A stretch of 56,563 bases of DNA from Fibrobacter sp. (lineage in GTDB: Bacteria; Fibrobacterota; Fibrobacteria; Fibrobacterales; Fibrobacteraceae). Shown piece by piece: positions 1 to 56,563 of the stretch. The number at the start of each line of letters is the position of its first letter. The stretch's first letter is position 1. Position numbers and translations under genes: made by a program. The notes below the pieces were generated by a model, which worked only from the letters and a program-made list of their open reading frames with translations, did no database searches and had not been told where the DNA came from. The stretch spans positions 1-56,563 of the forward strand of contig JAKSIC010000019.1 in assembly GCA_024399015.1 (NCBI GenBank), written 5' to 3'.

Positions 1-18
1 GCAAAGGAGGGTTCCTTT

Positions 19-945
19 ATGATGGTTGAAATTAAAAGACTGATTGTGGCTGCTCTGGCGACACTTGCATGCGTAGGCATGTGGGGGTGTGGGGATGATG
101 TATCGATGCATTGGTCGGAGGAACGTTCGCTAGGTAAAGTTGTTGGCTTTGTTGACGACTCTCTAGTTATTGTCAATACTTCTCGTTATTGGCATGAGGA
201 AGTGGAACCTACATTTGGCCTTTCGTATGATCGTTCTGGGTATGCTCATCCTGGTTTGTCGCTTTATAACTATCGTGTTCAATTAGATGGACCTGTATGG
301 TCAGATTCGCTGGACAATTCAAGGGACGATGATTTTGAATATATCAAGGGACAACTGTCTGATTCTGTAATTTGGGGCGGGGACCCAAAATCGGAAGTGT
401 CTTTCTGGAAAATAGGTGAGAAACCGCATAAAATGAAAATCAAGAAGCTGTTTGACGGCTGTTCTATTGATGTCCATTACACTACGAAATTGAGACCGTG
501 GCTTGATGGAAAAATATTGGTGATGGGAAATAACAGGAATCCTAATATAGAAGGGTTTAATATGGATAGTCTCGGGAGTGAGTATTGCCAATATGGCGTA
601 TTGGATACGATTCAAAAAACGGTTACATACAAGAGACTAGATGGTGATTTAAAATGGATTAGGAAATGTGATGATGTGAGAGCGTGGGATGGTGATATGT
701 ATTGCTTGAAATTTGATAAAGAAGAACGAACTTCTTCGTTGTTTGTAAATGATAACTTAAAATACATTTTGGAAAATGATTACTTCTGGACTGCGGGTGC
801 TGTTTTGCAATTTCAGGGGAACATTCTCTTGTTGGAACGAGATGTTTGTCGGTTAGAGAACGGAAAAATTAAGTGCTTTGCATCAGCTTCGTCTAGAGGA
901 ATTTCTTTTAAAAATAAAGAAGACGATGTATACATCACATATTAG
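19..945 (+). CDS. hypothetical lipoprotein, 308 aa
   Basis: I do not recognise this family. A strong AGGAGG ribosome-binding site at 5-10 lies 8 bases before the ATG at 19, which settles the start. The N-terminus is a signal sequence: two charged residues, a hydrophobic stretch, then cysteines at residues 18 and 24. Either cysteine could be a poor lipobox, so an outer-membrane or periplasmic lipoprotein is likely but not certain. The rest is soluble, rich in Asp, Trp and Tyr, with no membrane segment. A beta-propeller or surface protein is possible but unproven. It ends about 20 bases before the debris region that starts at 966. Confidence 0.75.
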   Translation: MMVEIKRLIVAALATLACVGMWGCGDDVSMHWSEERSLGKVVGFVDDSLVIVNTSRYWHEEVEPTFGLSYDRSGYAHPGLSLYNYRVQLDGPVWSDSLDNSRDDDFEYIKGQLSDSVIWGGDPKSEVSFWKIGEKPHKMKIKKLFDGCSIDVHYTTKLRPWLDGKILVMGNNRNPNIEGFNMDSLGSEYCQYGVLDTIQKTVTYKRLDGDLKWIRKCDDVRAWDGDMYCLKFDKEERTSSLFVNDNLKYILENDYFWTAGAVLQFQGNILLLERDVCRLENGKIKCFASASSRGISFKNKEDDVYITY

Positions 946-965
946 GGTTTGAAAAAAGTTAAATA

Positions 966-1112
966 TTGAAACGATTAATTGCGTGTATTCTTTTGATAGC
1001 TTTTACAGCTATGTCTTGGGCCGTTCCGAAGCCGATGGAAGCCTTATCCCATTACAATGTTGTTATAAAATTGAATTGTTATGCGAATTCCGGGAACAGT
1101 TCCGGGATGTAG
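966..1112 (+). pseudogene. N-terminal fragment of a secreted protein (TTG start)
   Basis: Reading from the TTG at 966 gives a convincing signal peptide (LKRLIACILLIAFTA then MSWA) followed by KPMEALSHYNVV. After about position 1065 the reading frame turns into unrelated sequence and stops at TAG 1110-1112. The real gene was therefore cut roughly 33 codons in. What remains is only the export signal and the first dozen mature residues, so the original function cannot be told. The break joins directly onto a minus-strand remnant that ends at 1079. Confidence 0.55.
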
Positions 1113-1195
1113 TCTTCCAGGTGATTGCTTTCAATTTTCTTGGCGATGAGGCCCGCGGCCTTGCCTGCGGTTATGTTGTCTTCAGCAGCCGCGGG
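1079..1195 (-). pseudogene. C-terminal remnant of an unidentified gene, minus strand
   Basis: Read on the minus strand, bases 1195 to 1079 encode about 38 codons ending in TAA, including AAAEDNITAGKAAGLIAKKI and finishing DYIPELFPEFA. Codon choice (GAA, AAG, GCC, GGC, ATC, CTG) matches genuine genes of this window, so I read it as the 3' end of a gene carried here by rearrangement. No start or upstream part is present. The parent protein is not identified. Confidence 0.4.
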
Positions 1196-1453
1196 TATCG
1201 CAATATGCTTGACGATTTAAAAATCGTTCCCTCCATGAGTGCGCCTGGCTGTCCGTACGACAACGCGGCGATGGAGAGCTTCTTCGCCAGCTTGAAAAAG
1301 GAGCAAGTTCACCACAGGACATACGCAGATATTGACGAGGTCAAGGAGGATTTGTTCAAGTATATTGAACTGTTTTACAATCGCAAGCGCTTGCATAGCA
1401 GCCTAGGGTACATGAGTCCGGTTGCATATCGCTTGCAGAAACTTTGTGCTTAA
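1196..1453 (+). pseudogene. IS3-family transposase (OrfB) C-terminal remnant
   Basis: From the codon TAT at 1196 the frame encodes YRNMLDDLKIVPSMSAPG, then YDNAAMESFF, then FYNRKRLHSSLGYMSPV. This is the diagnostic end of an IS3/IS150-type DDE transposase. The catalytic Glu (in MESFF) is kept, but both catalytic Asp residues and the whole N-terminal two thirds are missing, so the fragment is inactive. The open frame extends upstream to 983 only because it runs through the opposite strand of another gene remnant. No complete IS ends were seen around it. Confidence 0.8.
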
Positions 1454-1653
1454 GATGTAACTGTCGATACGAAAAAAGTGTATATTTATTCCATCAGCTA
1501 ATGAATATGGTTTATGAGAAACCCTCTATTAAAAAATCAACAAGTCCAAAATACTTTTTTCGTCAAAAGAGTATTCTTTTGTAACCCATCATATGATGAG
1601 AGCTGTATATGCACAAAAAAAACTTTGTTCTTTTTTTGGAGTAAGGTGGTGAT

Positions 1654-1911
1654 ATGAATTCAAAAATTGCGGACTTTTTGATTAAAGCTGCTATATTTGG
1701 TATGTTGGTCGCTGGATATAGATGGATTCAACATGCTAACGCAAATAAATCGGCCTATGCGGATAAAAAAATACAAGAACGTCATTTGAATCACCAAAAA
1801 TATGAATCTTTGAGAAAAGAATCTCCTTACAAATTAAATCAAAACAACGTTGTATGGCCTAATGGGGACAACCGTAGTAAGAAGGCGGTTGGTCCGATTA
1901 GAATGGATTGA
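1654..1911 (+). CDS. small membrane-anchored hypothetical protein, 85 aa
   Basis: The ATG at 1654 follows a purine-rich GGAGTAAGGTGGTG leader. Residues about 7-25 form one hydrophobic helix (ADFLIKAAIFGMLVAGY). A short, charged, Lys/Asn/His-rich tail follows, probably cytoplasmic or periplasmic. The family is unknown. The preceding 200 bases (1454-1653) are AT-rich and hold a 12-bp palindrome (CATCATATGATG, 1587-1598) and an imperfect AATACT/AGTATT hairpin, but no gene. Confidence 0.55.
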   Translation: MNSKIADFLIKAAIFGMLVAGYRWIQHANANKSAYADKKIQERHLNHQKYESLRKESPYKLNQNNVVWPNGDNRSKKAVGPIRMD

Positions 1912-1993
1912 GCAATTAGCTTATAATAATCAAGATAAAACAATTCCTGGACCATAGAACTTTTTGACATATTGCGTTAGGGATAGTGACCCC

Positions 1994-2109
1994 TTGGGGC
2001 GGAGACTTGCGAAGCAAGGCGACCTTTTAGGAGGTTGACAACGAGCGTAGCGAAGGTGGCTGCCCCTAAAATACAGCCCGACCCCGGTGGAGCCGGGGGA
2101 ACGCCCCAA
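1994..2109. repeat. structured intergenic element bounded by inverted repeats
   Basis: TTGGGGCG at 1994-2001 is exactly complementary to CGCCCCAA at 2102-2109. Inside lie a CTTGC-GAA-GCAAG hairpin (2006-2018) and a CCCCGG-TGGAG-CCGGGG hairpin (2082-2098). The composition is much richer in G+C than the flanks. A short open frame crosses it but has no plausible start or family. On the minus strand it carries CGTTGTC and CGCCTTG, words also seen in the hairpin elements after glgE and pgk. It lies between two gene 3' ends, so a dispersed repeat or structured RNA is more likely than a promoter. Confidence 0.4.
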
Positions 2110-2118
2110 AAAAACAGT

Positions 2119-2679
2119 TTAGTGTTGGCTTGCGAAAAATATGGCGGTGGCTTCGGTGAGTTGCGCTACGACGTAGAAAATTCCTACGAAGCTTGCTACA
2201 AGCAAAATAGTTTCTACGACGGCGACGATTTTGCACCAGGGGACCTTGCCGATTTCAATGCCGTTCTTGGCGGTATAGGTGCCGTTGCCCAATTTGTACA
2301 GATCCATAATGTTCAGGATCATGGCGACGGGAGACAGCACACAAGAAAGGGTGCAAACCAGCTTGATGATGCCGGCCTTGATGTTGCCACAGTTCAGGTC
2401 GTGAACACCAAGGTATCCGAACAATGTGGCGAGAATGCCGATGTAGGTGGCGTTCTTGTCGGGGCCGCCCTTGCCGATGACTTTCTTGGCGAAGGGGTTC
2501 CCAACTACATGCTTGACGAATTCCTGCTGACGTTCTTCGTCGGTCATGTTCGAGGAATTCTTGCAGAATTCCTCCCAGGACTTGTTGTTCCCGGTGCGAG
2601 CTTTTGACTTCCTTGTGGAATTTTCCACGGGGAAGCTTTGTTCCAAATCCAGGTTACGGGACTCGTTTTGATTTTCCAT
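2119..2679 (-). CDS. TM2 domain-containing membrane protein, 186 aa
   Basis: The N-terminal third (about 75 residues) is polar and probably cytoplasmic. It is followed by a TM2 domain: two close membrane helices around the family signature G-x-x-G-x-H-x-x-x-x-G, seen as FGYLGVHDLNCGNIKAGI. A third hydrophobic stretch (IVAVVETILLVASFVGIFYV) sits near the C-terminus. TM2 proteins are small membrane proteins of mostly unknown role. The gene starts 9 bases after the recD2 stop, so it is the last gene of the minus-strand run that includes cstA and recD2. Confidence 0.8.
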   Translation of the reverse strand: MENQNESRNLDLEQSFPVENSTRKSKARTGNNKSWEEFCKNSSNMTDEERQQEFVKHVVGNPFAKKVIGKGGPDKNATYIGILATLFGYLGVHDLNCGNIKAGIIKLVCTLSCVLSPVAMILNIMDLYKLGNGTYTAKNGIEIGKVPWCKIVAVVETILLVASFVGIFYVVAQLTEATAIFFASQH

Positions 2680-2688
2680 ATTTCAAAA

Positions 2689-4830
2689 TTAGGAAAGGCG
2701 CTCGGTGAGGCGGGTGAAACGTTTGTTGCTTCTGCTGTTTCGTACAGCTTGGTAGAAGGCGCCTGGCGCACTTAAAATCCACACGTGGCCCTTGGCGCGG
2801 GTGATGGCCGTGTAGATCAAGTTGCGCTGCAACATGACGTAGTGGCTGCTGTCTAGAATGACGATGACGGCGGGGTATTCGCTGCCTTGGCTCTTGTGGA
2901 TGGTGCTGGCGTAGGCGAGGGAAAGTTCCTCGATTTCGTCGTCCTCGTAGTCCACATTCTTGTCGTCGAAAAAGACTGTGATTTTCTTGTCCTTGCTGAT
3001 GCGCCAGATGATGCCTACGTCGCCGTTGAAGACGTTCTTTTCGTAGTTGTTCTTCATTTGCATCACGCGGTCGCCTACGCTCCAGTTGGTGCCCGCGATT
3101 TTTATGCGGGGGGCGTCCGGATTCAGCAAGTCCTGCAGGAATGTATTCAGCTCGAAGATGCCCAAGGGTCCTTTACGCATGGGGCAAAGAATCTGCAATT
3201 GTTCCTTCAGGTCGATGTCCAGCTTGCTCTTGACTCCGGAGGCGATAAGCTGTTGCAGCATTCGCTTAGCTTCGTCGGGATCGTTGTAGGGCATGAAATG
3301 GAAGTTGGGTCCGTCGGGAGGGGAGGGCACGATTCCCTGATTGATTTTGGAAGCCTTGTCGGCGATGTCGTTACCGCCGGCCTGGCGGAACACATGCTGC
3401 AGGCGGACGCTGGGGATTTTCGGACAGCGGAGGAGGTCGTTGAGGACATTGCCCGGTCCAACGCTTGGCAGCTGGTCTGCGTCGCCCACAAGTACAATTC
3501 GGGTATGGAAACTGACTGCATCAAACAGGGAGGCCGCAAGCCATGTGTCCACCATACTGAATTCGTCTACAATCAAAAGCTTGCATTGAATCTTGTTCTC
3601 GGCGTTCTTCTTGAACTTGTGGGAGACAGGGTCTACTTCCAAAAGGCGGTGGATGGTGCTTGCCTTTTCACCGCAAACGTCGCTCATGCGTTTTGCTGCA
3701 CGGCCTGTGGGGGCGGCGAGGCAAATGGACTCATCCATTTTGCGGGCCAGGTGAATAATGCCCTTTAGGATGGTGGTCTTGCCGGTGCCGGGTCCGCCAG
3801 TAATAATGAAAATCTTGTGGCCCAAAGCCTTGCTGATGGCTTCACGCTGGATGGGCTCGAAGGCGAAATGATGTTCTCTTTCCCAGTCCACGAGAGCCCT
3901 GTCAAAACCTTCTGTGGGAAGGTCGTTCATCAGGAATCGGTTTGAAATGTTGTCTGCAATACGCTGTTCCGCATTGAATAAATGAGGGTGGAAGCAGTCG
4001 TCGTTTACGCGACGGATCCGCTCATTGTTGCAAGTCCTTTCAAATACGTCCAGCAGGCGATTGATGGAATCTTCGTCTTCCATCTCCAGGCGGAGATTTC
4101 GGATGGTGCGGCCCAGCAGTTGGTCCTTGGGCAGGAACGTGTGCCCGTCACTCATGGAGGCTTCCTGCAGCGTGTAGAGTAACGCTTCCTGCAAACGCGT
4201 CGGGCTGTCCTTAGGAATCCCCACCTTCATGGCGATTTCGTCAGCCTTCAGAAAACCGATGCCGAAAATTTCCTCGCACAGCATGTAGGGATTTTCGTGA
4301 ATCTTCTCGATGGTTGCCTGACCGAATTTCTGCCACAACTTTTTGGCGATGCTGCCGGTAATGTCGTGACTGTACAGGAACATCATAGTGTCGCGGCTAT
4401 GGCGGGTTTCCTGCCAGCGGGCAAGGAAAAGCTCCACCTTGGAGGCAGACAATCCCTTGATTTTTTTGCTGCGGAAAATTTCCGGATGGTTGTCCAGAAT
4501 ATCAAAAGTTTGTTCGCCGAAAATATCGTAGATGTTCTGGGCTGTCTTGGGGCCAACGCCAGGGCAAATTCCGCTGCCAAGATAAGTGACAATTTCACCG
4601 TCGTCTGCTGCAGCAATAAGTTCAAAACTGCTTGCCTTGAACTGAGGACCATATTTCGGATGGTGTCCCCATTCTCCTTCAAGTTTCAGCTGTTCGCCCA
4701 CATTGAATTCGGGGAAGGTGCCTGTAACGATCACCACCTTTTTGGATTCTGCATCGTTTAGCCGCAAAACGGTGAATCCATTCTGCGGGCTATGAAAAGT
4801 GATGGACTTTACGGATCCTTTAAGTTCCAT
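2689..4830 (-). CDS. recD2: RecD2-type ATP-dependent DNA helicase (SF1B)
   Basis: A 713-residue SF1B 5'-3' DNA helicase, close to the usual length of RecD2 proteins that act without RecBC. The N-terminal OB-like region (MELKGSVKSITFHSPQNGFT) and helix-hairpin-helix segments (GSGICPGVGPKTAQNI) are typical. Walker A is GGPGTGKTT near residue 347, motif II LLIVDEFSMVD, and the C-terminal motif LAYASTIHKSQGSEYPAVI precedes the final YTAITRAK. It probably works in DNA repair or replication-fork restart. The ATG overlaps the cstA stop by one base (TAATG), implying coupled translation, although the two functions are unrelated. Confidence 0.93.
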   Translation of the reverse strand: MELKGSVKSITFHSPQNGFTVLRLNDAESKKVVIVTGTFPEFNVGEQLKLEGEWGHHPKYGPQFKASSFELIAAADDGEIVTYLGSGICPGVGPKTAQNIYDIFGEQTFDILDNHPEIFRSKKIKGLSASKVELFLARWQETRHSRDTMMFLYSHDITGSIAKKLWQKFGQATIEKIHENPYMLCEEIFGIGFLKADEIAMKVGIPKDSPTRLQEALLYTLQEASMSDGHTFLPKDQLLGRTIRNLRLEMEDEDSINRLLDVFERTCNNERIRRVNDDCFHPHLFNAEQRIADNISNRFLMNDLPTEGFDRALVDWEREHHFAFEPIQREAISKALGHKIFIITGGPGTGKTTILKGIIHLARKMDESICLAAPTGRAAKRMSDVCGEKASTIHRLLEVDPVSHKFKKNAENKIQCKLLIVDEFSMVDTWLAASLFDAVSFHTRIVLVGDADQLPSVGPGNVLNDLLRCPKIPSVRLQHVFRQAGGNDIADKASKINQGIVPSPPDGPNFHFMPYNDPDEAKRMLQQLIASGVKSKLDIDLKEQLQILCPMRKGPLGIFELNTFLQDLLNPDAPRIKIAGTNWSVGDRVMQMKNNYEKNVFNGDVGIIWRISKDKKITVFFDDKNVDYEDDEIEELSLAYASTIHKSQGSEYPAVIVILDSSHYVMLQRNLIYTAITRAKGHVWILSAPGAFYQAVRNSRSNKRFTRLTERLS

Positions 4831-6365
4831 TACTTAGGCTGGTAATTGTTCTTGATGTCCTTGGAAACGTCCCATTTATCCGGGTCGAAACCTTCCATGG
4901 TAGAAAGCTTCTTGCCGCGCTTGACCAGCCAGGAACCGAGAAGAGCAGAGAGGATGATGGCGAGAACCAAAGCTGTGTTGTAGTTCAAGCCAAAGCCCAG
5001 AGGAGCGCCTTTCAGGTTGGTGGGGCTGACCCACAGAATGTAATCAAAGCAGATAAAGCTCATGAACAGGCAGGGACCAAGTCCAATCCAGAAATTCTTG
5101 CCCTTGCTGCGAAGATAGACCGTGGTGACGCAGAGGCTGCACACGGCCATCAACTGGTTACTCCAGCTGAAGTAATTCCAAAGGATGTTGAAACCTTCCG
5201 GGTTCAGGTTGCTCCAAAGGATGATGAGGAAGCAAACGAAGAACATGGGGACGGTGAGCATCAAACGGCTCTTGACAGAAGTCTGTTCGATGTTGAACAA
5301 TTCTGCGATGGTGAGACGAAGGCTGCGAAGGCTGGTGTCGCCGCTGGTGATGGCGAGAACGATCACGCCGATAACCACCATCACGGAAATGGGGGCAAAG
5401 GGAATCACGGTGGAAACCAATGCGCTCAAAACCTTGACGCCGCTAGCGCCGGTGATAAGTTCCGGCATCTGGTGATAAATGAACATGCCTCCTGCAGCCC
5501 AGATCATACCGATAAGGCCTTCGATAATCATCATACCGTAGAAAGTCTGACGGCCCATATGTTCGCTCTTTTCAGTACGGGCCACCAGCGGGCTCTGGGT
5601 GCTGTGGAAACCACTGATGATGCCGCAAGCGATGGTCACGAACAGCATGGGAATGATGGGCTGGCCGGCCGGATGCTTGTTGAAGTTGCTGGCGAAGTCG
5701 CTGAAGCAGATTTCGTCAAGAACACCAAGGTTCGGGGCGATGCCGATCAAAATTGCGATGGAGGCGAGAATCAGCAGGGCACCGAAAATCGGGTAGATGC
5801 GGCCGATAATCTTGTCGATGGGGAAGAAGGTGCTGAGGAAGTAGTAGACGAAAATGCAACCCACAGCAATCCAGAACAAAGTGGGAGAAACTGCGCTACC
5901 CACGAGGATGGGGGTGTTGATGAGTGCTGCTGGTGTGTTGGTGAACACGGCGCCTACAAGAATCAACGCAACAGAAATCAAGGTGATAACAATCTTGGAA
6001 GGACCCTTGCCCAGGAACTTGCGGGAGAGGGCGGGAACATTGTAACCGTTGTTACGCATGCTCACCATGCCGCTGAAGTAGTCGTGGACGGCGCCGCCAA
6101 GGACGTTTCCGAGAGGAAGCAAAATAAAGACGATGGCACCGAACTTGATTCCAAGAATCACGCCGATCACGGGACCGATACCGGCGATATTCAAAAGCTG
6201 GATCAAGACGTTTTTCCAATGGGGGAGAACAACTCGGTCCACGCCATCGGGATTTTCAAGTGCAGGCGGCTTGCGGTCATCGGGACCGAAAACTTTTTCA
6301 ACGAATTTTCCGTAAGTGAAGTAGCCACCGATGAGGATAGCGACGCCAATAAGGAATGTAATCAT
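4830..6365 (-). CDS. cstA: carbon starvation protein CstA-family transporter
   Basis: A 511-residue polytopic inner-membrane protein with about 13 hydrophobic segments. CstA-type sequence is clear: GPVIGVILG near the N-terminus, then HDYFSGMVSMRNNGYNVPAL, and FHSTQSPLVARTEKSEHMGR. The family includes peptide and pyruvate transporters; this is the shorter form, against about 700 residues in E. coli CstA. The substrate here cannot be told. An AGAAGG motif lies before the ATG at 6365. A 60-base gap separates it from the upstream OMP gene, and its stop is fused to the recD2 start. Confidence 0.88.
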   Translation of the reverse strand: MITFLIGVAILIGGYFTYGKFVEKVFGPDDRKPPALENPDGVDRVVLPHWKNVLIQLLNIAGIGPVIGVILGIKFGAIVFILLPLGNVLGGAVHDYFSGMVSMRNNGYNVPALSRKFLGKGPSKIVITLISVALILVGAVFTNTPAALINTPILVGSAVSPTLFWIAVGCIFVYYFLSTFFPIDKIIGRIYPIFGALLILASIAILIGIAPNLGVLDEICFSDFASNFNKHPAGQPIIPMLFVTIACGIISGFHSTQSPLVARTEKSEHMGRQTFYGMMIIEGLIGMIWAAGGMFIYHQMPELITGASGVKVLSALVSTVIPFAPISVMVVIGVIVLAITSGDTSLRSLRLTIAELFNIEQTSVKSRLMLTVPMFFVCFLIILWSNLNPEGFNILWNYFSWSNQLMAVCSLCVTTVYLRSKGKNFWIGLGPCLFMSFICFDYILWVSPTNLKGAPLGFGLNYNTALVLAIILSALLGSWLVKRGKKLSTMEGFDPDKWDVSKDIKNNYQPK

Positions 6366-6425
6366 CTTTTGCCTTCTTTATTTTGTTGCGGCATGCACGA
6401 TCTTGCGGCTACCGCGGGTTAAATA

Positions 6426-7346
6426 TTATTCCTTGCCGTATTGCTGCTGGAAGTAAAGAACGTTAGTAGTAAAGCTGGACTTGCCTGCGTAATCGAAGCC
6501 GAGAACCGGGTGGAAGGAGTTGCCCAAAGTGAATGCAACTTCAAGACCGAACTTGAATCCGCAATTGCCATCAATATCCTGGTCGTAGCCGGGCTTGCCG
6601 GATGCGGCCATATTTGCGTACTGGTAACCCAAAGTCAGCATAACTTCTGCTTCCTTGATGGGCTTGTAGCCGATGACGACGTCGGCGGTAATACCGGTCA
6701 AATCAAGAATCAAGGGATTTGTATGATCCTTGGGCTGATACTTGATGGTGCTGGAGCTGTAACCGAATACAGCGCTGACATCCATTGTCTGGAGAGCTGC
6801 CGGCAGCTTCTTCTGGAACAGATGACCAAAGCTATACTGAGCGCCAATACCCAAAAGGTTAAAACCCTTCAGTTCGCTGATGGGCGGGAGCCACATACCG
6901 CGGAGAACCAAACGTGCATGGTAGTAGCTGGCGCCGAGCTGCAAGTACGGGTAAGTGAAAATGGGGAGGCTGTTCAATGTCTCGTTACCGTAGATACCGA
7001 CTGCGTAGGGTGCGCCCTTGTCACCGAAAATGGTGGGAATATCTGCGGAAACAATACCAACTTTTTGAGTGTACTTACGGTCGTCATCGCCAATAGGCAC
7101 GATGGCGAAGGGGAGGCCAGCTTCAAAAGCGAAGGACTTGGGAACGCTGGCACTTGCGTACCAGTTGCTGTTCAGTACGTTGCCGATGTTGTCAATGATA
7201 GGCTTGACGTAGCCGGCTCGGTTGGAGACCTTGTAGAATGCGGATAAGGTTTCGTTGGTGGTTGCCCAGCCGTCTTTGTCGGCGGCGCTTGCAGATACTG
7301 CAGCACCCAATGCAATTGCGGAAATGATTTTAATGATTGTTTTCAT
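6426..7346 (-). CDS. putative outer-membrane beta-barrel protein, 306 aa
   Basis: It starts with a classical signal peptide (MKTIIKIISAIALGAAVSASA). The mature part has alternating polar/hydrophobic strands, many Gly and aromatic residues and a predicted barrel-like pattern (ASYYHARLVLRGMWLPP, VMLTLGYQYANM). Resemblance to DUF6588-like Fibrobacter proteins is an impression only. It follows the next gene upstream (7360-8031) by 13 bases, and both are envelope proteins, so they are probably co-transcribed. The ligand is unknown. Confidence 0.65.
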   Translation of the reverse strand: MKTIIKIISAIALGAAVSASAADKDGWATTNETLSAFYKVSNRAGYVKPIIDNIGNVLNSNWYASASVPKSFAFEAGLPFAIVPIGDDDRKYTQKVGIVSADIPTIFGDKGAPYAVGIYGNETLNSLPIFTYPYLQLGASYYHARLVLRGMWLPPISELKGFNLLGIGAQYSFGHLFQKKLPAALQTMDVSAVFGYSSSTIKYQPKDHTNPLILDLTGITADVVIGYKPIKEAEVMLTLGYQYANMAASGKPGYDQDIDGNCGFKFGLEVAFTLGNSFHPVLGFDYAGKSSFTTNVLYFQQQYGKE

Positions 7347-7359
7347 ATTTTACCCAAAC

Positions 7360-8031
7360 CTAGAACTGATATTGAACGGTTGCTGATATAAAGAAGAAAG
7401 TCTGCCACAAATAGGGCTTGATGTCCACAAGTCCCGTTCTTGTAGAGTAGGCGTTTTTGAACCAGTTCTCGTAAATTTTGATGGACGGAACTACAGCGAA
7501 GTGCTCTGTGAAATAATAGCGGAAGTTGGCTACAAATGCTAAGCTGGAACCCATCAGTTCAGAACTTGTTTCGTTGTCGTCAAAGATGGCGGATTTCTTG
7601 GTGGTGATTTTTGCAAATGAATATCCACCGCCAAGTCCAAGTTGGAAATCTTCCGGCCAGAACAGGTTGTAGGTGAACTCAAATCCAAATCGCCACATAT
7701 GGGAATCGGCTTTTCTACTTTCATCCTCATATTTGACCAAGTTTGGTTGCCCGTTCCAGTAATGGAAATTTGCCGCCAATGTAAATGCCCAAATATTTGT
7801 ACCGATAGAAATATCCGGGTAGAGCATTGTCTTTAATGCGGGGGCGAGAATCGCAGCCTTGTTCCCTAATGAATCTGTTGTCTTGATGACAGATTTGTTT
7901 AGGTCTCCAGTTGAAAATGAGAAACTTGATCCTGCCTCAACGAAGTAGGTTCTTGGCCAGTAATCGTCTGCAAGAGCCTGCGTGCAAAGCATGGCCATTG
8001 CGGCGATCAATATGATCATACATTTCTTCAC
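7360..8031 (-). CDS. putative outer-membrane protein, 223 aa
   Basis: A signal peptide (MKKCMIILIAAMAMLCTQALA) is followed by about 200 residues with the strand pattern of a small beta-barrel: FVEAGSSFSFSTGDL, AFTLAANFHYWNGQ, FGFEFTYNLFWP, FQLGLGGGYSFAKI. The chain ends in ISATVQYQF; a terminal aromatic residue is usual for outer-membrane barrels. It is the first gene of the minus-strand run down to the TM2 gene. The specific function is not recognisable. Confidence 0.65.
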   Translation of the reverse strand: MKKCMIILIAAMAMLCTQALADDYWPRTYFVEAGSSFSFSTGDLNKSVIKTTDSLGNKAAILAPALKTMLYPDISIGTNIWAFTLAANFHYWNGQPNLVKYEDESRKADSHMWRFGFEFTYNLFWPEDFQLGLGGGYSFAKITTKKSAIFDDNETSSELMGSSLAFVANFRYYFTEHFAVVPSIKIYENWFKNAYSTRTGLVDIKPYLWQTFFFISATVQYQF

Positions 8032-8050
8032 GTTGAAATCCTCGCGCCTC

Positions 8051-8098
8051 TAACCACTTTCCACTACCAACTGTCTACTTCCTACTTTCTACTAACAA
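8051..8098. repeat. degenerate CTACT/CAACT tandem repeat
   Basis: About 48 bases made of imperfect reiterations of CTACTTTC, CCACTACC and CTAACAACT, ending exactly at the nadA stop codon. It has no coding potential. Such repeats can arise by replication slippage. It fills the whole gap between nadA and the upstream start of the 7360-8031 gene, so that gene's promoter must overlap it or lie in nadA. Confidence 0.4.
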
Positions 8099-9115
8099 CT
8101 ACTTCGCAGCGTAGTAGAACATGGCGTCGATGCACTTCTTGGCGGCGACGCGGGTGGCTTCGTCCAGTTCCACATGCTGGGCCTTTTCCGGATGGCGCAG
8201 GGTTTCCAGGATGTTTTCCAGGGAGTTACTCTTCATGTACTTGCACATGCTGCAGCTACCGATGAAGCGCTTGTTGGGGAATTCGTACTGCATACGGGCA
8301 TTGAGACCGCATTCAGTAAGGAGAAGGAACGGGGTGCCTTCGGGCTGTTCCTTGATGAAGGAAACCATCTGGCCGGTGCTGCCCACGTAATCACTGAGGA
8401 GGGCGACGCCCGGGTGGCATTCGGGGTGGCTCACCACCTTCAGGCCCGGGTTCTGGCTGCGGAAGAAGTTGATCAGTTCGGAATCGTAGGTTTCATGCAC
8501 GTAGCAGCAACCGCTGTGGAGCACGATTTCCTTCTTGATGTTACGCTTCTTCATTTCGTCGATGAGGTTCTGGCCCATGAGTCCATCGGGTACGAACACG
8601 ATCTTGTCGTTTTCGAGACTGCTTACGATTTTCATCACGTTGGAACTGGTCACGCAAACGTCGCAGTTTGCCTTGACGTCGGCGGTGGTGTTGATGTAGC
8701 AGACGAAGGTGTGGTCCGGATACTTTTCACGCAGCGCGCGGACTTCTGCGCCAGTAATGGAGTCGGCGAGACTACAGCCGGTCAGAGGACCCGGAATCAG
8801 AACGTCCTTGGTGGGGTTCAGAATCTTTGCGGTTTCGCCCATGAAACGTACGGCAGAGAACACGATGGTCTTTGCTTCCACCTTGGTGGCGTCCTGGCTC
8901 AGCTTGAAACTGTCACCGTCGTAGTCGGCAACACCCAGGATGATTTCCGGGGCAACGTAGCTGTGGGCCAGGATCACGGCGTCGCGTTCCTTCTTCAGTT
9001 CGTTGATTTCGTTGATGATGGGAAGCATCTGTTCCACTTTTTCCATGGAATAGGTGCAAAGGACAGCGCCGGGCTGGATAGTCTTAAGACGATTGTAAAG
9101 TTCTTCTGCGGTCAT
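8099..9115 (-). CDS. nadA: quinolinate synthase NadA
   Basis: NadA condenses iminoaspartate with dihydroxyacetone phosphate to quinolinate, the first committed step after aspartate oxidation in de novo NAD synthesis. It uses a [4Fe-4S] cluster. The three conserved cysteines are visible in GPLTGCSLADS, HSGCCYVHETY and GSCSMCKYMKSN. I place the start at ATG 9115 (MTAEELYNRL) because GAGG lies about 9 bases upstream and 338 residues is the usual length. The open frame runs up to 9325 but that stretch does not look like protein. nadB and nadC are not in the window. Confidence 0.93.
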   Translation of the reverse strand: MTAEELYNRLKTIQPGAVLCTYSMEKVEQMLPIINEINELKKERDAVILAHSYVAPEIILGVADYDGDSFKLSQDATKVEAKTIVFSAVRFMGETAKILNPTKDVLIPGPLTGCSLADSITGAEVRALREKYPDHTFVCYINTTADVKANCDVCVTSSNVMKIVSSLENDKIVFVPDGLMGQNLIDEMKKRNIKKEIVLHSGCCYVHETYDSELINFFRSQNPGLKVVSHPECHPGVALLSDYVGSTGQMVSFIKEQPEGTPFLLLTECGLNARMQYEFPNKRFIGSCSMCKYMKSNSLENILETLRHPEKAQHVELDEATRVAAKKCIDAMFYYAAK

Positions 9116-9240
9116 GATTTGCCTCGAACCTTTATTGAAATTTGACGGGGCAAAAGATAGAAAAATGCCTTGTATAACATGGGCAACGGCAAAGGGAATG
9201 GGCTTTTGTAAGGGCCATGTTTGGACCGTTGGAAATGCGT

Positions 9241-9257
9241 TTGGCACGGATTTTGCA
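9241..9257 (+). promoter_or_regulatory. sigma-54 (-24/-12) promoter before the FISUMP gene
   Basis: TTGGCACGGATTTTGCA matches the sigma-54 consensus TGGCACG-N4-TTGCA. The invariant GG (9243-9244) and GC (9255-9256) are ten bases apart, as required. It points toward the gene at 9325 and implies a transcript start near 9268. An enhancer-binding activator would be needed; no obvious activator site was picked out upstream. The same sequence, with few changes, precedes spoVG at 31501. Confidence 0.75.
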
Positions 9258-9324
9258 TTTGTGTGGCGTAAAACTGGAAAAGAAATGAAAAATTTCCAAT
9301 TTCTGTAAAAATTAGGATGAAACA

Positions 9325-10047
9325 ATGATTTTGGACCAAACTGAATTTACGAAAAATGTAAAAGACGAGGAGTTCTCCGCTTACCTTATGGAGAATGGCG
9401 TCAAGTTCGGCTATGGTTCCTTAGTGGACGACCGTGATGGCGAGATTTATAACACCGTCAAGATTGGAAACCAAATTTGGATGGCGGAAAATCTCCGCTA
9501 TGTAACGAAAGGTGGCCACGCTGATGATGACGTGGGGAGTTTTGTCTATGGCGAAGTCGCGAAGAATGCGGCACGATATGGTCGCCTCTATACTTGGGCG
9601 GCTGCCATGGATTTGGATGCCAAATTTAATGAAATGGACTTAGATGCTGAAAGTGCAGCAAAAATTTCCGCAGGGACTTATCAGGGAATTGCTCCTGAAG
9701 GCTGGCACATTCCTTCTGAAGATGAGTGGCATGAACTTTGTGAATACCTGAGAAGCCTGGAAGACGATATTCCGGGTAACATGCTGAAATCCCCCAATTA
9801 CTGGGAAGAATGTTTCGGTTCTAGGCCGGGTAAGGACAGCGTGGGATTTGCGGGCATTCCTTCGGGAGGCCGCTACGGCATGGGCTACTTTTTTGACTTG
9901 AACAAGTCTGCTTATTACTGGACTGCAACGGCTGTTAGCCACGAATGCGCTAGGTATCGTAGCCTCGGTTTCCGTGGTGGAAAAATCGGTGCAGATTTCT
10001 CTTACAAGAGTGACGCTTATTCCATTCGCTGCGTGAAGAACCGTTAA
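9325..10047 (+). CDS. FISUMP domain protein, apparently cytoplasmic, 240 aa
   Basis: This is a Fibrobacter succinogenes major paralogous domain (TIGR02145) protein. The hallmarks occur in order: YNTVKIGNQIWMAENLRY (about residues 41-58), GRLYTWAAAM, APEGWHIPSEDEW and the terminal SIRCVKNR. Most family members are secreted or lipidated. This one begins MILDQTEFTKNVKDEEF with no signal sequence, so it may stay in the cytoplasm or use another route. TTAGGA lies before the ATG. Expression is probably controlled by the sigma-54-type promoter at 9241. The molecular function of FISUMP is unknown. Confidence 0.9.
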   Translation: MILDQTEFTKNVKDEEFSAYLMENGVKFGYGSLVDDRDGEIYNTVKIGNQIWMAENLRYVTKGGHADDDVGSFVYGEVAKNAARYGRLYTWAAAMDLDAKFNEMDLDAESAAKISAGTYQGIAPEGWHIPSEDEWHELCEYLRSLEDDIPGNMLKSPNYWEECFGSRPGKDSVGFAGIPSGGRYGMGYFFDLNKSAYYWTATAVSHECARYRSLGFRGGKIGADFSYKSDAYSIRCVKNR

Positions 10048-10073
10048 ACTTCGCGGCGGAAATTGCGCGGATT

Positions 10074-12698
10074 TTAGACTTCGCCGATTCGCATCATCTT
10101 GATCAAGGGCATGCCGGCTTCGCGGCATTCCTTCATATCAATTTCGAAATCGATACTCCAGTCGTTGAAATCTTCTTCGTCCTGCAGCATTTGCTGGATG
10201 CGCATGATGTCGCCATCGTAAGTGATAATGCTGTGATGGATGGATCTACCTTCTACATCCAGACGGAACTTGTGGTGTTCTGCGGTGTAGGCTGCCATGA
10301 TTTCCAGTAAGCGGCTTTCGGTCCATGGCTTGCCTTCGCCGTCCACCAGCATTTGGCCTTCTGCCAAATCGTCTGCCAGCATGTCAAGCGCATCGCCGTA
10401 AGCTTGCTTTTGGAGTGCGCCCATGAGCTGGAAGATGCGCTGACGCACCATGTTGACGAAACGCTTCTTGTCGTAGGTAATGTCGGCGGCCACCTTGTCG
10501 GCGCCAAATGCGGTTTCCAGTTCCGTAGCCCCGGCGGCTTCCATACGCTTCTGATAGTCTTCGGGGTGGGCCATCTTTTCCCATTCTTCCAGCAGGCTGG
10601 AGTCCGTGCGACGAATCATGTCGCCAAGGTACTCTTCCATGTCGTGGAGTTCTTCGTTTTTGTATCCATCGGGAACAGTTTGCTGCAGAACTTTGTAGAC
10701 GTAGTTCAGGTGGCGCAGTAAAATAGCTTCCATACGCTGCAGGTTGTACTGTTTTACGTAACCGCTGAAGGTGCTGAAGTTTTCAAACATTTCGCGGACA
10801 ATGGATTTGGGTTCCACGTTCACGTCTACCCAGGGGTGGTTTTCTGCAAAGGCGTTGTAGGTGTCGTAAAGGAATTCGCGGAGAGGCTTGGGGTATTCCA
10901 CCTTTTCCAATTCTTCCATACGCTGGTTGAATTCCATGCCCTGGGCCTTCATTTCATCCATGCGGGCGTTCTTCGCCTTGTTCTGCTGAATGCGCAGGAT
11001 GGTTTCGGGATTTTCCACGATGCTTTCGCACAAAGTAATAACGTCTAGTGCGTAGTCGGGGCTATCCTTGTCCAGCTTGGGTAAAGTATCCAGCAGGTAC
11101 AGGGAAAGAGGCTGATTCATGGAGAAGTCGTCCTGCAGATCCATGTTCACACGAAGCTTGCTGTAGCCCGGTGCTACTTGCGGGACGAATTCAATAATTT
11201 TGCCTTCAACCAGACCGCGGAACAGCTGGAATGCGCGCTTTTCAAGTTTGCGCTTGCTGGCGGCGCTTTCGTGGCAATCCTTCAAGAGATTACGCATGGC
11301 GCGGCAGCCGTCGGTGGGGCGGCTGAGGATGTTCAGAAGCATGCCATGGCTCACTTGGAAACTGGAGGTAAGCGGTTCTGGAGCGGCCTGGATCAAGCGC
11401 TCGTATGTTCCCTTGTCGAAAGGAACGTAACCGTGTTCAGGCGGTTTCTTCTTCTGAAATTTTTTGCCGGTCTGTTTTGTCTTAGCTTCCAGTTTCAGGT
11501 TTTCTATGACATGTTCCGGAGCCTGAGCGACCACGTAGCCGATGTTATCGAATCCCTTACGGCCTGCGCGTCCGGCGATCTGATGAAAATCGCGTGCGGT
11601 AAGGATTGCGGTTTTGTCGCCACTGTACTTGCAGAGCTGGGTGAACAAAACGGTACGAATAGGAACATTGACACCAACGCCTAGGGTATCTGTTCCGCAG
11701 ATGACTTTCAGCAAGCCCTTCTGTGCCAATTTTTCGCAGAGGATTCTGTACTTCGGCAAAAGTCCTGCATGGTGAATGCCGATGCCCTGCTTAAGCCAGC
11801 GCTTCACTTCGGGGCCGTAAGGACTGCTGAAACGAACTTCCTTGATGGCTTCGTTGATGGCCACTTTTTCTTCCTTGGTGCAAAGGTCCAGACTCATGAA
11901 ATTCTGGGCGTTTGTTGCCGCTGCGGCCTGGGTAAAGTGCACCACATAAACGGGGGCCTTTCCCTCGTTTACAAGTTTCTGAACGGTGTTGGAAAGTTCC
12001 GTTTCGGAGTAGGTAAAATCAAGAGGGACCGGGCGGTCTGTGGAGCGAACGGTAACAGATTCCTTGCCCGTGTGCTTTGTCATTTCCTTTTCGAAAAATT
12101 CCGTGGCGCCGATGGTTGCGCTCATGAGGAGGAATCGGGTGTGGGGCATGGTTAACAGAGGAACCTGCCAGGCCGCGCCGCGCTCCTTGTCGGAGTAGTA
12201 ATGGAACTCGTCCATGACCACGTCGGAAATGGTGGACATTTCCCCTTCGCAAAGGGCCATGTTGGCGAGAATTTCTGCAGTACAGCAGATGATGGGTGCG
12301 TCGCGATTGACGGTGGCGTCGCCCGTGGAAAGTCCCACATTCTCAGGACCGAATTCCTTGCACAGGGCCATCCATTTTTCGTTGACCAAAGCCTTGATGG
12401 GGCAGGTATAAACGCTGCGGCGTCCGTGGGCCAAGCTATCAAAATGCATAGCAAGGGCCACCATGGATTTCCCGGAACCGGTGGGGGTGTTCAAAATGAC
12501 ATTTTTTCCGTCCAGAAGTTCCAAGATGGCTTCTTCCTGAGCAGGGTAGAGCGAAGTTCCCTTGGATTCTGCCCATGTCAAGAAAGATTCCAAAAGGGCT
12601 TCAGAAGAAACGTCGACTTGCTGATCGCCGGAGTTTTGTGCGTCCTTGTTGTTCTTGGGAAGGAAATCTTTCAAAAAAATGGGTGTGTTTTCGCTCAT
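10074..12698 (-). CDS. DEAD/DEAH-box helicase with DUF3516-type C-terminus, 874 aa
   Basis: A superfamily 2, Ski2-like helicase, probably acting on RNA. The N-terminus has [18 protein letters not shown], Walker [10 protein letters not shown] near residue 72, motif [11 protein letters not shown] (DEFH) near 164, motif [11 protein letters not shown], and the C-terminal helicase signature [12 protein letters not shown]. The long C-terminal half matches the DUF3516 architecture in spacing and length. It is convergent with the FISUMP gene (27-base gap) and divergent from the exopolysaccharide operon. The precise substrate is not known. Confidence 0.88.
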
Positions 12699-12784
12699 AC
12701 ATTAAAAGATAGTTTTTTGCTAAATCTTTTGTTTTTCTAAATTTGCACCGTTAGTCGTATTTTTATTTGGATGTGAAGGATTCT

Positions 12785-14887
12785 ATGGCTTCTAAAAAGA
12801 CAGAAGAAACAGATCTTGTTCAATTGTTTAAGGAACTTTTGAAGAATTGGCACATCATGATTCCGAGCATGGTTGTCGCCGGTATTCTTGGTGTTTTTGT
12901 TGCAATGTGGATTCGCCCGGTTTACCAGGTGGATGCCCTTTTGCAGATTGAGTCCAAGAATAGCAAGGGCTCAATGAACATGATGGGCGGTCTTGGTGCT
13001 CTTTTTGCATCGTCCAGTCCGGCAGAAACAGAAATTGAATTGATTAAGAGCCGCCAGGTTATGGGTGCCGCTGTCGAGAAGATGCACCTCAGGTACTATG
13101 CGGAACCCCAGAGCTTCGTGGATCGCGTTCTTCACAAGGAAGGCCGCCTTGAACTTTCCCAGTTGGAAATCCCCTGGGACAGCATTCCCGAAACGGAATA
13201 CAAGAAGCAGCTCTGGTATGTGGTTGCCAAGGACAGCATGGGCGCCTTTGACTTGATCGACCACAAGAATCAGGTGGTCCTCTCTGGCCAGGCCGGACAA
13301 ACCTATAGGTTCCCCTACGCTGGTGATACAGCTTCTATCGGCATCTTTAGGATGGAAGCTGTTAAGGGCCAGAAGTTCGCCGTGTACAAGATTTTGCGCT
13401 TGGAAGCAATTGAAGCCTTCCGCTCTGCATTCAATGTTAAGGAAAAGGGCAAGAAAACCGGTATTCTGGAATTCTCCTACCAGGACATCTATCCGGATCG
13501 TGCTGTGGAAATCCTGAACGAAGTGGCTTCTTCCTACCTGCGTCAGAATGTGGAAGAACGTAATGCCGAGGCCCAGAAGACTTTGGAATTCCTCGAAAAG
13601 CAGCTCCCGTCTGTTAAGGCTCAGATGGATTCTGCCTTGATGAACTTGAATGCCTACCGAAACAAGGTGGGTTCTGTGGACATTAACGCAGAAACCCAGT
13701 TGGTTCTCCAGCGCCGTATGAAGTTGCAGCAGGATATTCTTGCCATGCAGCAGCGTAAACAGGATGCAATCCGCTTGTTCCATTCTGAACACCCCACGGT
13801 TAAGACCCTGGAAGACCAGGAAAATGCATTGAAGCGTGAACTTGCCGGTACCTCCAGTCAGGTGAAACGCCTCCCCGCTACTCAGCAGGAAGTGCTTACC
13901 TTGCAGAACGAAGTGGAATTGACCAAGAGTGTTTATACCACCATGCTGAACAATATCCAGCAGCTTCGACTGGTTTCCGCCGGTGAAGTGGGTACGGTAC
14001 GCATCGTTGACTATGCTGAACCGGTAACCAAGGCAGAAAAGCCGAAAAAGAAGATCATTCTTCTGGTTGCACTGTTCCTCGGTTTCCTCCTGGGTGCAGT
14101 GATTGTTTCTATCAAGACCAAGATGAGCAGCGGCGTCAAGAGCGCAAGCTTTATCGAAAAGGAGACCGGCTTTACAGTTTATGCAAAGGTTCCGAAGGGT
14201 AATCCCAGTGGGACCAAGGGCACTAGACCTTTGGCTGTGGTCGAACCTGATGACGTAGCTGTGGAATCCCTCCGCGCCCTCCGTTCCTCTCTTGAATTCT
14301 CCATGATGGATGAAGGCGCTTCCGTAATCGGCGTTAGCGGCTTGATTCCGGGCGTGGGCAAGAGCTTTATCTCCGTGAACCTTGCAGCCCTCTTTGCTGG
14401 TATGGGCAAGAAAGTCCTCCTTATTGACGCCGACCTGCGTAAGGGCCGTCTCCACAAGGAATTTGGCATTAAGCGCGGCGATGGATTCTCTCAGGTTCTC
14501 CTGAAGAAAACTGCTGTTGAATCTGTGATTTTCAAGACCGAAGTAGAAAACCTCGACGTAATCCCGTGCGGCAACGTTCCTGCAAACCCTGCAGAACTTC
14601 TGGGATCCAAGCGCTACCAGGAATTGATTGAACAGTTCAAGACCCAGTACGATTTGATTATCGTGGATACTCCGCCTATTATGCTGGTGACCGACGCAGC
14701 CCTGGCTTGCCGCGTTGCTGGTCAGATCGTGATGGTTATCGAATATAACAAGCACTCCATCGAGGCTATTCAGGAAGGCATGGCCCAGATCCTGAAGGGC
14801 AATGGCAATGCTCACGCATCCATCGTCATCAACAAGTATGAACATAGCAGAAGCGAAGGCTTTGGCTACAAGTACGGAAAGTATTAA
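12785..14887 (+). CDS. Wzc-like tyrosine autokinase / chain-length regulator
   Basis: An inner-membrane bacterial tyrosine kinase that controls export and chain length of surface polysaccharide. Order: short cytoplasmic start, TM1 ([19 protein letters not shown]), periplasmic Wzz and coiled-coil/GNVR region, TM2 ([18 protein letters not shown]) and a cytoplasmic BY-kinase domain. The kinase domain has Walker [13 protein letters not shown] near residue 522, Walker A' [11 protein letters not shown] and Walker B LIIVDTPP. The tail has a tyrosine cluster ([16 protein letters not shown]), the usual autophosphorylation site. ATG 12785 is preferred over TTG 12767 because AAGGA precedes it. The stop overlaps the rfbA start by one base (TAATG). 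Confidence 0.92.
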
Positions 14888-15774
14888 TGAAAGGAATCAT
14901 TCTTGCCGGAGGCTCCGGCACTCGCCTCTATCCGTTGACTATGGTCACGAGTAAGCAATTGTTGCCTGTTTACGACAAGCCGATGATTTATTATCCGCTG
15001 TCCACCTTGATGTTGGCTGGTATTCGAGATATCCTGATTATTTCGACACCTACGGACTTGCCCAATTTTGAGCGCCTGCTGGGTGACGGTAGCGCTATGG
15101 GCCTTAACCTGAGCTACAAGGTTCAGCCTAGCCCCGATGGTCTTGCCCAGGCATTTATCCTTGGCGAGGAATTTATTGGCGACGACTGCTGCGCCATGGT
15201 CCTTGGTGACAACATTTTCTACGGCAATGGTTTCAGCCCTCTTCTGAAGGCTGCCGTAAAGAATGCGGAAGAAAATGGCCGCGCAAGCGTCTTTGGCTAC
15301 TACGTAGACGATCCGGAACGTTTCGGCGTTGTGGAATTTGACTCTACAGGTAAGGTGATTTCTGTGGAAGAAAAGCCTAAGGAACCTAAGAGCGACTATG
15401 CTATTACCGGCTTGTATTTCTATGACAACCGTGTGTCTGGATTTGCAAAGGCACAGAAGCCTAGCGCTCGCGGTGAACTTGAAATCACGGACTTGAACAA
15501 AACCTACTTGGATATGGGCCAACTGGATGTCAAGTTGTTGGGCCGCGGTTTTGCATGGCTTGATACCGGCACTATGGATAGCCTGATTGAAGCCGGAGAT
15601 TTTGTTCGCATGGTTGAAAACCGTCAGGGCATTCAGATTTCCGCTGTTGAAGAAATTGCATTTATTAACGGCTGGATCAGCAAGGAAAAACTGCTTGAAT
15701 CCGCTGCAAAGTACGGCAAGTCTCCCTACGGCCAGCATCTGCGCAAGGTTGCTGAAGGTAAGATTCGCTACTAA
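14887..15774 (+). CDS. rfbA: glucose-1-phosphate thymidylyltransferase RfbA
   Basis: Forms dTDP-glucose from dTTP and glucose 1-phosphate, the first step to dTDP-L-rhamnose. The nucleotidyltransferase signature [11 protein letters not shown] is at residues 8-18. It is followed by [20 protein letters not shown], the metal-site region LGDNIFYG, and [20 protein letters not shown]. At 295 residues it has the normal full length. Its ATG overlaps the kinase gene stop, indicating an operon. rfbB and rfbD are absent from the window, so the rhamnose pathway must be completed elsewhere. Confidence 0.95.
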
Positions 15775-15788
15775 TTCTGGAGCATAAA

Positions 15789-16352
15789 ATGGGAAAGTTT
15801 AATTTCGTAAAGACAAGTATTGAAGGTGTTACCATTGTGGAACCTACGGTGTTTGGAGATCATCGTGGTTACTTCATGGAAACTTACAACAAGGCTGAAT
15901 TTGACGCAGCAGGCTTGAACATGGTTTTCGTACAAGATAACGAATCCCGTTCCAAGAAGGGTGTACTTCGTGGTTTGCATTTCCAGAAGAAGAATCCTCA
16001 GGGTAAGCTTGTCCGCGTGCTGGAAGGCGAAGTGTATGACGTTGCCGTGGACCTTCGTAAGGGAAGCCCCACTTTCGGCAAGTACGAAGGTGTTGTGCTC
16101 AGTGCTGAAAATAAGAGACAATTCTACATTCCCGAAGGTTTTGCCCATGGATTTGTGGTGCTGAGCGAAACTGCAACTTTCGTGTATAAGTGCACTCGCC
16201 TTTATGATCCCACGGATGAAGGCGGCCTTTTCTGGAATGATCCGGCGATCGGCATTGAATGGCCTGTGGGCAATGGTTTTGAACCGCTTTTGAGTGAAAA
16301 GGATACCAAGAATCCTTTGCTGAAAGATCTTGGTTTTGCCTTTGAACTGTAA
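15789..16352 (+). CDS. rfbC: dTDP-4-dehydrorhamnose 3,5-epimerase RfbC
   Basis: Epimerises dTDP-4-keto-6-deoxyglucose at C3 and C5 in dTDP-L-rhamnose synthesis. A cupin-fold enzyme of 187 residues, the usual length. Recognisable motifs are FGDHRGYFMETYN, VQDNESRSKKGVLRGLHFQ (with the catalytic His in GLHF), EGEVYDVAVDLR, IPEGFAHGF and the final CTRLYDPTDEGG. It starts 14 bases after rfbA and is followed by a terminator-like hairpin at 16380, so it may close a three-gene transcript. Confidence 0.95.
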   Translation: MGKFNFVKTSIEGVTIVEPTVFGDHRGYFMETYNKAEFDAAGLNMVFVQDNESRSKKGVLRGLHFQKKNPQGKLVRVLEGEVYDVAVDLRKGSPTFGKYEGVVLSAENKRQFYIPEGFAHGFVVLSETATFVYKCTRLYDPTDEGGLFWNDPAIGIEWPVGNGFEPLLSEKDTKNPLLKDLGFAFEL

Positions 16353-16379
16353 ATTTTGTTCATTTTGCTGATTTTTTTT

Positions 16380-16410
16380 AGAGTCGACCTTTGGGTGGGC
16401 TCTTTTTTTT
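16380..16410 (+). terminator. Rho-independent terminator after rfbC
   Basis: An imperfect hairpin (AGAGtCgACC / GGTgGgCTCT) is followed by eight T. It separates rfbC from the phosphatase gene and may cause partial termination inside the polysaccharide block. Confidence 0.65.
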
Positions 16411-16479
16411 ACGTGTTTTAGACCATTTTACAGATCTTGGTCTCTCATACTTGCCTGCTAAGTTTTTACCTTTATCTTG

Positions 16480-16920
16480 ATGAAAAATATTCTTGTAGTT
16501 TGCACAGGAAATATTTGCCGTAGTCCTACAGGCGAATATTTGTTGAAAAAGGAACTTGGCCCGGATTACAACGTGATGAGCGCTGGTCTCGGTGCTTTGG
16601 TGGATCATCCTGCCCATGAAATCAGCCAAAAAGTGGCCATGGAACATGGGGTTGATATGAGTGCACACCGTGCTCGTCAAATTAATTTGGACATCCTGCG
16701 CTGGGCTGATTTGATTCTGGTTATGGAAAATGGCCATAAGCAGGAAATTCTGCACAAGTATCCTGCTTTGGAGGGTAAGGTTTTCCGCTATGGTGAACCT
16801 CAGAAGGTCGATGTACCGGACCCCTACCGTCGTCCGGAAAGTGCGTTCGTCTTGGCTTGGAACTACATTTCGAAGTTGACCCCCTATTGGGTTGAAAAAA
16901 TCAAGCAGAGTGAAGCTTAA
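16480..16920 (+). CDS. low-molecular-weight protein-tyrosine phosphatase (Wzb-like)
   Basis: The P-loop CTGNICRS (Cys8, Arg14) fits the CX5R(S/T) active site, and the general acid Asp114 lies in VDVPDPYRRP. At 146 residues it is a typical Wzb/Etp-type enzyme. Placed between an autokinase gene and an exporter gene, it most likely dephosphorylates the Wzc-like kinase and so cycles polysaccharide assembly. I use ATG 16480 rather than the TTG one codon earlier. No clear ribosome-binding site is visible. Confidence 0.92.
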   Translation: MKNILVVCTGNICRSPTGEYLLKKELGPDYNVMSAGLGALVDHPAHEISQKVAMEHGVDMSAHRARQINLDILRWADLILVMENGHKQEILHKYPALEGKVFRYGEPQKVDVPDPYRRPESAFVLAWNYISKLTPYWVEKIKQSEA

Positions 16921-16942
16921 ACTAAGGGTGAAAAGGAACGAT

Positions 16943-18085
16943 ATGAAACGTTTGAGTGTTGGCTTTTTCGGTGCTGTAGCTATTCTTATGAATGGCTGCG
17001 TTTTTGCCCCGCAAATGCGCATGGATATTTCTGATGACCAGGATTCCTTTGAGTACAATGGTCTCACTGTTCGAGTCCACTCTATTGAAAAGGGTGACTT
17101 TGCAGGTGGCACCGTTGCTTCTGCTGAATCCTCTGAACAGACCGATTTCGGTGATTTGAAGGACTTGATGGTGGATTCCCTTCCGAACTTGGAATACCGC
17201 ATTGGACCTCTGGACATGGTTCAGGTTGTGGTTTGGGAACATCCGGAGCTGACTTCCCCTATGGGTCAGTACCAGCCTGCTGGTCAGAAGGTTACAACCG
17301 ATGGAACCTTGTTCTATCCCTATGCTGGTGAAATCAAGGTTGCTGGTCTAACCGCACAGGAACTTCGTGCTGAAATTACCCAACGACTTTCCAACAAAAT
17401 TTTGAATGATCCTCAGGTGGATGTCCGTGTTACTGGTTACAACAGCCTTCGCGCTACCGTGACAGGAGCCGTGAACAAGCCTGGCTTTGTATCCTTCTCT
17501 GAAACTCCGTTGACCATTCCTCTTGCAGTTGCTGCTGCTGGTGGTTTTGGTGCAGAAGCTGATCCTTCCGGTATGCAACTTCGTCGTGGGGACAAGGTTT
17601 ATAACATCAATTTCATGGACGCTTTCAAGGCAAACCTCCCGTTGGACAAGATTATCCTGAAACCGGATGACCAGCTTTTCATCCCGGCAATGTCTGAAAC
17701 CCAAAAGGAAAATAAGGTCTATGTCTTGGGTGAAGTCGGTCGTGTCGGTGTGGTGAACCTGAATCACGGCAGCCTCTCTCTTGTTGAAGCTTTGGCTACT
17801 GCTGGTGGTTTGAATGCACTGAATGCCTCTTCCAAGTCCATTTATGTTCTTCGTAACTCTGGTGCAAATCAGGTGGACGTTTATCATTTGAATGCCAAGA
17901 ATGCGATGGCTCTTGCCATGGCTGATCGATTTGACTTGAATCCCCATGACATTGTTTATGTTGATGCATCTGGCATTGCTACATGGAACCGCCTCTTGAC
18001 TTTGATTATGCCTAATGCAGGCCTTCTCAACACTACATCTAGTTTTGTTGAAAACGTCAACTCCATTAACTATCGTGGTTGGTAG
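16943..18085 (+). CDS. polysaccharide export outer-membrane lipoprotein (Wza-like)
   Basis: A secretin-like exporter of capsule or exopolysaccharide. The start is ATG 16943 (MKRLSVGFFG), with AAGGAA just upstream; the frame extends 17 codons further but without a signal. The lipobox is ILMNGC. The polysaccharide-export domain begins at LEYRIGPLDMVQVVVWEHPE and contains DGTLFYPYAGEIKVAGLT. It is followed by SLBB-type soluble ligand-binding repeats (RATVTGAVNKPG; KVYVLGEVGRVGVVNL). At 380 residues it is the usual size. It should pair with the Wzc-like kinase encoded at 12785. Confidence 0.9.
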   Translation: MKRLSVGFFGAVAILMNGCVFAPQMRMDISDDQDSFEYNGLTVRVHSIEKGDFAGGTVASAESSEQTDFGDLKDLMVDSLPNLEYRIGPLDMVQVVVWEHPELTSPMGQYQPAGQKVTTDGTLFYPYAGEIKVAGLTAQELRAEITQRLSNKILNDPQVDVRVTGYNSLRATVTGAVNKPGFVSFSETPLTIPLAVAAAGGFGAEADPSGMQLRRGDKVYNINFMDAFKANLPLDKIILKPDDQLFIPAMSETQKENKVYVLGEVGRVGVVNLNHGSLSLVEALATAGGLNALNASSKSIYVLRNSGANQVDVYHLNAKNAMALAMADRFDLNPHDIVYVDASGIATWNRLLTLIMPNAGLLNTTSSFVENVNSINYRGW

Positions 18086-18093
18086 GGTAGATT

Positions 18094-19473
18094 ATGATTA
18101 ACTTGATTCTCTGTGGTGGTAACGGAACACGCCTTTGGCCTGTGAGCCGTTCCCTTATGCCCAAGCAGTTCGCTCCTCTCTTCGACGGACAGTCCCTGTT
18201 CCGCAAGACCGTGGTGACCAACTCTGCAGTTTGCGATGCCCAGTTCATCGTCAGCAATGCAGACCAGTTCTTCCTTGCCAAGGATCAGCTTGAAGCTGAA
18301 GGCAAGAAGGGTAGCAAGTTCCTTCTGGAACCGGTGGGCCGCAATACTGCTCCCGCAATTGCTCTTGCATGCTTGACTTTGGATCCGGAAGAAATCGTCC
18401 TGGTTTCTCCGTCTGACCACGTGATTCGTAAGAAGGACGAATACAAGAAGGTTCTTCTCCGCGCCCAGGAACTTGCCAAGGAAGGCAACCTGGTGACTTT
18501 CGGCATCACCCCGACCAGTCCGGAAACTGGTTACGGCTACATTGAAGCCGAGGGCGAAAACGTGAAGCGCTTTGTGGAAAAGCCGGACCGTGCTACTGCT
18601 GAAAAGTATTTGCTCGCCGGCAACTTCTACTGGAACTCTGGTATCTTCTGCTTCAAGGCAAAGACTTTCCTTTCTGAATTGCAGAAGCATTCTCCGGACA
18701 TTTTGGAAGCTTCCAAGAAGGCTCTTGCCAACACTGCAATCGCAGAAGCTGGCGAACCGATCCGCGTTGCCATGGACGACATGAAGGCAATCCCTTCCAA
18801 CTCCATCGACTACGCCGTGATGGAAAAGTCCGACAAGGTGAAGGTTGTTCCCAGCGATATCGGTTGGAGCGACCTGGGTTCCTTCGACAGCCTCTATGGC
18901 GAATATCCGCATGATGAAAACGGCAACAACGTGAATCCGCGCCACATCGCCGTCGGTTCCAAGAACTCCCTCGTCATGGGATCCCAGCGTGCCATCGCTA
19001 CCATCGACCTGGACAAGATGCTTATCGTGGATACCCCGGATGCTCTCCTAGTTGCTCCGCTTAGCAGCAGCCAGAAGGTCAAGCAGGTGGTCGAAGAATT
19101 GAAGGTCCGTGGTTCCGACCTCATCAGCGTTCCGCAGACTGTGAACCGCCCCTGGGGTACCTACTCCGTGCTGGAATCCACCGACCGCTACAAGATGAAG
19201 CGTATCGTGGTGAAGCCGGGTAAGCGCCTCTCCCTGCAGAAGCATTTGCACCGTTCCGAACACTGGGTCGTTGTCAGCGGTACTGCAACCGTGACCGTGG
19301 GCGACCGAGTGTTCTACGTCCGTTCCAACGAATCCACCTACATTCCGGTTGGCACAGCACACCGCTTGCAGAACGAAGGCAAGCTTCCGCTGGTCATCGT
19401 CGAAGTCCAGGTGGGTGAGTACACCGGCGAAGACGACATCATCCGCATGGAAGATGACTTCCACCGTAACTAA
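18094..19473 (+). CDS. manC: mannose-1-phosphate guanylyltransferase / mannose-6-phosphate isomerase
   Basis: A bifunctional enzyme supplying GDP-mannose for polysaccharide. The N-terminal nucleotidyltransferase shows CGGNGTRLWPVSRSLMPKQF, with LVSPSDHVI and FVEKPDRATAEKYL further on. The C-terminal type II phosphomannose isomerase cupin starts at VNRPWGTYSVLE and has LSLQKHLHRSEHWVVVSG. At 459 residues it is full length. It begins 8 bases after the exporter gene and is followed by a strong terminator, so it ends the polysaccharide block. No glycosyltransferase or flippase gene is present nearby. Confidence 0.94.
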   Translation: MINLILCGGNGTRLWPVSRSLMPKQFAPLFDGQSLFRKTVVTNSAVCDAQFIVSNADQFFLAKDQLEAEGKKGSKFLLEPVGRNTAPAIALACLTLDPEEIVLVSPSDHVIRKKDEYKKVLLRAQELAKEGNLVTFGITPTSPETGYGYIEAEGENVKRFVEKPDRATAEKYLLAGNFYWNSGIFCFKAKTFLSELQKHSPDILEASKKALANTAIAEAGEPIRVAMDDMKAIPSNSIDYAVMEKSDKVKVVPSDIGWSDLGSFDSLYGEYPHDENGNNVNPRHIAVGSKNSLVMGSQRAIATIDLDKMLIVDTPDALLVAPLSSSQKVKQVVEELKVRGSDLISVPQTVNRPWGTYSVLESTDRYKMKRIVVKPGKRLSLQKHLHRSEHWVVVSGTATVTVGDRVFYVRSNESTYIPVGTAHRLQNEGKLPLVIVEVQVGEYTGEDDIIRMEDDFHRN

Positions 19474-19536
19474 GATGCATATGGGTCGCGTGGACTAATT
19501 CCGCTCGGCACTTTGCAATTCTCTAGCTTAAAAAGA

Positions 19537-19565
19537 AAAGGTCTCGGCAATGCCGAGGCCTTTCT
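19537..19565. terminator. bidirectional terminator between manC and pheS
   Basis: A near-perfect stem CTCGGCA/TGCCGAG, extended by AAGG/CCTT, has A residues on the left and T residues on the right. It can serve the convergent manC (plus) and pheS (minus) transcripts. Confidence 0.8.
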
Positions 19566-19619
19566 CATAATTCGTAACTTGTAATTCATAATTGCGCTTC
19601 GCGCATTCGCGCGCAGCGC
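19566..19619. repeat. AT-rich TAATTCGTAA repeat plus GCGC block
   Basis: Reiterated CATAATTCGTAACTTGTAATT-type words are followed by a block of overlapping GCGC inverted repeats that ends at the pheS stop codon. A similar arrangement with the same words lies next to the pheA stop at 46978-47050. It has no coding potential. Confidence 0.4.
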
Positions 19620-20642
19620 CTAGAATTGGTCCAGGAAACGCTGATCGTTGCCGGTCAGGAGACCGATTTCCGGAATAGCGTGGCGGAGCATGGCGATACG
19701 GTCCAGACCGAAGCCGAATGCAAAGCCTGTGTACTTTTCGGAATCAATACCGCAGTTCTTGAACACGTTGGGGTCCACGGAGCCGCAGCCGCCGATTTCC
19801 ATCCAACCGGTGCCCTTGCAGCGACGGCAACCTTCACCGCCGCAGAACACGCAGCTTACGTCCATTTCAGCGGAAGGTTCCGTGAAGGGGAAGAAACTGG
19901 GGCGGAAACGAGTCTTGACACCTTCGCCAAAGAGCTTGTTCATGAATACCTGGAGAACACCCTTCAAGTCAGCGAAGGAAATGTTTTCATCAACCACGAG
20001 ACCTTCGCACTGCTGGAACATGGGAGCGTGGGTAGCGTCGTTATCAACGCGGAACACGTGGCCCGGAGCAATCATGCGGAAAGGCGGCTTGTGGGTTTCC
20101 ATATAATGGATCTGGGTACCGCTGGTGTGGGTACGAAGCATCACCTTGTCGTCCACGTAGAAGGTGTCCTGCATGTCGCGGGACGGGTGGTCGGGAGGAG
20201 TGTTCAATGCTTCGAAGTTGTACCAGTCGGTTTCGATGTCGCGGCCGAAGTCCACTTCAAAGCCCATCTGGCTGAAGAAGTCGATGATTTCTTCGCGAAC
20301 GTCGTAAAGGGGGTGTGTAGAACCAGCACCGATGCCTGCACCCGGAAGTGAGACGTCGACGTTGCCGCTTTCCAGTTTCTTCTGGAGGGCGGCCTGGTTT
20401 GCGGTTTCGATAGCCTTTTCGATCTTTTCGGAAACGGCCACCTTAAGTTCGTTGACGAGCTTGCCGAAAGCCGGACGTTCTTCGGCGAGGAGAGTGCCCA
20501 TCTGCTTCATGAGATCGGTAATGAGACCCTTCTTGCCCAGGAACTTCACGCGGAGGTTGTTGACGGCTTCTTGACTGATGAGGTCCGTTTGAGCAAGTTC
20601 TGCTTCAAAGGCCTGCTTGACTTTATTAATAGCTTCACTCAT
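19620..20642 (-). CDS. pheS: phenylalanine--tRNA ligase alpha subunit
   Basis: The catalytic alpha subunit of the (alpha-beta)2 phenylalanyl-tRNA synthetase. The N-terminal coiled-coil is followed by class II motifs: PLYDVREEIIDFFSQMGFEV, motif 2 region TSGTQIHYME...PFRMIAPGHVFR, HAPMFQQCEGLVV, and motif 3 GFAFGFGLDRIAMLRH. A short CVFCGGEGCRRCKGTGW insertion has four cysteines spaced like a zinc site. ATG 20642 gives 340 residues; the in-frame TTG 20654 is a weaker choice. pheT is not adjacent, which is unusual because pheS and pheT are normally paired. Confidence 0.95.
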   Translation of the reverse strand: MSEAINKVKQAFEAELAQTDLISQEAVNNLRVKFLGKKGLITDLMKQMGTLLAEERPAFGKLVNELKVAVSEKIEKAIETANQAALQKKLESGNVDVSLPGAGIGAGSTHPLYDVREEIIDFFSQMGFEVDFGRDIETDWYNFEALNTPPDHPSRDMQDTFYVDDKVMLRTHTSGTQIHYMETHKPPFRMIAPGHVFRVDNDATHAPMFQQCEGLVVDENISFADLKGVLQVFMNKLFGEGVKTRFRPSFFPFTEPSAEMDVSCVFCGGEGCRRCKGTGWMEIGGCGSVDPNVFKNCGIDSEKYTGFAFGFGLDRIAMLRHAIPEIGLLTGNDQRFLDQF

Positions 20643-20691
20643 AATGCGCTGCAATTTAGAAAAAAAAGGTCTATTTGGCGAACGTACGGTT

Positions 20692-22056
20692 TTAGTTGGC
20701 CCCTGGGATATGCATAATGACAGGCCTGTTCTTTCCGTTCTCGGTCTTATGGATGGTGAGCTTGCCGGTGGAGTCGTAGCTGAACTGATCGCCTACGCGC
20801 TCACCGTTCACATAATTAAGACTGTCCTTGAGAATGCCGCTGGGGTACCAGTTGCGCCAGGGTCCATGACGCTTGGATGTGCCATTGGACGGGGGTGCAC
20901 TCCAGAATCCTTCGCTGGCCATTTTACCGCCCATACTGTCGGGGTAGAAACTGCGAGTTACAAGGAGGGTGGAACCATGACTGCTGTTCGTATCCCAGAA
21001 TTCTTCGTAAAGCAACTTGTGGTCAGGCTTGATTTGACGAATAGAAGCCTTGTACTTGCCAATGCTTTGACTGAAGTCGTTCTTTTGACTTAACGTGCTG
21101 CTGTCAAGCGTCCCGTATCCGTATTGAACGAAGGAGGTTTCTGCACAAAATAGACTGGTCGATCCTTCGCAGAGACCATAAGAATTTCCCTCGGATCCGT
21201 CGTGATTGATATTCTTGAAAACAGTTTCTCTCAAAAGCTTGTTCTGTTCATCGAACCATGATGTTTTGTGAATCGCCTTTCCACAGTCGTTTTCTTGGTA
21301 TTCGATCTTCTTTATAATGGATCCGTCAGCTCTATAGAACACCTGGGGATATACGTCGCCTTCGCAGCCATCGATAGCTCCTTCTTCCTTGATTTTAGCA
21401 ATGTTGCAACTTGCTCCCGTAGAGTCTGGTGCATCAAAGGATTCGTAGTACAGTTTGTACAGACCTTGACGGCTGCCCATTACACATTCGTTGTATTCCA
21501 GGATTTTGCAACTTTTGGCAAACTTCTTGAAATGACCGTTTTCGTTTGATTTGAAACAGGAATTTTCTTCGACCAAGGTTCCTTCATCATTCCATTTCTT
21601 CCAGGTGCCTATGGAATCTCCGTTGTCGCTGTAATGCTCCTCGAAGGCCTTTTCTCCATTGAAGTGCCAACCCTCCCAGTCACCTACAGGAAGGTCATCC
21701 TTGTAGTAACGGATGGCTTCCTTTTTCTTGTTGAAGTGTCCGCCGTAATAGCTAGTCCAGGTTCCGTGACGTTTCCCATTCTTGTATTCGCCTTCCAGAA
21801 CCAGGTCGCCGTAGCCCGTCCAGCGCTTGAATTCGCCGTTGGGTTCGTTGTTCTTGTAGGGGATTTCGAATTCCTTGATGCCGTCGGTGTACCATTCGTT
21901 GCGCTTCAGGATTTCACCATCGGGATACACCCAGACGGAAGTCTTCTTGGCGCCATTTGCGTGGTAGGCTACGATCCGTTCCTCCGCACGTTCCACCGTG
22001 CAGGCCGAGAGTATGGCAAAAACGCAGAAAAATGGTGCAAAAAGGATTGGCTTCAT
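20692..22056 (-). CDS. MORN/YwqK-type repeat lipoprotein, 454 aa
   Basis: The start at ATG 22056 gives a lipoprotein signal ending in ILSAC. The mature protein is built of repeats such as YHANGAKKTSVWVYPDG, EGEYKNGKRHGTWTSYYGG and VGDWEGWHFNGEKAFEEHY. These are the MORN_2/YwqK type, with Y-x-x-G-x-x-x-G-x-W spacing, and continue to NWYPSGILKDSLNYVNGERV. They suggest an elongated surface protein rather than an enzyme. The open frame extends 39 codons further upstream, but into the divergent neighbour. Only 37 bases separate the two divergent starts. Confidence 0.8.
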   Translation of the reverse strand: MKPILFAPFFCVFAILSACTVERAEERIVAYHANGAKKTSVWVYPDGEILKRNEWYTDGIKEFEIPYKNNEPNGEFKRWTGYGDLVLEGEYKNGKRHGTWTSYYGGHFNKKKEAIRYYKDDLPVGDWEGWHFNGEKAFEEHYSDNGDSIGTWKKWNDEGTLVEENSCFKSNENGHFKKFAKSCKILEYNECVMGSRQGLYKLYYESFDAPDSTGASCNIAKIKEEGAIDGCEGDVYPQVFYRADGSIIKKIEYQENDCGKAIHKTSWFDEQNKLLRETVFKNINHDGSEGNSYGLCEGSTSLFCAETSFVQYGYGTLDSSTLSQKNDFSQSIGKYKASIRQIKPDHKLLYEEFWDTNSSHGSTLLVTRSFYPDSMGGKMASEGFWSAPPSNGTSKRHGPWRNWYPSGILKDSLNYVNGERVGDQFSYDSTGKLTIHKTENGKNRPVIMHIPGAN

Positions 22057-22093
22057 ATCTACCAAAGTAGAAAAAAGGTATTTTGAATTTGTA

Positions 22094-22894
22094 ATGGATT
22101 TGAAAAATAAATCGTTAGCCGATACCTTTAACTCCAGGATCAAGACGCCCTGGGTGTGGCTTGTGCTTGCCATAACGGTGGGCCTTACGGTTCTGTTCTA
22201 TTTCTCCCAGAAACCGCAAATCATCATGTACTCCAGGTACATGAAGAACTTGTCCGAATACCAGCTTCAGGAATCTTATGCCATGCGTGCCATGGACCGT
22301 ATTCGTATTGGCTATGATGCGGATACCGTTGTTGTCCAGGCGATGACCATGACCATGCGCGAGATGGCAGTCTCCTTCTCCCGCGAAATGGCGGAAATCA
22401 AGAACCTTGGTGTACAGGCGCCTTCGGATGGTGCCGTAGAACGCTTCGAAAAGGAAGTCCTCAGCAAGGTTGCTGTGATGCGCCGCTACGCATCAACCCG
22501 TACAGCCTGGTTTGCGGACTTTGATAAACTGAATGACAAAGTTTTGGATGCGGAGCCTTCTGTTCAACATAAGCTTCGTCACCTGTTGGATTCTGCCCGC
22601 GCAGGCCACTTGGTGTATTTGAATTCCGGAAACGATCCCGAAATTGCTGCCTTGCCGGATTCCCTGAAATCGGAATTTTCCGCTCTTTTTAGAAACAACG
22701 AAGAGCTGACTATGGCCTGGAGCCGCTTGAGTAGTGATATGGCCATTATGTACAGCGAAGACTTGGTTCAGTTCTTCCGTGCTGGTAACTTGAATGAAAT
22801 TTCATTGAAATCCAAGATCCCCATGGCGTTCTACTTCTTGAGCCTGGTCCTTTTACTTTCTACATTCTTCTTTATATTTCGTTCTCGACAGTAG
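22094..22894 (+). CDS. hypothetical inner-membrane protein, 266 aa
   Basis: The family is not recognised. ATG 22094 gives a short cytoplasmic tail and TM helix WVWLVLAITVGLTVLFYF. About 190 mostly helical, charged residues follow (many Met, Arg, Glu), then a second TM helix MAFYFLSLVLLLSTFFFIF at the very end. The topology (two terminal helices around a periplasmic helical domain) recalls sensor or chemoreceptor ligand domains, but no signalling domain follows. It begins a three-gene run (22094-24161) with 2-8 base gaps. Confidence 0.6.
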   Translation: MDLKNKSLADTFNSRIKTPWVWLVLAITVGLTVLFYFSQKPQIIMYSRYMKNLSEYQLQESYAMRAMDRIRIGYDADTVVVQAMTMTMREMAVSFSREMAEIKNLGVQAPSDGAVERFEKEVLSKVAVMRRYASTRTAWFADFDKLNDKVLDAEPSVQHKLRHLLDSARAGHLVYLNSGNDPEIAALPDSLKSEFSALFRNNEELTMAWSRLSSDMAIMYSEDLVQFFRAGNLNEISLKSKIPMAFYFLSLVLLLSTFFFIFRSRQ

Positions 22895-22902
22895 GTTGTT
22901 TT

Positions 22903-23442
22903 GTGTCTTTTTTTTCTAGAAGAAAACCGGCTTATTTGAATTTTGCCTTTTTATTCATCTTCCTTGGTGCCTGGCTGTTTTCCTATATGCAGCCTGTTCT
23001 TAAAGGCTTGGTTCAAGATGATCACTTGTTCTATGGAACGGTAACTCACGCCTCTATTCCTAGTGTCTTTGGCGGAACGGATATTCCGTTTTTGGACAAG
23101 ACCATGTTCCGTATCAATGGCGATGACAAGGTGACTTTCTATTTGTATGCATCTAAGGAAATGATGGATGATATGTCAGACTGGTTCAGCTTTGCCGCCA
23201 AGAATGCCGGGGAAATCCCGCTTGAAATTGGAGCAGCCCGAGTTAGCGAAAATAAGTTTGTTGTTCATTCCATTTCATCGACAGACGGTGATTTGGAATT
23301 TGATGACCTTGTGATGGACTACCAGGTTTATTACGGTTTTATTGGCGTTTGCATCGTTGGTGGCATGTGGATTCTTGCCTTGGTTCTCTTGATTCTTTGG
23401 CTTGTTAAGAGACGCCGTGAAAATGCAGGGAATATTGGTTGA
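22903..23442 (+). CDS. hypothetical membrane protein, 179 aa (GTG start)
   Basis: It starts with GTG eight bases after the previous stop and has no obvious ribosome-binding site. There is one hydrophobic helix near the start (LNFAFLFIFLGAWLFSYM) and one near the end (GFIGVCIVGGMWILALVLLILWL), with an extracytoplasmic domain of about 120 residues between. The same two-helix plan as its upstream neighbour suggests they act together in the membrane. The family is unknown. Confidence 0.6.
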   Translation: MSFFSRRKPAYLNFAFLFIFLGAWLFSYMQPVLKGLVQDDHLFYGTVTHASIPSVFGGTDIPFLDKTMFRINGDDKVTFYLYASKEMMDDMSDWFSFAAKNAGEIPLEIGAARVSENKFVVHSISSTDGDLEFDDLVMDYQVYYGFIGVCIVGGMWILALVLLILWLVKRRRENAGNIG

Positions 23443-23444
23443 TT

Positions 23445-24161
23445 ATGAATAAAGTAATTTCGTTGGTGTTGTTTGCCGTGGCTTTGGCCTTTGGTTCCCA
23501 GGATACATTGAAAGTGTATTCCCAGAGTGTAAGGGATTACAGCAAGGCTGGTGTTTGGTATGGCAGCAAGGGAAATAAGGGCCCGGTAACGGTCTGGTTC
23601 CATGGTGGCATGACCAGCGGCAATTGCGAGAAGGGACTTATTGCCGGTGGCGACATTGCAAAGCTTTTGCCGGAACACACTGTTGTCAGTGGTTCGGCCT
23701 GTATGAATAGCCACTGGGTTTCCCGTCAGGGAATCGAGTGGGTGGAGTCGGCCCTGGATAGCTTGGCTGCCCGTCGCAAGGCTCCCATTGATTCCGTATA
23801 CTTGATCGGCGTTTCCGATGGGGCTCTTGGGGTGATTACTTATACCACTTGGGGCCGTCGAGTTCCTATTGCCCAGGTTATGATAAGTTCTTATGGACCT
23901 AGCATGGGTGAACCTAAAAGCGTTGCCCAGCAGCTGGAGCTTCATCCTGGTCGCTGGCGCTTTATTCAGGGGGGTGCAGATAGGTTATATCCCTTCCAGG
24001 AGACGGTTCCCTGGATTGCCACTTTCTGCAAGAATGTGGGAAGAGAGTGTGATATGAAGTTTGATCAACGCGGAGAGCATGACTGGAGTTATTGGCAAAA
24101 AAAGCATAAAGACTGGATTTTGGACATTTTTTCCAAAAAACCCTTGACAAAAGGCCGATAA
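23445..24161 (+). CDS. secreted alpha/beta-hydrolase-like protein, 238 aa
   Basis: A signal peptide (MNKVISLVLFAVALAFG) is followed by an alpha/beta-hydrolase pattern: VTVWFHGGMTSG as the oxyanion-side loop, IGVSDGALG as the nucleophile elbow (G-x-S-x-G) and GEHDWSYW as a late His. At 238 residues it is small. Likely a periplasmic esterase or peptidase-like enzyme; the substrate is not predictable. ATG 23445 lies 2 bases after the preceding stop, so it is the third gene of an operon with two membrane proteins. Confidence 0.7.
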   Translation: MNKVISLVLFAVALAFGSQDTLKVYSQSVRDYSKAGVWYGSKGNKGPVTVWFHGGMTSGNCEKGLIAGGDIAKLLPEHTVVSGSACMNSHWVSRQGIEWVESALDSLAARRKAPIDSVYLIGVSDGALGVITYTTWGRRVPIAQVMISSYGPSMGEPKSVAQQLELHPGRWRFIQGGADRLYPFQETVPWIATFCKNVGRECDMKFDQRGEHDWSYWQKKHKDWILDIFSKKPLTKGR

Positions 24162-24186
24162 TTTTCAAAATTTGGCACACGAACAT

Positions 24187-24270
24187 GCGGATGTGGCGGA
24201 ACTGGTAGACGCGCTAGATTCAGGTTCTAGTAATCGCAAGGTTGTGGAGGTTCAAGTCCTCTCATCCGCA
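24187..24270 (+). tRNA. tRNA-Leu (anticodon CAG)
   Basis: The acceptor arms GCGGATG (24187-24193) and CATCCGC (24263-24269) pair perfectly, with A as discriminator. The anticodon stem CTAGA/TCTAG holds loop TTCAGGT, giving CAG at 24221-24223. A long variable arm and the GTTCAAGTC T-loop mark a class II leucine tRNA. The 3' CCA is not encoded. The six-frame peptide containing AELVDALDSGSSNRK across this gene is the familiar false translation of tRNA-Leu. Confidence 0.96.
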
Positions 24271-24273
24271 CTG

Positions 24274-24308
24274 AAAAACCTCGTCAAGAAATTGACGAGG
24301 TTTTTTGT
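24274..24308 (+). terminator. terminator of tRNA-Leu
   Basis: A perfect stem AAACCTCGTCAA/TTGACGAGGTTT with a GAAA loop runs into six T. The right arm contains TTGACG, which may also serve as the -35 box of the next gene (with TATTAT 16 bases on). Confidence 0.9.
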
Positions 24309-24330
24309 TTGTATATTATGCGGAAACCTT

Positions 24331-24948
24331 ATGGACAATTTCGAAGACGAATTCACTCAGGCCTTTGCCACGGTTACCTTGAGAGGTGACCGTGTTACTC
24401 TTGTGGGGCTACGTGAACGCGATTCTGAAGGAAACGATGGCCCCATGTCGGCGGCCGCAGTGCTTCGCCTTGTGCAAGAGTCCGAAGATTTTCTGGCGGA
24501 ACATCTACCTTGGGTACGAGGTGTCTCTCAGGCTGATATCGCCAAGCGTATACGCAGCTGGGTCTTTGCTGAACAGTACGGTCAGGGAGGATGCTGGGGA
24601 ATCTTTGAAAACGGCACGACGGCCGCTCCAGAACCAGGGAATCTTGCGGGCTTTATTATGCTGGAAGTGAACGTCAAGAACCACTCGGCAAACGTAAGTT
24701 ATTGGCTGTCAAGGAAATACGCCGGCCGCGGCCTCGCTACCGAGGCTTTGTCGTTGCTCTCCCGATTCTCCTTTGACTCGCTGAAGCTAAATCGACTGGA
24801 ACTTTCCGCCTCTGTACACAACGAAAAAAGTGCCGCAGTCGCCATCCGTTGCGGCTTCCAGGAAGAGGGCGTAAGTCGCGATTTTGAGCGAATAAACGGC
24901 ATTTTTGTGGATCATCGCCGTTTTTCCAAGCTTTCTAGGGATGTTTAG
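24331..24948 (+). CDS. GNAT N-acetyltransferase, RimL/RimJ-like, 205 aa
   Basis: GNAT-fold acetyl-CoA-dependent transferase. After LVGLRERDSEGNDGPM the chain shows the family order: beta4/beta5 region (LAGFIMLEVN, ANVSYWLSRKYAGRGLATEA). The acetyl-CoA loop is YAGRGLA (R/QxxGxA type), then LNRLELSASVHNEKSAAVAIRCGFQEEG as in RimL and other alpha-N-acetyltransferases of ribosomal proteins. The start is ATG 24331; the open frame continues upstream through the tRNA and terminator and is not real there. The 5' leader is very short, with the promoter overlapping the terminator. Confidence 0.85.
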   Translation: MDNFEDEFTQAFATVTLRGDRVTLVGLRERDSEGNDGPMSAAAVLRLVQESEDFLAEHLPWVRGVSQADIAKRIRSWVFAEQYGQGGCWGIFENGTTAAPEPGNLAGFIMLEVNVKNHSANVSYWLSRKYAGRGLATEALSLLSRFSFDSLKLNRLELSASVHNEKSAAVAIRCGFQEEGVSRDFERINGIFVDHRRFSKLSRDV

Positions 24949-24972
24949 AATCGTTTACTTGAGTAAACGATT
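24949..24972. promoter_or_regulatory. 24-bp perfect palindrome upstream of TIGR02147 gene
   Basis: AATCGTTTACT-TG-AGTAAACGATT is an exact inverted repeat starting at the acetyltransferase stop and ending 13 bases before the -35 box at 24986. A T-rich run follows, so it could be a terminator, but the position equally suits an operator for the downstream regulator gene. Confidence 0.5.
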
Positions 24973-24985
24973 ATCCTTTTTTATT

Positions 24986-25014
24986 TTGACTTTTTGAAGG
25001 TTAACTCTTCTATT
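24986..25014 (+). promoter_or_regulatory. sigma-70-type promoter, near-leaderless TIGR02147 gene
   Basis: TTGACT (24986-24991), a 17-base spacer and TCTATT (25009-25014). The ATG at 25024 is only 10 bases past the -10 box, so the message would start almost at its start codon. The spacer contains GAAGGTTAACTCTTC, an imperfect dyad. Confidence 0.55.
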
Positions 25015-25023
25015 TTTTATGTT

Positions 25024-25872
25024 ATGGAAAATGAAGAAGTGAGAAAACTTGTAGAACCCGATGTGTTGCAGTACACGAACTATCGTGTATACCTGAGGGA
25101 CTACTACGAATACAAGAAGAAGACGGTGTCCGCCTTCAGTTTGCGATTCTTTGCCGAAAAGGCCGGGCTTTCTAGTCATGCCCATTTGAAACTTGCTATT
25201 GACGGCAAGCGTAACATTACCAAGAACACCGTGACCAAGTTGATCCATGGTCTCGGTCTTGAAAATCAGCGTGCAGCTTACTTTGAAAGTTTGGTGTTCT
25301 TCAATCAGGCACAGACCGATGAAGACAAAAAGATTTACTACGCACAGTTGATCAAGGCTAGCCCTCGTTCCAAACTTCATAAGATGGACAAGGCTCAGCT
25401 TCGCATTTTTAAGGAATGGCATCATTCTGCAATTCTTGAGATGGTGGGGCTCAAGGATTTCCGTCCGATTCCAGAACAGATTTCCAAGCGCCTCCGTGGC
25501 CTTGTGACTCCGGCTCAGGTTACAGAATCTTTGAACCTGCTGTTGGAAATGGGGCTCTTGGTAAAAACCGCCAACGGATATCGCCAAAGCAACCCGCTGA
25601 TTACAACAGATGACGAAGTCCAGGATATGATGGTGAAGCTTTACCATTTCCAGATGTTGAAGCTTTCTTCCACAATGTTGTCTGAACTTCCTGGCGAGGA
25701 AAGGGACATTTCTGCCCTTACTTTTGGAATTAAGCGCTCAGATTTCGTCAATTTGAAAAAACATCTACAACTAATGCGAAAAGAACTACTAGATTTCTCT
25801 GCAAAAGCAGGAGAAGCTGAAGAAGTTGTTCAAATCAACTTGCAGCTGTTCCCTCTTACCCGAGGAGTGTGA
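25024..25872 (+). CDS. TIGR02147/DUF4423 family putative regulator (1), 282 aa
   Basis: A member of the Fibrobacter-expanded TIGR02147 family. The N-terminal half has a helix-turn-helix-like pattern (SLRFFAEKAGLSSHAHLKLAIDG then ITKNTVTKLIHGLGL). The C-terminal DUF4423 part ends with VVQINLQLFPLTRGV, almost the same end as the second copy at 43209. A DNA-binding regulator is the best guess. It overlaps the next gene by one base (TGATG), coupling it to a lipoprotein gene. The open frame goes ten codons further, but the start at 25024 fits the near-leaderless promoter. Confidence 0.85.
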   Translation: MENEEVRKLVEPDVLQYTNYRVYLRDYYEYKKKTVSAFSLRFFAEKAGLSSHAHLKLAIDGKRNITKNTVTKLIHGLGLENQRAAYFESLVFFNQAQTDEDKKIYYAQLIKASPRSKLHKMDKAQLRIFKEWHHSAILEMVGLKDFRPIPEQISKRLRGLVTPAQVTESLNLLLEMGLLVKTANGYRQSNPLITTDDEVQDMMVKLYHFQMLKLSSTMLSELPGEERDISALTFGIKRSDFVNLKKHLQLMRKELLDFSAKAGEAEEVVQINLQLFPLTRGV

Positions 25873-27158
25873 TGAGATTCTTTTTGAATATAACCACGGT
25901 CGCTAGCCTTGTGCTTGCAGGAATTTTCTTGGGCGCGTGTTCCGAGCCCACGAATTCTGCTGGCATTGAAATTGGCAATCCGACTATTCAGCAGGATGGT
26001 CTTGCCTTGACTGCGGATTTTTCTGTTGATTACTCAGAAGTTGAGGTGGCGTCCTTGCGTAAGGAAGTTTCTCAGGACGAACCTGTGGTGTTGGATTCCT
26101 TCTCTTTGGTTTTGACTGAAGTGAAAACCTATGCAAGTTACTATTCCTATATGCCAGGCTACAATGCTGTGGAAGGAATGCTTGTTTGGCCGCTTCTTGA
26201 TTCGACAACTCTTTCTGTATCTTTTACCAAGGAAGATTTGGTTGAAGATGCGTTCAAGGGCGTGAACCTTTTGGATGGTGGCTATTTGAAGGAAATCGGC
26301 GTTGCGTTCAAACCTGACCAGGCTGATGATATCTATGGTCGAGTGCTGATTGATGGTGAGTATGTTCCCTTTGAATATAATCTGACCAATTTCCAGAGCA
26401 TGCAGCTCCGTTATCATTATTCCCAGATTGAAATTGATTCTTCGGAAAACAAGGCGAATGTTCCGGTTGTGTTCCGTGTCAAGTTGTTCACCAAGGGTAT
26501 TGATTTCTCCAAGGCAGAAATTTCTAAAGATGGAGTCATCTACATTGACCAGAAAAACAACGCTGAATTGTGGGCTAAGCTGAACAAAAACTTTGTACCC
26601 AGCTTCCAACCGTTACGTTACAACTATGTTAACGAATCCGGTTCTGATACTGCGTATGTGAATGACGTTTGGAAAGGTATTGCAGCCAGTGTTGGTGAAA
26701 ATACATTGATTAATGGTAACTTCAGGTCGCCCTTTACTACGGATTGGATTCTTGTTAGACAATATGGTGGTCGAGCAGATACATCCATTATCAAGGAAAA
26801 AGGTGATCAACGCATTATGATGGTAGACGTGGTCGCTGGTGGCGACAGCTCCTTCAGTGTACAGCTTCTGCAGGAAAATGTAGCCCTCATTGCAGGCGTT
26901 CAGTATCAATGCGTATTTACCATCTGGTCCGATGTGGAAGGTGAAATTACGGCTCGTATAGGTTCCTACGACACCTATAAGACTGTTGGTTTCTCTGAAC
27001 ACGTGAAAGTCGGCAAGATCGGTTCGGGTACTGAATCTAAGGCCTTTACGTTTACTCCTGAAGTGACGGACCCCTTTGCTCGATTTGAATTGAACTTGGG
27101 CAAAAAAGAACGCAAGTTCTGGATCAAGGATGTGAAGGTGCTTAGGCTCACGAAATAA
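25872..27158 (+). CDS. hypothetical lipoprotein paired with TIGR02147 gene, 428 aa
   Basis: GAGGAG lies just before ATG 25872, which overlaps the preceding stop. The signal ends in lipobox LGAC, then SEPTNSAGIEIGNPTIQQ. The GIEIGNP phrase recalls other Fibrobacter lipoproteins. The N-terminal domain resembles a cell-surface beta-sandwich. The last ~150 residues (ENTLINGNFRSPFTTDWILV ... FARFELNLGKKERKFWIKDV) have the layout of a carbohydrate-binding CBM4/9-like jelly roll. It is therefore perhaps a surface carbohydrate-binding protein under control of its partner regulator. It is followed by a terminator. Confidence 0.7.
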   Translation: MRFFLNITTVASLVLAGIFLGACSEPTNSAGIEIGNPTIQQDGLALTADFSVDYSEVEVASLRKEVSQDEPVVLDSFSLVLTEVKTYASYYSYMPGYNAVEGMLVWPLLDSTTLSVSFTKEDLVEDAFKGVNLLDGGYLKEIGVAFKPDQADDIYGRVLIDGEYVPFEYNLTNFQSMQLRYHYSQIEIDSSENKANVPVVFRVKLFTKGIDFSKAEISKDGVIYIDQKNNAELWAKLNKNFVPSFQPLRYNYVNESGSDTAYVNDVWKGIAASVGENTLINGNFRSPFTTDWILVRQYGGRADTSIIKEKGDQRIMMVDVVAGGDSSFSVQLLQENVALIAGVQYQCVFTIWSDVEGEITARIGSYDTYKTVGFSEHVKVGKIGSGTESKAFTFTPEVTDPFARFELNLGKKERKFWIKDVKVLRLTK

Positions 27159-27168
27159 ATCTTTTCTT

Positions 27169-27203
27169 AAAAACGCCTCTAGATAAGTCTAGGGGCGTTT
27201 TCT
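27169..27203 (+). terminator. terminator after the lipoprotein gene
   Basis: The stem AAAACGCCtCTAGA / TCTAGgGGCGTTTT has a four-base TAAG loop and a downstream T-rich run. It closes the TIGR02147-lipoprotein transcript ahead of glgE. Confidence 0.85.
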
Positions 27204-27236
27204 ATTTTTACCCTCGTATTGAACAGGTAAAAAAGT

Positions 27237-29021
27237 ATGGCAATTATTCCTACTCTCAAAGACAATCTCGTTATCGAGAATATCCGCCCGAATATCGAAG
27301 GCGGCCGTTTCATGATCAAGCGCGAACCGGGTGACACCGTGACCGTGCAGGCAGACATCTTCCGTCATAGCCACGAGAAGTACGATGCCGCAATCTTCTT
27401 CCGCCATGTGCCCGCAGAAGCTCCGGCAAAGAAGACCACAAAGACTGCCAAGACCACTAAGGCTGCTGCTGTCAAGTGGGAACAGGCTCCCATGCACTTC
27501 GTGGATAACGACCTTTGGGAAGGCTCTTTCACCGTCAACAACATCGGTTACTACGAATACAAGATTTGCGCATGGACCAAGGAACCCAAGGATGTTCCCA
27601 CCGAAAGCCCGGTGATGAAGCTCCGTGTGGACCCGACCTATGCACGTACCGGTACCTGGTACGAAATGTGGCCCAAGAGCCAGGGCACTGACCCCACCAA
27701 GAGTGCAACCTGGAAGGACTGCGAAAAGCAGCTGGACTACATCGCCGACCTTGGCTTTGACACTGTTTATCTGGTTCCCATTCACCCCATTGGCGTCACC
27801 AACCGTAAGGGCGCAAACAACGCCCTCCACGCCAAGACCGACAAGAAGGGTAAGCCCCTGGAACCGGGATGCCCTTACGCCGTAGGTAACAAGTTCGGCG
27901 GCCATTACGCTACCGACCCTGAACTGGGCTCCATGAAGGACTTTGAACACTTTGCAAAGGCTGCCCGCGGTAAGGGCCTCCGCCTTGCATTGGATATCGC
28001 TCTCAACTGCTCTCCGGACCATCCGTACGTCAAGGAACATCCGGAATGGTTCTACCACGAACCGGATGGCAGCATCAAGTTTGCAGAAAACCCGCCCAAG
28101 AAGTACGAAGACATTTACCCCTTCGACTACTACAACAAGAACTACAAGGAACTCTGGCAGGAAATTGAAAACATCATCCTGTTCTGGGCCGACAAGGGCG
28201 TGGAAATCTTCCGTATCGATAACCCGCACACCAAGCCCTTCCCGTTCTGGGAATGGCTCATCGCCGACGTCAAGGAAAAGCGTCCGGAACTGGTGTTCCT
28301 GGCAGAAGCCTTCACCCGTCCGAAGATGATGCATCGCCTGGCCAAGGCCGGCTTCGATATGAGCTACACTTACTTCGCATGGCGTAGCGCCAAGTGGGAA
28401 TTCGAACAGTACCTTAAGGAACTGACCCAGTCCGACGCCAAGGAATACATGCGCGGTATCTTCTTCCCGACCACTCCGGATATCTTCCCCAAGTACCTGG
28501 CTTACAAGGGTGCAAATGCCTTCAAGCAGCGCTACTTCCTGGCTGGAACCTTGAGTAGCCTTACCGGTATGTACAACGGTTACGAACTCTGCGAAAACAT
28601 TCCTTCTCCCATCAAGGAAGAATTGCAGGATTCTGAAAAGTATCAGTACAAGGTTCACAACTGGGCTGGCCCCGGCATCCAGGACTTCGTCCGCCGCGTG
28701 AACACCGCCCGCCTGGAACATCCGGCTCTCCAGGAATACGACAACCTGGACTTCCACTACTGCGCCAACGACCAGCTCATGGTTTACTCCAAGAAGACTG
28801 GCGATGACGTTCTCCTGTTCGTCTGCAACATGGACATGGACAACGCCCAGGAAGGCATGGTGGAACTGGACATGGCAAAGCTTGGCCTCGACAATGACAG
28901 CTTCTTCTTCCTGAATGACCTGATCACCGACGAATCCTTCGTCTGGCGCGGCAACAAGAACTTTGTCCGTCTGGATCCTAGCAAGGCTCCGGGCCACCTG
29001 CTGGTTCTTAAGCGTATCTAA
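27237..29021 (+). CDS. glgE: GlgE, alpha-1,4-glucan:maltose-1-phosphate maltosyltransferase
   Basis: GH13_3 enzyme that extends alpha-1,4-glucan with maltosyl units from maltose 1-phosphate. An N-terminal beta-sandwich (with a Lys/Thr/Ala-rich insert AKKTTKTAKTTKAAAVK) is followed by the barrel. Signatures are GTWYEMWPKSQGTDP, EHPEWFYHEPDGSIKFAENP, the nucleophile Asp328 in FRIDNPHTKPFPFWEWL and the acid/base Glu357 in LAEAFTRPKMM. At 594 residues it is somewhat shorter than actinobacterial GlgE (about 660-700). No treS, pep2 or glgB gene is nearby, so the maltose-1-phosphate source is encoded elsewhere. Codon use suggests strong expression. Confidence 0.93.
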   Translation: MAIIPTLKDNLVIENIRPNIEGGRFMIKREPGDTVTVQADIFRHSHEKYDAAIFFRHVPAEAPAKKTTKTAKTTKAAAVKWEQAPMHFVDNDLWEGSFTVNNIGYYEYKICAWTKEPKDVPTESPVMKLRVDPTYARTGTWYEMWPKSQGTDPTKSATWKDCEKQLDYIADLGFDTVYLVPIHPIGVTNRKGANNALHAKTDKKGKPLEPGCPYAVGNKFGGHYATDPELGSMKDFEHFAKAARGKGLRLALDIALNCSPDHPYVKEHPEWFYHEPDGSIKFAENPPKKYEDIYPFDYYNKNYKELWQEIENIILFWADKGVEIFRIDNPHTKPFPFWEWLIADVKEKRPELVFLAEAFTRPKMMHRLAKAGFDMSYTYFAWRSAKWEFEQYLKELTQSDAKEYMRGIFFPTTPDIFPKYLAYKGANAFKQRYFLAGTLSSLTGMYNGYELCENIPSPIKEELQDSEKYQYKVHNWAGPGIQDFVRRVNTARLEHPALQEYDNLDFHYCANDQLMVYSKKTGDDVLLFVCNMDMDNAQEGMVELDMAKLGLDNDSFFFLNDLITDESFVWRGNKNFVRLDPSKAPGHLLVLKRI

Positions 29022-29112
29022 TCTACGCTATACTTCGTTGCTCAAGCTCTCACGTATGTCTTATACGCTACGAGCTTTCGCGCCTTGTCTAGCTTGATTA
29101 TCTACGCTTAAG
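29007..29112 (+). repeat. 106-bp hairpin repeat element (copy B) after glgE
   Basis: A long imperfect hairpin begins inside the glgE 3' end. The outer arm CTTAAGCGTA (29007-29016) pairs with TACGCTTAAG (29103-29112), then TAATC with GATTA, AAGCTC with GAGCTT and CGTAT with ATACG around a 5-base loop (GTCTT). Conserved words CGTTG (29036) and CGCCTTGTCTAGCTTG (29081-29096) are shared with copy A after pgk. There is no U-tract, so it is not a standard terminator. Confidence 0.65.
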
Positions 29113-29138
29113 AAAATGCTGCGCATCTAATCTACGCT
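29012..29138. repeat. 18-bp direct repeats flanking the hairpin core
   Basis: GCGTATCTAATCTACGCT at 29012-29029 (containing the glgE stop) recurs with one change at 29121-29138 (GCGCATCTAATCTACGCT). A third partial copy, ATCTACGCT, lies at 29100-29108. The rest of 29021-29204 holds no gene; a tandem direct repeat AACGTCGGCG occurs twice at about 29164-29185. Confidence 0.5.
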
Positions 29139-29204
29139 CCAGAAATATCAAAGTTCATCAAAAAACGTCGGCGGAAACGTCGGCGTATTTTTATTATTCT
29201 CTCT

Positions 29205-29948
29205 ATGACTCGTGAACTTGTTATCAAAGGTATTTATCGTCATTTCAAGAATCTCTACTACTGCGTAGAGTCTGTGGCCAAGCATTCCGAAACGGAAGAA
29301 GACTATGTGGTCTATCGCAAGATGTATGGCGATAAGGGTCGCTGGATTCGCGAAAAGCAAATGTTCCTGAGTGAAGTGGACCGGGAAAAATATCCCGAAA
29401 TTTCACAGCAGTATCGCTTTGAGTATTTGAGACTGCAGTCCGAAAGAATATTCCTGCGCCCGTGGGAAGACGGCGACGCGTCCCGCCTATTTGAACTGGC
29501 TTCAGATCCTGACATCGGTCGCCGTGCCGGCTGGAAACCTCACGAATCGGAGGAAGAAAGCTTAAGCATTATCCAGAATGTCTTTAGAAACGACAGCACC
29601 TGGGCCATTGTGCTTAAGGAATCCGGCGATGTCATTGGCGCCATGGGCTATGGTCCTTCCTGCGATTGCGGGCTGCCTGCTGTTGGAGACGAACCGACTG
29701 TTGGATACTGGGTAGGAAAGCCTTACTGGAATCAGGGCTACTGTACCGAGGCCTTGAAGTTGATGCTTGATTATATGCGTGAACAGGGTCAATATGGAAG
29801 CGTTGTCAGCGGACATTTTGTAGACAATCCTGCTTCTGGCCGTGTCATGGAAAAATGCGGTTTTGTAGCCGCAGGCGAGGAATGTCTCTGCCCGGAACTG
29901 TATGGAGGCGAAGATCGCCCTCTACGAGTGCTACGACTGAAATTTTAA
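29205..29948 (+). CDS. DUF1653-GNAT acetyltransferase fusion, 247 aa
   Basis: Two domains are joined. Residues about 6-65 form a DUF1653 module: IKGIYRHFKNLYYCVESVA, HSETEEDYVVYRKMYGDKG, WIREKQMF. Residues about 80-247 form a GNAT acetyltransferase: RIFLRPWEDGDASRLFELAS, the acetyl-CoA region GYWVGKPYWNQGYCTEALKL, and the late DNPASGRVMEKCGFVAAGE. DUF1653 is usually a stand-alone small protein of unknown role. The linkage suggests that it recognises the acetyl acceptor or regulates the enzyme. No overlapping neighbour on the same strand; start ATG 29205. Confidence 0.85.
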   Translation: MTRELVIKGIYRHFKNLYYCVESVAKHSETEEDYVVYRKMYGDKGRWIREKQMFLSEVDREKYPEISQQYRFEYLRLQSERIFLRPWEDGDASRLFELASDPDIGRRAGWKPHESEEESLSIIQNVFRNDSTWAIVLKESGDVIGAMGYGPSCDCGLPAVGDEPTVGYWVGKPYWNQGYCTEALKLMLDYMREQGQYGSVVSGHFVDNPASGRVMEKCGFVAAGEECLCPELYGGEDRPLRVLRLKF

Positions 29949-30031
29949 ATAAAAATCCTGAAAAGCATTCGCACGGGAAAAAAGCAGTTTATATTATAGA
30001 TGACGAAAGAAAAATTTCACTGTTCACTACC

Positions 30032-30787
30032 ATGATCGACATCTACTCTCTCTCCAAGAATCCTCTAGTTTTCCAGAAGCCCCGTACCATTACGTCGGCT
30101 TACATTGACGTATCCGGAAAGATGGGGGTTGCCCAGACGGTGCTCATGGTTCAGGATAATTTTACTGAGAACTTCGGTAAGATCAAGCAGGATAATTTCT
30201 TTGTGAAGGAGAAGGGTGGCTACTGGGTTATTACCAAGGCCAAGTTTAAGTTTTTCCAGCGCCCGTTCTGGGGCGATAAGGTGGTGACTACGTCCTTCCC
30301 GGCGAATAACGGCCTGATTCGTACTTACGAAAATACAGCGGTTACAACGGTTGATGGAGAACCCATTGTCCTTGCAGTACAGGAAGCTTGCTGCCTGGAT
30401 TTGAATCGTCATCGTCCCATGAAATTGTCCGCTGTGGATTTTCCTACAGAGGGCTTCCCGGAACAAGTTTTGGACGACAAGTTCACGAAGTTTGAACCTT
30501 CCGCTGAAGAATATAAGGAAATCTACCAGCAACGTGTTCTGCCGCAGCACATCGACATGTCCCACCACATGAACAACATCGAGTATGTGAAGCTGGCCAT
30601 GAATGTCTTTGCCGCTGCCGACTGGGAACTTTGCATTCCCTCGGAAATGGAAGTTCATTTCCTGGGTGAGTCTCTCGAAGGAATGCTGCTGAAGATTTTC
30701 CGCGCAGACCACAAGGGCGCCACCTATATGAAAATCGAAGACGAGACGGGGCGCCAGGTCTTCGAAATGAAAATCAAGATGAAGTAA
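30032..30787 (+). CDS. acyl-ACP thioesterase, 251 aa
   Basis: A double hot-dog thioesterase that releases fatty acids from acyl carrier protein. The first half has GVAQTVLMVQDNFTENFGKI, TKAKFKFFQRPFWGDKVVT and EACCLDLNRHRPMKLS. The second repeat has QHIDMSHHMNNIEYVKLAMN, where the Asn and His of HHMNNIEYV match the catalytic N-x-H region of the FatA-like family. Length fits bacterial members (about 240-250). Start ATG 30032 is chosen; the open frame goes 59 codons upstream, overlapping the previous gene. Confidence 0.87.
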   Translation: MIDIYSLSKNPLVFQKPRTITSAYIDVSGKMGVAQTVLMVQDNFTENFGKIKQDNFFVKEKGGYWVITKAKFKFFQRPFWGDKVVTTSFPANNGLIRTYENTAVTTVDGEPIVLAVQEACCLDLNRHRPMKLSAVDFPTEGFPEQVLDDKFTKFEPSAEEYKEIYQQRVLPQHIDMSHHMNNIEYVKLAMNVFAAADWELCIPSEMEVHFLGESLEGMLLKIFRADHKGATYMKIEDETGRQVFEMKIKMK

Positions 30788-30816
30788 AAAATGCGAGCTG
30801 TTACGGCTCGCTTTTC
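30787..30816. terminator. bidirectional terminator
   Basis: The stem GCGAGC/GCTCGC is flanked by AAAA on the left and TTTT on the right. It lies between the convergent thioesterase and CBM9-like genes. Confidence 0.75.
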
Positions 30817-30818
30817 AT

Positions 30819-31367
30819 TTAAAACTCTCTAAAGAATTCCGGGCGGTGGAAGTCCGGTTTTTCTGTTTCAATAGGGAAGGCGCTCAGGTAATGAGGAGTC
30901 TTGGACTTGTCTCCGCACTTGTAGAGATTGCCCCTCAACACACAACCTTCAAAACTACTCAGTCCGAAAATGTTTGCGGGAATGCGGATGTTCATTCCCC
31001 AGCAAATGAGGTTGCCTGCGACGTTTGCAAGTTGCTTGGTGCGGATGATTTTGTCAATTTCGCTCTGGGGGAGAACTTCACGATTGTTACGGTCGGGACC
31101 GTGTGCTGCAAGGACGTGGCCGCGGCTTGTGGTTTCGAAGTTGAAATATTCTTCTCGATTGGCGGGGTTCTGCAAAAAGATTTCCACGCAGGAATCTTCC
31201 CAGCTTCGGCCGTTGTCTTCGCGAACTTCTGCGCGGAAACATTCTTCGGGTTCTTCAACAGTGAAGTCCACCTGAATTTCGTTTGCGGTGACGTTTACCT
31301 CGGCAAGAACCACGGGAAGTTGAATTCCTTGGTTCGGGATCCAGTTCATATTTGCGTTCAAAATCAT
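30819..31367 (-). CDS. CBM9-like carbohydrate-binding protein, 182 aa
   Basis: Resembles the small family-9-like carbohydrate-binding proteins: EIQVDFTVEEPEECFRAEV, the signature SWEDSCVEIFLQ, YFNFETTSRGHVLAAHG and the closing YLSAFPIETEKPDFHRPEFF. It has no signal peptide and no catalytic partner, so it probably sits in the cytoplasm; the ligand is unknown. The start is unsure: GTG 31424, ATG 31367 and ATG 31349 are all possible. I prefer 31367, because the family core begins soon after at NWIPNQG and because the sequence beyond is full of operator-like repeats. Confidence 0.75.
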   Translation of the reverse strand: MILNANMNWIPNQGIQLPVVLAEVNVTANEIQVDFTVEEPEECFRAEVREDNGRSWEDSCVEIFLQNPANREEYFNFETTSRGHVLAAHGPDRNNREVLPQSEIDKIIRTKQLANVAGNLICWGMNIRIPANIFGLSSFEGCVLRGNLYKCGDKSKTPHYLSAFPIETEKPDFHRPEFFREF

Positions 31368-31500
31368 GTTGATAAAATAGTAAGTCCCGGAAGTTGTTGG
31401 CTTGCTGTTGTTCTGATTAATCACTGATTATTTTAATCATTTTGATCACTATTGATCACTGCGGCCTTTTGTTTTTGCTGCAAAAACGGCAATTCTAGAA

Positions 31501-31517
31501 TTGGCACAGGTTTTGCA
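31501..31517 (+). promoter_or_regulatory. sigma-54 (-24/-12) promoter before spoVG
   Basis: TTGGCACAGGTTTTGCA has GG (31503-31504) and GC (31515-31516) ten bases apart. It is almost identical to the promoter at 9241. A perfect palindrome CAATTCTAGAATTG (31490-31503) abuts and overlaps the -24 element, and GATCACT occurs twice at 31444-31460. Both could be activator or repressor sites. Confidence 0.75.
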
Positions 31518-31594
31518 TTTGTGGCCTCGTCGTTGGTTGGCGCCTGCAATGGTGCGGGTCAACAACGAGTAACAAAATAAAATTAGGAGGCCGT

Positions 31595-31912
31595 ATGGCA
31601 AAGAATGATAAAGAAGAGGAAAAGACAACTCAGTTTGAATGTCTTGCAGTCACTAACGTTCAGGTTTTTCCCTTTAAGGAAGGTCCGAGCTTGGGTCACA
31701 TGAAGGGTCTTGCCACTGTTGTTTTGAATGACCAGATGTTGATTCGCGGCCTTCGCGTGATGGATGGCGAAAATGGTTTGTTCGTGGGTTATCCCAACGA
31801 CCCTTTCTACAAGGGCGAAGATTTCCGCTCTATTTGCAATCCCATTACCCGCCAGCTTCGTGAACATATTGAAAACTGTGTCCTTGAAAAGTATCAGGCT
31901 TCTGTAGCTTAG
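31595..31912 (+). CDS. spoVG: SpoVG family regulatory protein
   Basis: A 105-residue SpoVG protein, a small nucleic-acid-binding regulator conserved well beyond spore formers. Family motifs: VTNVQVFPFKEGPSLGHMKG, ATVVLNDQMLIRGLRVMDGE, GLFVGYPNDPF and FRSICNPITRQLREHIE. A perfect AGGAGG precedes the ATG. The sigma-54-type promoter at 31501 suggests expression responds to nitrogen, envelope or motility signals rather than housekeeping. It is followed after 11 bases by yifB, probably co-transcribed. Confidence 0.95.
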   Translation: MAKNDKEEEKTTQFECLAVTNVQVFPFKEGPSLGHMKGLATVVLNDQMLIRGLRVMDGENGLFVGYPNDPFYKGEDFRSICNPITRQLREHIENCVLEKYQASVA

Positions 31913-31923
31913 GCAGGTATATC

Positions 31924-33456
31924 TTGTTTCGTCGAATCCGCTCTTACTGCTTGTTTGGTATTAAAGCAATTCCTGTGAATGTCGAGGTTGATGCTTCGCA
32001 GGGGTTGCCTGGATTTACTTTGGTTGGATTGCCGGACAATGCGGTAAGGGAGTCTAGGGAACGTGTGGTTTCGGCTATTCGTTCCATAGGCAAGGTGGTG
32101 ACAGGTTTCCGCACCACGGTGAACCTGTCGCCCGCGGATTTGCGTAAAGAGGGCAGCGCCTTGGATTTGCCTCTGGCTATTGGTCTTTTAGTGGCTACGG
32201 AGGAAATTGAAGTTCCTGATTTGGAACGCTTTGTATTTGTTGGTGAACTTTCACTTGATGGATTGCTGAAGCCTGTGCGTGGGGTACTTTCTATTGCCAT
32301 GGATCTGGTTTCTGACCCGAGAAGCGTTTTGGTGATTCCCCGCGCAAATGAAAGTGAGGCTTCCTTGGTAGATGGAGTTCGGTATGTATGTGTGGATTCT
32401 TTGGATGAGTGTGTTAATTTGTTGGAAAATGGGGCTGTTTCAAAAGCGGTAGCGTCATCTGGGTTGAAGGGACTTCGGAATGTTTGTGCAAATTTTGATG
32501 TGCCTGATTTTAAAAATGTGGTGGGGATGGAGGGGGTAAAGCGTGCTTTGGAGGTGGCGGCTGCCGGCGCCCACAATTTCCTTCTGGTTGGCTCTCCGGG
32601 CGCCGGCAAGACGCTGTGTGCAAAATGCCTTCCAGGCATTCTGCCCGAAATGACGGATATTGAAATACTTGAAACCACACGAATTCATTCCTGCGCAAGG
32701 CTTTTGGGGGATGCCGATGGCTTTAAACCTGTCCTTAGCAGGCCGATTCGTATGCCGCATCATTCTGCGTCCATGGTTTCCTTGGTTGGCGGAGGTGGCC
32801 GTCTACGTCCGGGGGAGGCGAGCCTAGCGCACAATGGCCTCCTGTTCCTCGATGAACTTCCTGAATTCAACCGTGCTGTTCTGGAGGCCCTTCGCGAACC
32901 TATGGAAGAAGGTGCCATAACGGTAAGCCGAGTCAGTGGTTCCGTGGTTTGGCCGGCCCGCTTTATGATGGGCGCAGCCATGAATCCATGTCCCTGCGGT
33001 TACTCTATGGATCCCAAGCGCAGCTGCACCTGTTTGCCCGATGCCCGCAAGCGGTATCAGGAACGCATTTCTGGCCCGCTGTTAGACCGTATTGATATCC
33101 AGGTGAGCGTGCCTCCGGTGGAGGTGGAGCAGTTTGCTCAAAAAAGAACGGGGGAGTCGTCTGCCGATATCCGTAAACGCGTCTGTGCGGCTAGGGCTGT
33201 CCAGCGGGAACGTTTCAAGGGAACGAACTTCAAGTCGAATTCGGATATGTCTTCTGAATTCGCAAAAGAATCTTGTAAAATGACAAACGCAGCAGAACGG
33301 TTTGCCATTTCTGCTGCGGATAAAATGAACCTGAGCGCTAGAGGGTATTACCGGCTGTTAAAGGTCGCGAGAACTATTGCCGACTTGCGTAATTCAGTTT
33401 CTGTGGAAATATTGGACCTTTCGGAGGCTCTCCGTTACAGGTCCTTTAGGTCCTAG
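31924..33456 (+). CDS. comM: YifB/ComM family Mg-chelatase-like AAA+ ATPase
   Basis: A 510-residue hexameric AAA+ protein. In naturally competent bacteria ComM helps branch migration during integration of incoming DNA. The N-terminal domain has SQGLPGFTLVGLPDNAVRES and STGFRTTVNLSPADLRKEG-like sequence. Walker A is GSPGAGKT near residue 223, Walker B LLFLDELPEF near 305, then MNPCPCGY and the Mg-chelatase C-terminus LSARGYYRLLKVARTIADL. It starts with TTG, with AGGCAGG upstream. Its stop shares the four bases CTAG with the convergent folB stop. Confidence 0.93.
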   Translation: MFRRIRSYCLFGIKAIPVNVEVDASQGLPGFTLVGLPDNAVRESRERVVSAIRSIGKVVTGFRTTVNLSPADLRKEGSALDLPLAIGLLVATEEIEVPDLERFVFVGELSLDGLLKPVRGVLSIAMDLVSDPRSVLVIPRANESEASLVDGVRYVCVDSLDECVNLLENGAVSKAVASSGLKGLRNVCANFDVPDFKNVVGMEGVKRALEVAAAGAHNFLLVGSPGAGKTLCAKCLPGILPEMTDIEILETTRIHSCARLLGDADGFKPVLSRPIRMPHHSASMVSLVGGGGRLRPGEASLAHNGLLFLDELPEFNRAVLEALREPMEEGAITVSRVSGSVVWPARFMMGAAMNPCPCGYSMDPKRSCTCLPDARKRYQERISGPLLDRIDIQVSVPPVEVEQFAQKRTGESSADIRKRVCAARAVQRERFKGTNFKSNSDMSSEFAKESCKMTNAAERFAISAADKMNLSARGYYRLLKVARTIADLRNSVSVEILDLSEALRYRSFRS

Positions 33457-33818
33457 CGGCAGACTTTGACCGTTGAAACGGCGCCTCTGCAGTTGGGTAT
33501 GGCCATGGGTTTGCTTACGGAAACTTCAGCAGCTTCGGCCTTGGGATAATGCTCCAGGATGTACTTGGCTGTTTCTACAACCAAGGTTTCTTCAAGCTGG
33601 AAACAAGAAAGGCGGATGAACCCTTTCAGGTCTTCCGCCAATTGAGCATAGTCAATAGAATGAGCCAGATCTTCGTTACGGGCTGCCAGGGTAAAATCCA
33701 ACCAAATAGAAACGTTCAATACAATAGGCTGTTCGTTCTCGCGTTCAACGGGGAGAGTCCCGATGATGCAGTCGAACTGGAGGTCTTGGATTGAAATTTT
33801 ACCCTTGCTGATTACCAT
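33453..33818 (-). CDS. folB: dihydroneopterin aldolase FolB
   Basis: Cleaves dihydroneopterin to hydroxymethyl-dihydropterin in folate synthesis. Family features in 121 residues are ISIQDLQFDCIIGTLPVERENEQP, IDYAQLAEDLKGFI, QLEETLVVETAKYIL (with Glu before the E-T-L motif) and the late VSVSKPMAIPNCRG, where Lys is catalytic. It overlaps the upstream membrane-protein gene by 7 bases, so translation is coupled. The other folate genes are elsewhere. Confidence 0.92.
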   Translation of the reverse strand: MVISKGKISIQDLQFDCIIGTLPVERENEQPIVLNVSIWLDFTLAARNEDLAHSIDYAQLAEDLKGFIRLSCFQLEETLVVETAKYILEHYPKAEAAEVSVSKPMAIPNCRGAVSTVKVCR

Positions 33819-34852
33819 ACGAAGAGAACGACTGCGCCTGCGATAGATGCGCCAGCGAGGCCGAACCAGAGGTTACGGGCGAGGGCGTAGGAATCGTGGG
33901 TCTTCTTGTTGGTGTTGATACGAGACTTGAGGTCCTTAACGGTCCAGAGGATGGGTTCACCAGTATCAAGGTCCTTCATAGAAAGCTGACCGGACTGGAG
34001 CACCTTGTCTTCGCAAGCCTTGTTTCCGTTACAATCCTTGACGATAACGGAGTAGATGGAGTTAAGTTCATCGTAGGCGTCCTGAGCCTGGTTTGCGGTC
34101 ATGTGCTGAGTTACACCGAGAACGATGCTTGCTGCAGCAAGAGCGGAAAGACCAACTGCGGTCCAGAAGCGGACTTCGTCAGCAATACCGAAACGGTCAC
34201 CGATGTCGGAAGCTGCGCTGCTTGCGGCGTAGTCGCGGTCGTCAGCGGAGTCATCGATGGGGGCGTTGGTTCTGTACTTGGAAAGATCTTCATCGCAATC
34301 TTCGTCATCATCGCAATCTTCATCGTCTTCGTAGCTGCTTGCTGCTGCGGTTTCGGTGGATTCTTCTTCTTCGGAAGCTGCAGCGTTATCGCTAGCCTTC
34401 AGAGCGACTGCGACACCGTCAATGAAGACGATTGCGCTGGAGAGACCCGGAGCGAAAACGGACTTGCCGTCAAAGTAAACCTTTTCGACGTCGTCGGAAA
34501 CCTTCATGCCCTTGCGCTTGTAAAGCTTGGCGGAAACGAGCTTGGAGTAGTCAACGCCATCTGCGGAAAGAGCGGTCATGGAGGAAAGGTCACCTGCGGC
34601 GCCCTGGAAAAGCTGATAGGTTGCGTCGCCGTCGCTGAACGGGTCTACAAACTTCTGACGGACGACCAAACGACCGGACTGAAGACTTTCAACTTCGTCT
34701 GCCGGAGCGACCTTGAGCTTGCCACCGAATTCTGCGGTGATGTATTCGTCGGGAGTACCCTTGTCCTTAGCGGTAAATTCATCAATATCATATGCACCAG
34801 CGAAAGCTGATACTACAGAGAGGCAAATTGCCAGTAAAAGAGAACGTTTCAT
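33812..34852 (-). CDS. secreted acidic membrane protein of unknown function, 346 aa
   Basis: A signal peptide (MKRSLLLAICLSVVSAFAGA, start ATG 34852) is followed by a soluble region of about 140 residues. Next come an extremely acidic stretch built from DDEDCDDDEDCDED and two hydrophobic helices (FWTAVGLSALAAASIVLGV near residue 238 and the C-terminal LWFGLAGASIAGAVVLFVW). The acidic run may bind calcium or be a spacer. The family is unknown. Its 7-base overlap with folB is a coupling without an obvious functional reason. Confidence 0.6.
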   Translation of the reverse strand: MKRSLLLAICLSVVSAFAGAYDIDEFTAKDKGTPDEYITAEFGGKLKVAPADEVESLQSGRLVVRQKFVDPFSDGDATYQLFQGAAGDLSSMTALSADGVDYSKLVSAKLYKRKGMKVSDDVEKVYFDGKSVFAPGLSSAIVFIDGVAVALKASDNAAASEEEESTETAAASSYEDDEDCDDDEDCDEDLSKYRTNAPIDDSADDRDYAASSAASDIGDRFGIADEVRFWTAVGLSALAAASIVLGVTQHMTANQAQDAYDELNSIYSVIVKDCNGNKACEDKVLQSGQLSMKDLDTGEPILWTVKDLKSRINTNKKTHDSYALARNLWFGLAGASIAGAVVLFVW

Positions 34853-35080
34853 TATATAACTCCAATGTCCTATTTTCACCGAAATATATAAAAAGAAACT
34901 TCATAACGAACAAAAAAGAACAAATAGGGAACGCTAATTGCCCATATATGTTTTTTATAAGTTACTCTCCGAAAACTACTGTAAAATTGAGTTTACAAAC
35001 AGCTTTTTTTGTTTTATAAGCGAAGAATTCCATAAAACAAGTGATTTTCTCCACTCTGTTATATAAGTGCTGACTTGGGT

Positions 35081-35109
35081 TTTACTGTCACACACTCTTT
35101 TGCTATATT
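35081..35109 (+). promoter_or_regulatory. sigma-70-type promoter of pgk
   Basis: TTTACT (35081-35086), a 17-base spacer and TATATT (35104-35109). The leader is about 34 bases, with AGAAGGTG before the pgk ATG at 35150. The preceding AT-rich region (34880-35080) shows nothing else. Confidence 0.6.
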
Positions 35110-35149
35110 TCCACCCGTAAATTTTAACTCTAACCAGAAGGTGCTAATC

Positions 35150-36406
35150 ATGGCAAAGCTTTCTATTGAAGATCTCGAACTCGCTGGCAAGCGCGTGTTC
35201 ATCCGTGTCGACTTCAACGTTCCGCAGGACAAGGTCACTGGTGAAATCACCAACACCAAGCGTATCGAAGCAGCTCTCCCCACTATCAAGTACGCTCTTG
35301 ATAAGGGTGCTTCCGTTGTTCTCGCTTCTCACCTCGGCCGCCCGAACGGTGAAGTGAACCCGAAGTTCACTCTCGCTCCGGTTGCAAAGAAGCTGGAAGA
35401 ACTCATCGGCAAGCCGGTTAAGTTCCTCTCTGACTGCGTTGGTGCAGAAGTTGAAGCTGCTTGCGCCGCTGCAAAGCCGGGTGACATCATCCTCCTCGAA
35501 AACCTCCGCTTCCACATCGAAGAAGAAGGCAAGCGCAAGGTCAAGAACGCTGACGGCACCGAAGAAAAGATCAAGGCTGACAAGGAAGCTGTCAAGGCAT
35601 TCCGCGCTTCTCTCACCAAGCTCGCTGACGTCTATGTGAACGATGCATTCGGTACTGCACACCGTGCTCACTCCTCCATGGCTGGTGTTGAACTTCCGCA
35701 GCGTGCTGCTGGCTTCCTCATGAACAAGGAACTCAAGGCATTCGACCAGGTTCTCAACAACCCCCCGCGTCCGTTCCTCGCAATCCTCGGCGGTGCTAAG
35801 GTTGCAGACAAGATCCAGCTCATCAACAACCTCCTGGACAAGGCTGACAAGATCATCATCGGTGGCGGCATGGCATTCACCTTCAAGAAGGTCATGAACA
35901 ACATCGAAATCGGTTCTTCTCTGTTCGACGAAGAAGGCGCAAAGCTGGTTCCGGAACTGGTTGCCAAGGCTAAGGCTGCTGGCAAGGAAATCATCCTCCC
36001 GGTTGACTACGTTGCTGCTGACAAGTTCGCTGCTGACGCTGCTACCAAGTGCGTTTCTGACGCTGAAGGTATCCCCGCTGGCTGGATGGGTCTGGACGTT
36101 GGTGCAGAATCCACCAAGCTCTTCGTTGACGCTATCAAGTCCTCCAAGACCATCGTTTGGAACGGTCCTGCAGGCGTGTTCGAATTCGAAGCATTCGAAA
36201 AGGCAACCAAGGCTATGGCTGACGCTATCGTCGAAGCTACCGCTGCTGGCGCAATCACCGTGATCGGTGGTGGCGATACCGCAACTGCTGCTAAGAAGTA
36301 CGGCGCAGACAAGAAGGTCACCCACACTTCTACCGGTGGTGGCGCTTCTCTCGAACTCCTCGAAGGCAAGGAACTTCCGGGCGTCGCATTCCTCAGCGAT
36401 AAGTAA
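35150..36406 (+). CDS. pgk: phosphoglycerate kinase
   Basis: Glycolytic enzyme transferring phosphate from 1,3-bisphosphoglycerate to ADP. The N-terminal substrate site is [13 protein letters not shown], then [31 protein letters not shown], the ADP-side [19 protein letters not shown], and the C-terminal [12 protein letters not shown]...[17 protein letters not shown]. The start is ATG 35150 with a strong AGAAGG; the open frame extends 25 codons upstream into the promoter. At 418 residues it is full length, and codon use is that of a highly expressed gene. Confidence 0.97.
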
Positions 36407-36511
36407 TTTTGTCCCATAGGCGTCGCGATACGGCGTTGTCGGGGCTCTCTCTGTACGACTAGTACAGCTTCGGCCCCTCCGCCTTGTCTCGCTTGCCTCT
36501 GAAACAAAATT
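36405..36511 (+). repeat. 107-bp hairpin repeat element (copy A) after pgk
   Basis: It starts in the pgk stop. AATTTTGT (36405-36412) pairs with ACAAAATT (36504-36511), AGGC with GCCT, GGCG with CGCC, GGGGC with GCCCC and CTGTAC with GTACAG around the loop GACTA. Conserved words shared with copy B are ATACnnCGTTG (left) and CGCCTTGTCTnGCTTG (36480-36495). In the stem GCGA/TCGC here is GCTA/TAGC in copy B, a compensatory change. Confidence 0.65.
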
Positions 36512-36518
36512 GAAATTT

Positions 36519-36553
36519 GAAGGATCCTGATGAAAGTCAGGATTCTTTTTTTT
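36519..36553 (+). terminator. Rho-independent terminator of pgk
   Basis: The stem GAaGGATCCTGA / TCAGGATtC (pairing core ATCCTGA/TCAGGAT) with loop TGAAAG is followed by eight T. Confidence 0.85.
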
Positions 36554-36609
36554 ACGGAGAGACCCTTTGCCTCTCTCGGTTCTAAGTGAATTCCTGTTTA
36601 TGGAATATT

Positions 36610-36645
36610 AAAAGAGCCTCTCGTGATGAACGAGAGGTTCTTTTT
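36610..36645. terminator. bidirectional terminator before the 52-codon gene
   Basis: The stem AAAGAGCCTCTCGT / ACGAGAGGTTCTTT has loop GATGA, A residues on the left and T on the right. It is well placed to terminate the small minus-strand gene at 36664 and any plus-strand readthrough. Confidence 0.85.
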
Positions 36646-36663
36646 GTACAAACTTTTGGTGGA

Positions 36664-36822
36664 TTACCCGTTCTGGGGGTTGGATTGGTCTGCGCCGGGG
36701 ACGGTTTCGTCGTGTTCCTCGAATTGGCTCACCTTCTTGAACCAATAGTCTTCGCTATTGATGGAACTCATGTTGTTGATGATTGCGTCGAGGTCAAGTT
36801 CTTCGTTTTTTTCGTCTGCCAT
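36664..36822 (-). CDS. small acidic hypothetical protein, 52 aa
   Basis: Translates to MADEKNEELDLDAIINNMSS, then INSEDYWFKKVSQFEEHDET and VPGADQSNPQNG. It is very acidic and has no signal or membrane helix. Support comes from typical local codon use, a TATATT -10-like box six bases before the ATG, and a strong terminator 20 bases past the stop. The short leader implies near-leaderless translation. The family is unknown; a small regulatory or adaptor protein is possible. Confidence 0.6.
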   Translation of the reverse strand: MADEKNEELDLDAIINNMSSINSEDYWFKKVSQFEEHDETVPGADQSNPQNG

Positions 36823-36974
36823 GGCTAGAATATAATAAAAAAGAGGGGCTAATTCTTTTTTTTCAAAAAAATGCTTTTTGCGAACTGTGCTTTTGTATAT
36901 TTTGGCGTACGAAAAAAATAATATTCGGCCAGTTCCTTTGTGCCGATTGAATTTTTGGAGGTTAGGAAATTTTT

Positions 36975-37589
36975 ATGAAACAGTTGCTCGTTGCTTTATT
37001 CCTGTTTTTTTCTGCAGGTGCCTTCGCACAGGATTTGGATACGCTCTACGCTATCGACCCGAGTGGTGAAACCGTGGCGCTGGTTTTTGAGAAAGGTAAT
37101 GAGCCTGTTATTCCCGAGGGTATGCGACTCATTGAGTTCCGTCTGGGAAATGAAGATAAGATTGTCACCCCGGAAATCATTACTGATGAAGCTGAAATTG
37201 ACAGCATTGCGTATTATCAGAATTTGATTGACCTGAACAACGAAAAAGACAAAAGGTACAATAATACGGGAAACATCCTTCTTGGCAGCAGTGGTGCGGC
37301 ATTTTTGCTTGGTACGATGATGATTGTTGATGCTATTAATGGTGGTTCTGGGGAGCTTGGCATTTTAGAGGCGATCGGAGGCTTGTGTCTTGAAGGCGTT
37401 GTTCTGCCTCTGGGTGTTGCCGGTTTGATTTTTAAACTTGTGGGCAGCTCGAAAGGTGGCGACGCTGCCGAGTATCAGCGAAACCTTGATTCCTACAAAC
37501 AGAAAAATTCCGTGGTCAAGCTGGATATTGTCCCTGTGGTCAATCCGGTTAACAGGACTATTGGTGGAAACTTCGCATTGGTGTTCTAA
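36975..37589 (+). CDS. tandem paralog 1: secreted Gly-rich membrane protein, 204 aa
   Basis: The first of three tandem related genes. A signal peptide (MKQLLVALFLFFSAGAFA) is followed by DLDTLYAIDPSGETVALVFEKG, then a polar stretch, Gly-rich hydrophobic helices (ILLGSSGAAFLLGTMMIVD, LCLEGVVLPLGVAGLIFKLV) and the family ending VVNPVNRTIGGNFALVF. It differs from its siblings by a longer polar insert after the first motif. GGAGG and AGGA precede the ATG. It may be an envelope protein whose glycine-zipper helices insert in a membrane. The function is unknown. Confidence 0.6.
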   Translation: MKQLLVALFLFFSAGAFAQDLDTLYAIDPSGETVALVFEKGNEPVIPEGMRLIEFRLGNEDKIVTPEIITDEAEIDSIAYYQNLIDLNNEKDKRYNNTGNILLGSSGAAFLLGTMMIVDAINGGSGELGILEAIGGLCLEGVVLPLGVAGLIFKLVGSSKGGDAAEYQRNLDSYKQKNSVVKLDIVPVVNPVNRTIGGNFALVF

Positions 37590-37608
37590 TGATTTGGGGC
37601 GACGTTCA

Positions 37609-38154
37609 ATGAAAAAGTTTATTCTCGTTTTAATGTTCCTTTTATCGGTTAGCGTCTTTGCTCAAGAGAAGGATACGACTCTTGTTCTTGACGCCCAGGG
37701 CGATACTGTGGCTCTTGTCTACAATAAGGGCGAAACGCCTATTATTCCTGCGAATTATGGACCTTTAGACAGTACCGCCATTTATGAAAAAAGGGTTTCG
37801 GATGCTAGGGCGGCTGTTGTTATGGTCGTTCTTGGCGGTATAGCCGGGACTGCACTGGGCATTGCGGGTACGGTTTATTTTGGTTCCGCTTTTTCTTCTT
37901 ATGGAGGCGCTCTTGAGTCTGGTGGTATCGTAGGGGTATTTATCGTACCTCTTATAATTGCGTCGGCAATAGGTGCCATTGGGGGCGTGGTTGCGATTTT
38001 TGACGGGGGGTACACTCTTTCTGTTGGGGTGGAAAAATATCGTGCCGACTTGGAAAATTACAAGAAGCGGAAACAAGGCCTGAGTGTACGATTCTTGCCT
38101 GTGGTCGATCCGATTAATGAATCTGTGGGTGGCTATCTTGCTCTGTCGTTTTAG
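37609..38154 (+). CDS. tandem paralog 2, 181 aa
   Basis: The same plan as paralog 1: signal peptide MKKFILVLMFLLSVSVFA, the shared motif TTLVLDAQGDTVALVYNKGE, two or three Gly/Ala-rich membrane helices (AVVMVVLGGIAGTALGIAG, VGVFIVPLIIASAIGAIGG), an amphipathic helix EKYRADLENYKKRKQ and the ending LPVVDPINESVGGYLALSF. The start ATG 37609 gives exactly the length of paralog 3. The gap from paralog 1 is 19 bases, so one operon is likely. Confidence 0.65.
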   Translation: MKKFILVLMFLLSVSVFAQEKDTTLVLDAQGDTVALVYNKGETPIIPANYGPLDSTAIYEKRVSDARAAVVMVVLGGIAGTALGIAGTVYFGSAFSSYGGALESGGIVGVFIVPLIIASAIGAIGGVVAIFDGGYTLSVGVEKYRADLENYKKRKQGLSVRFLPVVDPINESVGGYLALSF

Positions 38155-38174
38155 GGGTGGTTGAGGGGAATTTT

Positions 38175-38720
38175 GTGAAAAAATTGATTTTTATTTTGTT
38201 GCTTTTGCTTTCTGTGGGAGCGATGGCGCAGACGATGGATACCACACTGGTGGTGGACGCCCAGGGGGATACGGTTGGGTTGATTCATACGAAGGGTGAA
38301 GTGCCTTATTTTTCTGAAGAGTATAGCCTTGTTACCGATAGCGTGGGCGTTTACCGTTGGGAGGTGGCTAAGGGCATTGCTGGTGGTATCCTAGAAGCCG
38401 CTGGCGGTTGCATTTTGCTGCCTGCTGGAATTTATGGAACCTACACTATTCTGTCTTGGCTTGGTGGTGATTCGGGCGGTGGAGGCTATGCCATAGGCCT
38501 AGGGGCGTTTATTATCCCGGGGTTGGCGCTCACTGCCGGTGTGGCGGTGCTGGGTGGGGAGTTGTTTGTCGTTAGCATAAATAGCTTTGTATCTGCGCAT
38601 AAGAACAGAATTAAATTGAAAAAATACAGGGAAAAACAGAATGATTTGGCAGTTTCTTTTGTACCCGTCATTGACCCGGTGAATAAGGTGATGGGTGCGA
38701 ACCTGGCCTTCAATTTCTAA
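38175..38720 (+). CDS. tandem paralog 3, 181 aa (GTG start)
   Basis: GTG 38175 follows GAGGGG and yields a signal peptide (KKLIFILLLLLSVGAMA) and the motif TTLVVDAQGDTVGLIHTKGE. Gly-rich helices (IAGGILEAAGGCILLPAGIY, GAFIIPGLALTAGVAVLGG) follow, then helix KLKKYREKQNDLA and the ending VIDPVNKVMGANLAFNF. It equals paralog 2 in length and shares its N- and C-terminal blocks, which supports recent duplication followed by divergence of the middle. Confidence 0.65.
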   Translation: MKKLIFILLLLLSVGAMAQTMDTTLVVDAQGDTVGLIHTKGEVPYFSEEYSLVTDSVGVYRWEVAKGIAGGILEAAGGCILLPAGIYGTYTILSWLGGDSGGGGYAIGLGAFIIPGLALTAGVAVLGGELFVVSINSFVSAHKNRIKLKKYREKQNDLAVSFVPVIDPVNKVMGANLAFNF

Positions 38721-38806
38721 GAAATCCAAATTTTAACTTTATGGATGATCCTGGACGAGACTTCGTTCAGGAATTTTTATATTTGGGACATAAGAACGAG
38801 GTTTCT

Positions 38807-39421
38807 ATGTCTGTAATCGTAGTCGACTATAATGCTGGTAACTTGACTTCCGTGATGAATGCGCTGGAACATATTGGCGTTGACGCTGTGTCTAGCCGTG
38901 ATCCCGAGGTCATTGCCAAGGCCGGCCGCTTGATTTTCCCCGGGGTTGGTGCTGCAGCATCTGCCATGGAGACCTTGACTACCACAGGCATTGGCGAAGC
39001 CATCAAGACTGTGGTGAAGGCCGGCAATCCGGTGCTTGGCATTTGCATTGGCTGCCAGATTATTCTTGAAGAATCTGAAGAAGATGGCGGTGTGAAGACT
39101 TTGGGCCTGCTTCCTGGCAAGGCTGTCCGCTTCAAGGATGAACCGGGCTTGAAGATTCCCCACATGGGCTGGAACCAGGTGAACTTCACCAAGGAACACC
39201 CCATTATGAAAGGTATCAAGAGCGGTAGCGATTTCTATTACGTTCATTCCTACCATCCGGTGGTGCCTGCAGAATACAGCTTCGCAGAAACAACCTACGG
39301 TACCCAGACGTTCCAGGGCCTCATTGGCAAGGACAACCTGATTGCCTCCCAGTTCCATCAGGAAAAGAGCGGCGATGTGGGTCTCGCCATGCTGAAAAAC
39401 TTCTGCGACTGGAAGGTGTAG
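38807..39421 (+). CDS. hisH: imidazole glycerol phosphate synthase subunit HisH
   Basis: The glutaminase subunit that feeds ammonia to HisF in histidine synthesis. The class I amidotransferase triad is visible: Cys80 in VLGICIGCQ, and a His and Glu in SQFHQEKSG, where most homologues have HPEKS. MSVIVVDYNAGNLTSVMNAL at the N-terminus is typical. ATG 38807 with GAGG upstream gives 204 residues; the frame extends 22 codons further. No other his gene is nearby, so the pathway is scattered, and HisF must be supplied from elsewhere. Confidence 0.93.
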   Translation: MSVIVVDYNAGNLTSVMNALEHIGVDAVSSRDPEVIAKAGRLIFPGVGAAASAMETLTTTGIGEAIKTVVKAGNPVLGICIGCQIILEESEEDGGVKTLGLLPGKAVRFKDEPGLKIPHMGWNQVNFTKEHPIMKGIKSGSDFYYVHSYHPVVPAEYSFAETTYGTQTFQGLIGKDNLIASQFHQEKSGDVGLAMLKNFCDWKV

Positions 39422-39477
39422 CCCTTATTAGTAAGTGCGAAAAGCCCATGATTCAGGCTCCTGAAGGTGAAACCTTG

Positions 39478-39507
39478 AAAAAGACCGCGAAAAGCGGCTT
39501 TTTTTTG
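39478..39507 (+). terminator. terminator after hisH
   Basis: The stem AAGaCCGC/GCGGCTT with loop GAAAA is followed by a T run. Confidence 0.8.
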
Positions 39508-39525
39508 AATTAAGGCAAAATACGG

Positions 39526-39615
39526 TTTGTATCATGAAAAACAAACCAAGTATCATGAAATTTTACAAATTTGTATCATAAAATTGTTGACGTATGATAC
39601 AAATCAAACTATATT
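39526..39615 (+). promoter_or_regulatory. promoter with four GTATCAT operator half-sites
   Basis: GTATCAT occurs at 39529, 39550 and 39573 on the plus strand and as ATGATAC at 39594, at spacings of 21, 23 and 21 bases (about two helical turns). The last pair is the inverted repeat TTTGTATCAT-N14-ATGATACAAA (39570-39603). It encloses TTGACG (-35, 39587-39592) and reaches into the 17-base spacer before TATATT (-10, 39610-39615). Binding would block RNA polymerase. It lies 121 bases before the gene at 39736 and forms a near-twin of 43153-43198. Confidence 0.75.
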
Positions 39616-39692
39616 TGGAATCAAGGAAGAATTAATGGGCTTTTTGGGGGCTTAGGAGGATTTTTCCTGACAACAATGGTTTTTAACTTAAT

Positions 39693-39715
39693 CCCTTCTT
39701 TTGGACGAAGAAGGG
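39693..39715 (+). promoter_or_regulatory. leader hairpin before the 1120-aa gene
   Basis: CCCTTCTT and AAGAAGGG form a perfect 8-bp stem with a 7-base loop in the 5' leader, ending 20 bases before the ATG. There is no T run. It may stabilise the message or limit translation. Confidence 0.4.
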
Positions 39716-39735
39716 GGTTCTAGAGGACTACAAAA

Positions 39736-42700
39736 ATGAAAAAACGTTTAGTGATGCTGATGCTTTCTCTGACATCGGCGATTTTTGCTAGGGAATATTT
39801 CACCCTGCATTATTGGGATGGCGAACCACAACGAATGGATGTTTATGAATTAAGGTTTAGCTTGAAAAATGGTGAGCAACCTCTTAAGGATGTTCAGGTT
39901 TCATTTAAGTTGAATGTTGCTAGTGGTAAAAAGTTGTCAGTTGAACCTGTGTTTCTTCCAAATGCGAAGGTGAGTACCCGACAGGTTTATGGAAATTTTT
40001 ATCTCACGGTGTCTGTTAATGATATTCCTGCTAATTTTAAATATCCTGACGAAGATGGTTTTCGAGTTGCAATCCGTTACGAAGACCAGTCTTCTATTGA
40101 TAAATCAAATTTTTTTGAGTACAAAATAGATGGTAATGCTATTTATAAAAATCCGCAGGTTTGGATTGGTGACGAAGGCGCGGATTGTACCACTCATGAT
40201 CTTGGCTTGATAAATAGCAGCAGAAACGCACATTGTGTCATAAAGAAGGCGCAGTCGCATACGTACAATGGGGAATCTCCAATCTATCTTCAAGAAAATG
40301 TTTTTGACTTAGAATCCGATAATATTATCACAAATGAGGTGAAGGCTGTTGGCAAGACCGATGGCACTACTGTGTTCCACAGTATAAGTTCTCTTCAAAA
40401 ATTTTCATGGAAACCGGTGTTCCTTGCTGAACAATATCGATTTACGCTTTTTGACGAAAAGGGCAATCCGCTTACACAGACCCTTACTAAGGATGCTTCG
40501 GTTGTTATTCCGATGCCGTCCGGAAATTTTAAGTGGATGGTTGAAGCGCTTGAGACTGCTCTCACGAGAGAATCTGGATTTGATCCTCTATGGTTTGTTG
40601 CTTATGCGAAGCCAGAAAATACGTTCTCTTTGAAGGTGGTAGACTTGAGCAGCAGTAAAACCATCTTGCCGACTCATGTAGCTGAAACTGAATATATCGG
40701 TGCCCGCAAAGATACCAAAATGCTGGTCCCAAATCTTGTCTTGAATGCAGAAAGTCAGGGCTGGAATAAGATGGTTACGGAAGGTTTTGAAAACGCCTAT
40801 GGCCAAGATGTTCGAATGCCGATTGCCATGCGCTGCTGGGCTATTGCCATTAATATGCTCAATAGAAAGTTTGGCGGTGATTTGACGCAAGATGAAATTA
40901 CTGCTTATGGACTGACCCTTCGCTCTGGGGATCCGATGTTTGGCGCATTTGGCTTTTATTGGGGAAATGGATTGGAAGAAGGCTACATTATTAGAACCTT
41001 GGAATGGGCTCTTAACACGAAAGGTGAGATGATTAATGGAAACGGGATGGAAACCGCTGAGATTGAAAAAATAATTGCGGATATGTTAGATGCTGGCAAG
41101 CCGGTTCCTGTTGAAATTCCTGGTCATGTAGAAGTTATTGATGCGATGTACACGGATGACAATGGTCGAGCATTTGTAAGAATTCTTGGTGCCCAGAGCG
41201 TCGATTATAAGGTCGTGTATGAATATTTAGATGAGATTGATATCCAGAGTATTTTTGATTATGAAATTCCTGAATATGGCTCTGTGAGAATGACCGATGC
41301 AGAACATTCTGTATTTGTTGATTCTGATGAAGATGGTATTGTTGATTATGATGAAGTTCATCGATTCAACTCTGATCCGAAAAAGCCGGATACTGATTTT
41401 GATGGAATTTCCGATTATATTGAAATTCTTTCTTTTGTTCGTCGTATGAATGAATTGGCCAATGTGTCTTATACCTCGGGCGTTGAATATTCTTTCTATG
41501 GACTAGACAATCAGAAATATCTGGCTGATAAGTTCAAAGAACTATTCAATCATAAGCAGCCTTGGAAGGTGAAAAATTTTGATGCAGAATCCAAGATTGA
41601 CGGTGGGTCGCTTAATGGATTAATCGATGAACCCGAAAAACTTCCGTGGCGAAATGCGGATTCTGATGGAGATGGAATTGCAGATGGCGATGAGGATAAA
41701 AATCATAATGGTGTTGTTGATATTGGTGAGTTGACTGATCCATTTAACCCGTTGGATGGTTACCTTGATCCGAAGGATTTCTACGATGTTCCGGAAGGAT
41801 TTGCGGTCTACGCAATGAATCAATTGAACATTGAAGATGGGGCTTATTGCGCTGTTGTGAAAAACGCCGTTGTGAATGTTCTTAAAAGAGGCAGTAATCA
41901 GCCTTCTGAAGATCTTGGCTGTCATGTCGCATCGCAAGGTGAATCGCTGGAGTCTGTTTTCATTGGTAGAAATACCTATTTCAATGATGTCTACAGCAGA
42001 GGAAAAATTGAAATTGGAGACAACTCTACTGCAGCGCGCCTTTACACGTATAGTACTCACAAAGCAACGATAACGAATGAGAATGGTGAAACCAAATTTG
42101 CACCGGCATCGTCTTATAATCTTCTGTCCATGATTAGTAGGGAAGGTGATGTTAAATCTGTTGCCAGTGTGCAGAGGTATCCTGGAGACTGGATCTGGTT
42201 CGTAAATACGAATTTGGAAAATTATGACGCTGGTGAAGAAAGTGTTGTGGTGAAGGATGGTGAAACCTATGTGCTGAAAAATGGTGCGAAAATCAAGAGA
42301 TTGTTTGTTCACGAAGGTGGAAATCTTGTGATTGAACCTGGAGAGATGTATCTTGGCAGTGTACAGTTAAATGATAGTTCGTTTGTTTCCTTTAGTACCG
42401 GCGTTGGTTCCGCTATTGTGCATGTGAATGGATTGTTTAATTGGCATGCAAAATTCAAGACGATTTCGCCGGAATCGTTTGCAAAACGTTTAAAGATTAT
42501 TCAGCATAGTGATTTTTCCATGGTTATTCTTGAACCGTTTCTTGGTACAATTTTTGCCCCAAAGTCTAATGTGGAATTGGAATCATCGGATGTTCGCGGC
42601 CGATTCTTGGGAAAGAATGTGATTGTGAGGAAAAATGTAAAACTGTATGATGTCGCATTTGAAGAAAAGGCTTATGTTGCTCCTGCAGAAGGCGATAAGA

Positions 42701-43098
42701 AAGATTCTGTTGAAACTTCGATAGATCCTGAAGAAAAGGATACCGTAACCACTCCGGAACAGCCTAAGGATTCTGTGATTGTTCTGGAAGATGTTAAGGA
42801 TTCTACAGCCGCTCCGGAAGAAACTGATGCAATTGTAATGCACAATGATGCTGCGCGTGGCCTTAAGATCGTTGGTGTGAACAAGAACGAATTGGTGTTT
42901 GAATCCGCTTCTTCTGCTCGCTACCAGGTGCAAATCGTCAAGATCAATGGTTCTCATGCTGCAAGCTACAACTTCAATAAGAGCAATGTCGGCACGAACG
43001 TGGTGAACCTTGCTGACGCAAAACTCTCTAAGGGTCGCTACCTTGTGGTTGTCAAGCAGAGTGGCCTCATGAGAAGCCAGATGCTCATGATCAAGTAG
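39736..43098 (+). CDS. large secreted protein: Cys-peptidase-like, Ca-binding repeats, 1120 aa
   Basis: A signal peptide (MKKRLVMLMLSLTSAIFA) leads into beta-rich N-terminal domains. Around residue 366 MRCWAIAINMLNRKFGG, near 465 IPGHVEVIDAMY and near 486 ILGAQSV resemble the Cys, His and polar residues of a papain/C39-like cysteine peptidase. Thrombospondin-3-type calcium motifs follow at about 530-565 (DSDEDGIVDYDEV, DTDFDGISDYIE) and 640-665 (DSDGDGIADGDEDKNHNG). A Pro/Glu/Asp-rich linker precedes a C-terminal domain (GRYLVVVKQSGLMRSQMLMIK) like a type IX secretion sorting tail. A secreted or surface enzyme is likely; proteolysis is an inference. Confidence 0.7.
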   Translation: MKKRLVMLMLSLTSAIFAREYFTLHYWDGEPQRMDVYELRFSLKNGEQPLKDVQVSFKLNVASGKKLSVEPVFLPNAKVSTRQVYGNFYLTVSVNDIPANFKYPDEDGFRVAIRYEDQSSIDKSNFFEYKIDGNAIYKNPQVWIGDEGADCTTHDLGLINSSRNAHCVIKKAQSHTYNGESPIYLQENVFDLESDNIITNEVKAVGKTDGTTVFHSISSLQKFSWKPVFLAEQYRFTLFDEKGNPLTQTLTKDASVVIPMPSGNFKWMVEALETALTRESGFDPLWFVAYAKPENTFSLKVVDLSSSKTILPTHVAETEYIGARKDTKMLVPNLVLNAESQGWNKMVTEGFENAYGQDVRMPIAMRCWAIAINMLNRKFGGDLTQDEITAYGLTLRSGDPMFGAFGFYWGNGLEEGYIIRTLEWALNTKGEMINGNGMETAEIEKIIADMLDAGKPVPVEIPGHVEVIDAMYTDDNGRAFVRILGAQSVDYKVVYEYLDEIDIQSIFDYEIPEYGSVRMTDAEHSVFVDSDEDGIVDYDEVHRFNSDPKKPDTDFDGISDYIEILSFVRRMNELANVSYTSGVEYSFYGLDNQKYLADKFKELFNHKQPWKVKNFDAESKIDGGSLNGLIDEPEKLPWRNADSDGDGIADGDEDKNHNGVVDIGELTDPFNPLDGYLDPKDFYDVPEGFAVYAMNQLNIEDGAYCAVVKNAVVNVLKRGSNQPSEDLGCHVASQGESLESVFIGRNTYFNDVYSRGKIEIGDNSTAARLYTYSTHKATITNENGETKFAPASSYNLLSMISREGDVKSVASVQRYPGDWIWFVNTNLENYDAGEESVVVKDGETYVLKNGAKIKRLFVHEGGNLVIEPGEMYLGSVQLNDSSFVSFSTGVGSAIVHVNGLFNWHAKFKTISPESFAKRLKIIQHSDFSMVILEPFLGTIFAPKSNVELESSDVRGRFLGKNVIVRKNVKLYDVAFEEKAYVAPAEGDKKDSVETSIDPEEKDTVTTPEQPKDSVIVLEDVKDSTAAPEETDAIVMHNDAARGLKIVGVNKNELVFESASSARYQVQIVKINGSHAASYNFNKSNVGTNVVNLADAKLSKGRYLVVVKQSGLMRSQMLMIK

Positions 43099-43116
43099 TG
43101 CGCTGCTGAATTGGTT

Positions 43117-43150
43117 AGGAGGAAGGGCCCGCCCCAAAGGCGGGTCTCCT
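43117..43150 (+). terminator. hairpin terminator after the 1120-aa gene
   Basis: A strong stem GaCCCGCC-type (GGCCCGCC/GGCGGGTC, extended by AGGA/TCCT) with loop CCAAA is followed by a weak T-rich run. It lies just before the operator at 43153. Confidence 0.65.
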
Positions 43151-43152
43151 TA

Positions 43153-43198
43153 TTTGTATCATTTGTGTATTGACACATAATACAAAAGAATCTATATT
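43153..43198 (+). promoter_or_regulatory. promoter/operator of TIGR02147 gene 2
   Basis: The inverted repeat TTTGTATCAT-N14-ATAATACAAA (43153-43186) encloses TTGACA (-35, 43170-43175). A 17-base spacer and TATATT (-10, 43193-43198) follow. Geometry and sequence match the promoter at 39570-39615, and GTATCAT-to-ATAATAC spacing is again 21. The ATG at 43209 is ten bases past the -10 box, so the message is near-leaderless. Autoregulation by the encoded protein is the simplest reading. Confidence 0.75.
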
Positions 43199-43208
43199 AT
43201 AGTACATA

Positions 43209-44036
43209 ATGAAGTCTTTAGTAGAATATCAGGATTATCGCTGCTACATGCAGGATTTTTACGATGAACGTAAGCAGACCTCGTCGTTTACCTGGCGTGA
43301 ATTTGCTCGGCTGGCGGGATTTTCTTCTCCCGTTTACTTAAAGCTTGTTTGCGAAGGAAAGAGTAGCCTTAGTGAACTTGGCGTTGAAAAAGTTGCTGCT
43401 GCCATGAGTCTTGGCGGTTTTGAACTGGTGTACTTCCGTTATTTGGTGCAGTATAACCAAGCTAAGGATGACGTAGCAAAGAAGAGCGCCTTCTCCCACA
43501 TGCAGGACATTGCTAGGGTGAATAAGGTTCGTGTCGTCGATGGTGATGCTTTTGCCTATTTTGAATCCTGGAAGAATCCGGTGCTTCGTGAACTAGTTTC
43601 CATGATGCCGGGTGCTGATCCTGAGAAACTTGCCGGAATGTGCTGGCAGCCCGTAACTGCAGCCGAGGTCCAGAGATCCCTGGATTTTATGGTGAGTGTT
43701 GGCATTCTCCAGAAAAAGTCTGATAACGAATATGTTCAAACGGATAAGTCCCTAGTTGGAAATACCGATGTTATGCCTTTGGCTATTCGTTCCATGCATC
43801 GCGAAATGGCAGGCTTTGCTCAAAAGTCTATTGACGAATTTGATCCCAAGGACAGGAATTTCAACGGTGTTACCATGAGTATTGACCGTGATGCGTATGA
43901 ACAGATTACTCGAGAACTAGAATCCTTCCGCCGTAAGATTGTTTCTATCGCTAGTGCAAGCGAAGGTTCCGATCAGGTGTATCGATTGAATCTGCAATTG
44001 TTTCCTTTAACTAAGAAGGTTGAACCTTCAAAATAA
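43209..44036 (+). CDS. TIGR02147/DUF4423 family putative regulator (2), 275 aa
   Basis: A paralogue of the protein at 25024: YQDYRCYMQDFYDERKQ matches YTNYRVYLRDYYEYKKK there. An N-terminal helix-turn-helix-like segment follows (TWREFARLAGFSSPVYLKLV, VEKVAAAMSLGGFELVYFRY), and the shared end is VYRLNLQLFPLTKKV. It probably binds DNA and, from its own operator, represses itself and the 39736 gene. It lies 26 bases before a lipoprotein gene, the same pairing as at 25024/25872. Confidence 0.85.
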   Translation: MKSLVEYQDYRCYMQDFYDERKQTSSFTWREFARLAGFSSPVYLKLVCEGKSSLSELGVEKVAAAMSLGGFELVYFRYLVQYNQAKDDVAKKSAFSHMQDIARVNKVRVVDGDAFAYFESWKNPVLRELVSMMPGADPEKLAGMCWQPVTAAEVQRSLDFMVSVGILQKKSDNEYVQTDKSLVGNTDVMPLAIRSMHREMAGFAQKSIDEFDPKDRNFNGVTMSIDRDAYEQITRELESFRRKIVSIASASEGSDQVYRLNLQLFPLTKKVEPSK

Positions 44037-44062
44037 TTTCCATTGGAATTTTTAGGGTTAGT

Positions 44063-46138
44063 ATGAAGAACATTTTTAAAAATAGCGTATTTCTGTCTTG
44101 CGTTACTACAGCACTTCTTGTGCTAGGTTGTACCGATCCGGGAACTAGCCCGGGAGGTGGTTCAAATATAAAAGTTGCTGGTAGCTGTACTTCGGAGGGC
44201 AACGCGTGTGATGTTGTTGCCATGACTTTTGCATTATTCAAAGATATTTCTGAGGATTATGCAAAGGCTGTGCCTGAATATTTGACCGGAGGTGGACTAA
44301 AAATTGAAGTCCTGGCTGAATCCGTTGATGGCTTAGACTCCCTTCGTTCCGGAGTGAAGCTTGATGTCGCCGATACAAATGGCAATCCTGTATCTTTGAC
44401 GGGTTATTATGGTATTGATCAATTGTGTGTGACGTATTCCGCACCGAAGACTTTGTTTGTAACTTTGGATCTTGGTGAAAAAATCAATACGTTGTTGAAG
44501 GGTGGTTTGCCTACTGCAACCTTAGAGCCTCGCGATACTGTTGGGGAGTATTGCGTTCAGTGGGATGAATTTAAACAGCCCATTAATTTCGTGAAGGACC
44601 CCGTTGAACGTGTTGCTGCTCTTCAATTCTGGATGTGGCTTGAACCGGGTGAAAAGACTTCCTTTAACCTTGATGGCGTTACTTTGATTGCTCCTCTAAA
44701 GGACGATGTGTCATCTAGTTCTCAAAAAGTAGAGTATTCCTCAAGTTCTAGAGGTGATGAGGCTTTTGTTGAGGAATATCTCACTATTGCGGAGTATAAC
44801 ATTCCCGTGCACAAGGAATGCCAGAATGATACTCTTGGTTTGGTGCTCGGTTGGGAAGGCTGTAAGGATGCCAATCGCGTTGCCACAGGCTTTGACAATG
44901 GCTCGGATTCCAGCGGTTACTGGTATGTGACTCAGGAATCTTATAAGGCGTTTAGTGCCATTACCTGGCCGACACCAAGAATGAACAAGCTGATTGTCCC
45001 GGCATCTGAAGTTGATGCTTGTGGCGGTTTGTGTGGTAGAATCGACTTCGAAGTGGATGAAGAATCTTTGATTGGTTTGGCCTTTAACGTGGCGGGAACC
45101 CTAGAAGACGGAGAATCGCTGGATTGGGCTGACGTGACTAAGCAATACAGTGGAATCTGTGTTACCTACTTGTCTTCTGCAAAGATGTCCATTGAACTTG
45201 TTCCTGAAGAGTCTGTAGCGGCTAGCCTTACCTATGGTGCTGCCACTATGCAACCTTGGCCGAGCAGAGACACTACCGTGATTACAAGGTGCATTGATTT
45301 TAATACTGACGACAGAAAACTTGCTGCAAGCCGTCTGCAATCCATTAGACTTCATTTCTATGAACAAAGTGAACCGACTGCATACTTCAATATTCTCTCC
45401 GTTGGTTTTAAGAAGTATTCTGGAGGAAGTTCTGCTCAGGATTCTGACAGCGCTCAAGGGTCCATTGGAACCATTAAACAGAGAAGAGTTAATACTTTGC
45501 TTATCGACGAAGTTGAAATTCCGGTCTATAAACAGGATGGTTTTAAATCTTTCGGTGATACTGTGGTTATTTGGCAGGGTACGGATTATAGGATTTCTAC
45601 AGGCTTGGACAACGGTTCTGATTCTAGCGGATACTGGTTTGTTGTGGATGAAGATTTCCCGCTTGAAAGACAGATTTATTGGCCCATGCGAGTCCCCTAC
45701 AATACCAACAAGATTCCTAACAGCGTGATTGATACTTGCCGGGGCATGTGCGGCGCAGTTGATTTCGAAATAGATGAAAACGATGATCTTGCTGTTGCAT
45801 TTAATGTTGCTGGTGTAGATAAATCTACTGGTAATGTGGCTTGGGTTGATGCTACTGAAAAGTACAGGGGAGTCTGCTTGACCTTTTATTCCGATGTAAA
45901 CGTGAATATTGACCTTGTTCCTGAAGAATCAGTAGCAAATCAACTTGCTAGGGAAGCCGTTTCGTATAAATCTTGGCCTGCTCCAGAAATGATTGTGACA
46001 AAGTGCTTGAAATTTGATGAAACCGAGGAACTGAAACTTGCTGCTTCCCGCTTGGAAACAATTCGCATCCGCTTTACAGACGCCGGATTACCTCAGGGGG
46101 CATTCAATATCCAAGCATTGAGTTGGCTTAAAAAATAA
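44063..46138 (+). CDS. multi-repeat surface lipoprotein paired with TIGR02147 gene 2, 691 aa
   Basis: The lipobox LVLGC is followed by a Gly/Ser-rich tether. There are two well-matched domains of about 210 residues (residues ~240-450 and ~480-691). Each begins with IPV and contains TGxDNGSDSSGYW, then CGxxxGxxDFExDE, AFNVAG, an LVPEESVA block and KLAASRLxxIRxxF. A weaker first copy (~50-215) shares only the CVTYSAPKTLFVTLDL-type and ALQF segments. Ser-rich linkers (SSSSQKVEYSSSS) join them. Jelly-roll-like carbohydrate binding is plausible but not shown. Followed by a strong terminator. Confidence 0.75.
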   Translation: MKNIFKNSVFLSCVTTALLVLGCTDPGTSPGGGSNIKVAGSCTSEGNACDVVAMTFALFKDISEDYAKAVPEYLTGGGLKIEVLAESVDGLDSLRSGVKLDVADTNGNPVSLTGYYGIDQLCVTYSAPKTLFVTLDLGEKINTLLKGGLPTATLEPRDTVGEYCVQWDEFKQPINFVKDPVERVAALQFWMWLEPGEKTSFNLDGVTLIAPLKDDVSSSSQKVEYSSSSRGDEAFVEEYLTIAEYNIPVHKECQNDTLGLVLGWEGCKDANRVATGFDNGSDSSGYWYVTQESYKAFSAITWPTPRMNKLIVPASEVDACGGLCGRIDFEVDEESLIGLAFNVAGTLEDGESLDWADVTKQYSGICVTYLSSAKMSIELVPEESVAASLTYGAATMQPWPSRDTTVITRCIDFNTDDRKLAASRLQSIRLHFYEQSEPTAYFNILSVGFKKYSGGSSAQDSDSAQGSIGTIKQRRVNTLLIDEVEIPVYKQDGFKSFGDTVVIWQGTDYRISTGLDNGSDSSGYWFVVDEDFPLERQIYWPMRVPYNTNKIPNSVIDTCRGMCGAVDFEIDENDDLAVAFNVAGVDKSTGNVAWVDATEKYRGVCLTFYSDVNVNIDLVPEESVANQLAREAVSYKSWPAPEMIVTKCLKFDETEELKLAASRLETIRIRFTDAGLPQGAFNIQALSWLKK

Positions 46139-46157
46139 AGAATATTCTTGAAGAAAC

Positions 46158-46187
46158 AAAAAAGTCCGCAGTCGCGGACTTTTTTTC
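46158..46187 (+). terminator. terminator between lipoprotein gene and rph
   Basis: The perfect stem AAAGTCCGC/GCGGACTTT with loop AGTC has A runs and T runs on both sides, so it can terminate both convergent transcripts. Confidence 0.9.
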
Positions 46188-46214
46188 AGCATTAAAAATG
46201 ATGGGCTTAGCAAA

Positions 46215-46940
46215 TTACGGCAATTCGCCGCCGATGAGTTCCATCTGCTTTTGGTAGATGTCCTTACATGCGTTTTCGCCGAGGTCGAGAAGCGTGTTGA
46301 GCATGTTGCGGTCAAAGCTTGCGTGTTCGCCGGTGCCCTGGACTTCAATGAAATTCTTGGCGTCCTGCATGACCACGTTCATGTCTACGTCGGCTGCGGA
46401 ATCTTCCACATAGCAGAGGTCGCAAAGAGGCTTGCCGTCCACGACGCCCACAGAGATGGCGGTAATGCCGTGCTGGAGAATCTGTTCGGTGAGACCGAGG
46501 CGAGCCTTGATCTTCTTGAGGGCGATGGCGAGGGCGACAAATCCGCCGATGATGCTTGCGGTACGGGTGCCGCCGTCAGCTTCGATGACGTCGCAATCGA
46601 TAACGATTGCATTCTCGCCCAATGCGGCGAGATTGGCGGCACCGCGGAGGGAACGGCCGACCAGACGCTGAATTTCCTGGGTGCGGCCGCTGGCGCCTTT
46701 GCGTTCACGTTCGACGCGCTTGCCGGTACTCTGGGGAAGGAGGCTGTATTCTGCGGTGATCCAACCGGTGCCACGGCCTGCCAGCCAGTCCGGAACCTTG
46801 GGGAGTAAGGTTGCGTTGCAGATGACGCGGGTGCGACCCATCTCAATGAGTACGGAACCGTCGGCGCTGGAAATAAAGCCGGTGGTCATCTTCAAATTTC
46901 TGTATTCGTTATAAGCTCTGTCTGTACGTTCGTAAGCCAT
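46215..46940 (-). CDS. rph: ribonuclease PH
   Basis: Phosphorolytic 3' exoribonuclease trimming tRNA 3' ends. In 241 residues: TGFISSADGSVLIEMGRTRVICNA, PDWLAGRGTGWITAEYSLLPQST, RTQEIQRLVGRSLRGA (substrate/phosphate site) and IDCDVIEADGGTRTASIIGGFVA. ATG 46940 has AAGGA seven bases upstream; the frame continues six codons to a TTG. It is minus-strand and next to pheA, but separated by about 100 bases of repeats. Confidence 0.95.
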   Translation of the reverse strand: MAYERTDRAYNEYRNLKMTTGFISSADGSVLIEMGRTRVICNATLLPKVPDWLAGRGTGWITAEYSLLPQSTGKRVERERKGASGRTQEIQRLVGRSLRGAANLAALGENAIVIDCDVIEADGGTRTASIIGGFVALAIALKKIKARLGLTEQILQHGITAISVGVVDGKPLCDLCYVEDSAADVDMNVVMQDAKNFIEVQGTGEHASFDRNMLNTLLDLGENACKDIYQKQMELIGGELP

Positions 46941-46949
46941 AGAAAAATC

Positions 46950-47047
46950 CTTTTTCAATTATGATTTATGAATTATAAATTATGAGATTTAGTTTGGCGC
47001 CTACGGCGCGATTATTAATCTCGTACCTCGTAATTTGTAATTCGTAA
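46950..47047. repeat. AT-rich TAATTCGTAA repeats with GGCGCC block
   Basis: Reiterated TTATGAATTATAAATTATG and CGTAATTTGTAATTCGTAATT words flank GGCGCCTACGGCGCG. This parallels the element beside pheS at 19566-19619. It holds no gene. The repeat ends in the pheA stop codon. Confidence 0.4.
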
Positions 47048-47899
47048 TTAGTACTTAAGCGTTTCTACCACGCCTTTCTTGAAGGTGCCCAGGATGTAAA
47101 TGAAGCTGGTGTAGTTCTGCAATTCTGCGAGGGCAGCCTTTGCGTTATCATCCTTGGCGTTGGCTTCGAAGGAAACGTGGAAAATGTATTCCCAGGGCTT
47201 GTCCGGATGGGGACGGCTTTCGCAACGGGTAAGGTTCAAACCACGTTTTGCGAAACATCCCAAAGCATTGTAAAGTGCGCCCACTTCCTTGGAGGCGGCA
47301 AGTTCAAACAAAATGGTTGTCTTTGCGTTTTCGCTTTCGGTAAAGTCTGCGGGCGTCTTTTGAATTCCGTAGAAACGGGTGAAGTTTGTGCCTTTCAGGT
47401 TTTCAAGTCCGGCTTTCAAAATGTCCAGATTGTAAATCTTTGCGGCGTAGGCACTGGCGATGGCGCCTTCGTCGCGGGCTGCGCGGGCGGCCAGTTCCTC
47501 GGCGGAGCCTGCGGTATCAAACGCGGGCACGGCCTGGATCTGCGGGTTTTCCGCAAAGAACTTAGAACATTGTGCGAGAGCTTGCGGATGGCTATAGACT
47601 CGCTTCAGGTCTTCCTGTTTTACGCCCGGCATGACGCAGAGGGTGTGTTCAATGCGAAGCATGACTTCGCCAACAATACGGTGACGCCACTTGTAGAGCA
47701 AATCGTAGTTGGCTTCGATGGAACCTGCAGTAGAGTTTTCGATAGGAATTGCTCCGCCGTCGGCTTCACCAGTTTCAATAGCCTGGTAGATTTCTTCAAA
47801 AGTATCTTTCGGCAAAGTTTCAATATCGTCACCGAAAAGATAATGGGCGGCGCAGTCACTGTAAGCGCCCTTACGACCTTGGAATGCAATTTTCTTCAT
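47048..47899 (-). CDS. pheA: prephenate dehydratase PheA with ACT domain
   Basis: Converts prephenate to phenylpyruvate in phenylalanine synthesis. The catalytic domain has IAFQGRKGAYSDCAAHYLFG, GGAIPIENSTAGSIEANYDLL, and the conserved Thr in GLENLKGTNFTRFYGI (TRF). The ACT regulatory domain occupies about residues 195-280, with the phenylalanine-sensing LTRCESRPHPDKPWEYIFHV (ESRP). At 283 residues it is a monofunctional enzyme without a chorismate mutase. Phenylalanine feedback is expected. Confidence 0.95.
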   Translation of the reverse strand: MKKIAFQGRKGAYSDCAAHYLFGDDIETLPKDTFEEIYQAIETGEADGGAIPIENSTAGSIEANYDLLYKWRHRIVGEVMLRIEHTLCVMPGVKQEDLKRVYSHPQALAQCSKFFAENPQIQAVPAFDTAGSAEELAARAARDEGAIASAYAAKIYNLDILKAGLENLKGTNFTRFYGIQKTPADFTESENAKTTILFELAASKEVGALYNALGCFAKRGLNLTRCESRPHPDKPWEYIFHVSFEANAKDDNAKAALAELQNYTSFIYILGTFKKGVVETLKY

Positions 47900-47940
47900 A
47901 AAGTCAATATTAGAATTTTTGTGTGGCTTGCGTGCGGAAT

Positions 47941-48675
47941 TTATCTAAAACGTCGGGCGCCCTTGTACTTGGGGCTCCAATATTTGTCGTTCATGGGGGA
48001 AATCATTACGCCTCGGCTAGTGCTGGCGTGAGTGAATCGGTCTCCGTTCAGATAAATGCCGATGTGGCTAATTCCCCAGAAGTCGCCGAAGAACACCAAA
48101 TCACCTTCTCGAAGGTCCCCCCGGCTGACGCTTTTGCCACGGGAATCCTTATAGATGGCGGCTGCGTTGTGGGGAACGTCGATGTTATAGAGTTCCTTGT
48201 AGATGACCATGACGTAACCGGAACAGTCAATGCCTTTTTTTGTGGTGCCGCCCATTTTGTAGCGGGTGCCGAGCCAGGTGTTGGCTAAGCCTTCCAAAGT
48301 CTTGGGGCTTGGGGCTGCCTTGGGTGTTGCGCGTTTGGCCGCTTTTTTCGCAGATGCAGAGCGGACTTTCTCAGCAGAGTTTTGCTTGGGCTTACTTGCG
48401 GTTTGCACTGCAGGCTTGCCTGCGGATTTTTTTGTCGCCTTCTGTTCTTCTTGGAGTGCAACAACAAGGCTGTTAATGACGTGTGTTTTTGCCGCTTGCT
48501 TGGCGGCGATTTCATAGGGGTCGTTGCTTGTGGGCTCGTCTTTGGGGATGGGCTTGTAGTTGCCGCGTTTGCGGTCATAGCCTGTGCGCACAGGAAAAGA
48601 GCACGAAGCAAGAAAGGCACACGATAAAATAATCGTTGCCAGAATTTGCAATAAGTGTCTTCCCTGAAAAGCCAT
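47941..48675 (-). CDS. NlpC/P60 lipoprotein peptidase, 244 aa
   Basis: The lipoprotein signal ends in LASC. A basic, Lys/Ala-rich linker (KSAGKPAVQTASKPKQNS) reaches the C40 domain at about residue 125. Its catalytic triad is Cys in GIDCSGYV, His in GISHIGIYL and a third polar residue near FTHAS. It probably cleaves peptidoglycan stem peptides from the outer membrane. The ATG at 48675 has no strong ribosome-binding site. It lies 41 bases upstream of pheA (minus strand); co-transcription is possible. Confidence 0.88.
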   Translation of the reverse strand: MAFQGRHLLQILATIILSCAFLASCSFPVRTGYDRKRGNYKPIPKDEPTSNDPYEIAAKQAAKTHVINSLVVALQEEQKATKKSAGKPAVQTASKPKQNSAEKVRSASAKKAAKRATPKAAPSPKTLEGLANTWLGTRYKMGGTTKKGIDCSGYVMVIYKELYNIDVPHNAAAIYKDSRGKSVSRGDLREGDLVFFGDFWGISHIGIYLNGDRFTHASTSRGVMISPMNDKYWSPKYKGARRFR

Positions 48676-48724
48676 TGTTTGAAATGTATTAAATATTTTT
48701 GTTTATCTACAATCGGCTGTAGGG

Positions 48725-49420
48725 CTAGAAGGGTGCCACGCCCAAATCTGAAGAATTTTCAGGAATTTTTGTGAGGATGGGAAGCCCTGTCATGTCGCCC
48801 ATCATCTTGATGTTGTCGTCTTCCATTTGCAAGTTTCCGCTGATGCCGTAGCGATTCACGATGATGCCTCGGATATTGAGACCTTGTGCACGGGCGTATT
48901 CAACGGTGAGAACGCAGGCGTTAATGGAACCTAGAGCTGCCGTGGTGACAATGAGGAGCGGAACATCTACCGTCTTCATGATGTCGGTAAGGAAAATCTT
49001 TTGCGGGTTTCCGTTTGCTGAGACTGCGCTGGGTTCGTCGTAACGAATGGGGCAGATGATGCCGCCGCTTCCCTCAACGAATACGAATTCGTGGCGTTTA
49101 GTTGCAGCTTCAAAGTCTGCGCGTACTTTGGAAAGTTCTACGGGATTGCCTTCCTTGCGGGCTGCCAAATGAGGGGAAACGGCTTCCTTGTAAACGTAGC
49201 TTACAAGTTCTTCCTGGGAGTCGGGGAGGCCTGCTACAGTTTTTACGTAATCGGCATCGCCGGCGACCCACTTGCCATTGCGAAGTTCTGCTCCGCTGAG
49301 GGCTGCTTTGTAATAGCCGGCGTCAATGCCTGAGTCGCGCCACTTCTTTACCAGAAGGGCGGTCACAAAAGTCTTGCCAACGTCGGTTCCAGTTGCTGTA
49401 ACGAAGTATCCCTTAGACAT
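48725..49420 (-). CDS. bioD: dethiobiotin synthetase BioD
   Basis: ATP-dependent ring closure of diaminopelargonate to dethiobiotin. The P-loop is ATGTDVGKTFVTALL. Further family residues are YYKAALSGAE and FVEGSGGIICPI, and LLIVTTAALGSINACVLT supplies the switch region. At 231 residues the length is standard. One base separates it from bioF, so the two form a biotin operon; bioA and bioB are not present here. Confidence 0.93.
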   Translation of the reverse strand: MSKGYFVTATGTDVGKTFVTALLVKKWRDSGIDAGYYKAALSGAELRNGKWVAGDADYVKTVAGLPDSQEELVSYVYKEAVSPHLAARKEGNPVELSKVRADFEAATKRHEFVFVEGSGGIICPIRYDEPSAVSANGNPQKIFLTDIMKTVDVPLLIVTTAALGSINACVLTVEYARAQGLNIRGIIVNRYGISGNLQMEDDNIKMMGDMTGLPILTKIPENSSDLGVAPF

Positions 49421-49421
49421 T

Positions 49422-50684
49422 TTAATTTCCTTTAAGAACGTCGGCGATTGCTTTTGCTGCTTTTTCTAGATCTTCGCGGGAGTGCGATGCCATGAGGCTA
49501 GCTCGGAGTCGAGCCTGTCCCTTCGCCACGGTGGGGTAGCGGATGGCCGGAATCAAGATGCCCTTTTCCTGCAATGCTGCGGAAGCTCGAAGAGCAGCGG
49601 CTTCATCGCCAATGACTATGGGAACGATGGCGGATTCTTGATTTTCAGCAAGTCGGCTGCTTGTTGGAACGGCTCCTGCTTTCACAAGAGCATCGCAGAA
49701 AAACTTTACGTTTTCCTGGAGTTGTTGAACTCGTTCAGGATGCTGCTCGATGAACTTCAAATTGTTGGCTGCGGCCTGGGCCATGGCAGGAGACATTGCT
49801 GTAGAGAATATGAAACTGCGGGCCTTGTTTCGCAAAAAGTCAATAAGGTTTTGCTTGCCTACCACAAAACCGCCTTCGCATCCGATGGACTTGCTTAACG
49901 TTCCTAGGGTGACGTCGGCATGATCGCAGGGGATTCCCTTGTCGTTAAAATGTTCTGCAAGACCACGACCTGTTTTTCCCAACACTCCAGTGGAGTGGGC
50001 TTCGTCAATCATCAAAAGGCAGTTGTTGGCCTTGGCAATTTTTTGAAGTTCCGGCAAATTTGCCAAGTCACCGTCCATGCTGAAAACGGCGTCGGTGACG
50101 ATCAAGTAACGAGTCGTTGCCAACTGTTCTTTGGTAAGAATTGTACGGGCCTCGTCAATGGCGTGTTGTAAATCCACCATGTCGTTGTGCTTGTAAACGT
50201 AGCACTTGGCTTTGGAAAGTCGGATGCCGTCGATGATGCTGGCGTGATTCAGTTCGTCGCTAAAAACGATGCATTCGCTGATGGACCCGTCGCGATGGAC
50301 CTGCTTGCTGCAAAGTGCTGAAACGGTACCCACGTTTGCCATGTAGCCGGTGCCAAAAGTAATGGCGGCTTCTTCGCCCTTGAAGTTGGCCAAAGTCTTT
50401 TCCAATTCTTCGTGGGGAGTCTTGTTTCCTGTAGTAAGGCGTGCGCCTCCGCTACCTGTGCCCCATTTCAAAACGGCTTCGGCCGCAGTCTGCTTCAATT
50501 CCGGTTCGTTGCACAAATCCAAGTAGCTGTTGGAGGCGAGAAGAAGAACGTCGCGAGTCTGCGCGGGTCCTGCAATTTCTACGTGGCTTGCTTCGGGAGT
50601 GCAAATGTGACGCATGGAGCGATATGTGTGCGCCTCTTTTGCTGCTTGCAAAAAATCGTCGGTATAATTGTTTAAAACAGACAT
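49422..50684 (-). CDS. bioF: 8-amino-7-oxononanoate synthase BioF
   Basis: Pyridoxal-phosphate alpha-oxoamine synthase joining pimeloyl thioester and alanine. The signatures are GSGGARLTTGNKTPHEELE, FSDELNHASIIDGIRLSKA, LLMIDEAHSTGVLGKTGRG, and the cofactor lysine in LGTLSKSIGCEGGFVVG. Glycine C-acetyltransferase is the nearest alternative, but the following bioD supports BioF. ATG 50684 gives 420 residues; ATG 50714 would add ten and leave only 27 bases to the divergent antiporter gene. Confidence 0.9.
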   Translation of the reverse strand: MSVLNNYTDDFLQAAKEAHTYRSMRHICTPEASHVEIAGPAQTRDVLLLASNSYLDLCNEPELKQTAAEAVLKWGTGSGGARLTTGNKTPHEELEKTLANFKGEEAAITFGTGYMANVGTVSALCSKQVHRDGSISECIVFSDELNHASIIDGIRLSKAKCYVYKHNDMVDLQHAIDEARTILTKEQLATTRYLIVTDAVFSMDGDLANLPELQKIAKANNCLLMIDEAHSTGVLGKTGRGLAEHFNDKGIPCDHADVTLGTLSKSIGCEGGFVVGKQNLIDFLRNKARSFIFSTAMSPAMAQAAANNLKFIEQHPERVQQLQENVKFFCDALVKAGAVPTSSRLAENQESAIVPIVIGDEAAALRASAALQEKGILIPAIRYPTVAKGQARLRASLMASHSREDLEKAAKAIADVLKGN

Positions 50685-50741
50685 CTTGATATTTTTTCTA
50701 ACTTTAACGCTCATGAATTTAGAAAACTAAGACTCCTGCCG

Positions 50742-52064
50742 ATGACAGAAATCTTAATCCTTGCAATTTTTTGCGTAACTCTTTTGACGTCACTTGTTGC
50801 CGGCGTGCCTTTGCTGTATGCTCTGCTATTTGGACTTATCCTTTTTGCAGGCTACGGTGTGCGCTGTGCAGGTCTTCGCGAGACGGCGAAAATGTGCTGG
50901 AATGGTGTGAAAACTGCCCGAGGCGTTTTGCTGTTGTTTGTTCTGTTGGGACTCTTGACCTCCTTGTGGCGGGCCAGCGGAACCATTCCGACGATTGTGA
51001 GCTACGCCGTGGAACTGATTCACCCCACTAGCTTTATTCTGCTGACGTTTCTACTGAATTCCGCCATGTCGCTCTTGACGGGAACGGCTCTTGGAACTGC
51101 AGGAACCATGGGCGTAATTTGCGCTACGGTCGGTCGCACTCTTGGTGTTGATGATGCCTGGATGGGCGGCGCCATTCTTGCAGGCGTTTATTTTGGAAAC
51201 CGCATTTCTCCCATTTCATCCATGGCGCTACTTGCGGCCAATGTAACGAAGACGGATATTTACCAGAATGTACGCGGAATGCTGAAAACAACTTGGTTGC
51301 CGTTCTTGCTTAGCTGTGGGATTTACTTCTGGGCGGGACTTGACGGAGATAGTTACTGCGGTGAGATTTCTATTTATGATAGAGTGGAAATTTATATAGA
51401 AGCTTTTGCTCAGGAATTTTCACTTTCTCACTGGGCCTTGATTCCTGCGGTGGTCATTATTGTTCTTTCTGTTTTGCGAGTTCGCACCAGTTTGGTTCTT
51501 TTGTGGAGTTCCCTATCCGCATTTGTTCTAGCGCTTGTAATTGAAAACAAGGGCGTAATGGAACTGCTGCAAAGCCTGGTGTTCGGTTATAAAACTAGCA
51601 TCCCTTATCTTGAAGGAATAATCAATGGTGGCGGCCTCGTTTCTATGGTGAATGTTTTTGCCATTGTGGTAATTGCAGGATGCTTTGGAGGAATTTTCAA
51701 GGGAACGCAAATGCTTTTGCCTTTGCAATCTCTGGTGGCGAAGTTGTCGAAAAGGACCAATCCCTTTGTGGCTACTTTGGCGGCTGCCGTTGTTACATCT
51801 TGCGTGGTTTGCAACCAGACTTTGACTATCATTTTGACAAATCAAATGACAGAAAACTTGAACGGCTCGGATGATGTCGGGAAAAATCTCCAGGCTCTGA
51901 ATATTTACGATACTGCAGTGACTGTGATTGCGCTAGTGCCCTGGTCTGTGGCGACGGCCATTGTGTTAAATGCGTCACAAGCTCCCAATAAAGCTGTACT
52001 TTGTGCCTGCTTCCTTTATCTATTGCCCCTGTGTAGAATTATTTTTAAGAAGAAAAAGACCTAA
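50742..52064 (+). CDS. nhaC: NhaC-type Na+/H+ antiporter
   Basis: A 440-residue inner-membrane protein with about 11 hydrophobic helices. The family pattern is PLLYALLFGLILFAGYGVRC, SLWRASGTIPTIVSYAVE, LNSAMSLLTGTALGTAGTMG and AGVYFGNRISPISSMALLAA; the buried polar residues fit ion transport. Sodium or another organic exchange (malate/lactate in some relatives) is possible. It is divergent from bioF across a short spacer. Followed 12 bases on by a small membrane protein gene. Confidence 0.88.
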   Translation: MTEILILAIFCVTLLTSLVAGVPLLYALLFGLILFAGYGVRCAGLRETAKMCWNGVKTARGVLLLFVLLGLLTSLWRASGTIPTIVSYAVELIHPTSFILLTFLLNSAMSLLTGTALGTAGTMGVICATVGRTLGVDDAWMGGAILAGVYFGNRISPISSMALLAANVTKTDIYQNVRGMLKTTWLPFLLSCGIYFWAGLDGDSYCGEISIYDRVEIYIEAFAQEFSLSHWALIPAVVIIVLSVLRVRTSLVLLWSSLSAFVLALVIENKGVMELLQSLVFGYKTSIPYLEGIINGGGLVSMVNVFAIVVIAGCFGGIFKGTQMLLPLQSLVAKLSKRTNPFVATLAAAVVTSCVVCNQTLTIILTNQMTENLNGSDDVGKNLQALNIYDTAVTVIALVPWSVATAIVLNASQAPNKAVLCACFLYLLPLCRIIFKKKKT

Positions 52065-52076
52065 AGGAATTCATTC

Positions 52077-52562
52077 ATGGCAAACCTGATCATTAGAGAA
52101 GCGAAATCGCGAACAATGTTTCGTTTGCCGCATTTGATTGTTTTGAATGCTCGCCCTTTAGGTGTTCTCGGGAAAGTGGGGAAAGAGGTTCTTAAACCTC
52201 AATTGAAAACAGAACCTTTGCAGGCCAATATCGCTTTGCCTGCAGGACATTACGTCCTTCGCATACAAAGCATGATTAAATGGATTTCCTCGACTATAGA
52301 GTTTGATGTAAATGAATCAGCTCCCACGGTGATTGAATTCGATCACAAGGAATTTTGGTGGGATATGCTATTCCTTGTGGATATCATTGCTTGGATTGTA
52401 CAGCTGTTTGTGTCTTTTGAAAATCCTTGGAACATTGTATATGAAGTGGTATCCAATGGAGCATTCCTCGTTTGGCTCTTCCATGAGTTTAGAATTAGGA
52501 ATAAGTATTTTAAATTTCAAATAGTTGAAAATCTCAACAAGAGTTCCCTTGCGGAGAATTAG
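52077..52562 (+). CDS. hypothetical membrane protein, 161 aa
   Basis: The family is not recognised. The first 80 residues are polar and beta-rich (LIIREAKSRTMFRLPHLIV, GHYVLRIQSMIKWISSTIEF). They are followed by two hydrophobic stretches (WWDMLFLVDIIAWIVQLFV, YEVVSNGAFLVWLFHEF) and a short basic tail. The gene lies 12 bases after nhaC and one base before the lyase gene, so it may be co-expressed with both. Confidence 0.55.
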   Translation: MANLIIREAKSRTMFRLPHLIVLNARPLGVLGKVGKEVLKPQLKTEPLQANIALPAGHYVLRIQSMIKWISSTIEFDVNESAPTVIEFDHKEFWWDMLFLVDIIAWIVQLFVSFENPWNIVYEVVSNGAFLVWLFHEFRIRNKYFKFQIVENLNKSSLAEN

Positions 52563-52563
52563 T

Positions 52564-53577
52564 ATGAAAGCTCTTTCTGTAATTAGCGTGTTTGCTTTGA
52601 GTTGTGTTTCTGCTTTTGGCGAAGTGGTGTTCTCTGCAGATTTTGAAAATCGTACCGAAGGCCAGTACACCAATGATATGGCGAAAGTAGATTTCCCTTA
52701 TCAGACGGGGGTGTCTAACTGGTATGCCCTGGAATTGAACAATGGAGAAAATGCAAAGATTGTCCGTGATGGTGATGAACACGGTATGGTGTTGCAGCTT
52801 AAATATCCCAAGGGATGTGTTGGCCCCAATGATCTTCCTGATGAAGGAACCCCGGCTTGTGCAGGCCAGATCAAGCAACCGCTGAAAGTGAAAGCGGAGG
52901 AGATGTGGGCTGCGTACGACATTCAGTTCGAACCTGGTTTTGAATTTGTGAAGGGCGGAAAGCTGCCGGGCCTTTGCGGTGGCAAGTGCTACACCGGTGG
53001 AAATCGCCCCTCTGTTGGCGATGGCTGGAGTGCTCGCCTCATGTGGCGTACCGAAGGTGCCGTGGTGCAGTACCTTTACTTTGTGGACCAGACAAGTACC
53101 TATGGCGATGATGCCAAGTGGGATTTGGGCGGAACCATTGAACAAAAGCGTTTTGTGCCGGGAACCTGGCATCGCGTGGTGACCCATGTGGTAATGAATT
53201 CCGTGACTACCGAGGGCAAGGGCGACAAGAATGGTGTGGTGCAAAGTTGGTTTGATGGGGAATTGGCTTTGGATTTGGATACCCTACGCCTTCGTGATTC
53301 CAGCGACCAGAAAATTGACGAGTTCTACCTTTCCACATTCCACGGCGGCAACGACAAGACTTGGGCTCCTTCCAGCGATGTGTTTGTCCGTTATGACAAC
53401 TTTGTGGTGTCTACGGATTCCATTTCGGTAAAATCAGCCAAGTCTGACACGGTTAACAACAACGATGTGGTCGAGAATGAGACATCGACTATTAGGCTAT
53501 CTCCCCGTAACGGACGCCTGAAAAATTTGAAATCCAAAAACGCTAGGACATACAATCTTATAGGACAGCAGTTATAA
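52564..53577 (+). CDS. PL14-like secreted polysaccharide lyase, 337 aa
   Basis: A signal peptide (MKALSVISVFALSCVSAFG) is followed by a jelly-roll fold resembling polysaccharide lyase family 14 (alginate/glucuronate lyases). The pattern is YDIQFEPGFEFVKGGKLPGL near residue 120-135, WSARLMWRTEGA near 157, PGTWHRVVTHVVMN, and STFHGGNDKTWAPSSDVF with YDNFV near 257-285. A Ser/Asp/Asn-rich spacer leads to ARTYNLIGQQL, which looks like a short type IX sorting end. ATG 52564 is chosen, with GGAGA upstream. Substrate (uronic acid polymers) is inferred. Confidence 0.8.
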   Translation: MKALSVISVFALSCVSAFGEVVFSADFENRTEGQYTNDMAKVDFPYQTGVSNWYALELNNGENAKIVRDGDEHGMVLQLKYPKGCVGPNDLPDEGTPACAGQIKQPLKVKAEEMWAAYDIQFEPGFEFVKGGKLPGLCGGKCYTGGNRPSVGDGWSARLMWRTEGAVVQYLYFVDQTSTYGDDAKWDLGGTIEQKRFVPGTWHRVVTHVVMNSVTTEGKGDKNGVVQSWFDGELALDLDTLRLRDSSDQKIDEFYLSTFHGGNDKTWAPSSDVFVRYDNFVVSTDSISVKSAKSDTVNNNDVVENETSTIRLSPRNGRLKNLKSKNARTYNLIGQQL

Positions 53578-53588
53578 AAAAGGTTCGC

Positions 53589-54120
53589 ATGAAAAAGTTC
53601 TTCTGAAGAAGAATCCAGCAGCAGTGCGGATCCTGGCAGCGTTTATGATTCTACCGCAAATACTCTGACGGATTTACGTGATGGCCAGGTGTATCGCACG
53701 GTGAAATTAGGCACTCAAATTTGGATGGCAGAAAACCTGAACTTTGAAACCCGTGAAGGTGAAAGCCGCTGTTACGATAATGATTCCCTGAATTGCAAAA
53801 AGTATGGCCGCCTTTATACTTGGGCCGCTTTGATGGATACGTTGACACTGGCTACGGTTACTACAAAGTCGGTAGTACGAGTAGAGGCGCTTTGCTTGCT
53901 GATGCTTCGGAATGGGATGTAACGTCTGGCTCATGGGGCCGATTCAGAGACCTTAGGAAATACGTCTATTTCTGGACTCAAACAGAATATGCTCGAGAAG
54001 GTCAACGTGAAAAAGGCCTATATGGTCTTTACCGAGGCATCAATTCCGCAGTTGTTCATTGATGCCATGTACCATACTTACAAGAACAACGGCTTGTCTG
54101 TAAGATGTGTCAAGGATTAG
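53589..54120 (+). pseudogene. degraded FISUMP gene
   Basis: The pieces of a FISUMP lipoprotein occur in different frames. ATGAAAAAG (53589) is joined without its signal region to SSEEESSSSADP. YRTVKLGTQIWMAENLNF and KKYGRLYTWAALMDT follow. Then the central block containing the GWHLP motif is missing and the frame shifts (DTGYGYYKVGSTSRG ... YFWTQTEYAREG). A second shift restores only YKNNGLSVRCVKD before TAG 54118-54120. Three lesions (signal deletion, internal deletion with shift, late shift) make it non-functional. Its intact convergent relative lies 19 bases on. Confidence 0.85.
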
Positions 54121-54139
54121 AAGTCTAGCTTTTGCTGGA

Positions 54140-55081
54140 TTAGGAACCCTTCACGCAGCGGATGGAAAAGGCGTAACTTTTTTCCTGATCAAGAAGTCCT
54201 GCATATTCATAGTCGTAGTAGAAGTACAAAGTGGTGGCTCCACCCATGACTTCTGTGGATCCCCAAAAGACTGCGCCGTAGCTATCGAAAGAACCGTTAT
54301 CAAATCTTATGCCGGAGGGTAATACGTTGAACCCGACGCTGTTAATTCCGTTTCTGTTATTGTACCAGCTGCTTTGCGATTTTAGCGTCGTGCCTGCTGT
54401 GGCGTAGCCTCCTACATCAACAATGAAATTTGCAAATTGGTCGTGGTCGGGTAAGTGCCAACCGTCGGGACAAATTCCCTGAACCCCATTTGGCCAAGAC
54501 TGTACGCAGTTTCTTCCGTCTCCGCATTCTTGCGGATTTTCGCTATCCGTTGCGAATTTTATAGAGTCGATTGCTGCTGCCCAAGTATAAAGGCGACCGA
54601 ATTTCTCGCAATTTTCAGGCGCATTTTCGAGGCACCAACTTTTCCCTTTTAGGCTTGGCGTTTTCGTGCTGTCGGCATAATTCAAATTTTCTGCCATCCA
54701 CCATGTGTTCTTGATTTTTACGGTTTTGTAACTTTTCCCATCGCGCTCATCCAGCAATGTTCCGTATATGCAGTTGTCTTCTGATTCTGTTCTGCAAGAA
54801 ATGTCGCCGACCGCGTCTGAGCTGCTTATGTTTTCTTGAAGAGAACAAGAAGAACTACTTGATGTTACGCTAGATGAACTGTTTGCTACAGAACTGCTGG
54901 ATTCTTTCTTTGCGGAAGAGGCGCCTACGTTCATGGAGTCTTTTGAAGACGAGCTTTGAAAAGAACTGGATGATTCTTCTGAAGGCGCTTCTGATGAATA
55001 AATCTCGCTGGCGCTTGCAGGTGTTGATTCGCTGCAGGACCAGAAGAGCATGGCAATTACACTCAAAAAAATCCTTTTCAT
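54140..55081 (-). CDS. FISUMP domain lipoprotein, 313 aa
   Basis: The start ATG 55081 yields a lipoprotein signal ending in FWSC and a Ser-rich tether (SEAPSEESSSSFQSSSSK, more Ser runs to about residue 85). The FISUMP domain follows with SYKTVKIKNTWWMAENLNYA, KFGRLYTWAAAIDS, QGICPDGWHLPDHDQF, NSVGFNVLPSGIR and the end SIRCVKGS. Extra cysteines (SLQENISSS region, ENCIYGT, CEKFGR) could form disulphides outside the cell. It is likely anchored to the outer membrane; the function of the family is unknown. Confidence 0.9.
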   Translation of the reverse strand: MKRIFLSVIAMLFWSCSESTPASASEIYSSEAPSEESSSSFQSSSSKDSMNVGASSAKKESSSSVANSSSSVTSSSSSCSLQENISSSDAVGDISCRTESEDNCIYGTLLDERDGKSYKTVKIKNTWWMAENLNYADSTKTPSLKGKSWCLENAPENCEKFGRLYTWAAAIDSIKFATDSENPQECGDGRNCVQSWPNGVQGICPDGWHLPDHDQFANFIVDVGGYATAGTTLKSQSSWYNNRNGINSVGFNVLPSGIRFDNGSFDSYGAVFWGSTEVMGGATTLYFYYDYEYAGLLDQEKSYAFSIRCVKGS

Positions 55082-55146
55082 AATCAGCAATGATAGAAAA
55101 CTTTATTTTCTGCAGTAACTTACCGTAGTTGTTTGCTGCCAATAAA

Positions 55147-55236
55147 TTAGATGGTCGTGAAGATGGTGTTCATGCGGCTGGTGGCTTCGGGGTAGAGTTT
55201 CATGATGGAATGTTGGTTGCCCAGCTGGATAAATTT
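55147..55236 (-). other. in-frame coding-like stretch after the AbiEii stop
   Basis: In the same frame directly after the AbiEii TAA (55239-55237) come 29 codons, KFIQLGNQHSIMKLYPEATS then RMNTIFTTI, ending in TAA 55147. The codon use is coding-like. It is either a lost C-terminal part of the toxin, a remnant of another gene, or a readthrough tail. No start codon with a ribosome-binding site was seen. Confidence 0.35.
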
Positions 55237-56124
55237 TTAAAACTTTTCCGCAATTTGCTCAAGCGTGCTTTTGGCATCTTTGTATTTCACATTGTCAAAT
55301 ACGAAAAACTGGGTTACGCCATGGTAGTCTTTTTTGAAGAAATCTTTTTCGCAGATTTCTTTCAGCAGTTCGTTGATATTGATGCCCGGCATGGCCGATG
55401 GGCAAGAGTCTGTTGCGGCCCGCACGCTGCGAACTTGCTGGATTAGCTTTTTTAAATCATCATTAAATGTGATTTGCGGATACAACTTGTGCAAATCGTA
55501 AAGATGACGAGACAGGCGTCTTGTTTTTCCGGCGAGGTAATAGTCGCAAATGGCAAAGACTTTATCTACGAAGGTTCTTTCTAAGGACTGCACCTTCATT
55601 TGAAACGGCTGCAAACCATACTTTTCAACATCTACGTTGCTTGCGTATGTTGCAATGTAATTCCCGATGGACATTTCTACAACAGGAAATGCCTCGGTGA
55701 CCATACTGGTTTCTAGGCGGACTTCAGGAACGACTTGCGCACTGGAGTTGCACAACTGCTTATATGCAAAAGTGTAGTTGTTGATGTCGCGATCGCTTTG
55801 CGTCTTGTCAAAGTTGGTAATGACAAGCCCGAGCTTTGTTGCGATAGGCGCGATCACATTGTATTTAAGCTTTTTTCTTCGCGAAGCTCCGATGTGACCG
55901 CAAAATGCAATGTCGATGTCTTCTGAAAATCGATTGATTGCATGGTGCGCCTTGGATAACGATGTTCCGCCCTTGAAAACGGCAAGTTCTGAAGTAGCCG
56001 CGATTTCAGCGAGGATGAGGGAGACGTAATAGTCTTTTTCAACTAAAGCGTCCATCACATTCAGGGTGTCGCTAGCGCCCTTTATCAACTTCAAAAAGTA
56101 ATCATGTTCATTATGCAAATACAC
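55237..56124 (-). CDS. AbiEii/AbiGii-type nucleotidyltransferase toxin, 295 aa
   Basis: The toxin part of a type IV toxin-antitoxin or abortive-infection pair. The nucleotidyltransferase motif is FKGGTSLSKAHHAINRFSED followed by IDIAF (GGTSLSK near residue 50, catalytic acidic pair near 67). It has no homologous partner domain beyond. GTG 56124 follows GAGG and overlaps the antitoxin gene by 14 bases, giving tight coupling. Type IV toxins modify cell targets or tRNA with nucleotides and protect against phage. Here the actual activity is untested. Confidence 0.87.
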   Translation of the reverse strand: MYLHNEHDYFLKLIKGASDTLNVMDALVEKDYYVSLILAEIAATSELAVFKGGTSLSKAHHAINRFSEDIDIAFCGHIGASRRKKLKYNVIAPIATKLGLVITNFDKTQSDRDINNYTFAYKQLCNSSAQVVPEVRLETSMVTEAFPVVEMSIGNYIATYASNVDVEKYGLQPFQMKVQSLERTFVDKVFAICDYYLAGKTRRLSRHLYDLHKLYPQITFNDDLKKLIQQVRSVRAATDSCPSAMPGININELLKEICEKDFFKKDYHGVTQFFVFDNVKYKDAKSTLEQIAEKF

Positions 56125-56563
56125 TTTCCAACCTCAAATCGTAAATGCTCTTGTAGGTTTTCAGCGGAAATTCGCCGATGTATTTGTCTATGTCTGCACG
56201 GGTGATTTTTGCTCTTTGAATAAAGCCCTTGATGCGGTCGGGAGCTTCATCTTCGCACTCGTAGTCCGTGTATTCCTCGACATCCTTTAGCAAATCTAAA
56301 AGCTGCAGTGTGCTCACATTTTCTCGTGTCACGGCAATTCGCGAACGACGGATAAAAAATGGAGTTTGTCCGACTTTCACTTCGCGCACAACTGCTGTGG
56401 CGTTGTTTGATACAATTTCAGCCTTGTAGGGCACTTGCAAGGTTAGGCCAAGTTGGTTTGCAAAGGTGTAGCCAGAATAGTATCCGTACACGTCTTGTTC
56501 GTTGCGGATGTACTTGTATTCTGCCACCATGTTGGCCGAAGGCTTTGGATAATATTCGCCATT
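56111..56563 (-). CDS. AbiEi/DUF6088-type antitoxin, 5' end outside window
   Basis: The frame is open to the window edge and includes NGEYYPKPSANMVAEYKY before the internal Met at 56530, so the start lies beyond 56563. The visible 150 residues contain YGYYSGYTFANQLGLTLQVP, the DUF6088/AbiEi transcriptional-antitoxin pattern, then IVSNNATAVVREVKVGQTPF and the C-terminal helices. The N-terminal winged helix is probably in the missing part. It is encoded upstream of, and overlaps, the AbiEii toxin gene, as expected for the pair. Confidence 0.8.
   Translation of the reverse strand, partial: NGEYYPKPSANMVAEYKYIRNEQDVYGYYSGYTFANQLGLTLQVPYKAEIVSNNATAVVREVKVGQTPFFIRRSRIAVTRENVSTLQLLDLLKDVEEYTDYECEDEAPDRIKGFIQRAKITRADIDKYIGEFPLKTYKSIYDLRLESVFA

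Follow-up and report, generated by a model that had tools for sequence, protein, structure and literature searches.

The locus considered here lies in a 56,563-nt stretch of the genome of a Fibrobacter sp. (3,336,797 bases; the whole stretch is called the window below). It contains two similar combinations of an inverted repeat and a promoter, one preceding the gene for a large protein and the other preceding the gene for a regulator of the TIGR02147/DUF4423 family, which raises the question of what protein reads these sites and which genes it controls. An earlier note on this DNA had proposed that the regulator encoded at 43209 binds both sites and represses itself, its lipoprotein partner and the 1120-residue protein. 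Genome-wide site scans were pattern scans only. The features of the locus are the following:

39526 to 39535, plus strand: extra direct half-site TTTGTATCAT, 5' of operator 1
39550 to 39556, plus strand: extra direct half-site GTATCAT, 5' of operator 1 and 21 bp from the preceding one
39570 to 39603, no strand: operator 1, TTTGTATCAT-N14-ATGATACAAA, a perfect inverted repeat (0 mismatches) directly 3' of hisH
39587 to 39615, plus strand: promoter 1, TTGACG (39587), 17-nt spacer, TATATT (39610-39615)
39736 to 43098, plus strand: gene for the 1120-residue protein, between both operators, with a signal-peptide-like N-terminus and a weak TSP3 match
43125 to 43147, plus strand: terminator-like hairpin followed by a T-rich tail, between the 1120-residue gene and the regulator promoter
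43153 to 43186, no strand: operator 2, the regulator's own, TTTGTATCAT-N14-ATAATACAAA, with 1 mismatch (in arm ATAATACAAA)
43170 to 43198, plus strand: promoter 2, TTGACA (43170), 17-nt spacer, TATATT (43193-43198)
43209 to 44036, plus strand: TIGR02147/DUF4423 regulator, 275 aa, with an Xre-like helix-turn-helix (about residues 1-100) and DUF4423 (106-267)
44063 to 46138, plus strand: lipoprotein gene, 691 aa, the operon partner, 26 nt 3' of the regulator

The twin palindromes around TTGAC(G/A), with their 17-nt spacers and TATATT, lie to the base where they had been described, and the extra GTATCAT copies at 39529 and 39550 with a 21-23 base rhythm were likewise found, the steps from 39529 being 21, 23 and 21 bases. 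On the plus strand of this series, only the GTATCAT copies at 39529 and 39573 stand in the full TTTGTATCAT context. The centre of each operator coincides with the 5' edge of the -35 hexamer; in promoter 1 the -35 element is located within the operator, and the right arm falls in the spacer between -35 and -10. Promoter 1 carries 10 of the 12 consensus bases and promoter 2 carries 11. The chance expectation for the long palindrome in the window is 0 (100 shuffles), and a pattern scan allowing up to 3 mismatches revealed no further palindromes elsewhere in the 3,336,797-base genome. GTATCAT by itself shows no significant excess in the window (6 observed, 4.1 expected); it is the paired or extended site alone, as opposed to bare GTATCAT, that is significant there. 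The 3.34 Mb genome contains 11 exact copies of the 10-mer TTTGTATCAT. Five of them closely precede four TIGR02147 genes (for these five, binomial p about 3e-11), three are in the promoter of the 1120-residue gene and three in coding or unrelated sequence.

Because the -10 element of promoter 2 ends 10 nt before the ATG of the regulator (43209), the regulator mRNA made from this promoter is probably leaderless or nearly so. The same probably applies to many sister regulators; in the upstream regions L193-L221, which belong to the Tyr46 class described below, the -10 element is located about 6-10 nt before the ATG.

The 43209 product is a full-length TIGR02147 member (301.8 bits, cut-off 50) and also matches DUF4423 (100.1 bits, cut-off 30). 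The genome codes for 26 TIGR02147 paralogs, all of which match DUF4423 as well. Outside the genus, the family was detected in 27 of 28 tested genomes (1-54 copies each) and in none of the 14 controls. Residues 1-100 are predicted at a pLDDT of about 90, and the predicted structure of the 43209 product contains a lambda-repressor-like DNA-binding domain, whose nearest solved folds include HigA, P22 c2, SinR, C proteins and DdrO (VIA Z about 7-9 for HigA, P22 c2, DdrO and SinR). By sequence alone, the paralogs match Pfam helix-turn-helix families only weakly (4 of the 26 match HTH_31, best 3e-4). The predicted structure of the DUF4423 half is unreliable (pLDDT about 40). Residues 128-182 of this half (window 43590-43755) gave a profile match to a PhiH1 repressor-like winged helix at E 0.012, a hint only, which if true would provide the regulator with a second potential DNA-binding element.

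The palindrome was sought in 151 genomes with at most 2 mismatches, using the reversed pattern as a control. It is present in 26 of the 80 Fibrobacter genomes and in three others, 29 in total, and the reversed pattern in 2 of the 151. Within the genus, nearly all palindromes are positioned directly before a TIGR02147 gene. An independent protein search, in which a close ortholog of the 43209 regulator was defined by at least 72% identity, yielded orthologs at 72-79% identity in 25 other Fibrobacter genomes, the next best proteins being 61% or less. The genomes with the palindrome are exactly those with the ortholog (26 and 26 of 80, including the window's own genome; Fisher p 1.3e-21 for co-occurrence, with no phylogenetic correction). 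Enrichment of the motif near TIGR02147 genes, which the earlier note had put forward as a check, is overwhelming, and the assignment of the site to the 43209 regulator is supported as far as sequence can show. The palindrome lies 19-112 bp upstream of 25 of the 26 orthologs, and is perfect in 23 cases and carries one mismatch in two. Over these 25 promoters, the 20 arm columns show no variation at 18 positions and a single exception at each of the remaining two; of the spacer, the TTG of the -35 element alone is invariant and the rest drifts, and the -10 element is nearly invariant. Upstream of the 26th ortholog (in G055), the arrangement TTTGTATCAT-N15-ATGATACGAA is located behind hisH, further upstream, with a small coding region before the regulator. 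The same genome contains a single near-perfect copy (1 mismatch) elsewhere, in front of a relative of the window's lipoprotein gene, which is likely to represent a natural target in trans. At L186 3675-3990 (G019:C27), a perfect operator-promoter precedes what is left of a regulator gene (MKPVTEYHDYRSLVHYNQAKDDET), seemingly a second copy with an internal deletion. A dyad scan 5' of TIGR02147 genes outside the genus showed no clear excess (a mean of 7.5 of 9 matched, against 7.2 in shuffles); as judged from these comparisons, the site principle is supported for Fibrobacter only.

We consider it very probable that both sites are operators of the 43209 TIGR02147 protein, which would autorepress the regulator-lipoprotein operon by occluding the -35 element and the spacer, and in this genome also the 1120-residue gene. 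A dimer, or a pair of dimers, would read the two TTTGTATCAT half-sites through the N-terminal Xre-type helix-turn-helix; at 21 bp, or two helical turns, the half-sites would be presented on one face of the DNA. Since the operator straddles the -35 element and its right arm fills the -35/-10 spacer, the bound protein would be expected to keep RNA polymerase off a promoter that is otherwise close to consensus. In this way the regulator would control its own synthesis together with that of an envelope lipoprotein and, in this genome, that of the 1120-residue protein, whose gene would stand behind an ancestral copy of the operator. A signal, presumably sensed by DUF4423, would relieve the repression. 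We infer binding, dimerisation, repression and the signal from the features described above, and the preference for repression over activation comes entirely from promoter geometry.

The upstream regions of the other paralog classes and their orthologs were compared, and 115 regulators were sorted according to residue 46, which sits in the predicted recognition helix. In the other paralog classes the half-sites start with TTTGT and then diverge. Regulators with Leu46 are associated with GTATCAY in 58 of 73 cases; five more have GTTTCAT-like sites, and ten have no site, several of these being genes within operons. Tyr46 is associated with GTRTTCY (27 of 29) and Asp46 with GTACTC (3 of 3), with no crossover between residue class and half-site among the classified sites. 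Residue 46 appears to track the half-site, in a strong pattern that includes few independent switches (at least 8 changes between all residue groups on the tree) and is confounded with clade. L192, the ortholog of a sister regulator, shows the exact geometry of the window's site with another half-site, TTTGTACTCT-N14-AGAGTACAAA around TTGACA. The motif holds for the window's class but not family-wide, each class having its own half-site and arrangement, and it would thus be a single word in a code used by the family. We regard the apparent operator code across the paralogs as a more important result than the original site assignment, and the correspondence between helix and half-site, if the inference is right, would lend itself to direct and cheap tests of binding.

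Three other regulators of the same genome, L008, L014 and L015, share the GTATCAT half-site with the window's regulator, so that cross-binding among the four is possible. These paralogs have similar recognition helices, and their half-sites form either a palindrome or direct repeats. The sites may bind at least two of these sister regulators in a cross-regulating network, with the orientation and spacing of the half-sites rather than their sequence giving specificity. Against this, the arrangements are strictly class-specific; we view such cross-regulation, which is compatible with autorepression by the 43209 protein, as possible although rather doubtful.

Several further observations concern the sister genes. 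Tyr46-class (L007-type) regulators are clustered, with several copies per about 10-30 kb (G006:C62 54518-81578, G026:C1 21967-36520 and G047:C26 168987-176994), which suggests repeated duplication of regulator-lipoprotein units. The distal site of this class, upstream of the L195-L221 regulators, is a near-perfect palindrome, GTATTCCtGGAATAC, with a further half-site about 21 bp on. The window itself contains a second TIGR02147 gene (24994-25872), and the sequence AATCGTTTACTTGAGTAAACGATT upstream of it (24949-24972) may serve either as an operator or as terminator for the gene before it.

Most of the other classes share a promoter layout, in which direct repeats 20-22 bp apart are joined by a further copy lying 69-74 bp downstream and 12-14 nt ahead of the -35 element. 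The L008 clade has a 21-bp interval between its direct half-sites and 71 bp to the next copy; from the G of that copy it is 13 nt to the start of the -35 element. The Tyr class again has spacings of 20-22 and 69-73 bp, and a spacing of 70-74 bp is found in the Asp class, L013/L072, L170-172 and L015. A second class-specific half-site occurs 60-80 bp away in 62 of 69 promoters from six classes (0 of 3450 shuffles); as promoters within a class share descent, the independent evidence for the layout is the agreement between classes. A search for a distal half-site in the window's clade was negative; this clade uses the compact palindrome, and extra direct half-sites of the type at 39526-39556 were not seen 5' of the regulator palindrome in relatives. 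Both layouts, palindromic and direct-repeat, share the 21-bp step of two helical turns.

The position of the sister half-sites, with the proximal one just upstream of the -35 element in most classes and distal copies 69-74 bp up, would fit activation or looping, and the TIGR02147 protein might bind its sites as an activator, or act in both directions depending on a ligand. Near-consensus promoters need no activator, however, and MerR-type activators use a long spacer; in the window's class the right arm fills the spacer of a promoter with 10-11 of 12 consensus bases, and this spacer has 17 nt. We therefore consider activation unlikely. Still less probable is that another DNA-binding protein, such as a global regulator, reads the site and that the TIGR02147 genes are merely its targets. 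Such a reading draws on the sequence-based nature of the link between site and protein. The palindrome, however, occurs in one or two copies per genome and, within the genus, only in ortholog-bearing genomes. Moreover, differing half-sites precede differing TIGR02147 classes while the geometry is shared, which favours self-recognition, since a single global regulator predicts otherwise. Chance or a repeat element, a reading encouraged by the abundance of short dyads in AT-rich intergenic DNA, is already refuted by the comparative data (0 of 100 shuffles, arms conserved and spacer variable over 25 promoters, 29 genomes with the palindrome against 2 with the reversed control) and retains practically no weight.

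Taken more broadly, autorepression by the 43209 protein may be one instance of about two dozen parallel, self-wired lipoprotein switches per Fibrobacter genome. Each would have a helix-specific half-site (Leu46 GTATCAY, Tyr46 GTRTTCY, Asp46 GTACTC) within a rigid layout common to all (21 bp, about 71 bp, 13 nt to the -35 element), probably a looping promoter, and accessory genes such as that for the 1120-residue protein would join by landing behind an operator copy. We offer this generalisation tentatively, as one that might equally well fail in part or whole. If it is true, about 26 proteins per genome would become transcription regulators for which operators and target lipoproteins can be predicted, and the operator code may suggest how gut fibre-degrading Fibrobacter control their surface lipoproteins.

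In the open literature searched, we found no published DNA site or mechanism for TIGR02147 (Fsuc_second)/DUF4423, in agreement with the earlier note, and nothing on TIGR02147, Fsuc_second or FISUMP. DUF4423 is mentioned there once, for a protein that Bdellovibrio upregulates while growing inside its prey. TIGR02147 is a Fibrobacterota paralog family of up to tens of copies per genome, with no assigned function in this literature; a site, its promoter position and its class variants are here assigned to the family by comparison. The F. succinogenes genome paper described the regulation of cellulase genes as an unanswered question, with few recognisable regulators near them (PMC3079729).

Like the Xre/Cro-CI autorepressors (HigA, P22 c2, SinR and the C proteins of restriction-modification systems), the 43209 regulator combines this N-terminal fold with paired half-sites overlapping the promoter of its own operon. 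It differs from them in its 10-bp half-site, 14-bp gap and C-terminal DUF4423, in the rigid 21 + 71 bp direct-repeat layout of its sister classes, and in its partner gene, which codes for an envelope lipoprotein of 691 aa where theirs encode toxins, restriction enzymes or lysis functions; the operon has no small toxin gene of the kind found in HigBA-like modules. The RRNPP regulators (PlcR, Rgg, arbitrium receptor) also have an Xre-type helix-turn-helix followed by a larger C-terminal domain, and PlcR and the arbitrium receptor are among the structural matches of the helix-turn-helix. RRNPP regulators bind a peptide through C-terminal TPR repeats; for the DUF4423 proteins, neither such repeats nor a gene for a signal peptide came to light among the data at hand, in which most members have no TPR family among their Pfam matches, the family gave one weak TPR_27 match, and the C-terminal model is unreliable. 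AraC, GalR and lambda CI are repressors with distal and proximal operators. The sister-class half-sites resemble theirs in lying 69-74 bp (about seven helical turns) apart, with the proximal one beside the -35 element; the window's class, in contrast, has no distal site, and looping in the sister classes is only putative.

As in the other TIGR02147 (Fsuc_second)/DUF4423 paralogs of Fibrobacterota, the regulator is a full-length member with an adjacent lipoprotein gene: a lipoprotein-type gene is directly 3' of 23 of the 26 paralogs, lipoproteins being called from the lipobox by eye or regular expression rather than with a signal-peptide predictor. FISUMP, lectin-like LamG or carboxypeptidase-regulatory-like domains occur in several of them. 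The 691-aa lipoprotein evolves fast, with relatives at roughly 21-33% identity behind many regulator orthologs. For the gene of the 1120-residue protein, on the other hand, the 79 other Fibrobacter genomes contain no ortholog (the best matches reach 28-32% identity), and no palindrome was found at its remote homologs. The order in the window is hisH, operator, 1120-residue gene, terminator, operator, regulator, lipoprotein and rph. In G035, G039, G009 and UBA7003 (L071) it is hisH, operator or half-sites, regulator, lipoprotein where recognisable, rph, pheA and nlpC, and in relatives the operator directly precedes the regulator at the same locus. For these reasons, the 1120-residue gene seems to have been acquired between two copies of the operator, which would account for the twin arrangement and limit the link between operator and 1120-residue gene to this genome. 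The generally conserved pairing is that of regulator and lipoprotein; the emphasis on the 1120-residue protein, as a putative target specific to this genome, is the weakest part of the original claim. The promoter before the 1120-residue gene was also considered as the older copy by the likeness of its spacer to the closest relative (12 of 14 bases), a weak argument, as A-rich spacers are common; the synteny argument for the insertion stands without it. On the other side of hisH, three consecutive genes for small secreted proteins of one family (204, 238 and 187 aa) occupy 36975-38720 of the window, and a comparable set is located 5' of hisH in G055 (L184).
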